34,633 nucleotides of DNA, from assembly GCA_014879845.1 (NCBI GenBank), contig JACSRI010000142.1:1-34633 (forward strand), read 5' to 3'. Shown piece by piece: positions 1 through 34,633 of this stretch. The position numbers and the translations under genes were made by a program. Numbering within the stretch: position 1 is the stretch's first letter; each line of letters opens with the position of its first letter. The notes below the pieces were generated by a model. It worked only from the letters and a program-made list of their open reading frames with translations, was not told where the DNA came from and ran no database searches. The stretch is from Opitutaceae bacterium (GTDB taxonomy: Bacteria > Verrucomicrobiota > Verrucomicrobiia > Opitutales > Opitutaceae).

Positions 1-36
1 AGGCCGCGGGGCGGCCGTCGTCCCGGCGCAGTCCGA

Positions 37-2373
37 TCATCCGCCGCCGAGGCGGAACTGGACGGAACGCGTGGCGCCGCCGAAGGTGATGGTCACGCCG
101 GCGGCGTCGTTGATCACGGTGGCGCTGCCCTTCACGGCGGAGACGGCCTTGACGCCGACAAGCTGCACCTTGAGATCCGCACCCGAGGGTGCGTCGATGC
201 CCATGTCCACGTCGGCCCCGCTGCGGCGCAGCGTCACGCGCGCTCCGCGCTCGCCGCCCGTCGTCGGCACGAGGCAGGAGGCCACGCCGCCGTCGGTGAG
301 TTCGTAGACGCGCAGCGTCGTGCCCTCCATGTAGTCGTAATCGGGCCGGTCGTCGCGCGCGCCGATGGCGATGATGGAGTTCTCGCGCACGAAGAGCGGC
401 ATGCTGAGAAAACCGTGCTGCGCGCGTTGCCAGCGACCGCCGGTCACGACCTCGCCGGTGAGGAAGTTGGTCCAGCGTCCGGCCGGGAGGTAATAATCCA
501 CGATACCGTCCTCCGAGAACACCGGTGCCACGAGCAGCGCCGGGCCGAGCAGATACTGGCGGTCGATCGTGTCACACGCCGGGTCGTCGGGAAACTCCAG
601 CACCATCGCGCGCATCATCGGGATGCCCTCGCGGTGCGCCTCCACGGCGGCGCCGAAGAGGTAGGGCATGAGGCGGCACTTCATCTTCGTGAACGTGCGC
701 AGGACGTCGCAGGCCTCGTTGTCGTAGTTCCACGGCACGCGGTAGGACGTGCTGCCGTGCAGGCGGCTGTGTGAGGACATCAGGCCGAAGGCGAGCCAGC
801 GCTTGTAGATCGCCGCGGGCGGCAGGCCCTCGAAGCCGCCGATGTCGTGGCTCCAGTAGCCGAAACCGCAGAGGCTGAGCGAGAGGCCGCCGCGCAAGCT
901 CTCGGCCATCGACTCGAACGTCGAGTTGCAGTCGCCACCCCAGTGGACCGGGAACTTCTGTCCGCCGACCGTGGCGGAGCGCGCGAAGACCACGGCCTCG
1001 CCGCGGCCGATCGACTTTTCCAGGACGCCGAAGACCACCTCGTTGTAGATCACGGCGTAGTGGTTGTGCATCTTCTGCGGGTCCGAGCCGTCGAACCAGG
1101 CCACGTCCGTCGGGATGCGCTCGCCGAAGTCGGTCTTGAAGCAATCCACGCCGATCTCGACGAGTTGACGCAGGTGCTCGGCAAACCAGCGGCGCGCGTC
1201 GGGGTTGGTGAAGTCGACGATGCCCATGCCGGGCTGCCACTGGTCGGTCTGCCACACCTCGCCGTTCGGCTTCTTGAGCAGGAATCCGCCGCGGCGGCCT
1301 TCGTCGAAGAGGCGCGAGTGCTGCGCGATATACGGATTGATCCAGACGCAGATCTTCAGCCCGCGCTTGTGCAGGCGGCGCAGCATGCCGATCGGGTCGG
1401 GGAAGGTCTTCGGGTCCCACTCGAACGAGCACCAGTCGAAGGCCTTCATCCAGAAACAGTCGAAGTGGAACACGTGCAGCGGCAGGTCGCGCTCCTTCAT
1501 GCCCTCGATGAAGCTCGTCACCGTGGCCTCGTCGTAGCTCGTGGTGAACGACGTCGTGAGCCACAGGCCAAACGACCACGCCGGCGGCAGCGCGGGGCGG
1601 CCGGTCAGCGCGGTGAGCTTGCGCAGCACGTCCTTCGGCGTGGGGCCGTGGATCACGTAATACTCGAGGCGCTCGCCCGGGACGCTGAACTGCACGCGCG
1701 AGACCTTCTCCGAGGCAACCTCGAAGGAGACGCCGCCGAGCTCGTTGACGAGCACGCCGTAGCCGCGGTTGGTGAGATAGAAGGGGACGGACTTGTAGGC
1801 CTGGTCGGATCCGGTGCCACCGTCCTTGTTCCAGTTCTCGATCACCTGGCCGTTCTTGGTGAAGGCCGTGAAACGTTCGCCCAGGCCGTAGACCTGTTCG
1901 CCGACGCCGAGCTGGAGTTGCTCATGCACGAACGTGCCCTGCGTCGCGTGCTGGACGTAACCCATGCCGCGGAAGCCACTCTTCGTGAGCACGCGGCCGC
2001 CGCCGATGAAGGCGAGTTCCCAGGCGTCGCCGCGTGTGAGACGGGCCTCGAGCTGGCCGGACTTGAAGGAGGCGGACTTCTCGTCGATGCGCGTCTCGGT
2101 CTTCGGCGCATTGACCGGCTGGAGCTCGATGAACGGACCGCGCTCGGCGGCGCCGGCGTAGTGTTCGATGCGAACCTTGATCACGTCCTCAATCGGCGAG
2201 CTGAGCGTGATCGTCAGCATCGGACCCGTGAGCGTGTCGCCGCGGTGGCGGATGTGGCGCGTGGGCGCGCTGATCACGAGGGAGCCGTGATCTTCCGAGA
2301 CATAATAGGCCTCCGCCGGGTAGTGTGCCTGCACACCGGGCTGAAGCATCCAGTTGCCATCCGTAAATTTCAT
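37..2373 (-). CDS. yicI: Alpha-xylosidase, GH31, YicI type
   Basis: Cytoplasmic glycoside hydrolase expected to release alpha-linked xylose from the non-reducing end of xyloglucan-derived oligosaccharides such as isoprimeverose. The 778-residue product matches E. coli YicI (772 aa) along its whole length, including the opening MKFTDGNWMLQPG, the substrate segment HVFHFDCFWMKAFDWC, the nucleophile motif FKTDFGERIP (Asp415) and the acid/base motif HWGGDC (Asp481). The C-terminal beta domains are complete and there is no signal peptide. The ATG fits the YicI start exactly; no clear Shine-Dalgarno precedes it. The gene is convergent with nothing and lies downstream of the TRAP/aldolase cluster on the same strand, but a terminator-like hairpin and its own palindromic operator candidate suggest separate transcription. 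No xylose isomerase or kinase is present in the window. Confidence 0.96.
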   Translation of the reverse strand: MKFTDGNWMLQPGVQAHYPAEAYYVSEDHGSLVISAPTRHIRHRGDTLTGPMLTITLSSPIEDVIKVRIEHYAGAAERGPFIELQPVNAPKTETRIDEKSASFKSGQLEARLTRGDAWELAFIGGGRVLTKSGFRGMGYVQHATQGTFVHEQLQLGVGEQVYGLGERFTAFTKNGQVIENWNKDGGTGSDQAYKSVPFYLTNRGYGVLVNELGGVSFEVASEKVSRVQFSVPGERLEYYVIHGPTPKDVLRKLTALTGRPALPPAWSFGLWLTTSFTTSYDEATVTSFIEGMKERDLPLHVFHFDCFWMKAFDWCSFEWDPKTFPDPIGMLRRLHKRGLKICVWINPYIAQHSRLFDEGRRGGFLLKKPNGEVWQTDQWQPGMGIVDFTNPDARRWFAEHLRQLVEIGVDCFKTDFGERIPTDVAWFDGSDPQKMHNHYAVIYNEVVFGVLEKSIGRGEAVVFARSATVGGQKFPVHWGGDCNSTFESMAESLRGGLSLSLCGFGYWSHDIGGFEGLPPAAIYKRWLAFGLMSSHSRLHGSTSYRVPWNYDNEACDVLRTFTKMKCRLMPYLFGAAVEAHREGIPMMRAMVLEFPDDPACDTIDRQYLLGPALLVAPVFSEDGIVDYYLPAGRWTNFLTGEVVTGGRWQRAQHGFLSMPLFVRENSIIAIGARDDRPDYDYMEGTTLRVYELTDGGVASCLVPTTGGERGARVTLRRSGADVDMGIDAPSGADLKVQLVGVKAVSAVKGSATVINDAAGVTITFGGATRSVQFRLGGG

Positions 2374-2404
2374 AGCGGGAACGCGAGGGGTCTAAACGAG
2401 GTAG

Positions 2405-2420
2405 GATTTACCGGTAAATC
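2405..2420. promoter_or_regulatory. Palindromic operator candidate before yicI
   Basis: GATTTACCGGTAAATC is a perfect 16-bp palindrome with a central CG, the layout of LacI-family operators. It sits 32 bp before the yicI ATG, where a repressor would cover the promoter. On the minus strand its TTTACC half followed 16 bases later by TTTAGA could be weak -35/-10 elements. A related half-site, TTTTTACCGG, lies about 60 bp further upstream at 2464-2473. No regulator gene is visible nearby, so the binding protein is unknown. Confidence 0.5.
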
Positions 2421-2581
2421 CCCAATGCCCCGATGGCCAGCAGAAAAACGGCTGCCGCTCTAGTTTTTACCGGCTGGCCCGTGGTGTCGCAGTCGTGTTT
2501 CCGGGGTCTCCGGGGCGCGCTCCTGACTCGAAGCGGATTGGCCGGGACCGGCGAGCGGTGCGTCAGTCCAAAATGAGAGCA

Positions 2582-2609
2582 ACGACCATCGGCCGTCGGC
2601 CGGTGTCGT
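2582..2609 (-). terminator. Terminator-like hairpin after dctQM
   Basis: Just past the dctQM stop codon, two 5-bp stems (ACGAC/GTCGT and CGGCC/GGCCG) separated by a small internal loop fold around a 3-base loop. On the minus strand the hairpin is followed by the moderately T-rich TTGCTCTCATTTTGG. It would separate the TRAP operon from yicI. Confidence 0.45.
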
Positions 2610-2611
2610 CC

Positions 2612-4480
2612 TCACGAGAACCCGAGCCAGCGCGGCAATGCCAGGGAGAGGTCGGGCCAGAAGCTGATGAGCAGCACGATGGCGAACTGCAGCCAGAAGT
2701 AGGGGAGCGAGGCGCGCAGGACCTCGCTCATCGGGCGGTTGAAGCGATAGGAGGCGAGGAACAGGCTCATACCCACGGGCGGCGTGAGAAAGCCGAGCCC
2801 GAGGTTGGCGAGAAACAGGATGCCCAGGTGCACCGGGCTGATGCCGTAGAGGGCGCCGAGCGGCACGATGAGCGGCACCACCACGATGATGGCGGAGAAG
2901 ACGTCCATCAGGCAGCCGACGATCAGGAGCACCACGGTGAGGCCGATGATGAACACGACACGCGAACTGACGTGCGCCTGCACGAGGTCGATCAGGCGCG
3001 ACGGCACCTGCTCGTCGACCAGGTAGTTGGTGAACGACTGCGCCACGGCGAGCACGAGCAGCACGCCGCCGATGAGCAGTCCGCTCTCCTTCATCGCGTG
3101 CACCATCGAGCGGGGCTTGAGGTCGCGATAGACGAATGCCTCGATCACGAACGCGTAGAGGGCGGTGACCGCCGCGGCCTCCACGGGGTTGGCCAGGCCC
3201 GAGAAGATCGCACCGAGGCTGACGACCGGGATGAGCAGTTCCCAAAAGGCCTCGCGCGTGGCCGCGAACGCCTCGCGCGCGTTGAAGGTCCAGCCCGCCG
3301 CGTCCGCGGCGGACGCAGGCCGTATCCACGCGGCCCATGCCGCCGTCGTGACCGCGAGCAGCAGGCCCGGCACGATGCCGGCGAGGAACATGGCCTTGAT
3401 CTCCACGTCGGCCACGATCGCGTAGACGATGAGCGGCAGACACGGCGCGAAGAGCAGGCCGATCGAGCCCGATCCGGTGAGCAGCCCGATGGCCGTGCGC
3501 TCCGGGTAGCGCGCACTGACGAGGAAGGGCACGAGCAGGCCGCCGAGCGCGAGGATCGTCACGCCCGAGGCGCCGGTGAGCGAGGTGAAGAATGCGCACG
3601 CGCCGACCGTGACGATCGCCGGTCCCGCGCGCATGTCGCCCACGAGCGCGCGCAGCAGGCGGATCATGCGCTGGGAGGTGCCGCCCTCGGCGAGGAAGTA
3701 GCCGGCCAGGGTGAAGAGCGGCAGCGACGGGATCACCCCGTTGGTCGCGAGGCTGTACTGCGAGACGGTCGCGGCGGCGAGGGTCACACCACCGCCCCAG
3801 AGCAGGACGAGGGCGGCACCACCGAGCAGCACGAAGATCGGCGCTCCCAGCACCACCGCGACGAAGATCGCGCCGAGCAGGACGTGTGGCAGTGTGTTCG
3901 TCTCCGGCTCGATCCGGAGCACGATGAGCGCGAGGCCCGCGGCGAGGGCCGCGGCCGCGAGGCGCACCGGCCAGCGAGGGCTGCAGCGCAGGAGTAGCCG
4001 CACGGCGATGATGAGAAAACCCGCGAGCAGCGGTGTCTGCGCCGCCCATACCGGCAGGCCGATGGCGGAGGACACGCCGGTCGTGCGCTCGGAAAGCAGG
4101 AACTCCCAGCTTCCCTTGGCGAGCAGCAACGCGATGCCGGCCGAGATGCCTGCGCGCATGATTTCGAACACCGCGCCCCACGGCGCGCGCGCCTTCGCAA
4201 AACCCTGCGTGATGGTGAGCAGCCGCGACTCGCGCGCCGCCAGCGCACCACCGAACATGCTGATGAAGAGCGTGAGATGCTGCGTGAGCCAGTTGCCACC
4301 CGGCACGCCGGCCTTGAACACCGTGCGCGCCACGATCTCCGCCAGCGGGATCAGGACCACCGCCGCGAGCGCGAGGACCAGCGCCGCGTCCTCGACCCCG
4401 TGCAGGATGCGCCAGACGAGCGGGCGGTGCGGAGTCGCGGCCTGCGGGGGCGGAGTGGCTGGCGACGCGGTGTCGGACAC
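2612..4480 (-). CDS. TRAP transporter fused small and large permease (DctQM)
   Basis: Inner-membrane permease of a tripartite ATP-independent periplasmic transporter, driving solute uptake with an ion gradient. The 622-residue chain joins a DctQ-like domain (about residues 20-190, with ARTVFKAGVPGGNWLTQHL and RESRLLTITQG) to a DctM domain (about 200-622, starting VVLGAPIFVLLGGAAL and ending in GLGFLTPPVGMSLFLAS). Fusions of Q and M are well known in this family. The start is GTG, 4 bases after the dctP stop, so the two genes are almost certainly co-translated. Gene order eda-tatT-dctP-dctQM suggests one operon. The substrate cannot be read from the permease itself. Confidence 0.93.
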   Translation of the reverse strand: MSDTASPATPPPQAATPHRPLVWRILHGVEDAALVLALAAVVLIPLAEIVARTVFKAGVPGGNWLTQHLTLFISMFGGALAARESRLLTITQGFAKARAPWGAVFEIMRAGISAGIALLLAKGSWEFLLSERTTGVSSAIGLPVWAAQTPLLAGFLIIAVRLLLRCSPRWPVRLAAAALAAGLALIVLRIEPETNTLPHVLLGAIFVAVVLGAPIFVLLGGAALVLLWGGGVTLAAATVSQYSLATNGVIPSLPLFTLAGYFLAEGGTSQRMIRLLRALVGDMRAGPAIVTVGACAFFTSLTGASGVTILALGGLLVPFLVSARYPERTAIGLLTGSGSIGLLFAPCLPLIVYAIVADVEIKAMFLAGIVPGLLLAVTTAAWAAWIRPASAADAAGWTFNAREAFAATREAFWELLIPVVSLGAIFSGLANPVEAAAVTALYAFVIEAFVYRDLKPRSMVHAMKESGLLIGGVLLVLAVAQSFTNYLVDEQVPSRLIDLVQAHVSSRVVFIIGLTVVLLIVGCLMDVFSAIIVVVPLIVPLGALYGISPVHLGILFLANLGLGFLTPPVGMSLFLASYRFNRPMSEVLRASLPYFWLQFAIVLLISFWPDLSLALPRWLGFS

Positions 4481-4484
4481 GGCG

Positions 4485-5516
4485 TCAGGGTGCGGCCGGC
4501 GCCGGATGGTTCGCGCGATGCGTGGCGAGCGTGCCCATGATCGCGTCGTAGTCGTCGGCCGGCACGACAGTGCCGCGCGTCTTCGGCTGCACCGTATCGA
4601 AAAACTCGATCCACTTCTTCTCGAGCGCGGTGTCGATCTTGTGCACGATCAGGCCGCGGCTCTCCATCGCCGTGATCGACTCGAGCATCTCCGCCCGCGC
4701 GGCGGTGCGGATCTTCTGGCAGGCCTCGGTCCCGGTGCGTTTCAGGAGTTCCTGCTGCGCCGGGGAGAGGTCGTCCCAGACCTTGCGGGTGATGACCAGG
4801 CCGCCGACGAGCGGCGCCCAGTTCAGCGGGAGAAAGTGCGGCGCGGGCTGGTAGAATTGTCCGGCCAGACCGTAGAACGGCGGCGCCGTCACGACCGTGA
4901 TCAGGCCCGTCTGCAGGCTCACCAGGATGTCGGTCGGCTCGAGCACGACGGGCTGCATCGAGAGTTCCCGCACCACCTCGACCGTGCCCGGGCTGTTGGC
5001 GATGACGAAGACCTTCTCGCCGCGCAGGTCGGCCGGCTCGATGAGCGGTTTCTTGGAGAAGAAATTGATCCAACCCGAGTCGAACCACCCGAGCACGACG
5101 AAGCCCTTCTCATACATCTTCTGCTCGTACTTCGGCGCCATCACGGCGAGGACGTGCTCGACCTCGTCGAGCGAACGGTAGGCCATCGGGATGTTCTGCA
5201 GGCCGGAGACTCCGCCCTCGATGTCGCCCAGGCCCGCGGTGGTGATCAGGCCCGCGTGCAACTGCCCGAGGCGCATCCGGCGCACCATGTCGGACTCGCC
5301 GCCCATGGTGCCGTCGGTGAACATCGTCACCGCCACGCCGCCATCCGGCCCGGTTTTCCAGCCCTGCGCCATCTCCTGCAGGATGAGATGGAACGAGGTG
5401 CCCTTGGGCGCGAGGGTCGCGAGTTTGACCCGGGCGGGCTTGGCCGCGGCCGGCAGCGCTGACGCGGCGAGTATCAGGACGAGCGTGAGAAGATGAAGCG
5501 AGGTGCGGCGGAACAT
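4485..5516 (-). CDS. TRAP transporter substrate-binding protein (DctP, TatP-like)
   Basis: Periplasmic solute-binding component. I chose the ATG at 5516 because it gives a normal signal peptide (MFRRTS, hydrophobic core, then LPAAAKP, cleavage near residue 25); in-frame starts at 5534 (ATG) and 5558 (GTG) add a short unusual leader. The mature part shows the DctP fold signatures KLATLAPKGT, then FTDGTMGGESDMVRRMRLGQL and the GEKVFVIANSPG segment near residues 166-177. Classical carboxylate-binding DctP proteins carry an arginine in that segment; here residue 170 is Phe. With a TatT gene directly upstream, this fits the TPR-associated TRAP subgroup, whose characterised Treponema member has a hydrophobic cleft. 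An imperfect hairpin at 5590-5608 lies between tatT and this gene. Confidence 0.9.
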   Translation of the reverse strand: MFRRTSLHLLTLVLILAASALPAAAKPARVKLATLAPKGTSFHLILQEMAQGWKTGPDGGVAVTMFTDGTMGGESDMVRRMRLGQLHAGLITTAGLGDIEGGVSGLQNIPMAYRSLDEVEHVLAVMAPKYEQKMYEKGFVVLGWFDSGWINFFSKKPLIEPADLRGEKVFVIANSPGTVEVVRELSMQPVVLEPTDILVSLQTGLITVVTAPPFYGLAGQFYQPAPHFLPLNWAPLVGGLVITRKVWDDLSPAQQELLKRTGTEACQKIRTAARAEMLESITAMESRGLIVHKIDTALEKKWIEFFDTVQPKTRGTVVPADDYDAIMGTLATHRANHPAPAAP

Positions 5517-5609
5517 CGTGACGAAAGGGAACATGCGGGAAGGAGACGGCGGGGACACGGTGAGGCGATGACCGGCGGTGCCTCCGCGGCGGTCACTCAG
5601 AGCGACCGG

Positions 5610-6560
5610 CTATTCGAGGAAAAGTTCATCGACGCGGCCGAGGAGCCAGCGGGCGCGTTCTTGCATGACGACATTGGCGAGGCGGTTCTTCTCGGTCTTG
5701 GTCACGTCGATGGCGAGCGCGCGCTGGAGCAGTTGGGTGAACTCCGCGCGGTTTTGCTGTCCCACGCTGACGGACTCGGCAAACACCACGAACGGGCTCG
5801 CACTCTGCCCCCGGCTTTCGGCCACGATCTGGTCGAAGAGAGCGCGCGCCTTGCGGATGCCCTCGGCGCCCGCGCCGGGTCGTGCGAGTTCGTAGCTCAT
5901 GAGAAACTCCCGCAGCGTGCCGTCGCCCCAGGTCGGATCGAGCGCGACCGCGCGGTCGACCAGCGCCTCGACCTGCGGCTGGCGCGCGACGAGCGCGGGC
6001 TCCGTCTTGCCCAGGGAGATGGCGGCGCCGAGCGAGGTGCAGGCCCAGTACATGAGCCCGACGTCGGCTTTGCGCAGCGTCGCGACGGCGGCGAACGGGT
6101 CGCGCGCAAACGCCTCGGCAAAACCCGCGTGACGCGCCTCCAGCCCGCGCATGGCGTAGTCGTGCGCGCGAAGGTAGAAGGCGCGTGCGCGCACGTGGCC
6201 GTGTTGCGCCGCGGCAAAATCATCGGCTTCGATGAAGTCCGCCGGCTGCTGCACCCAGACGAACGCATATTGCGTGAAGCCGCCGGCCGCGGCCATGAGC
6301 AGTTCGTCGTTGTCCGGCTGCTCCCAGATGAGCGTCTCGATCAGCTTGAGGCTGAACGGCACGGCCTGCCCGGCGAACTCCGGGTCGCTTTCGGCCGCGA
6401 AGGCCCCGCCGGCGCTTGAAGCGAGGGCGGAGCCGACTTGTTTGATGGCGAACTGCTTTACCGAGCAGCCGCCGAGCACCAGCACAGCGACTGTTCCGGC
6501 GAGCACGCGCGAGGCCGTCGACCGCGCGCCCCAGGGGCGAAGGTGGCGCGGCCGCATCAT
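5610..6560 (-). CDS. TRAP transporter TatT component lipoprotein
   Basis: A 316-residue outer-envelope lipoprotein with a signal peptide and lipobox LGGC (Cys32). The mature part is all-helical with degenerate TPR-like units, for example around EALVDRAVALDPTWGDGTLREFL, and resembles the TatT family described from Treponema pallidum, in which a TPR protein assembles with the periplasmic TRAP binding protein. Its ATG overlaps the stop of the aldolase gene (ATGA), with AAGG just upstream, so translation is coupled. The dctP gene follows after about 90 bases. TatT is thought to help receive or store the ligand before it reaches DctP, but its exact role is not settled. Confidence 0.85.
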   Translation of the reverse strand: MMRPRHLRPWGARSTASRVLAGTVAVLVLGGCSVKQFAIKQVGSALASSAGGAFAAESDPEFAGQAVPFSLKLIETLIWEQPDNDELLMAAAGGFTQYAFVWVQQPADFIEADDFAAAQHGHVRARAFYLRAHDYAMRGLEARHAGFAEAFARDPFAAVATLRKADVGLMYWACTSLGAAISLGKTEPALVARQPQVEALVDRAVALDPTWGDGTLREFLMSYELARPGAGAEGIRKARALFDQIVAESRGQSASPFVVFAESVSVGQQNRAEFTQLLQRALAIDVTKTEKNRLANVVMQERARWLLGRVDELFLE

Positions 6561-7201
6561 CAGCCCTTCACGGCGGCCACGGCCTTGACGAAGGCCTGGG
6601 CGCGCGCGGTGATTGTGGCCCAGTCCTTGGCCTTGAGCGCCTTGGCGTCGACCAGCGCGCTGCCCGCCCCCGTGGCCCAGGCCCCGGCCTTGAGAAAATC
6701 ACCCACCGTCTCGGGCGTGACGCCGCCCGTCGGGACGAAATCGATGTGCGGCAGCGGCCCCTTGATGGACTTGATGTAGGCCGGCCCGAAGAATTCGGCC
6801 GGGAAAATCTTCACCGCGTCGGCGCCGGCTTCCCAGGCGTTGACGATCTCGGTGGGCGTGAGCGCACCGGCGAAGACCGGCACGGAGTAGCGGCGGCACA
6901 GCGTGATGACCTCCGGGCGCAGCGCCGGGGTGACGATGAACTTCGCGCCGGCGAGGATGCCGGCCCGCGCGGTCTCGGCGTCGAGCACCGTGCCGAGGCC
7001 GAAGATGAAATCGGGCAGGGCGGAGGTGACCTGCTCCATCACCTTGATCGCGCCCGGCGTGGTCATGGTCAGCTCGATGCTGGTCAGACCGCCGGCCGCG
7101 AGAGCCTTGGCACAATCGGCGAGGCCGTCGGCGCTGTCGGCGCGGATGATGCCCACGACCTTCTCGGCGTGGAGTTTGGAGAGAACCGCTTCTTTCTTCA
7201 T
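6560..7201 (-). CDS. eda: 2-dehydro-3-deoxyphosphogluconate (KDPG) aldolase family
   Basis: Class I aldolase splitting 2-keto-3-deoxy-6-phosphogluconate (or the galacto epimer) into pyruvate and glyceraldehyde 3-phosphate, the last step of the Entner-Doudoroff and uronate routes. The 213-residue product has the catalytic Glu43 in SIELTMTTPG, the glycine motif GLGTVLDAE, the Schiff-base Lys131 in AVKIFPAEFFGP and the phosphate-binding PTGGVTPE. The start at 7201 (MKKEAVLSKL) matches family length better than the in-frame start at 7237. It is translationally coupled to tatT, an unusual link between a sugar-acid aldolase and a TRAP transporter. Pectin genes 9 kb away would supply suitable uronates. 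Aldolases acting on other 2-keto-3-deoxy acids cannot be excluded. Confidence 0.92.
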   Translation of the reverse strand: MKKEAVLSKLHAEKVVGIIRADSADGLADCAKALAAGGLTSIELTMTTPGAIKVMEQVTSALPDFIFGLGTVLDAETARAGILAGAKFIVTPALRPEVITLCRRYSVPVFAGALTPTEIVNAWEAGADAVKIFPAEFFGPAYIKSIKGPLPHIDFVPTGGVTPETVGDFLKAGAWATGAGSALVDAKALKAKDWATITARAQAFVKAVAAVKG

Positions 7202-7296
7202 GGGTGTTCCGTCAGGGTCGGTAGACCATGCCGGCAACCGCCGAGGAGGGGCAAACCCAAAGAACCGGTCGCCGGCGGCCCCGCGCTCGCTCCTCC

Positions 7297-8511
7297 CTAC
7301 ACCCGCGCCGACAACATCGACGGGGCAAAGACCGGCACGCCCAGCCGGGCGCCCTCGCGCTGGGCGTAGGCCACGAGCTTGCCGATGAAACGCTCGTTGA
7401 TGACCGAGCCGCGCGTGACCAGCGGGATCGCATCGATCTCTGGCGGCGGAAAGTCCGTGGCCACGATCTGCCCCGTGGCGAGATCGCGCGGGTCCTTATA
7501 CTGGATCGCGCACGCGCTGCGCGCGATGACGAGCGTGAGCGTGGTGCCCTCGACGCCGAAGGCGCGGTGCACGGTGTCATCCGGCAGGGGCAACGCCGGC
7601 GCGCCGGGATGCCGCTCGACCGCGCGAGAGAGGCCGGGCGAAAGGATGTCGGCGCCGCGCGCTTGCAGCGCGCCGCGAAAGGCCGAGGTGACGATGGTGT
7701 GGACTTCGGCGAGGAAACGCCGGGCCTCGCGCTCGGAGGTCGGACGCCGGTGCAGGGCCGCGGCGTGCAGGGCCTGCGCGCCCGCCTCATCGACCTGAAG
7801 GAGCAGGTCGATCCAGCACTTCTCGCCGGCCAGCACCATGCCCGACCAGGCGAGCACGATGGGCGCAGACGCCTTGGGCATGCCTGCGTCGTAGGCGACG
7901 GTGTGCACCTCGCCCAGGCCGACCTCGGCGAGCGCGCGCTGGGCGAGCGCGTCGATCTCGTCCGGGCGCAGCCGCGTGCTGCCGATCGCCACGGCCGGGC
8001 GCGGGCTCGCGGCTGCCGGGGCGACGGCGGCCGGCCGCTCGCCGCGCGTCCCGCGCGGGCCGCCGATCAACTCGCCGAGCAGATTGTAGCGCTGGGCCAG
8101 CGCCTCGAGATCGTCGATGTGCTGCTGGAGTTCGCGCTGCACCTGCAGGGTCCGCTCGGCCACGCGCACCCGCGCGAGCATTTCGAGGGGATTGAAGGGC
8201 TTGGTGAGAAAGTCGTCGGCCCCGGCGTCGAGGCCCTCGGCGATCGAGGCCTTGTCGTTTTTCGCGCTGAGCAGGATCACATACGGCCGGTGGCGCAGCG
8301 CCATGTCGCGCAGTTTCGAGACCACATCCGGGCCGCTCATCCCGGGCATGACCCAATCGATGATCGTGATGGCCGGCGGGTCGGGCTCGATCATCTTCTC
8401 GATCGCCGCCTCGCCCGACTCGACGTCGACAACCTCGTGGTCGGCGCGTCGGAGGAACGCGGCCACGAGGCGGCGGGAGGCCTGGTCATCGTCGGCGACG
8501 AGGATCTTCAT
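7297..8511 (-). CDS. Response regulator with C-terminal CheX-like domain
   Basis: A 404-residue two-domain signalling protein. Residues 1-120 form a receiver domain with acidic pocket Asp8/Asp9, phospho-acceptor Asp52 (IIDWVMPGMSG), Ser82 (ILLSAKND) and Lys104 (LTKPFNP). A helical linker (about 121-150, VQRELQQHIDDLEALAQRYN) leads to a roughly 230-residue output domain with no DNA-binding motif. Its FLAEVHTIVTSAFRGALQ stretch followed by ILSPGLSRAVE resembles CheC/CheX phosphatase-type domains; this is by-eye similarity, not certain. There is no histidine kinase or chemotaxis gene nearby. A TAGAGT -10-like element 12 bases before the ATG suggests a near-leaderless transcript. The 95-bp gap to eda shows no clear signal. 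Confidence 0.8.
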   Translation of the reverse strand: MKILVADDDQASRRLVAAFLRRADHEVVDVESGEAAIEKMIEPDPPAITIIDWVMPGMSGPDVVSKLRDMALRHRPYVILLSAKNDKASIAEGLDAGADDFLTKPFNPLEMLARVRVAERTLQVQRELQQHIDDLEALAQRYNLLGELIGGPRGTRGERPAAVAPAAASPRPAVAIGSTRLRPDEIDALAQRALAEVGLGEVHTVAYDAGMPKASAPIVLAWSGMVLAGEKCWIDLLLQVDEAGAQALHAAALHRRPTSEREARRFLAEVHTIVTSAFRGALQARGADILSPGLSRAVERHPGAPALPLPDDTVHRAFGVEGTTLTLVIARSACAIQYKDPRDLATGQIVATDFPPPEIDAIPLVTRGSVINERFIGKLVAYAQREGARLGVPVFAPSMLSARV

Positions 8512-8562
8512 GCGGTGCCGGGCACTCTAGAGGGACGATCGCGTCGGGATCACGCCCGGAGT

Positions 8563-10752
8563 TCAGTTCGGTGCGACTTCGACGCGTTTTTCTCCAGCGT
8601 CGGCACCGCTGTCGAGCAGCCCGCGGCGGGCGAGCAGCGGCTCGACGCGCGGCTCGCGCCCGCGGAACCTCAGATACATCGCCAGCGCATCCTCGCTGCC
8701 GCCCCGCTCGAGGATCTCCCGGCGGAAGGCGGCGGCCGTGGCCGGGTCGAACAACCCCTTCTCGCGAAACGCCTCGAAGGCATCGGCATCGAGCACCGCG
8801 CTCCACAGGTAGCTGTAGTAGCCGGCCGAGTACCCGCCCGAGAAGATGTGCTGGAAATACGTGCTGCGGTAGCGCGGCAGGATCTCGGCCGGCATGCCCA
8901 GGCGCTCGAGCGTCGTGCGCTCGAAGGCGTCGGCATCGACCTCCTGTGGCTCCGTCCAGGTGTGCCAGGCGAGGTCGAGGTAGGCCGCGGCGGCGTACTC
9001 GACGGTGGCGAAGCCCTGGTTGAACGTCTTCGCGCGGCGGATGGCGCGCACGAGATCATCGGGCATCGGCGCACCGGTCTGGTAGTGCCGCGCATAGAGC
9101 GCGAGCACCGCGGGTTCGAATGCCCAGTTCTCCATGATCTGCGACGGCAGCTCGACGAAGTCCGTCGGCGTGCGCCGGATGCCGCGGTAGGCCACGCGCT
9201 GAAAGAGCGCGTGCAGCCCGTGGCCGAACTCGTGGAAGAGCGTCTCCACTTCGTCGAGACTGAGCAGGGCCGGGTCGTCGCCGCTCGGGCGGGAGAAGTT
9301 GCCGACGTTGACCACGACGGGCGTGATGAAGGTGCCGTCGTCGGCGATGCGCTGGCTGCGGTAGCTGCTCGACCACGCGCCCGAGCGTTTGCCCGGACGC
9401 GGGAAATAGTCGGTGTAGAATACGCCGATGTGCCGTCCGTCCGCCTCCTTCACCTCGAAGGCCTTCACCTCGGGATGGTAGGTCGGCAGGTCGGGCCGCT
9501 CGGTCACGGTGATGCCGTAGAGGCGCTGCGCGACCTCGAAGGCGCCCGCGCGCACGCGCTCGAGCGGGAAGTAGGCGCGCACCGCGCCCTCATCGAGGGC
9601 GTAACGCTCGCGGCGGATCTTCTCGGCGAAGTAGCGCCAGTCGGCCGCGCCCAGGCGGAAGCCGCCGCCCGCGGCGTCGATCATCGCCTGCATGTCCTTC
9701 GCCTCGCGTGCGGCCACGGTCCGCGCCGCCGGCCAGACCTGGTCGAGCAGGCCGCGGGCGCGCGCCGGTGTCTCGGCCATGCGGTCCTCCAGCACGTAGT
9801 CGGCGTGCGACGCATAGCCGAGCAGCCGGGCGCGCTCGGCCCGCAGGCCGGCCGTGCGCGTGAGCACCGGGCGGTTGTCCGCCACCGACCCCTCGCCCGT
9901 GCGCGTGGCGTAGGCGGCGAGGAGCTTCTCGCGCAAGGCGCGATGGTGCGCCGCCTCCATGAACGGCCAGAGGCTCGGCCAGTGCAGCGTAAACACCCAC
10001 TTGCCCTCGAGGCCCGCGGCCTGGGCGGCGTCGGCGGCGCCCTGGACGACGCGCGGGGACAAGCCGGCGAGGTCGGCCGGGTCGTCGACGACGAGGCGGT
10101 AGGCGTTGGTCGCCTTGAGCACGTTGTCTCCAAAAGCCACCGACAGCGAGGCGAGCTCGCGGTTGATGGCGCGGAAGCGTTCCTTCTGCTCCGGCGTCAG
10201 CGCCGCGCCGCCGCGCACGAACGTGCGGTAGGTCTCGCGCAGGAGGCGGAGTTGGTCGTGGGTCAACTCCGCCTGCTCGCGGGTGTCCCACACGGCCTTG
10301 ACGCGCGCGAAGAGCGCCGGGTCGAGCAGGATGTCGTCGTTGAGCGCGGCGCGCTGCGGCGCGAGCGTGCGGGCGATGGACTGGCGCGTGTCGTTCGTGT
10401 CGGCCGAGTTGAGGTTGGAGAACACGCTCTCCACCTGCTCGAGCAGCACGCCGGTGCGGTCGAGCGCGGCGATGGTGTTCTCGAAGGTCGGCACGTCGGT
10501 GCGGGCCGAGATCGCGGCGACCTCGGCGCGTTTCCGCGCCATGGCCTGCTCGAACGCGGGCAGGAAATGCTCGTCGCGTATCAGGTCGAAGGGCGGTACG
10601 CCGAAGGGCGTGTCCCAGCGCTCGGCGAGGAGCGGGTTGTCGGCGGGCGCGGCATCGGGCGCCGCGGCGGCGGAGTGGGTCGCGGTCATGAGGAGCGCGA
10701 GTGTGAGGACGACGAGGGTGGGCGAAAGCCCGGAACGTGGGCCGGTGTTCAT
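8563..10752 (-). CDS. dcp: Peptidyl-dipeptidase, M3 family (Dcp-like)
   Basis: Zinc metallopeptidase removing dipeptides from the C terminus of short peptides. The 729-residue product begins with a signal peptide (MNTGPRSGLSPT, hydrophobic core, HSAAAAP), so it acts in the periplasm or outside. The zinc site is HEFGH (His507, Glu508, His511) with third ligand Glu534 in DFVELPSQ, spaced as in E. coli Dcp (about 680 aa). The downstream HIFSGGYSAGYYSYLWS substrate loop of M3 enzymes is intact. The ATG at 10752 is the only one giving the signal peptide; the frame stays open upstream but that part is out of context. The gene lies 38 bp after the peptide transporter gene, on the same strand, suggesting a joint peptide-use unit. 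Confidence 0.94.
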   Translation of the reverse strand: MNTGPRSGLSPTLVVLTLALLMTATHSAAAAPDAAPADNPLLAERWDTPFGVPPFDLIRDEHFLPAFEQAMARKRAEVAAISARTDVPTFENTIAALDRTGVLLEQVESVFSNLNSADTNDTRQSIARTLAPQRAALNDDILLDPALFARVKAVWDTREQAELTHDQLRLLRETYRTFVRGGAALTPEQKERFRAINRELASLSVAFGDNVLKATNAYRLVVDDPADLAGLSPRVVQGAADAAQAAGLEGKWVFTLHWPSLWPFMEAAHHRALREKLLAAYATRTGEGSVADNRPVLTRTAGLRAERARLLGYASHADYVLEDRMAETPARARGLLDQVWPAARTVAAREAKDMQAMIDAAGGGFRLGAADWRYFAEKIRRERYALDEGAVRAYFPLERVRAGAFEVAQRLYGITVTERPDLPTYHPEVKAFEVKEADGRHIGVFYTDYFPRPGKRSGAWSSSYRSQRIADDGTFITPVVVNVGNFSRPSGDDPALLSLDEVETLFHEFGHGLHALFQRVAYRGIRRTPTDFVELPSQIMENWAFEPAVLALYARHYQTGAPMPDDLVRAIRRAKTFNQGFATVEYAAAAYLDLAWHTWTEPQEVDADAFERTTLERLGMPAEILPRYRSTYFQHIFSGGYSAGYYSYLWSAVLDADAFEAFREKGLFDPATAAAFRREILERGGSEDALAMYLRFRGREPRVEPLLARRGLLDSGADAGEKRVEVAPN

Positions 10753-10790
10753 CGCAGATAGGACGGGAAACGGGTCGGGCCCCGCGGGTT

Positions 10791-12701
10791 TCAAGACTGC
10801 ATGTAGGTTTTCCCTCGATACCGTGACGCGAGCAGCGCGAAGAGCAGGGCGGCGGCACCCATGATCGCGGCAAACGTCCAGAAGAACGTGCCGAGCGAGA
10901 GCTTCTGCAGCGGCGCGAGGAAGGCCACGAGCACGTTGCCGAAGGTCACGCACAGGAACCAGAAGCCCATGATCGTCGACTTCATCGCGCGCGGCGCCTG
11001 CGTGTAGGCGAACTCGAGCCCGGTGATCGAGATCAGCACCTCGGAGGTCGTTAGCACGAAGTAGGGCACGAGCTGCCAGAGCACGGGGATCGAGCCGGGC
11101 GGCGCGGCTTCGATGCGACGCTGCAGCACGGCCACCGCCGCAAAGGAGGCGGCGGCGAGGAACATGCCCAGCGTCATGCGCGCGAGCGGGCTCATCGGCC
11201 GGCCGCGGCGCTCGAGCGGCCGCAGCACGAGGAGATTGAGCACCGGAATGATGATCATGATGAGCAGCGGATTGAGCGCGGATATTTGCGAGGCGAGCAG
11301 ATCGATCGTGCGCGACTCGCCCCGCGCGGCCTGCACGGCCACGGAGCCGAGGCCCCACGCGACGATCAGGCCGATGAAGGCCCACACCGTCGCGCGCCGC
11401 ATCGGGCGATTGGCCACCCACAGCAGGAGCCAGAGAGCGCCAAAGATGGCCGAGACGATCGTCACGGGAATGAACCACCAGGTCCACACGACCGCCGGCA
11501 CGACGAGCCGCAGGTCCATGGCCTTGGCCTGCTCGACCCAGGTCGACGAGTGCTGGTCAAACAGCGCCCAAAACACGCTCACCATCGAAAAGACGACGAT
11601 GATGCGCAGCACGGCGGGCGGGCCCTCGGCCGCCTCGTCGCCGAAGGCGCGCCGGGCCGGCCCCCAGAAATCCTCGTCCGGGCGGCGTTCGCGCCGGTGC
11701 AGGAAGCTGTAGATCAGCACGGCGAGGAACCCGTGGTCGCGCTGCCGGGCCTGGCGTAGTTGGGCGACGATGACGCCGGCGACGAGCGCGCCCGCCGCCA
11801 CGACGACGTGCCAGAGATACTGCGTGGACATCGTGGCGAGCGCGCGGCCGACGGCGGCCGCGCCGCCCGAGGTGGCGGCATCGACGAGGTGCTCCGACTC
11901 CTCGAGCAGGATGTAGATGAGGATGAGCAGCGGGATCGTCATCAGCGACGACGCCGCGAAATCCAGCCGCCCGATGCTCCCGCCCGGGCTCGGCGGCACG
12001 CGCACGAAGCGCTTGCGTCCGAGCCAGAAGACAAATGTCGCCACGCCCATGAGCACGCCCGGCACGCCGAACGCCACCTCCGCGCCGTAGCGCTGGTAGA
12101 GCCACGGCGTGAGCACGCTCGCGAAGAACGACCCGAAGTTGATCGTGAAGTAGAAAATCTGGAAGATGCGCGGTACGAGGTGCGCGTTCTTCGAGGTGAA
12201 CTGGTCGCCGACATTGGCCGAAACGCAGGGCTTGATGCCGCCCGCGCCGAGCGCGATGAGCAGAAGGCCGGCGAACATGCCGACGCGGGCGCCGTCGAGA
12301 TCGCCCAGCGCTCCGAATCGGCCGCCGATCGCGAGGGCGGCGTGCCCGACGACGTAGAGGAGCGAGATCCAGAAAATCACCTTGTATTTGCCCCAGAGGC
12401 GATCGGCGAGGATCGCGCCGATGAGCGGCGACAGGTAGGCGCCCGCGATGAACAGGTGCTGCACCTGCGTGGCGTGCACGCGCGCCGACTCCACCAGCGC
12501 GGGGTCCGCCGCCTCCTCGGCCGTGAACCCGAGGAACAGGCCCACCAGATACACGTAGAGGATCTGGCGCATGCCGTAGAAACTGAAGCGCTCGGCCGCC
12601 TCATTGCCGACGATGTAGGGAATGCCGGGCGGAAACCGATCGTCGCGCGGCGCCGTGGTCGCTTGCGGGCGGTCGGTGGTTTGGGGAGTGGTGCCTGCCA
12701 T
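10791..12701 (-). CDS. Proton-dependent oligopeptide transporter, POT/PTR family
   Basis: Inner-membrane symporter importing di- and tripeptides with protons. The family motif ExxERF appears at residues 34-39 (EAAERF) in the first helix, followed by the conserved GADxxWGKY-type loop (ILADRLWGKYKVIFW) and the signature ALGAGGIKPCVSANVGDQF, FYFTINFGSFF. About 13-14 membrane segments can be drawn. At 636 residues it is longer than E. coli DtpA (about 500) because of an extended cytoplasmic loop around RRERRPDEDFWGPARRAFGDEAAEGPP and extra helices, as often seen in non-proteobacterial POTs. ATG at 12701 (MAGTTP) is preferred; a TTG at 12716 is in frame. The Dcp-like peptidase follows directly. 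Confidence 0.93.
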   Translation of the reverse strand: MAGTTPQTTDRPQATTAPRDDRFPPGIPYIVGNEAAERFSFYGMRQILYVYLVGLFLGFTAEEAADPALVESARVHATQVQHLFIAGAYLSPLIGAILADRLWGKYKVIFWISLLYVVGHAALAIGGRFGALGDLDGARVGMFAGLLLIALGAGGIKPCVSANVGDQFTSKNAHLVPRIFQIFYFTINFGSFFASVLTPWLYQRYGAEVAFGVPGVLMGVATFVFWLGRKRFVRVPPSPGGSIGRLDFAASSLMTIPLLILIYILLEESEHLVDAATSGGAAAVGRALATMSTQYLWHVVVAAGALVAGVIVAQLRQARQRDHGFLAVLIYSFLHRRERRPDEDFWGPARRAFGDEAAEGPPAVLRIIVVFSMVSVFWALFDQHSSTWVEQAKAMDLRLVVPAVVWTWWFIPVTIVSAIFGALWLLLWVANRPMRRATVWAFIGLIVAWGLGSVAVQAARGESRTIDLLASQISALNPLLIMIIIPVLNLLVLRPLERRGRPMSPLARMTLGMFLAAASFAAVAVLQRRIEAAPPGSIPVLWQLVPYFVLTTSEVLISITGLEFAYTQAPRAMKSTIMGFWFLCVTFGNVLVAFLAPLQKLSLGTFFWTFAAIMGAAALLFALLASRYRGKTYMQS

Positions 12702-12855
12702 GCGCGTCGGAGACAAACGATCCGGTGGGCCCGCGTCAGGTTAATTGCGGGATATGTGGGTCATTAAAGGATTTCCCGGATACAGGGCACGGCGGCGGAG
12801 TGCGGACGGGGTTTGACCCGCGGCCCGGGCTCCATCCACTGCGCAGCTTGCGCGC

Positions 12856-14106
12856 ATGATCACGCTCTCACCCGGCCGGCTTCGCGGCACGCTGCTCCTG
12901 CTCGCGTGCGTTCAGTTCACGCACGTCATGGATTTCATGATCATGATGCCGCTCGGGCCGCAGCTCATGCGGGCGTTTGACCTGGGGCCGGAGTTGTTCG
13001 CGCGGCTCGTGGCTTCGTACGGCTTCAGCGCCGGGGTGTGCGGATTCCTGGCGAGTTTCGTGCTCGATCGTTTTGATCGGAAGCGCGCGCTGCTGCTGCT
13101 CTTCGCGGGTTTCGCGGTGGCGACGGCGGCGTGCGGCCTGGCGACGAGCTACACGATGCTGCTGGGCGCGCGTGTCCTGGCCGGGGCGTTTGGTGGCGTG
13201 GCGGGCTCGGTCGTCACGGCCATGGTGGGCGACGTCGTTCCGCCCGAGCGTCGCGGTGCGGGCATGGCGTTCGTCATGTCGGGTTTCTCGCTCGCGCAAA
13301 TCTTCGGCGTGCCGGCGGGCCTGTGGCTCGCGGCGCGTGCGGACTGGCACATGCCGTTTTTCGCGCTCTCGGGCGTGGCCGTCGTGGTCAATCTCGCCGG
13401 CCTCGCCGTGCTGCCGCGCGTCGACGCGCACCTCGTGCATCGCGGCACCCAGTCGGCATGGCAGCGCGTGCGCGAGATCCTCACCCAGGCGAATCACCTG
13501 CGTGCCTTCGGGCTCGTCGTGATGCTGACGATGTCCGGCATGATCATGGTGCCGTTCCTCGCCACCGCGGTCGTGCGCAACGGCGGAGCCTCCGAGCATG
13601 CGCTCACGCTGGTCTACGCCTGCGGCGGCCTCGCCACCCTCGCGACCAACAACATCCTCGGCCGACTCGGCGACCGCTTCGGGCATGTCCGGGTCTTCGA
13701 CGGCATGGCCCTCTTCGCCATCGTGCCGGTCGTGCTGGTCACGCACCTCGACGCGTGGCCCTTGTGGGTGGTGCTGGTGATCACGACGGCGTTCATCGTG
13801 TCGATGGGCGGGCGTTGGACGCCGTCGATGGCGCTGGTGACGATGAGCGTGGAGGCGCGGCTGCGCGGCGGTTTTATGAGCCTCAACTCCGCGATCCAGG
13901 CCGCCTTCGGCGCGGTGGCCTCGAGCCTGTCGGGATGGATCGTGATCGAGGCGGCGGACGGACGGCTCGAGCGCTACGCGTGGGCGGGCTGGCTCTCACT
14001 CGGGTTTCTGGCCGTGGGCGCATGGTTGATCCGGCGCATCCGTGTGGTCGATGCGCATCCCGTAATGCGGCGCGCGCCCGAGCCCGAATCAGGCGCGATG
14101 GACTGA
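12856..14106 (+). CDS. MFS transporter, DHA1-like
   Basis: A 416-residue inner-membrane carrier with about 12 hydrophobic segments. The loop between helices 2 and 3 has the MFS motif-A remnant DRFDRKR (residues 71-77). The helix-4/5 region GARVLAGAFGGVAGSVVTAMVGDVVPPERRGAGM and QIFGVPAGLWLA resemble drug or sugar efflux proteins of the AraJ/DHA1 type. The substrate is not identifiable. It is divergent from the POT gene across a 154-bp gap with no clear promoter match, and no Shine-Dalgarno precedes the ATG. No regulator is adjacent. The 139 bp between this gene and the tRNA contain only a hairpin next to the tRNA. Confidence 0.88.
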   Translation: MITLSPGRLRGTLLLLACVQFTHVMDFMIMMPLGPQLMRAFDLGPELFARLVASYGFSAGVCGFLASFVLDRFDRKRALLLLFAGFAVATAACGLATSYTMLLGARVLAGAFGGVAGSVVTAMVGDVVPPERRGAGMAFVMSGFSLAQIFGVPAGLWLAARADWHMPFFALSGVAVVVNLAGLAVLPRVDAHLVHRGTQSAWQRVREILTQANHLRAFGLVVMLTMSGMIMVPFLATAVVRNGGASEHALTLVYACGGLATLATNNILGRLGDRFGHVRVFDGMALFAIVPVVLVTHLDAWPLWVVLVITTAFIVSMGGRWTPSMALVTMSVEARLRGGFMSLNSAIQAAFGAVASSLSGWIVIEAADGRLERYAWAGWLSLGFLAVGAWLIRRIRVVDAHPVMRRAPEPESGAMD

Positions 14107-14222
14107 GCCCGCGTCCGCGCTGGCGGGCGAGGCACGTCGTCGGCGACGGCGTAATGTCGGGGCTTCGGCGGGATAGTACCCCCACGCCATGAAACCGATG
14201 CGAGTCTCGCGACCGGCGGCGA

Positions 14223-14243
14223 TTCGCGCCCTGCGGGCGCGAA
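14223..14243 (-). terminator. Hairpin just after tRNA-Leu
   Basis: A perfect 9-bp stem (TTCGCGCCC/GGGCGCGAA) with a 3-base loop starts two bases after the CCA end of tRNA-Leu. There is no T-run, so it may act as a weak or Rho-assisted terminator, or as a 3'-end processing signal. Confidence 0.4.
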
Positions 14244-14245
14244 GG

Positions 14246-14333
14246 TGGTGCCGAGGAGGGGAGTCGAACCCCTACGCCTTTAAGGGGCGCTAGACCCTGA
14301 ATCTAGTGCGTCTGCCAATTCCGCCACCTCGGC
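14246..14333 (-). tRNA. tRNA-Leu (anticodon CAG)
   Basis: On the minus strand the sequence runs from GCCGAGG to CCTCGGC, giving a perfect 7-bp acceptor stem, then discriminator A and an encoded CCA (14246-14248). The anticodon arm is CTAGA-TTCAGGG-TCTAG, giving anticodon CAG for the CUG codon. A long variable arm and the T-loop GGTTCGACTCC are present, and the 88-nt length fits a class II tRNA. CUG is the expected major leucine codon in a genome this GC-rich. Confidence 0.97.
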
Positions 14334-14381
14334 TCAGGAAGGGCGGTGGTTCTGGCACGAGCCCGGTCGGGCGCGCAAGAA

Positions 14382-15743
14382 CTATTTCCCGGAGGCCATC
14401 CGGCGACTGAGCGCCCAAGCCACGACACCCCAGAGCACGATCGCCCCGCCCAGCACCTGCGCGGCGCGCCACGCGGCGTGGTCGATGGTGCGGCGGGCCG
14501 AGGCTTCGCTTGCGGCCAGGGCCTCGCTCAGGACGGACGGGCGCCCGGCTTCCGCTGACGCGACGGCGCGCTCGAGCGCCTGCACGAGCTGGAGCGAGAC
14601 TTCGGCTGTCTGCCGGGCCTCGCGCAGGGCCCCGAGAACCTGTTCCGGCGTGGCGTTGCCGACCGCGCTCGCGGCGTGCGTTCGCTGGATCGCGGCGAGC
14701 GTGTCGAGCGCGGTACGGAAATCCGCCGCCGTGGCCCGCGCGAACTCGCCCGTCGCGCGCGCGTCGCCGACGAGCGGCTGGGCGGCGTCCACCGCGGTGC
14801 GGGCATCGGCCACGACCTGCCCGAGCTGGCCGGTGAGCGCGGTCGCGCCGTCGAGCAGGGCGCGCCGCTCCTCCGTGAGTTTTGCGGGAAGTTCGTCGAG
14901 TTGCCGCGCCATGTCGGTCGCCGCAGTGGTGAGCGTGCCGGCGGCGCCGAGGAGTTCGCGCGATTCCGGCAGCGTGAGCGCGCGATAGGCGAGGGCCTCG
15001 GCCTGCCAGCGCGCGAGCAGCGGCAGACGCACGGAGAGAAACATCGCCCGCTCGCTCACCAGCCGCGCTTCGTCGATCGACGCGACTGCGTCGCGCAACG
15101 GCCCGAGCATGCCACGGCTGCCGCCGCGCATCACCTCGCCGAGCGCGCCCGCGGTGTTGGCCGCGTAGAAATCATGGAAGTGCACGAGCGAGCTGAACTC
15201 GAGGTCGGCGTTCTGCGCGAACCACGCCTCTGCGAGGCGGCGCAGTTCGGCGGCCTGGTCCTTCGACACGTAGCGCGCCGCCGCTGTCCAGATCTCCTGC
15301 TCCGCCGCGCGCGAGAATGCCACGAGCCGTCCCGCCTGCGCCGCGGCTGCCGCGCCGAAGCGCGCCTCGAGATTTTTCTCCAGCTGCAGGCGGCGCAGCG
15401 TCGAAAGCGCCATCATGTCAAGCAGCGCCGCCTCCGGGCTCGGTCCGGCCGCGAGCGAGTAGACGGCCGATGCGGTGTGCACCTTCTCGAGTTGCACCGT
15501 GAGGCGCAGCGGCGCCGGCGTGGTGTCTGCGGCGGTGAGTTCGGTGAGCAGCTCCGCGTAGCCCTGCACGTAGCGGTCGGCCAGGCCGAAGACGAGAGTC
15601 TGCAATTCGGCCGCGGCATCGGGCGAGGGTTTCGCCGCCGGCGGAGCCTTGGCCGCGTGGGCCGGCGCGCCGCCGAGCGCCGAGATCACGAGGGCGAGAA
15701 GAACCAACACAGTCGGCGAACGGGCGAGCGGCGCGGCAGGCAT
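14382..15743 (-). CDS. Exported helical protein with C-terminal membrane anchor, unknown function
   Basis: Not recognised. The 453-residue product starts with a signal peptide (MPAAPLARSPT, hydrophobic core, GAPAHAAKAPP) and ends with one membrane helix (about residues 426-444, VLGGAIVLWGVVAWAL) followed by SRRMASGK, suggesting a periplasmic body tethered by its C terminus with a short cytoplasmic tail. The body is Ala/Leu-rich and almost wholly helical. From about residue 270 it has heptad-like repeats (LTTAATDMARQLDELPAKL and onward) resembling a long coiled coil. I chose the ATG at 15743 because of the signal peptide. It diverges from the pectin operon; whether they share control is unknown. 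The tRNA gene lies just downstream. Confidence 0.75.
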   Translation of the reverse strand: MPAAPLARSPTVLVLLALVISALGGAPAHAAKAPPAAKPSPDAAAELQTLVFGLADRYVQGYAELLTELTAADTTPAPLRLTVQLEKVHTASAVYSLAAGPSPEAALLDMMALSTLRRLQLEKNLEARFGAAAAAQAGRLVAFSRAAEQEIWTAAARYVSKDQAAELRRLAEAWFAQNADLEFSSLVHFHDFYAANTAGALGEVMRGGSRGMLGPLRDAVASIDEARLVSERAMFLSVRLPLLARWQAEALAYRALTLPESRELLGAAGTLTTAATDMARQLDELPAKLTEERRALLDGATALTGQLGQVVADARTAVDAAQPLVGDARATGEFARATAADFRTALDTLAAIQRTHAASAVGNATPEQVLGALREARQTAEVSLQLVQALERAVASAEAGRPSVLSEALAASEASARRTIDHAAWRAAQVLGGAIVLWGVVAWALSRRMASGK

Positions 15744-15804
15744 CGCGAGGTGTTCTTGCCGGTGCGCGTGCGCGGGCAAGTCCGATGCGCGCCGCGCCCG
15801 GCCG

Positions 15805-15816
15805 CGTTGCGCAACG
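15805..15816. promoter_or_regulatory. 12-bp palindrome in divergent promoter of pectin operon
   Basis: CGTTGCGCAACG is a perfect palindrome in the 126-bp gap between the helical membrane-anchored gene and the GH28 gene. About 40 bp downstream a -10-like GTATAC (15855-15860) lies only 10 bases before the GH28 ATG, pointing to a very short leader. The palindrome is in a plausible operator position, but short GC-rich palindromes occur by chance here. Confidence 0.3.
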
Positions 15817-15869
15817 ACGCGCGCGCCGCGACTCGTGATTTCGCGCGCCGGGGTGTATACGGTGGGGCG

Positions 15870-17525
15870 ATGCTTACCCCGTTTCGTTCGATGAGCCGGA
15901 GCCTCCTTGTTGCCGCCGCGCTCGGCGCGATGCTTTCCTCGCTGCCAGCCGCCGTCCGGGTCAGGGACCTGCCTGCCGTCCAGCTCCCCGCGATTCCGGA
16001 GCGGTCGGTGAGACTGACCGACTTCGGCGCCGTGGCCGATGGGCGCACGCCTGCGACCGCGGCCTTCGCCGCGGCGATCGAACGCGTGGCCGCGCAGGGT
16101 GGCGGGCGCGTGATCGTGCCGGCCGGCGAGTGGCGCACCGGGCCGATCGTGCTGCGCAGCCGCGTGGCGCTGCACCTTGAGAAGGGCGCGCTCATCCGCT
16201 TCAGCGAAAACCGCGACGACTACCCGCTGGTCGAGACCGACTTCGAGGGCGGCAGGTCCTGGCGCTGCCAGTCGCCGATCTCGGGCAACGGCCTCGAGGA
16301 CATCGCCATCACCGGCGAGGGCACGATCGACGGCTCCGGCCAGGTCTGGCGCCCGGTGAAAAAGTCCAAGCAGACGCCCGAGCAGTGGGCCGCGCTCGTC
16401 GCCTCCGGAGGCGTGCTCAACCCCAGGGGCGACATTTGGTATCCATCGGCCGGATCGCTCGAGGGCAACGAGTCTCCCAGCGCGCGCGGCACGCGCGATC
16501 CGCAGAAGCTCGCAGCCATCCGCGACGCGCTCCGCCCCGTGATGGTCTCGCTGCGCGACTGCCGCCGCGTGCTGCTCGAGGGTGTGACGTTCCAGAACTC
16601 GCCGGCCTGGAACATCCATCCGCTCTATTGCGAGCACCTCGCCGTGCGGCGCGTGACCGTGACCAATCCCTGGTATGCGCAGAACGGTGACGGCCTCGAC
16701 CTTGACTCCTGCCGCGACGTGCTGGTGGAGGACTCGACTTTTGACGTGGGCGACGACGCCATCTGCCTGAAGTCCGGCCGCGACGAGGCCGGGCGCCGCC
16801 GCCAGCGGCCGACCGAGCGGATCACCGTGCGGCGCTGCCGCGTGCTGCACGGCCATGGCGGTTTTGTCATCGGCAGCGAGATGTCGAGCGGCGTGCGCGA
16901 CGTGCGCGTGAGCGACTGCGAACTCACCGGCACCGACGTGGGTCTGCGTTTCAAGAGCACGCGCGGCCGCGGCGGGGTGGTGGAGAACATCCTCGTCGAG
17001 CGCGTGCGCATGGCCGCGATCCCGCGCGATGCGATCACCTTCGATCTCTTCTACGGAGGCAAGGCGCCGACCGAGGTGGACGCGAGCGACGCCGCCGCGG
17101 CCGAGGCCGCGCCCGTGCCGCCGGCGGACATCACCACGCCCGCGTTCCGAAACATCACGCTGCGCGACGTCACCTGCGAGGGCGCCGGCCGCGCCGCGCT
17201 GCTCCAGGGCCTGCCCGAGATGCCGCTCGAGAACATCCGCCTGGAGGACTGCGCCTTCCGCGCCGACGCGGGCATCCTGATGTCCGACGTCGTTGGACTC
17301 ACCCTCGAGCGCGTGCGCCTCGACGTGGCCTCCGGCGTGCCGCTGGAGTTGCGACGCTCGCGCGACGTCGTGGTCCGCGAACTCGCCGCGCCGACGACCA
17401 CCGCCGGCCCGGTCGTGCATGTCTCCGGGGCAAATTCCTCCGGCATCGTGCTCCCCGCGAACCTTCCCGACACCGCAGTGACGCGCGCGCCCGGCGTGCC
17501 CGCGGCGGCACTACGCCGCGAGTGA
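15870..17525 (+). CDS. GH28 polygalacturonase-like hydrolase
   Basis: Exported right-handed beta-helix enzyme expected to hydrolyse galacturonan or rhamnogalacturonan backbone. The 551-residue chain has a signal peptide (hydrophobic core about 8-25) and the N-terminal LTDFGAVADGRTPATAAFAAAI typical of GH28. Catalytic motifs are NGDGLD (Asp274; usual form NTDG), GDDAI (Asp295, Asp296), the histidine loop GHGGFVIGSEMSSG (His329) and GLRFKSTRGRGG (usual RIK). The NG in place of NT and the family length agree with bacterial exo-acting PelA/YteP-like members rather than fungal endo-enzymes. ATG at 15870 or 15891 both leave a signal peptide. It is the first gene of a three-gene pectin operon with GH105 and CE8. 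Confidence 0.93.
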   Translation: MLTPFRSMSRSLLVAAALGAMLSSLPAAVRVRDLPAVQLPAIPERSVRLTDFGAVADGRTPATAAFAAAIERVAAQGGGRVIVPAGEWRTGPIVLRSRVALHLEKGALIRFSENRDDYPLVETDFEGGRSWRCQSPISGNGLEDIAITGEGTIDGSGQVWRPVKKSKQTPEQWAALVASGGVLNPRGDIWYPSAGSLEGNESPSARGTRDPQKLAAIRDALRPVMVSLRDCRRVLLEGVTFQNSPAWNIHPLYCEHLAVRRVTVTNPWYAQNGDGLDLDSCRDVLVEDSTFDVGDDAICLKSGRDEAGRRRQRPTERITVRRCRVLHGHGGFVIGSEMSSGVRDVRVSDCELTGTDVGLRFKSTRGRGGVVENILVERVRMAAIPRDAITFDLFYGGKAPTEVDASDAAAAEAAPVPPADITTPAFRNITLRDVTCEGAGRAALLQGLPEMPLENIRLEDCAFRADAGILMSDVVGLTLERVRLDVASGVPLELRRSRDVVVRELAAPTTTAGPVVHVSGANSSGIVLPANLPDTAVTRAPGVPAAALRRE

Positions 17526-17560
17526 CTCGGCTTTCGGACCGGCTTCTTCGACTTCACCCC

Positions 17561-18937
17561 ATGCGCACTCCGATTCTACCCATCTTCGCTGCCATCACCG
17601 CGTCGACTTCGCTCGTTGCTGCCGACCCTGCGATCGACTACACGCGCCGCATCGACGGCGCCACCGCCGTGCCTGAGTATGCGATCCCCTATGTCGTGCC
17701 GACGCCCGACGCGGTGAAGGCGACGCTCGACCGCATCCGCGACCATGCCGTGCGCTCGACCTCCCTCAAGGTCTTCGACAACGCCACCGGCTTCGAGATC
17801 ACCGACCCCGCGAAGCTCACCGCCACCGCCGTGCTCGACGGCCGCTACGGCGGGCTCAACCGCTGGGACTACACCAACGGCGTGATCATCGCCGCCTTCG
17901 ACCTGATCGGCGACGTCACGGGCGACTCGAGTTACCAGGAGTACAACACGCGGTTCTACGATTTCATCTTCACGTGGATGCCGGCGTTTCGCGAGCGGGA
18001 GGAGCGCACGGGCAAGCGCAGCGAGTTCACCAAGATGGTGCACATGCAGGCGCTCGATCATTGCGGCGCGATCACCGCCGCCCTGGTCAAGACGCAGCGC
18101 CGCCACCCGGATGCGCGCTACCGCGCGTGGATCGACGTGGTCGACGCCTACATCTCGCGCGGCCAGTTCCGCCTGCCCGACGGCACGCTCGCGCGTGAGC
18201 GCCCGCAGGCCGCGTCGCTCTGGACCGACGACTTCTACATGTGCATCCCGTTCCTCGCGCAGATGGGCGTGCTCACGGGTGAGAGCCGCTACTTCGACGA
18301 CGCCGTCCGGCAGGTCGTGCAGCTCTCAGAGCGGCTCTTCGTGCCCGAGCGCGGGCTTTACGACCACGGCTGGAGCGTGGTGTCGCACCCGTACGATCCG
18401 CGCCACTACTGGGGCCGGGCCAATGGCTGGGCCGCGATGGCCATGGCCGAGCTGCTCACGGTGCTGCCGAAGGACCACCCGGGCCGCGAGGCCGTGCTGC
18501 ACCAGTTCCGCGCGCATATCCGCGGGATCGTCGAGGCTCAGGATGGCTCCGGCCTCTGGCACAACATGCTCGATCGCGAGAGCACCTACCTCGAGACCTC
18601 GGCCAGCGCGATGTTCGTCTTCGCCATCGCGCGCGGGATCAACGAGGGCTGGCTGCCCGCGCTCTACGCGCCGGTCGCGATCACGGGGTGGAACGGCGTG
18701 GCCGCGCGCGTGCTGCCCGACGGGCGCGTCGAGGGTGTCTGCGAGGGCACGACCTACGCCAACGACATGGTCTACTACGCGCACCGCGGCGCGGGATCGC
18801 ACACGACCTTCTTCGGCTCGGTCGCCTTCGCCGGCGGCGAGGTGATCCGCCTGATCAAGAATCCCGCCGTGAGCATCACGCCCGCGGTCGCCGGCTCGGC
18901 CAACAGCGCGATCCACGCGCGCCCGGCGGCGAAGTGA
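17561..18937 (+). CDS. GH105-type unsaturated rhamnogalacturonyl/galacturonyl hydrolase
   Basis: Releases unsaturated uronic acid from the non-reducing end of oligosaccharides made by pectin lyases. The (alpha/alpha)6-barrel signatures are WTDDFYMCIPFLAQMG (acidic pair Asp223/Asp224), HYWGRANGWAAMAMAELL (residues 282-299) and GLWHNMLDRESTYLETSASAMF. A signal peptide (MRTPILPIFAAITASTSLVAADP) supports the ATG at 17561; an in-frame GTG at 17522 overlaps the GH28 stop and is a possible but less likely start. The 458-residue chain is longer than YteR-type enzymes (about 370) and carries a C-terminal extension after the barrel (NDMVYYAHRGAGSHTTFFGS). The export signal implies periplasmic processing of imported oligomers. 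Confidence 0.93.
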   Translation: MRTPILPIFAAITASTSLVAADPAIDYTRRIDGATAVPEYAIPYVVPTPDAVKATLDRIRDHAVRSTSLKVFDNATGFEITDPAKLTATAVLDGRYGGLNRWDYTNGVIIAAFDLIGDVTGDSSYQEYNTRFYDFIFTWMPAFREREERTGKRSEFTKMVHMQALDHCGAITAALVKTQRRHPDARYRAWIDVVDAYISRGQFRLPDGTLARERPQAASLWTDDFYMCIPFLAQMGVLTGESRYFDDAVRQVVQLSERLFVPERGLYDHGWSVVSHPYDPRHYWGRANGWAAMAMAELLTVLPKDHPGREAVLHQFRAHIRGIVEAQDGSGLWHNMLDRESTYLETSASAMFVFAIARGINEGWLPALYAPVAITGWNGVAARVLPDGRVEGVCEGTTYANDMVYYAHRGAGSHTTFFGSVAFAGGEVIRLIKNPAVSITPAVAGSANSAIHARPAAK

Positions 18938-20466
18938 TGGCGCCCGCTCCCGCGTTCCTCTTGCGCATCGCCTGCTCAAAAAGAATGCTCTCCCTCATGT
19001 TGCTCCTTCGCCTGCCCCTGATCCTGGGTTTTTGCCTGCTCGCGGCGGTGGCACGCGCGAGCGCCGCACCGACACTCGCTCCGTCCGCCGAGGCGAAGGA
19101 CGTCTGCCCCGACACGCGGCTGCGCCTCACCTTCGAGGCTCCGGCGGCACTCGGCACCACGGGTGTGATCGTCGTGACCGATGTCGCCACCGGCGCCGCG
19201 GTTGACACGATCGAGTTGACCAAGGGCCCGGCGATCCAGGCGATCGGCGGCGTCGACGGGTTCAACTACCATCCCGTGATGATCGAGGGCGGCGAGGTGA
19301 CGATCCATCTGCGCAACGGCTCGCTCCAGCGCGGACGCACCTACGCGGTCACGATCGCCCCGGGCGCGTTCACGGTCGGCGGGCAGCCGTTTGCCGGCAT
19401 CGGCAAGGACGCGCCCTGGCGGTTTTCCACGCGCACGACTGCGCTCGCGGCCGACGCCACGCGTCTGGTCGTCGCGGCCGACGGCAGCGGGGACTTCTGC
19501 ACGGTGCAGGGCGCGCTGGATTTTCTTCCCGAGGGCAACACGCGGCCCGTCACGGTCTTCGTCAAGCGCGGGCGCTACACCGAGATCCTCTGCCTCTTCA
19601 ACAAGCATGGCGTCACGCTCGTCGGCGAGGATCGCCGGGGCACGGTCATCGCGTATCCAAACAATGCCAACTTCAACGGCAACGGCGGCAATCCCTACGC
19701 CGGCACCTCGAACCCCAGCGCGCTCAATCCGCGCTCGGGTGGTGCGGTCTATCGCCGCGGCCTGCTCCTCGTGCACCAGTGCGAGGACTTCACCCTCGCC
19801 AACCTGACACTGCACAACACCACGCCGCAGGGCGGCTCGCAGGCCGAGGCCATCATCGTGAACGGCTCGCTCACGGCCCGCACGGTGATCCGCGACTGCG
19901 ACTTCTTCAGCTTCCAGGACACCGTGCAGATCAACGGCCAGGCCTATGTCGCGCGGTGCCACGTCGAGGGTGATGTGGACTTTCTCTGGGGCCGAGGCCC
20001 GTCGTTCTTCGAGGACTGCGCGTTCGTCTCGCTGCGCAGCGGCGCCTACTACACGCAGGTGCGCAATCCGGGGGCAAACCGCGGTTTCGTCTTCCTGCGC
20101 TGCCGCTTCGAGGGTGCACCGGGCGTCAAGGACAACTACCTCACGCGCGTGGAGCCGCACCGGTTTCCCGACAGCGAGGTGGTGCTCGTCGACTGCGTGC
20201 TCGGTGAAGCGGTCGGCGCGGTCGGCTGGCAGCTGCAGCGCGCCAAGGGCGCGACCGAGGATCCAGCACCGGGCCAGGTCCATTTCTGGGAGTTCAACAG
20301 TCGGACACCCTCGGGCGAACCGGTCGACGACTCCGGCCGCCTTCCGGCTTCGCGCCGCCTGCGCGAGCCCGACGACGCCGTCACCATCGCCCGGTATCGC
20401 GACGCGGCCTGGGTGTTGGGCGGGGCGTGGGATCCGCGCACCGACCCGCGGACCGCGGGAAAGTGA
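18937..20466 (+). CDS. Pectin methylesterase, CE8, with N-terminal Ig-like domain
   Basis: Removes methyl esters from pectin, exposing galacturonate for GH28 and lyases. The ATG overlaps the GH105 stop (TGATG); an in-frame ATG at 18985 ([10 protein letters not shown]) would give a tidier signal peptide, so the true start may be there. After the signal come a beta-rich Big_5-like domain (about 45-165) and the CE8 beta-helix (about 175-460). The latter starts [21 protein letters not shown] and has the catalytic aspartates Asp328 in FFSFQDTV and Asp348 in GDVDFLWG. The late motif YLTRVE replaces the common YLGRPW. The 509-residue chain is complete. It closes the pectin operon. Confidence 0.94.
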
Positions 20467-20533
20467 TGATTTAGCGCCTGGGAAAATCGCGCCGGCGTTC
20501 GACGAAGTTTCGCGGGCTGGCATCGTGCCGGTC

Positions 20534-21493
20534 ATGCAGTTGACGGGTTTCCACCATCTCACCGCTGTCACGGCCGACGCGGCGGGCAATCACGCGTTCT
20601 ACACCCAGGTGCTCGGATTGCGGTTGGTGAAGAAGACGGTGAATCAGGACGATGTGACCGCGTATCACTTGTTCTATGCCGACGGCCAGGCCTCGCCTGG
20701 GACAGATATCACCTTCTTCGACTGGCCCGTCGCGCGCGAGCACCGCGGCACGCACAGCATCGTGCGCACAGGCCTGCGCGTGCGCAGCGAAGCGTGCCTG
20801 CAGTGGTGGCAGCAGCGGTTCAAGACCATGCATGTCCGGCACGGCGCGATCACCACGCGCGACGGCCGGGCGGTGCTCGATTTTGAGGACCCCGAGGGCC
20901 AGCGGCTCGCGCTCGTCGTCGATGGTGCCGGTGGCCTGGGGCATCCGTGGTCGCGCAGCCCGGTGCCGGAGCAGTATCAGATCCTCGGACTCGGCCCGGT
21001 CGCGATCAGCGTGCCTCGCCTCGGAGTGACCGACCGGGTGCTCACCGGTGTGCTCAACATGCACCGCGATCGCGAATACAAGTGGGACGGCGACGGCGCT
21101 GCGACGGTGGTGCAGGTCTATGTCATGGGCGCCGGTGGTCCATCGGCCGAGCTGCACGTCGCGCTCGAGCCGAAGGCCGCGCCCGCGCGACCGGGCGCTG
21201 GCGGCGTGCATCATGTGGCGTTTCGCACGCCCGACGTCGGCGCCTACGGGGCGTGGAACGACCGTCTCCACGCGATGGGCGTGGCGTCGAGCGGGCCGGT
21301 CGACCGCTACTACTTCCGCAGCCTCTATTTCCGCGAACCGAACGGCATCCTTTTCGAGATCGCGACGGACGGCCCGGGCTTCGCCGCTGACGAGCCGCTG
21401 GAAAAACTCGGCGAGCGGCTGGCGCTGCCGCCCTTTCTCGAGCCGCGCCGCGCCGAGATCGAGCGCGGGCTCAAGCCGCTGGCCGCAGGGTAG
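20534..21493 (+). CDS. VOC-family protein, ring-cleaving dioxygenase-like (MhqO/YkcA type)
   Basis: A 319-residue protein of two tandem glyoxalase/bleomycin-resistance halves. Half one starts [38 protein letters not shown], half two has [16 protein letters not shown] and ends in [11 protein letters not shown]. The metal-ligand pattern of ring-cleaving VOC enzymes (His in FHH, His in VHH, Glu in LFEIA) is present. Relatives such as Bacillus MhqO are linked to quinone or thiol-reactive stress and may cleave hydroquinones. There is no signal peptide or membrane segment. It has a separate start 67 bp after the pectin operon and is not obviously related to it. A 5-bp hairpin (GCCTC/GAGGC, 21498-21510) follows the stop. 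Confidence 0.88.
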
Positions 21494-21580
21494 GGTGGCC
21501 TCGGCGAGGCATCCCGACTGCATCCGAGCCTTCCGAGAATCCAGCTGGCTTCCGGGCCCGGCGGACATTTTTCTGGCGCG

Positions 21581-22393
21581 ATGTCCACCGCCACCGACCA
21601 GCTGCAGCGCTTCGGCGGCGTCGAGCGCCTCTACGGCGCCGGCGTGCTCGAGCGGCTCGTCCGCGCCCACGTCTGCGTGGTCGGCCTCGGTGGCGTGGGC
21701 TCGTGGGCGGTCGAGGCTCTGGCGCGCTCGGGCGTCGGCGCGATCACGATCGTGGATCTCGATGACGTGTGCGTGACGAACATCAACCGCCAGCTGCCCG
21801 CGCTCGACGGCACGATCGGCCGGCCCAAAGCGGAGGTCCTCGCCGAGCGCGTGCGCGCGATCAATCCCGCGTGCCGCGTGACCGCGCGCATCGAGTTCTT
21901 CACCGAGGGCACGGCCGGTCCGCTGCTCGCCGGCGAGCGCTTCGACTACGTCATCGACGCGATCGACGCCCTCAAGAACAAGGCCCTGCTCATCGCCCGC
22001 TGCCACGCCGCGGGCATCCGCGTGATCACGTGCGGCGGCGCAGGCGGCCGGCGCGACGCCACCGGCGTGCGCGTGGACGACCTCGCCTTCACCCATCGCG
22101 ACCCTTTGCTGCGTTACGTGCGCAAGAAGCTGCGCGCGCGCCATGGTTTCCCGCGTGACGTCGAACAGCCCTTTGGCGTGCTCGCGGTCTACACCCAGGA
22201 AGTGCCGCTTTATCCTCAATCGGACGGCACGGTGTGCGAGCGGGCCGAGGTCGGCGAGGAGGGCGGCATCGGCTGCGCGAGCGGCATCGGGGCCGCGGCG
22301 TTCGTCACGGGGGCATTCGGTTTCGCGGCCGCGGGCGTGGTGGTCAACGCCCTGGCGAGTCCGGCAAAGTCGGGCGGAACGAGCCGCGAGTGA
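21581..22393 (+). CDS. tcdA: tRNA threonylcarbamoyladenosine dehydratase
   Basis: E1-like ATP-dependent enzyme that converts t6A37 of ANN-decoding tRNAs to the cyclic form ct6A. The 270-residue product has the nucleotide-binding GLGGVGSW (from residue 35), the aspartates VDLDDV, the TNINRQL arginine loop and CGGAGGRRDAT, all as in E. coli TcdA (268 aa). The C-terminal hydrophobic helix (GAAAFVTGAFGFAAAGVVV) is also usual for TcdA. The ATG is not preceded by a Shine-Dalgarno. Its TGA stop is the first three bases of the left arm of an inverted-repeat element. Confidence 0.94.
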   Translation: MSTATDQLQRFGGVERLYGAGVLERLVRAHVCVVGLGGVGSWAVEALARSGVGAITIVDLDDVCVTNINRQLPALDGTIGRPKAEVLAERVRAINPACRVTARIEFFTEGTAGPLLAGERFDYVIDAIDALKNKALLIARCHAAGIRVITCGGAGGRRDATGVRVDDLAFTHRDPLLRYVRKKLRARHGFPRDVEQPFGVLAVYTQEVPLYPQSDGTVCERAEVGEEGGIGCASGIGAAAFVTGAFGFAAAGVVVNALASPAKSGGTSRE

Positions 22394-22614
22394 ACCACGG
22401 ATGGACACGAATGAACACGAAACCGGACGAGACGTCGTGGAGACGATAGCAGCAACAGCTGGGTGCACGACGCCGTAGCCGGCAATCGCACGCCCGGCGT
22501 GCCTGGGCCTCATCCGTGGCCAGATTTCCTGGCGCCACCCTTTTCCCGCCGGGGGCCGTCGACTTCTGCGGAGCCGGGGCGCACGGATTCCGATTCGTGT
22601 CCACGCGTGGTTCA
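22391..22614. repeat. Inverted-repeat element 1 (TGAACCACGG family)
   Basis: Left arm 22391-22412 and right arm 22593-22614 are reverse complements at 20 of 22 positions. They enclose 180 bp with no gene; an arm-like CATCCGTGG also occurs at 22512. The left arm opens TGAACCACGGATG, identical over 13 bases to element 2, and continues with roughly 10-base units of the form GGACACGAAT. It fills most of the 287-bp gap between tcdA and the RbsD-like gene. It has no transposase or target duplication that I can see. Confidence 0.8.
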
Positions 22615-22680
22615 ACTCCTGCCGAAGAGCTTCGGCCTTTCGTTCGCCGGGCGACGCGCTAAGCTGCGTGACCTTCCGCC

Positions 22681-23073
22681 ATGCTCAAACACGGCATCCT
22701 CAACCCCGCTTTGCTCGAGCTGCTCGCGCGGTTCCGGCATACCAACACGCTGGTCGTGGCCGACCGCGGTTTTCCCTTCTATCCGCAACTCCCGACGGTC
22801 GACATCAGTCTCGTCGACAATATCCCGACGGTCCGCCAGGTGCTCGCCGCCATCTCGGCCAGCTACGTCGTCGGCGCCGCCTGGATGGCGAAGGAGGCGC
22901 TTTCGCACAATCCGCCGGCGGTGATGGATGAATACCGCCGCCTGCTCGCGCCGGTGGAGATCCGCTTTGAGGGGCACTACACGGAGTTCAAGCCGCGCGT
23001 CCCTGGCGCGATCGGCATCATTCGCACAGGCGACACCACGCAGTTCGGCAATATCATCCTCGAGTCGGCATGA
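22681..23073 (+). CDS. RbsD/FucU family sugar mutarotase
   Basis: A 130-residue protein of the RbsD/FucU fold, which interconverts pyranose/furanose forms or anomers of ribose or fucose so that kinases and dehydrogenases get the right form. Signatures are MLKHGILNPALLELLARF, then HTNTLVVADRGFPFYP (active-site His and Asp region) and the C-terminal IIRTGDTTQFGNIILESA. The N-terminal part looks RbsD-like, but neighbours (dehydrogenase, lactonase) suit fucose or rhamnose better, so the sugar is open. The last bases overlap the start of the ion-channel gene (ATGA). No Shine-Dalgarno is seen. Confidence 0.88.
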   Translation: MLKHGILNPALLELLARFRHTNTLVVADRGFPFYPQLPTVDISLVDNIPTVRQVLAAISASYVVGAAWMAKEALSHNPPAVMDEYRRLLAPVEIRFEGHYTEFKPRVPGAIGIIRTGDTTQFGNIILESA

Positions 23074-24080
23074 CCTCGGTTGGCGCGATGCGTCGGTTGG
23101 CGGTCGTCGGCGTGCTGCTCCTCGGGGCCGGCGCCGCGACGGCGGCCGACTACGCGCGGCCCGGCGAGGCGGCCGGGCCGACGGAGGTGCGCGTCGCGAT
23201 CTCCGTCCTCGATCTCACCGGGATCAACGACACGGCGCAGACCATCACGGCGAATGTGTTCATCCGGGCGCGCTGGCAGGATCCGCGCCTGGCGGAGGAC
23301 GGCGCCGGGCCGCGGACGAGAGGCCTCGCCGAAGCCTGGCATCCGCGCCTCCAGGTCTTCAACGACGCCGGCACGCGCGCGACCCTGCCCAACGAGGTGG
23401 AGATCTCGCCCGACGGCACCGTCACCCAGCGCATCCGGCTGGTCGGCGCATTCAGTGAAGTGCTGCATCTCGAGGACTTTCCCTTCGACCGTCAGATCTT
23501 CTCCATCCGGCTGGTGGCGACAGGCTACACCGCGGAGACGGTGCGCCTGGTCGCGGATGCGGAGGGATTCGCCGCCGTCAACGACCAGTGGGCCGTCTCG
23601 AACTGGACGCTGCTCGGCTGGGACGTGGGCCCGGCCTCGGCGCTCGTGCCGGCCGGCGGGCAGGCGGCGGAGCCCGCCAGCCTCGCGCTCAACCTGCACA
23701 TGAAGCGCAACATCGGCTACTTCCTCTTCAAGGTCCTCCTTCCGCTCGTGCTCATCTCGGCGATGTCCTGGGTGGTGTTCTGGGTCGCGCCCGAGCAGGC
23801 GGCCACGAAGATCAGCGTATCCATCACCTCGATGCTCACGCTCATCGCCAACCGCTTCATGGTCGACGCGCTCGTGCCGCGCGTCTCCTACCTCACGCGG
23901 CTCGACCTCTTCATCCTCGGCGCGACGGTCCTCGTCTTCGCCAACCTTGTGCTCGCCGTCGCCGCGAGCGTGCTGGCCGCGCGCAAGGAGCCGGAGCGCG
24001 CCCGCGCCATCGACGAGCGCTGCCGCGTCGCCCTGCCCGTGATCTTCACCGCCTGGGCCGTCTGGAGCCTGGCCTTGTAG
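23070..24080 (+). CDS. Prokaryotic pentameric ligand-gated ion channel (Cys-loop receptor family)
   Basis: A 336-residue member of the GLIC/ELIC family: signal peptide (about 1-26), extracellular beta-sandwich ligand domain (about 35-213) and four membrane helices, M1 about 216-239, M2 about 246-267, M3 about 279-302, M4 about 319-336. The diagnostic Pro-loop FPFDRQ is at residues 137-142. As in other bacterial members the flanking cysteines are absent; the only Cys is 318. M2 (ISVSITSMLTLIANRFMV) aligns by eye with ELIC, with Ser at 2', Thr at 6' and Leu at 9'. The chain ends right after M4. The ATG overlaps the stop of the mutarotase gene, so the two are translated together, an odd pairing. 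Ligand unknown. Confidence 0.93.
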   Translation: MTSVGAMRRLAVVGVLLLGAGAATAADYARPGEAAGPTEVRVAISVLDLTGINDTAQTITANVFIRARWQDPRLAEDGAGPRTRGLAEAWHPRLQVFNDAGTRATLPNEVEISPDGTVTQRIRLVGAFSEVLHLEDFPFDRQIFSIRLVATGYTAETVRLVADAEGFAAVNDQWAVSNWTLLGWDVGPASALVPAGGQAAEPASLALNLHMKRNIGYFLFKVLLPLVLISAMSWVVFWVAPEQAATKISVSITSMLTLIANRFMVDALVPRVSYLTRLDLFILGATVLVFANLVLAVAASVLAARKEPERARAIDERCRVALPVIFTAWAVWSLAL

Positions 24081-24170
24081 CCGGACCGCCCGGGCCATGC
24101 GGACAGTCCGACCGGGGATGGCGCGTTCTCCCTTCCGTTCGGAGTCCGTCGTGCCGAGAATCGCGCTTCC

Positions 24171-25187
24171 ATGAAGTCCTTCGTCATCGATTCCCCCGGA
24201 ACGTTCTCCTTTGGCGAGAAACCCGCTCCGGTGCCCGCGCCCGGCGAGGTGCTCCTGCGCGTGAAGCGCCTCGGTTTCTGCGGGACCGACCTGAGCACCT
24301 TTCGCGGCGGCAACCCGCTCGTCGCGTACCCGCGTGTCCCCGGCCATGAGATCGCCGCGGTGATCGAGCAGGTGACGCCTGGCGTGCCCGCCAACCTGGC
24401 GGTCGGCACCGAGGTGACGGTCGTCCCATACACGACCTGCGGCACCTGCAGCTCCTGCCGCAGCGGCCGAGTCAACGCCTGCCGCTACAACCAGACGCTG
24501 GGCGTGCAGCAGGAGGGCGCGTTCACCGAGTTCATCACGGCGGCCTGGCAGAAACTCGTGCCCGCGCGCCTCTCGCTGCGCGAACTCGCACTCGTCGAGC
24601 CGCTCGCCGTCGGATTCCACGCGGCCGCGCGCGGCCAGGTGACGCAGGACGACACGGTGCTGGTCTTCGGCTGCGGCATGATCGGCCTGGGCGCGATCGC
24701 CGCCTCCGGGCTGTATCGGAAAGTCAACGTCATCGCGGTCGACATCGAGGACGCCAAGCTCGCCCTCGCTCGGAAGGCCGGGGCCACGCACACGATCAAC
24801 TCCAGGACCACGGCCCTGCACGACCGGCTCCTCGAACTCACCGAGGGCCACGGGCCGGGCGTGGTGATCGAGGCCGTGGGCACGCCGCAGACCTTCGTCT
24901 CCGCCGTCGAGGAGGTGTGCTTCGCCGGCCGCGTTGTCTACATCGGCTACGCCAAGGCGCCGGTCTCCTACGAGACGAAATATTTCGTCATGAAGGAGCT
25001 CGATATCCGCGGCTCGCGCAATTCCACCGGGGAGGACTTCCGGGCCGTGGTCGAGATGCTTGAGGCCGGCCGCTATCCGGTCGACGAGACGATCACACGC
25101 ACTGTCCCGTTCGCCGAGGCCGGCCGCGCGCTCGCCGCCTGGGCGGAGAATCCCGGCGTCATCACCAAGATCCACGTGGAGGTTTGA
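24171..25187 (+). CDS. Zinc-dependent medium-chain dehydrogenase (sugar/polyol type)
   Basis: A 338-residue cytoplasmic MDR-family oxidoreductase. Catalytic zinc ligands are Cys37 (GFCGTD), His59-Glu60 (PGHE) and Glu143 (LVEP); structural zinc is held by Cys90, Cys93, Cys96 and Cys104. The Rossmann motif GCGMIG is at 167-172 and Asp191 ends the second strand, favouring NAD+. Overall it resembles RspB, sorbitol and L-threonine dehydrogenase-like sugar enzymes. Between a RbsD/FucU mutarotase and a sugar lactonase, oxidation of a deoxy-aldose or a related keto-acid step is plausible but not shown. A GAGAAT -10-like element lies 12 bases before the ATG, with no Shine-Dalgarno. Its TGA stop begins repeat element 2. 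Confidence 0.9.
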
Positions 25188-25292
25188 ACCACGGATGCAC
25201 ACGGATGGACACGGATGGCGTGAGGTTGCGAAGGCGTCCGCGCACCGGTCTCCCGATCGAATCGGTGTTCATCGGTGTCCATCCGTGGTTCA
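25185..25292. repeat. Inverted-repeat element 2 (TGAACCACGG family)
   Basis: Left arm 25185-25216 and right arm 25261-25292 are reverse complements at 28 of 32 positions, around a 44-bp loop. The arms contain tandem 10-base units of the form GGACACGGAT. The first three bases are the TGA stop of the dehydrogenase gene, and the right arm ends 15 bp before the lactonase ATG. The transcript could fold into a long hairpin, so it may act as a terminator, attenuator or stability element. Confidence 0.85.
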
Positions 25293-25307
25293 ATGAAGGA
25301 CTGACCC

Positions 25308-26138
25308 ATGCTGAAAATCGATTCCCACCATCATTTCTGGACGTTCACCGAGGCTGACTACGGCTGGATCGAGCCGGCGTGGACGGAGTTGCGTCGCGAT
25401 TTCCTGCCGGCCGATCTTGAGCGCGAGATCACGCGGGCCGGTATCGACGGTGTTGTCTCGGTCGAGGCGCATATGTCGGTCGACGAGACGCGGCGGCTAC
25501 TCACCTTCGCGGCACAGCATGCGTTCATCCGCGGTGTGGTCGGATGGGCGCCCTTGGTCGACCCGCGTGTCGGCGCCGTGCTTGATGAGTTTGCCGGCCA
25601 GCCCAAGCTCCGCGGCATCCGCCATGTGCTGCAGTGCGAGCCGGACGGGTATATGCTGCGCGACGACTTCAACCGCGGGATCGCGGAGGTCACGAAGCGC
25701 GGCCTCGTCTTCGACATCTGCATCTTCGAGAAACACCTGCCGCAGGCCATCGAGTTCGTCGACCGCCACCCGAATCAGGTCTTCGTCCTCGACCACATCG
25801 CCAAGCCGCGCATCCGCGACGGTGTGATGGAGCCGTGGCGCACCCACATCCGCGAGCTGGCGAGACGACCGCACGTGTTCTGCAAGGCCTCCGGCATGGT
25901 CACCGAGGCCGACCCGAAGAAATGGGACGAGGGCCAGCTCTGGCCCTACTTCGACACCGTCGTCGAATGCTTCGGTGCGAAGCGGCTCATGTTCGGCACG
26001 GACTGGCCGGTCTGCCTGCTCGGCTCGGGTTACCGGCCCTGGTTCGAGACGGTGGTCACCTGGCTCGATGTCCTGCCGGCGCCCGACCAGGCCGAGATCC
26101 TTGGCGGCACGGCGATGCGGGCTTATGGGCTGAAGTAG
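25308..26138 (+). CDS. Amidohydrolase-family sugar lactonase (L-fucono/L-rhamnono-lactonase like)
   Basis: A 276-residue amidohydrolase_2 (COG3618) protein. It opens with the metal motif IDSHHHFW (His7-His9) and has the characteristic FGTDWPVCLL with catalytic Asp232, as in L-fuconolactonase and L-rhamnono-1,4-lactonase. No signal peptide is present, so it acts in the cytoplasm. AAGGA about 10 bases before the ATG is a fair ribosome site. The preceding dehydrogenase and mutarotase make an oxidative deoxy-sugar pathway likely; the expected dehydratase and final aldolase or hydrolase are absent from the window. Related enzymes also act on 2-pyrone-dicarboxylate, so the substrate remains open. 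A 7-bp hairpin follows the stop. Confidence 0.87.
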   Translation: MLKIDSHHHFWTFTEADYGWIEPAWTELRRDFLPADLEREITRAGIDGVVSVEAHMSVDETRRLLTFAAQHAFIRGVVGWAPLVDPRVGAVLDEFAGQPKLRGIRHVLQCEPDGYMLRDDFNRGIAEVTKRGLVFDICIFEKHLPQAIEFVDRHPNQVFVLDHIAKPRIRDGVMEPWRTHIRELARRPHVFCKASGMVTEADPKKWDEGQLWPYFDTVVECFGAKRLMFGTDWPVCLLGSGYRPWFETVVTWLDVLPAPDQAEILGGTAMRAYGLK

Positions 26139-26150
26139 GGGCCGTTGTTG

Positions 26151-26169
26151 CGGCGATTTGCGATCGCCG
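26151..26169 (+). terminator. Hairpin after lactonase gene
   Basis: CGGCGAT and ATCGCCG form a perfect 7-bp stem around a 5-base loop, 12 bases past the stop codon. No T-run follows. It may end the sugar unit before the paralogue array begins at 26252. Confidence 0.4.
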
Positions 26170-26251
26170 TGAAACAGGAGGAACGTTCGACTCGGTACCG
26201 CCCCGGCACCGAACCGGTCGGGTGCCTGTCGGAGCATCATCCCCTGCTGCC

Positions 26252-27514
26252 ATGAATCGCCTCCTTGTTGCCGTCTTGATCGCCTCGCTGGGCGGAAACG
26301 CGGTCCTCCTGGCCCGGCGTTATGCCAGCCCGCCGAGCGCGACCCAGCGTCCCGCAGTCGAGCACGACGGGCAGAATCGCACCGGACCCGGTGGCATGCC
26401 TGCGGCGACGACGCACGCCGGCCCCGAGGCCGAGGCCGTCGTTGTGCGTGGTGCGCAACGCTCGGCGTGGGATGCCATGGCCGCCGACGATCCGAAGATG
26501 CTGCTCGCCAACTTGCGCGCGGCCGGGATGGCCGAGGAGGACGCCCGGGCCGTCGTGCGGGCGCGCATCATCCGGCAGTTCGAGCCGCGGCGGGCTGCGA
26601 TCATGTCCGGTGCGCAGGATTTGCCCTACTGGAAGCCCGCACGCTCGGCGTTCCAGGATCCCGGGCGGCGCATGGAGTTGCGCCAGCTTCAGCGCGAGGA
26701 GGAGACGATGCTGCGCGACGTTTTCGGCGAGGAGGGCACCGATGGGTTCCCGCACACGATGGTGATCGGCTCGGTATCGCTGGCGGAGGTGAAGTCGATC
26801 CCGCTTCCGCCCGAAAAACAGCAGGCCTTGTCACGCGTGATGCGTGACTACGCCGACATGTCCTCGGATGTCCTTTTTGAGTCCGGTTTCGGCATCTTGA
26901 TGCCGTGGGATCGCGAGAAGCTCGCCTACCTCGAGGCGGAAAAGCGCAAGGATATCGCGTCCGTGCTCACGCCCGAGGAACTCGAGACGTACGATCTCTA
27001 TGCGTCGGGCACCGCCCAGAATCTGCGCCGGCAGCTCAGCGGCTTCGACGCGACTGAGGCGGAGTTTCGTGCGATCTACGCGATCGAGGCCGCCTCCAGA
27101 TCGGGCTTGCCAGCGGAGGTCTTCGGCGCGCCCGTGAGCTTCTCCCCGGGATCCGCGAGCGAACGGCGCGAGAAGATCAGGGCGGCCCTCGGCGAAGCGC
27201 GCTACGCGGACTACGAGCGCGTGACGGACCAGAGCTTCCAGCGCGCGCGGGATATCACCACGCGGTTGAACCTGCCGGTGGAAAACGCCACCGCCGCCTA
27301 CCAGCTTGGTCGCGAGATGCAGCGACGCGCGGAGGAGGTGCGCGCCGCGAGCACGATGACAAACGACGAGCGGAAGGCGGCCATGGCCGCGCTCGCGCAG
27401 GAGGCCGGCGCCCACCTCGATGCGCTGCTCACGCCGGAGGGCGCGAAGGCCTACCGGAATACCGGCGGCTCGTCGTGGCTGCGGTCGATCGAGGCCCGGG
27501 GAGGTGCGCGATGA
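26252..27514 (+). CDS. Tandem paralogue A: membrane-anchored helical protein
   Basis: Not a named family that I recognise. The 420-residue chain has one N-terminal membrane helix (about 4-21) containing Asn16, then a low-complexity Pro/Ala/Thr linker (about 25-65) and a long helical body presumably outside the membrane. Family landmarks: LRAAGMAEEDARAVVRARI (88-106), aromatic pair Tyr126-Trp127, LPPEKQ then DYADM (185-203), LTPEELETY (239-247), the TAQNLRRQL-to-EFRAIYAIEA block (254-280), LGEARYADY (313-321), LNLPVENATAAY (339-350) and LTPEGAKAYRNTGGSSWLR (393-411). The ATG at 26252 fits the membrane anchor; the frame is open far upstream but that is a shadow of the lactonase gene. Its stop overlaps gene B (ATGA). 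It is closest to C. Confidence 0.85.
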   Translation: MNRLLVAVLIASLGGNAVLLARRYASPPSATQRPAVEHDGQNRTGPGGMPAATTHAGPEAEAVVVRGAQRSAWDAMAADDPKMLLANLRAAGMAEEDARAVVRARIIRQFEPRRAAIMSGAQDLPYWKPARSAFQDPGRRMELRQLQREEETMLRDVFGEEGTDGFPHTMVIGSVSLAEVKSIPLPPEKQQALSRVMRDYADMSSDVLFESGFGILMPWDREKLAYLEAEKRKDIASVLTPEELETYDLYASGTAQNLRRQLSGFDATEAEFRAIYAIEAASRSGLPAEVFGAPVSFSPGSASERREKIRAALGEARYADYERVTDQSFQRARDITTRLNLPVENATAAYQLGREMQRRAEEVRAASTMTNDERKAAMAALAQEAGAHLDALLTPEGAKAYRNTGGSSWLRSIEARGGAR

Positions 27515-28755
27515 GATCGATGCTCTGGATCGCGCTCGGTGCCTCCGCGATCGTCAACACCGCCCTTCTGGTCGGCGACCCGCGGCAGGCCAGGAGCATG
27601 CGGCCGGCGGTCCCTGCTCCCGCTCCCGCCTCCGAAACGATGACCCCGACGGCGCGGTCTGGAAAAACGGCGTCCGTCGCGCACCTACCCACGGATCTCG
27701 TGGCGCCGGGCATGGCGTTCGAGTCAACCGACCTTGTCGCCTTCCGCGATCGTCTGCGCAGCGCCGGGTTCCCGGACTGGGCGGTCGCGGCACTGGTCGG
27801 CCGGCGCATCGACGCGCATTTCGACGAGGTGAGGCGCCAGCGCCTCGGCCCGGCAGAAATCGACCCCTTCTGGAAATCACCCGATCCGGCCCGGGATCAG
27901 CAACGACGGCGGGTGGCGCGCGAGATTTCGCGCGAGCAGGCGGCGATGCGGCGCGAGATTCTCGGGCCGATCTCTGATCCGGTCGGGACATACCAGGCCG
28001 GTCGGCTTGCCTTCCTGCCCCCGGACAAGGTCGACCTCATCGCCCGTCTCGAGTCCGATTACTCCGAGCTGAGCAGCGACGTCCGCATGGATGGCGGCGG
28101 TCGCATGATCCTCGAGGAAGACCGCGAGAAACTGCTCATGATCGAGCGCGAGAAGCGCGCGGACCTCGCGGCCGCGCTCACGCCGGAGGAACTCGAGGCC
28201 TACGACCTGCGCCATTCGCAGACCGCTCAGAGCGTCCGCGGCCGCATGGCCAACTTCGATCCGACGGAGGAGGAGTTTCTTGCCGTGTATGCGCTCCAGA
28301 AGGTCTTTGACGAACGCTTCCCGCCCAGCGTCGGCATGACGACCCGTTCACCGGAAGAGATGAAGGCGCGGCGCGATGCGGAGGCGGAGCTGAAGACCCA
28401 GATCCGGGCGGCCCTCGGCGAGGATCGCTATCTCGAATATGAGCGATCGGGCAATCATGGCTACCAGACCGCGCTGAAGATCGTGGATCACTTCAAACTC
28501 CCGCGCGAGAACGCCGCGTCGGTCTACACGCTCGAGAGCGAATACCGGCAGCGCCAAAGCGAGGCGATGCGCGGCAGCCAGGATCAGGCCGCGCGCAATG
28601 AAGCGCTCACGGCCCTCGCGGCCGAGGCCTCAGCGCGCGTGGTCGCGCTCCTGGGCGAAGAGGGCGCGAGGGCCTTCAAGGAGACGGGTGGACACTGGCT
28701 GCGCAACCTCGAGCAGCAAGCCGGGCGGGCGGCACCACCGGCACAGCGACCGTGA
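27511..28755 (+). CDS. Tandem paralogue B: membrane-anchored helical protein
   Basis: 414 residues, same architecture as A: membrane helix about 4-21 with Asn16, Pro/Ala-rich linker about 22-65, then a helical body. Landmarks are LRSAGFPDWAVAALVGRRI (82-100), Phe120-Trp121, LPPDKVDLIARLESDYSEL (169-187), LTPEELEAY (223-231), the TAQSVRGRM/PTEEEFLAVYALQ block (238-263), LGEDRYLEY (302-310), LPRENAASVYTLESEYRQR (330-348) and LGEEGARAFKETGGHWLR (381-398), ending EQQAGRAAPPAQRP. GGGGAGG about 10 bases before the ATG is a good ribosome site, and the ATG overlaps the stop of A. Its C-terminal third is nearly the same as that of D, down to a 25-base identical DNA stretch encoding VALLGEEG. Confidence 0.85.
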   Translation: MRSMLWIALGASAIVNTALLVGDPRQARSMRPAVPAPAPASETMTPTARSGKTASVAHLPTDLVAPGMAFESTDLVAFRDRLRSAGFPDWAVAALVGRRIDAHFDEVRRQRLGPAEIDPFWKSPDPARDQQRRRVAREISREQAAMRREILGPISDPVGTYQAGRLAFLPPDKVDLIARLESDYSELSSDVRMDGGGRMILEEDREKLLMIEREKRADLAAALTPEELEAYDLRHSQTAQSVRGRMANFDPTEEEFLAVYALQKVFDERFPPSVGMTTRSPEEMKARRDAEAELKTQIRAALGEDRYLEYERSGNHGYQTALKIVDHFKLPRENAASVYTLESEYRQRQSEAMRGSQDQAARNEALTALAAEASARVVALLGEEGARAFKETGGHWLRNLEQQAGRAAPPAQRP

Positions 28756-28886
28756 GGCGCTGCGGGGGCTTGCTCACCGGCGCAGCATTCGCGACTCGAT
28801 CAGTCCACCGGTGCGTGCTCTTCTGGGGCTGATCGTGGCACCGCGTGCGTTTGCCGCGGTCGAACTTCTGCGACACCCCTGCTTCC

Positions 28887-30152
28887 ATGAAGTCCGGACT
28901 GGTCTGGATGCTTGCCCTTTCCCTGGGCGCCAATGCCGCGCTGCTGGCGGCGCGCTGGCGGTCGTCGCCGACGCCCTCGTCACCGTTCGCGCGTGACGAT
29001 GCGGCATCGGTCGGGCCGGCTGCGGCGGGTGCCCGTGCACTCGGCGAGGGCCCGGCATCCGGCGTCGCGGGCGCGCCCTCTGCGCCGGCGTCCGAAACGA
29101 CCCTGTGGTCCGCGCTGGATCTCGGTGACCTGAGGTCCGTCGCCGCGGCCCTGCGGGCCGCCGGGATTCCCGAGGATGATGTGCGCGTGATTGTGGGTGC
29201 GGTGATCGACGATCGCTACAAGGCGCGCTTCGAAGCCATCGAGGCGCGGGAGCGGCAGCGTCCGTTCTGGAGCGTGCGCGGCCGGGGCGCGGGCTCGGAA
29301 TGGGCCAGCCGGTATTCAGAGTCCTACGGTTTGTGGCGCGAAGCCGAGGCACTGAAGCGCGATGTGCTCGGACCGGAGCCGCTCGGGCTGATGGAGGCGC
29401 GCAATCTCCGGGCTCAGTACGGTCCGCTGTCCGAGGACAGGCTCCAGGCCATGGTGCAGCTCGAGCGCGACTATCAGGATCTCTCGATGCAGACGGGATC
29501 CTTCAGCAGCGGTCCCCGCATGCCGTGGGAGAACGAGCAGGCCGAGTTCATCGCGGCCGAGAGGCGCCGTGACATCGAGGCGCTGCTCACGCCCGAGGAA
29601 CTCGCGACCTATGATCTGCACGCGTCCTACACGTCGCAGGACCTGCGCCGCCAGCTCGCGGCGTTTGCCCCGACCGAGCAGGAGTTTCTCGCGCTTTATG
29701 CCCTGCAGAACGAGCACGTGCGCACGCATGGATTGAAGACGCCGCCGATGAACGAGGTGGACTTGAGTGCGGCCGAGAAGGTCAAGCCTCAGCTGATCGA
29801 GCAGATCAAGGTGACGCTGGGCGAGGAGCGGTTTCGCGAGTACGAACGTGCGACGGATGCGGGGTATCGGGTCGCGTTCAGCGTGACCCAACGCCTGAAC
29901 CTGCCGCGCGAGAATGCCGCGACCGCGTATTCCCTGGCTGAGGACACGCGGGCTGCCGTCAAGGCGCTGAACCGCGACACCGCTCTCACCGCAGTCGACC
30001 GCGCCGCCGCAATGGGGCGGCTGCTCGACGAGGCCGATGCGCGACTCGACACCATTCTCACGCCGGCCGGTGCCTCGGTCTACCGCGCCCGCTCGAGCCA
30101 GTGGCGTTACGTGCAGTCTGAGTTGAGCCAGAAACAACGGGAGGCCAGATGA
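28887..30152 (+). CDS. Tandem paralogue C: membrane-anchored helical protein
   Basis: 421 residues, family architecture with membrane helix about 4-22 (Asn16) and a Ser/Pro/Ala-rich linker to about residue 70. Landmarks are LRAAGIPEDDVRVIVGAVI (89-107), Phe127-Trp128, LSEDRLQAMVQLERDYQDL (181-199), LTPEELATY (234-242), QDLRRQLAAFAPTEQEFLAL (251-270), LGEERFREY (311-319), LNLPRENAATAYSLAE (337-352) and a diverged last motif LTPAGASVYRARSSQWRY (391-408). It lacks the EQQAGRA tail of B and D. It starts a second pair after a 131-bp gap that holds no clear promoter. There is no Shine-Dalgarno before the ATG. Best match within the array is A. Confidence 0.85.
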   Translation: MKSGLVWMLALSLGANAALLAARWRSSPTPSSPFARDDAASVGPAAAGARALGEGPASGVAGAPSAPASETTLWSALDLGDLRSVAAALRAAGIPEDDVRVIVGAVIDDRYKARFEAIEARERQRPFWSVRGRGAGSEWASRYSESYGLWREAEALKRDVLGPEPLGLMEARNLRAQYGPLSEDRLQAMVQLERDYQDLSMQTGSFSSGPRMPWENEQAEFIAAERRRDIEALLTPEELATYDLHASYTSQDLRRQLAAFAPTEQEFLALYALQNEHVRTHGLKTPPMNEVDLSAAEKVKPQLIEQIKVTLGEERFREYERATDAGYRVAFSVTQRLNLPRENAATAYSLAEDTRAAVKALNRDTALTAVDRAAAMGRLLDEADARLDTILTPAGASVYRARSSQWRYVQSELSQKQREAR

Positions 30153-31384
30153 AGTCGCCGGGAGTCGTGGTGCTCGTGCTCTCGCTCGCGGCCAACGTCG
30201 CGCTGGTCCTCGGCGCTTGGCGGACTCCAGTGCAGAGGCAGGCGGTGGCATCGGCGACGGAGGGTGGTGCACCGGTCCGGGACTCCGCCCCGGACGCGGC
30301 GCCGGAGCGGACTGGACCCGCCGGGGCCGGGGTGGTGCCTGCCGGCGGCGCTGCGGGTCTCGGCTCGCCCGACCCCGCAGTCGTGCGGGATGCGCTGCGC
30401 GCCGCCGGGGTGCCGGAAGTGTATGTGCGCGCTGTCGTCTGGCGCCGGATACGAGCGACCCATCACGCCGAGATCGAGGCCATCGTCCGCGCCCGCGGCG
30501 AGTCGCACTACTGGGAGCCGGCGGACCGTGCCGCCGACGCAGCCATGCGGGCGGCCGCGAACGAACTCGATCGCGCCATGCGCGAGGAGTTCAAGCAGTT
30601 CTTCGGCGAGGCCTATGGCGAGGTGGCGCGCGCGCGCCGCGCCCGCGAACGGCTCGCCTTCCTTCCTGGTGACAAGGCCGAGGAGGTCACGCGCATCTCC
30701 GAGGACTATGCGGAGCTCACACGCAAGATCCGCGACGACATGGTCTCGGGCGTCGTGCTCGATGAGGACCAGCAGAAGCTGGCCATGCTCGAGGACGAGC
30801 GGACAGCGGACCTCGCCCGGGTGTTGACGCCGGGGGAGCTGGACCTCTTCGAGCTGCACACCTCGCGCACCGCGGAAACGATGCGCTCGCGCCTGGGCTA
30901 TTTCGAGCCGACGGAGCAGGAGTTTCGTGCGATCTTTGCGCTCCAGAGCGCGTACGATCGCGAGTACGGTTCCAGTTTCGGCGCGTCGTCGCGCGAGGCG
31001 ATGCAAGCCCGTGCGGTGGCGCAGCGGGAGCTGGGCGAGCAGATCGCGCGCGCATTGGGTCCCGACCGCTACGCGGACTACCAGCGGGCGACCAACACCT
31101 CCTATCAGGCGGCGGTGAAGATCGCTGACCACTTCGGACGCCCGCGCGAGAGCGCCGGCTCAGTCCACGCCCTCGAGCAGGAATACCGGCAGCGGGCGAG
31201 GGTGGCGATGTCGGCGGGCGACCGGTCGCAGGCTGCGGTGCTGGCCCAGACCATGGCGGCCGAGGCTTGGGATCGTGTCGTCGCGCTCCTGGGCGAAGAG
31301 GGCGCCAAGGCTTATCGCGAGACGGGCGGTTCCTGGCTGCGCAGTATGGAGCAGCAGGCCGGGCGCGCGGCGCCCGCGCCATAG
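30149..31384 (+). CDS. Tandem paralogue D: membrane-anchored helical protein
   Basis: 411 residues, membrane helix about 5-22 with Asn16, Ala/Pro/Gly-rich linker to about 75, then the helical body. Landmarks are LRAAGVPEVYVRAVVWRRI (83-101), Tyr121-Trp122, LPGDKAEEVTRISEDYAEL (172-190), LTPGELDLF (226-234; a Gly replaces the first Glu), TAETMRSRL/PTEQEFRAIFALQ (241-266), LGPDRYADY (303-311), RPRESAGSVHALEQEYRQR (331-349) and LGEEGAKAYRETGGSWLR (381-398), ending EQQAGRAAPAP. The ATG overlaps the stop of C and is preceded by GGGAGG. It pairs with B by sequence, so A-B and C-D look like two copies of one two-gene unit. Confidence 0.85.
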   Translation: MKSPGVVVLVLSLAANVALVLGAWRTPVQRQAVASATEGGAPVRDSAPDAAPERTGPAGAGVVPAGGAAGLGSPDPAVVRDALRAAGVPEVYVRAVVWRRIRATHHAEIEAIVRARGESHYWEPADRAADAAMRAAANELDRAMREEFKQFFGEAYGEVARARRARERLAFLPGDKAEEVTRISEDYAELTRKIRDDMVSGVVLDEDQQKLAMLEDERTADLARVLTPGELDLFELHTSRTAETMRSRLGYFEPTEQEFRAIFALQSAYDREYGSSFGASSREAMQARAVAQRELGEQIARALGPDRYADYQRATNTSYQAAVKIADHFGRPRESAGSVHALEQEYRQRARVAMSAGDRSQAAVLAQTMAAEAWDRVVALLGEEGAKAYRETGGSWLRSMEQQAGRAAPAP

Positions 31385-31501
31385 TCGCGGCGCGGGGCGG
31401 GCGAGGATTGTCCCCGGGGCGTGCGAGCTCGTGGGGCCGCGGCGGGTTCATGCCCTGAATTTTCCCGCAACATGCGGCGTCGGAGATGTGTTCCTCAAAC
31501 G

Positions 31502-31876
31502 ATGAAAGTCTTCCATTTCGTCCTGGTTGCATCGTTGGCCGCCGCAGGAGCCCTCGGGCTCTCGGGCTGTATTTGTGTGAGTGAGACGGAGGTCGCGGAC
31601 GATCCGCGCGCCAAGGTTTCCTTCGAAAGCGACCGCGCCGCCCGTGTCTTCTACGAAGCGCTCGCGAGCACCCCGCTGCCCGGCGATACCGTGGAGAAGC
31701 GCTCCAGCGTCTCGCTCGTCCTCGTCAATGTGGACAGCAAGACCGTGACCGGACCGAACCGCGCCTACAACCAGGCCGTCCTCTTCTGCGACTCGGACGG
31801 CAACGGCGAAATCACTGAGCACGAGGCTGGAATCTTCGCGGCCGAGTGGCCGAGGCATCAGGCCGCGAGGGGCTGA
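31502..31876 (+). CDS. Small lipoprotein with one EF-hand loop
   Basis: A 124-residue predicted lipoprotein: short signal peptide (MKVFHFVLVASLAAAGALG) and lipobox LSGC (Cys23). Near the C terminus DSDGNGEITEHE (residues 97-108) is a perfect 12-residue EF-hand calcium loop, with Asp, Asp, Asn, Glu in the ligand positions, Gly at 6 and Ile at 8. Only one loop is seen, so calcium binding might require a dimer or a degenerate partner. The region between (KVSFESDRAARVFYEAL and SSVSLVLVNVDSKTVTGPNRAYNQAVLF) is not recognised. It lies 117 bp after paralogue D on the same strand; a link to that array is possible but unproven. A hairpin follows closely. Confidence 0.75.
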   Translation: MKVFHFVLVASLAAAGALGLSGCICVSETEVADDPRAKVSFESDRAARVFYEALASTPLPGDTVEKRSSVSLVLVNVDSKTVTGPNRAYNQAVLFCDSDGNGEITEHEAGIFAAEWPRHQAARG

Positions 31877-31885
31877 GGCGTCGTC

Positions 31886-31960
31886 GGGCAGGCCTCCGTG
31901 CCTGTCCAGGCTTGCGACGAGGCTTCGGAGTCGCGGGCGGGGACGCCTGGGCCCCGAAGC
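31886..31960. repeat. Two hairpins after the EF-hand lipoprotein gene (REP-like or terminator)
   Basis: First hairpin: GGGCAGGC/GCCTGTCC (31886-31893 with 31900-31907, one G-U pair, 6-base loop), 9 bases after the stop. Second: GCTTCGG/CCGAAGC (31922-31928 with 31954-31960), with a small inner GGCG/CGCC stem. Neither is followed by a T-run. The rest of the 212-bp gap up to the antiporter ATG shows nothing I can name. Confidence 0.4.
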
Positions 31961-32088
31961 GGAGGCGGTGCGCCGGGGCCCGGGCCTCGCGAAACGACCG
32001 GCGCCGGGCGGTGCGGCGGCCGCATCGCGGGCTTGTCGACCACCGCGCGACCTCCACCATCGCGACTGGCCCGTGCGGGCCGCATGCG

Positions 32089-33276
32089 ATGACGATTCTC
32101 GAGGCCGCGGTTTTTCTGATTCTTCTGCTGATGGCGTTGCCGGAGCTCTGCCGGCGTATCCACCGGCCGGGTCTCATCTATCCGCTCTACATCGTCGCGG
32201 GCATCGCGGCCGGGGCGTTTATGAATCCCGAAGTGCGGCACGTCTGGCGCGAACTGGGGCAGTTCGGGTTCATCCTCCTTCTCTTCTCGGTCGGATTGGA
32301 AATCGAGCTGCCCGAGCGGCGCGAGACGCTCGTGGCACTGCGGCGTGCGACGCTCTGGCTGGGCTGGCAGCTGCCCGTGCTGGTCGTCTTCGCCATCCCG
32401 GCCGGTGTGGTGTGGTCCGAGGCACTGGTGGCCGGGTTCGCGCTCGCGAGCACCTCGGTGGGCATGGCCTTCAATCTCTGGAGCCGTTTCCCGTTCGTCG
32501 ACGCGGCGAGCCGGCGGCAGTATCTCGAATGGATCGTCGCGGTGGAGGTGCTTTCGATCCTGCTGCTCGCCGTCGCCGGTCCGGTCATGGAGGGCGCGGT
32601 ATGGTGGAAGGTTGTCCTCCAGCTCGGCGGCCTTGTCGCGGCGGCCGTGGTGGCCGCGTTTCTCGCCGTGCACGGCGCGCCCCGCATCGTCGGCCTGCTC
32701 GAGCGCGGGTTGAGCGTGCAGGTGCATTTCGTCGTCCTGCTGCTCTTCGCCGTGGCGGCGATGGGCGAGCGCCTCGGCTTGAGTGGTCCGAAGATGGCCT
32801 TCGTGCTCGGCATGTTCATCAGCCGCGCCACGACCGAGGAGGCCGCGCTCAACGAGCGTCTCGAGCCGCTGCGTGATCGCATGTTTGTGCCGGTGTTTTT
32901 CTTTGGTCTGGGCACCCTGGTCGAGCCGCGCCTGCTGCTCTCCACTGTCGTGCCGCTCGCCGTCGCGGCGGGCCTGCTGCTCTTCGGTGCGCGCAAGATC
33001 GCCTACCGGGTCTTCCTCGCACGATCGTTTGGCACGGGGCCCGCGGCGCATGTCATCGCCGCGCCGATGCTGACGATCGCGGCCGTGGCGGTGGAGGTGT
33101 TTGCCCGTTCCGGGGCATCGGACGCCGTCATCACCTGGACGCTCTCGGCGGGACTGTGTCTGACGCTCATCGCATCGTTCTTCCGCGTGGGCCCGGACCA
33201 GGCGCGGGTGGTGGAGATCGAGGCCGAGGTGGCCGCGCCGCAATCCGACGTCATGGCCGGCACCGAAGCGAGGTAG
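32089..33276 (+). CDS. Cation/proton antiporter, CPA2/KefB-like membrane domain
   Basis: A 395-residue membrane protein with about 11-12 helices. It matches the Na+/H+ exchanger fold of KefB/KefC-type proteins: PGLIYPLYIVAGIAAGAF, then the typical LGQFGFILLLFSVGLEIE, later FAVAAMGERLGLSGPKMAFVLGMFIS and a FVPVFFFGLGT crossover. It ends after the membrane domain with a short acidic tail and has no TrkA-N nucleotide-binding domain, so it is a bare antiporter and gating by NAD(H) or glutathione adducts is not expected. Many relatives have a QDxxAxP-type motif in helix 5; here the corresponding ASTSVGMAF segment lacks it, so ion specificity is unclear. The ATG at 32089 was chosen by membrane topology. 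Confidence 0.88.
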   Translation: MTILEAAVFLILLLMALPELCRRIHRPGLIYPLYIVAGIAAGAFMNPEVRHVWRELGQFGFILLLFSVGLEIELPERRETLVALRRATLWLGWQLPVLVVFAIPAGVVWSEALVAGFALASTSVGMAFNLWSRFPFVDAASRRQYLEWIVAVEVLSILLLAVAGPVMEGAVWWKVVLQLGGLVAAAVVAAFLAVHGAPRIVGLLERGLSVQVHFVVLLLFAVAAMGERLGLSGPKMAFVLGMFISRATTEEAALNERLEPLRDRMFVPVFFFGLGTLVEPRLLLSTVVPLAVAAGLLLFGARKIAYRVFLARSFGTGPAAHVIAAPMLTIAAVAVEVFARSGASDAVITWTLSAGLCLTLIASFFRVGPDQARVVEIEAEVAAPQSDVMAGTEAR

Positions 33277-33325
33277 CCGCGCGGAAAAGTCTCCCGTCGC
33301 GCCGCGGCTCGACTAGCGTGCCGGC

Positions 33326-34258
33326 ATGGCTGTCGCCGTCTCGGACGCTCCCATCCTCGCCCTGATCGGCAACACGCCGATGATCCCGCTCCCGTTTCCG
33401 GAGCTCGGGCTCACCATCCACGCCAAGGCCGAGTACCTCAACCCCTCCGGCTCGATCAAGGATCGCCTCGCGCGCTACCTGCTCGACGACGCGGAGCGCC
33501 GCGGCCTGCTCCGGCGCGACTCGATCGTCGTCGAGTGCTCCAGCGGCAACACCGGGATCGCCCTCGCGATGGTCGGGGCGGTCAAGGGCTACGCCGTGCG
33601 CATCCTCATGAGCACCTCGGCGAGCGTGGAGCGCCGGCACCTCCTGCACCAGTTCGGCGCCGAGGTCGTGCTTTTCGATCCACAGGGCGGATACGCCACG
33701 GGCATCCACATGGCGCGCGCCATGGCGGCGGAGGATCCGCGGGTATTCCTGCCCGAGCAGTTTGAGAATCCACTCAACGCCCAGGACCACGCCGAGCACA
33801 CCGCGCCGGAGATCCTGCGGCAGATGGACGGGCGCGTCGACGCCTTCGTCTCGGGCTACGGCACGGGCGGCACGCTCGCCGGCTGCGGGCGCGGGTTGCG
33901 CGCGACTCTGCCGCACGTGCGCATCGTGGCGATGGAGCCGGCCGAGGCCGCGATGCTCTCGGGCGAATGCCCGTGCTGCCACGCCATCGAGGGCATCGCC
34001 GGCGGTTACCTGCCGCCGCTCGTGCGCACCGCGCCGCTCGACGAGGTGGTGAAGGTCGGAAGCGCCGACGCGCTCGCCATGGCGCGCCGGCTCGCGCGCG
34101 ACTTCGGCTTGCTCGTCGGCACGTCGAGCGGGGCCAACGTCGCCGCGGCCCTCCGTGTGGCGAGACGCCTCGGCCCGAAGGCACGTGTGGTCACCGTCCT
34201 GTGCGACCGCGCCGAGCGGTACTATTCGACGCGGCTCTTCGAGCATGCCGGGATGTGA
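33326..34258 (+). CDS. cysK: Cysteine synthase / PLP-dependent beta-replacing enzyme
   Basis: Makes cysteine from O-acetylserine and sulfide, or a related beta-replacement. The 310-residue fold-type II protein has the PLP lysine Lys45 in NPSGSIKDR, the substrate loop SSGNTG (72-77, TSGNTG in CysK), the phosphate loop GYGTGGT (177-183) and the late GTSSGANVAAAL and DRAERYYST. The segment before IEGI carries a cluster ECPCCH (Cys215, Cys217, Cys218) where CysK has a PHKIQGI-like sequence, so a metal- or redox-sensitive site is conceivable. CysM or cystathionine beta-synthase-like activity cannot be ruled out. A TAGCGT -10-like box 11 bases before the ATG suggests a near-leaderless message. The next gene overlaps the stop. 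Confidence 0.92.
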   Translation: MAVAVSDAPILALIGNTPMIPLPFPELGLTIHAKAEYLNPSGSIKDRLARYLLDDAERRGLLRRDSIVVECSSGNTGIALAMVGAVKGYAVRILMSTSASVERRHLLHQFGAEVVLFDPQGGYATGIHMARAMAAEDPRVFLPEQFENPLNAQDHAEHTAPEILRQMDGRVDAFVSGYGTGGTLAGCGRGLRATLPHVRIVAMEPAEAAMLSGECPCCHAIEGIAGGYLPPLVRTAPLDEVVKVGSADALAMARRLARDFGLLVGTSSGANVAAALRVARRLGPKARVVTVLCDRAERYYSTRLFEHAGM

Positions 34259-34633
34259 CGGGCGATTCCGACATCCGTCGGTTTGAGGCCGGCGACCTGC
34301 CGGCACTCTATCGCATCTGCCGGCTCACGGGGGCGAATGGGCAGGATGCGAGCGCGGAGTTCACCGATCCCGAGCTGCTCGGTCATTTCTACGCGGCACC
34401 GTACGCGGTGTCGGAGCCGGAGCTGTGTTTTGTCGCGCTGGATACGCAGGGGGAGGTGGCCGGCTACATCCTGGGCACCGGGGACTCGGAGGGATTTTCC
34501 ACCTGGTGCGAGCGGGCCTGGTTCCCGGCGCTGCGGTCGCGGCTGCCGCAGCCGGCCCCGGACGAATGCGGCAGCCAGGCGGCCGTGTTGCGCCTGATCC
34601 ACGCGGGGTACCGCGCGCCGGCGTACGCCGGCG
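34255..34633 (+). CDS. GNAT-like acetyltransferase, 3' end cut by window edge
   Basis: An open frame starting at GTG 34255 overlaps the cysteine synthase stop (GTGA) and runs uninterrupted to the window end, giving 126 residues. The start DIRRFEAGDLPALYRICRLTG, the strand LCFVALDTQGEVAGYILGTGD and the overall layout resemble GNAT acetyltransferases that have the acetyl-CoA motif further on, beyond the edge. Cysteine synthase works next to serine acetyltransferases in many bacteria, but those have a different (hexapeptide-repeat) fold, so this is a separate activity. The substrate is unknown. Confidence 0.7.
   Translation, partial: MTGDSDIRRFEAGDLPALYRICRLTGANGQDASAEFTDPELLGHFYAAPYAVSEPELCFVALDTQGEVAGYILGTGDSEGFSTWCERAWFPALRSRLPQPAPDECGSQAAVLRLIHAGYRAPAYAG

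Follow-up and report, generated by a model that had tools for sequence, protein, structure and literature searches.

The LTXXQ (PF07813) family, represented by Spy (PDB code: 3oeo) and CpxP (PDB code: 3qzc) of E. coli, has one domain formed by a helical hairpin whose caps are L-[TPG]-x-[EQ]-like motifs. Its typical members are characterised as soluble in the periplasm after cleavage of a signal peptide, and as homodimers that hold unfolded clients without ATP. CpxP, ZraP and CnrX are sensor/adaptor proteins. Spy is described as a cradle-shaped homodimer with a positively charged concave face (PMC8144458). A homodimer is a natural starting point for heteromers of paralogues (PMC6711710, PMC1895999). 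The window analysed here, a stretch of 34,633 nucleotides from an Opitutaceae bacterium, contains four consecutive paralogous genes, A to D. Their products resemble LTXXQ proteins in being helical, presumed envelope proteins with hairpins capped by such motifs, and differ from them in having an N-terminal anchor and three to four repeats per chain, in scoring below the Pfam cut-off and in being often encoded in tandem paired arrays. The features of the locus are as follows.

26252–27514, + strand: gene A, 420 aa, first-type member
26258–26326, + strand: predicted helix, A residues 3–25, a putative membrane signal anchor with a short N terminus that includes a basic residue and no lipobox Cys by eye
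26483–26767, + strand: repeat r1, A residues 78–172, diverged helical hairpin
26771–27037, + strand: repeat r2, A residues 174–262, LTXXQ-like hairpin
27035–27253, + strand: repeat r3, A residues 262–334, weak LTXXQ-like hairpin
27239–27499, + strand: repeat r4, A residues 330–416, LTXXQ-like hairpin
27511–27514, + strand: ATGA stop/start overlap of A and B
27511–28755, + strand: gene B, 414 aa, second-type member
28441–28731, + strand: r4-equivalent of B
28756–28886, + strand: 131-bp spacer between the two pairs
28887–30152, + strand: gene C, 421 aa, first-type member, sister of A in the tree
29844–30143, + strand: r4-equivalent of C
30149–30152, + strand: ATGA stop/start overlap of C and D
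30149–31384, + strand: gene D, 411 aa, second-type member, sister of B in the tree
31082–31369, + strand: r4-equivalent of D

The gene lengths, both ATGA overlaps and the 131-bp gap agree with the initial annotation, and the B–C spacer has no match to a sigma-70-like promoter or to a terminator. GC content at codon position 3 is 0.82–0.85 in A–D, similar to that of three nearby genes (0.81–0.87). All six pairwise BLASTP comparisons of the A–D proteins are significant, with B–D at 42.8% identity (247 bits), A–B at 38.3% (174 bits), A–C at 37.2% (186 bits), A–D at 33.9% (159 bits), B–C at 32.8% (144 bits) and C–D at 29.8% (128 bits). Since A–C exceeds A–B by bits and not by identity, the grouping of A with C rests on trees, in which the A+C clade has support of 98/92 (38 rows) and of 93 (99 of 100 sequences), and the B+D clade 96/90 (38 rows). 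Each of these clades includes one gene of a two-gene locus of a related genome (L080), and the pair order is kept there and in other arrays. The proposed closeness of B and D is clear from BLASTP, whereas that of A and C is borne out by bits and trees but not by identity; no tree joined A to B, which had been named as a possible refutation. The motifs quoted earlier are confined to the claimed pairs, LRRQL and LNLPxENA to A+C and EYRQR, LGEEGA and EQQAGRAAP to B+D, and the identical DNA stretch of B and D is present with a length of 26 bases rather than 25, the longest run being 21 bases in A–C and 11–17 in the remaining pairs. In agreement with the original reading, the two clades and the ATGA overlaps at A/B and C/D show that a pair was duplicated as a pair and kept its coupling.

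The predicted structure of A consists of an N-terminal helix, a low-confidence linker and an all-helical body of four repeats, two to three of which are LTXXQ-like. The N-terminal features suggest that the A–D proteins are anchored in the membrane and face the periplasm. Against 16 LTXXQ proteins, hhalign gives probabilities of 95.2% for r2, 93.4% for r4 and 65.1% for r3 alone (18.7% for r3 within the whole body), with repeat boundaries that were chosen after the structure model had been seen. Control values stay at or below 2.3% for reversed sequences and 1.2% for plain shuffles; block shuffles reach 76.7% for r2, 17.6% for r3 and 18.8% for r4, all scoring below the real repeats. r1 has no direct match to LTXXQ (3.1%) and is related to r2 and r4 by repeat-versus-repeat values that are uncontrolled. 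The alignment of r4 segments comprises 47 of 66 segments, drawn from the first 66 rows of the family alignment, which covers 92 of 100 sequences, eight divergent or short ones being omitted. The family alignment of 92 sequences matches a 10-protein LTXXQ alignment at 88.2% over A residues 330–404. With a profile of the family, three of the 16 LTXXQ proteins score 25.3, 23.1 and 17.8 bits, the r4 region being involved in the two alignments seen in full, while the other 13 lie below the HMMER inclusion threshold, 10 of them unlisted. In the reverse direction, a profile of 10 of the 16 LTXXQ proteins gives at least 8 bits in 51 of 118 family members versus 1 of 594 other genes; three of the 16 are under the Pfam cut-off, and none of these is in the profile. 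The same profile finds Spy (3oeo, E = 3.1e-11), CpxP (3qzc, 1.9e-6) and a VirG-like protein of Salmonella (5ihf/5io8, 0.0059) in the PDB. These comparisons give good support to A–D as distant relatives of the LTXXQ/Spy–CpxP proteins, strongly through r2 and r4, weakly through r3 and indirectly through r1.

Direct searches of Pfam and NCBIfam reach no curated family cut-off among the matches listed. PF07813 has no Pfam match in A–D at E-values up to 10, is absent from the best 25 of the 56 Pfam families found with 92 members, and has four matches in the host genome, one of which is a family member (C256:9867–10139, 17.6 bits). Since A–D, like this member, fall below the curated cut-off of 24.3 bits, they are not filed as LTXXQ members. 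None of the 56 Pfam families, judged from the best 25, matches more than two members, and the 25 NCBIfam families match one member apiece (best E = 0.00073). A Pfam match of D to Syd (E = 0.00064, 19.8 bits, cut-off 25) was treated as chance because only one of the 92 members shows it, and a match of D to PRK04968, a SecY-interacting protein, in NCBIfam (13.6 against a cut-off of 153) gave nothing usable. The best PDB E-values were 0.083 and 0.15 in phmmer with A and with the L095 member, respectively, and 0.033 with the profile of 92 members, and no paper among the open-licence PMC articles listed was recognised as treating this protein family. The earlier statement that A–D belong to no named family thus stands for direct searches, but profile comparison reveals a distant LTXXQ/Spy–CpxP kinship, so that A–D are not undescribed in kind.

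Structure comparison is weakly suggestive for r2. The first-ranked row of the A model is the VirG-like 5io8_B over r2 (Z 7.5, 69 aligned residues, 2.8 Å), with unrelated rows tied within one Z; this protein differs in its short chain of 101–116 residues, and the Z score is within the tool's range for unrelated helical matches. Neither the A model nor the r4 model has a row that reaches Z 8, and Foldseek gives E-values of 1.6 and 2.3 at best. For the r4 model no structure row is Spy or CpxP, an absence that was not read as pointing to a different fold.

These observations lead to a hypothesis that we regard as evenly balanced between right and wrong, namely that A–D are multi-Spy-like proteins which are tethered to the membrane, face the periplasm and probably serve as ATP-independent chaperones or envelope-stress adaptors, A joining B in a heteromer. 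Each product would be fixed in the inner membrane by its signal anchor, followed by a flexible linker and, in the periplasm, by four helical hairpins in a chain that derive from LTXXQ (Spy/CpxP-type) domains, and would act at the membrane as a holdase-type chaperone or adaptor. An ancestral homo-oligomer would have been duplicated to give the two types, A and B would be co-translated through the ATGA junction and assemble together, and the A–B unit would then have been duplicated as a unit to give C–D. As in known heteromers of paralogues derived from a duplicated homomer, there are two diverged, adjacent and translationally coupled copies; unlike in those, the pair was re-duplicated as a unit and the split may have several origins. 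The A–D proteins are acidic (pI 5.3–5.6 past residue 60), in contrast to the positive charge described for the concave face of Spy. The cut-off misses, the weakness of r1 and r3, the r4 structure rows, the gene neighbours, the single loci and a permutation p value of 0.07 were counted against this explanation.

Of 150 genomes sampled from the bacterial family of the host, host included, 70 encode such proteins. A set of 96 of 101 members was kept, less than 85% alike and at least 360 aa long. Among 11 scored arrays of at least four genes, the alternating split is the best split in nine, with p = 7.4e-5 on the assumption of independent arrays, of which L044, L045, L047 and L050 share ancestry; a twelfth array, L053, was omitted for a short member, and L044 and L055 include partial members. 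L043, L137, L139, L140 and L148 are non-alternating. A common ancient A/B split, with all second genes in one clade, was rejected (p-AU 6.9e-5) in the tree of 38 chosen rows from 11 loci, which lacks L043, L044, L136–L140, L148 and several two-gene loci, non-alternating arrays among them. The grouping was set by position in the array after a quick tree had been inspected, L055, whose first gene is cut, being assigned by likeness to L047. Pairing may therefore have more than one origin, although gene conversion inside an array could produce the same signal. The tendency of these genes to be copied in pairs, here and in related bacteria, suggests that the partners work together.

Alternation could also be a by-product of tandem amplification in two-gene units by unequal crossing-over; in that reading the proteins would be homomeric only, with no A:B contact. 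The refutation named earlier, homologues that are single in every case, was not found. Single-member loci are nonetheless the commonest (40 of 62 locus rows), so being paired is not a requirement of the family; single-gene tandem duplicates are found in L043 (adjacent identity 0.58) and in L139 and L148 (0.53 each); and permutation of pairs within arrays supports co-inheritance of A and B only at p = 0.07. Against this, both types have been retained across several duplications, and in seven alternating arrays (L055 and L136 excluded; one L070 junction uses an available ATG, not the called start) 9 of 17 junctions within pairs have four-base overlaps against 0 of 10 between pairs, and gaps are shorter within pairs (p = 1.5e-4). 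The distance matrices of the two types correlate over 22 pairs (r = 0.82), which shared ancestry alone may explain. We consider homomers only to be unlikely.

No more probable is a membrane-tethered sensor/adaptor of the CpxP/ZraP/CnrX type, which would bind stress signals or metal and control a sensor kinase or anti-sigma factor instead of holding clients. It shares the LTXXQ kinship, and genes of two-component type are found repeatedly in the vicinity: in eight locus rows, two of them on the same contig, a hybrid sensor kinase lies at most four genes away, and in three rows (L057–L059) a response-regulator-like gene precedes the locus by two genes in the same orientation, the kinds being judged by eye from sequence. 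However, in six of the eight rows the kinase gene has the opposite orientation, and it directly adjoins the locus in just two (L082, L096), the A–D proteins have few His (2–6) and no Cys past residue 60, and the adjoining genes encode an amidohydrolase and a 124-aa protein, neither a kinase nor a sigma factor. Chaperones or proteases were not recognised among the recurring neighbours, only some of which were identified by family search. PPK2 and EamA transporter genes recur near family loci (12 and 11 locus rows, both counts including L045 and L081 of one contig) and were set aside as a guide to function, as for the most part they appear to mark a single orthologous location that is different from the window. 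Less probable still is an envelope scaffold or spacer, in which inner-membrane-anchored hairpin rods would bind peptidoglycan, the outer membrane or a lipoprotein and have no chaperone role. The helix, linker and helical body would suit such a rod, as would a protein of about 370 aa encoded directly upstream on the same strand at six related single-gene loci (L056–L061), the single example put to a family search matching DUF6263; but this neighbour is absent from the window and from the L064 locus of the same clade, and no peptidoglycan-binding family is among the Pfam and NCBIfam matches listed.

Returning to tethered Spy-like chains, a wider and rather doubtful extension is a new envelope-chaperone architecture, in which such chains would have passed repeatedly and independently from homomer to obligate two-type heteromer, after which A–B cassettes multiplied, up to three in a row, to provide parallel, non-interchangeable heteromers with different client ranges in one cell. 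The LTXXQ kinship gives a first functional lead for proteins that occur in 70 of the 150 sampled genomes and are nameless in Pfam and NCBIfam searches. The recurrent A-B-A-B arrays offer a natural experiment on the passage from homomer to heteromer, in which several lineages can be compared, and a membrane-tethered multi-Spy chain, if true, would add a new design to the ATP-independent chaperones.

Four adjacent paralogues, the first-type genes A and C and the second-type genes B and D, are encoded in the window as follows:

26252-27514, same strand as B, C and D, gene A, 420 aa
27511-28755, same strand as A, C and D, gene B, 414 aa
28887-30152, same strand as A, B and D, gene C, 421 aa
30149-31384, same strand as A, B and C, gene D, 411 aa

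The A/B and C/D junctions share an ATGA, and a 131-bp gap separates B from C. BLASTP identities are 42.8% for B–D, 38.3% for A–B, 37.2% for A–C, 33.9% for A–D, 32.8% for B–C and 29.8% for C–D, and the bit score of A–C (186) exceeds that of A–B (174). The motifs named in the initial annotation are each confined to A and C or to B and D, and its identical B–D DNA stretch exists, measuring 26 bases rather than 25; the longest is 21 bases for A–C and 11-17 for the remaining pairs. A 336-aa candidate bacterial pentameric ligand-gated ion channel lies at 23070-24080 (+); its matches to Neur_chan_LBD (at 62.4 bits) and to Neur_chan_memb (at 53.9 bits) are each over cut-off. Directly 3' of D, at 31502-31876 (+), is a 124-aa lipoprotein-like protein with, by eye, an EF-hand-like DSDGNGEITEHEA stretch; it matches no Pfam family at E ≤ 0.01.

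In a 99-member maximum-likelihood tree, A groups with C (93) and B with D (94), and each of these groups is placed beside a gene from the two-gene locus L080 (86 and 91). A more careful tree of 38 array members supports A+C (98/92; 97/87 with L080 gene 1), B+D (96/90; 100/95 with L080 gene 2) and all six genes together (97/89). In the six-gene array L070 of another genome, genes 1, 3 and 5 (100/100) and 2, 4 and 6 (100/99) form clades in the latter tree, as do genes 1 and 3 (96/85) and 2 and 4 (100/98) of L086. The data reject a topology that unites every second gene in one clade (p-AU 6.9e-5), which points to multiple origins of the two types or to homogenisation within lineages.

When the 11 scored arrays with at least four genes are partitioned by identity, alternation is the best split in 9, the exceptions being L043 and L137; the chance of this is 7.4e-5 if arrays are independent, which they are only partly. 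Margins are narrow in L047 (0.004), L136 (0.011) and L055 (0.026), and in L044, whose last two genes are alike, alternation is closely ahead of another split. A 1220-bp gap in this otherwise tight array (L044:8559-9778) is perhaps an uncalled or decayed member. One of four three-gene arrays alternates (L138) and three do not. Across seven alternating arrays, 9 of 17 junctions inside a pair have the four-base overlap, compared with 0 of 10 junctions between pairs (Fisher p 0.005); the gaps inside pairs are also the shorter ones (p 1.5e-4). First-type and second-type distance matrices correlate over 22 pairs (r 0.82, p 1e-4; p 0.07 when pairs are permuted only inside arrays). The earlier proposal of a pair duplicated as a pair is borne out by trees, arrays and junctions, and the pattern recurs beyond the window.

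The host genome has three further family members, one on contig C256 and two divergent tandem ones, another possible pair, at the end of contig C35 (30750-32569). Matches occur in 19 of 57 genomes (host included), all from the host's own family, with none in 20 genomes from other families of its order; within the family, 70 of 150 genomes match. Across a phylum sample, 13 of 194 genomes match, all from the same family, with at most nine candidates scored per genome in the rows listed, a setting in which distant copies can be missed. Named records hold 28 loci, including one Limisphaerales locus (L058), whose close kin L056, L057, L060 and L061 are titled Klebsiella, Proteobacteria (two) or Akkermansia and look like mislabelled metagenome bins; L056, L060 and L061 are in the 99-member tree. 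The six related single-copy loci L056-L061 have a ~370-aa protein directly upstream on the same strand, a possible functional partner; that of L060, the one tested, matches DUF6263 (50.1 bits), and L064 of the same clade lacks this neighbour. Of the 62 locus rows, 40 contain a single member, 10 contain two and 12 contain at least four, counted within the stretch and not all adjacent; L045 and L081 belong to the same contig, contig ends truncate some rows, and extra loci chosen for holding several members are kept outside this count.

Direct family searches gave no usable match at curated cut-off among the matches listed. The AlphaFold2 model of A (92 family sequences; mean pLDDT 85.5, pTM 0.73) has a helix at 3-25, a low-confidence linker (31-49 below 50) and an all-helical body (63-415), readable in the predicted structure as four hairpins, r1-r4. 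Among 38 genomes of relatives, 14 yielded a total of 16 matches to LTXXQ (PF07813, the Spy/CpxP family), of which 13 were over cut-off alone or with in-frame neighbours. A family profile built without these 16 proteins placed three over the inclusion threshold (25.3, 23.1 and 17.8 bits) and three below it, leaving ten unmatched. Profile–profile comparison with the 16 gave 95.2% for r2, 93.4% for r4, 65.1% for r3 and 3.1% for r1, and a single run with the whole body gave 88.8% (r2), 80.4% (r4) and 18.7% (r3). Between repeats, values were 95.2% (r2–r4), 86.3% (r3–r4), 81.6% (r1–r4), 80.3% (r1–r2), 35.0% (r2–r3) and 32.1% (r1–r3). Control values did not exceed 2.3% for reversed profiles or 1.2% for plain shuffles (30 per repeat). 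When columns were instead shuffled in blocks of seven (30 times), the maxima were 76.7% (r2), 17.6% (r3) and 18.8% (r4), with scores always below the real ones (29.7 versus 43.7, 20.1 versus 26.4 and 20.9 versus 38.4). Conversely, an LTXXQ profile from 10 proteins scored at least 8 bits in 51 of 118 family members versus 1 of 594 other genes, which were neighbours not selected as helical, only identical sequences having been dropped; the top 20 were all family members, and A scored 12.4 bits over 329-402. A scan of the host genome with PF07813 at E ≤ 1 listed four matches, of which one falls within the C256 member and is under cut-off. On these profile comparisons A–D are homologous to PF07813; membership is not claimed because the cut-off is not reached and the architecture is not single-domain. 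The earlier view that A–D are of no known kind agrees with the direct searches and is softened by this Spy/CpxP relationship.

Foldseek returned nothing significant for the A model or a separate r4 model (best E 1.6 and 2.3). A second aligner ranked 5io8_B first for the A model, over r2 (Z 7.5, 69 aligned, 2.8 Å), tied within one Z with, for example, dynein–dynactin chains at >14 Å; for helical proteins, a Z of 7.5 is weak evidence on its own. Searching with the LTXXQ profile reaches Spy (E 3.1e-11), CpxP (1.9e-6) and also 5io8 (0.0059). The r4 model has a pLDDT of 93.6, and Spy relatives are absent among the matches listed.

The short N terminus, with its single hydrophobic helix and no lipobox, suggests that A–D are anchored in the inner membrane and extend their helical chains into the periplasm; since basic residues flank the helix on both sides, this orientation is a guess. 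Spy is described as a four-helix protein whose cradle-forming dimer binds unfolded clients (PMC8144458). Each partner would be an inner-membrane-tethered periplasmic chain of Spy-like hairpins; that both members of a coupled pair, duplicated together, carry such a chain suggests that they may form a tethered heteromer, a putative holdase or stress adaptor.
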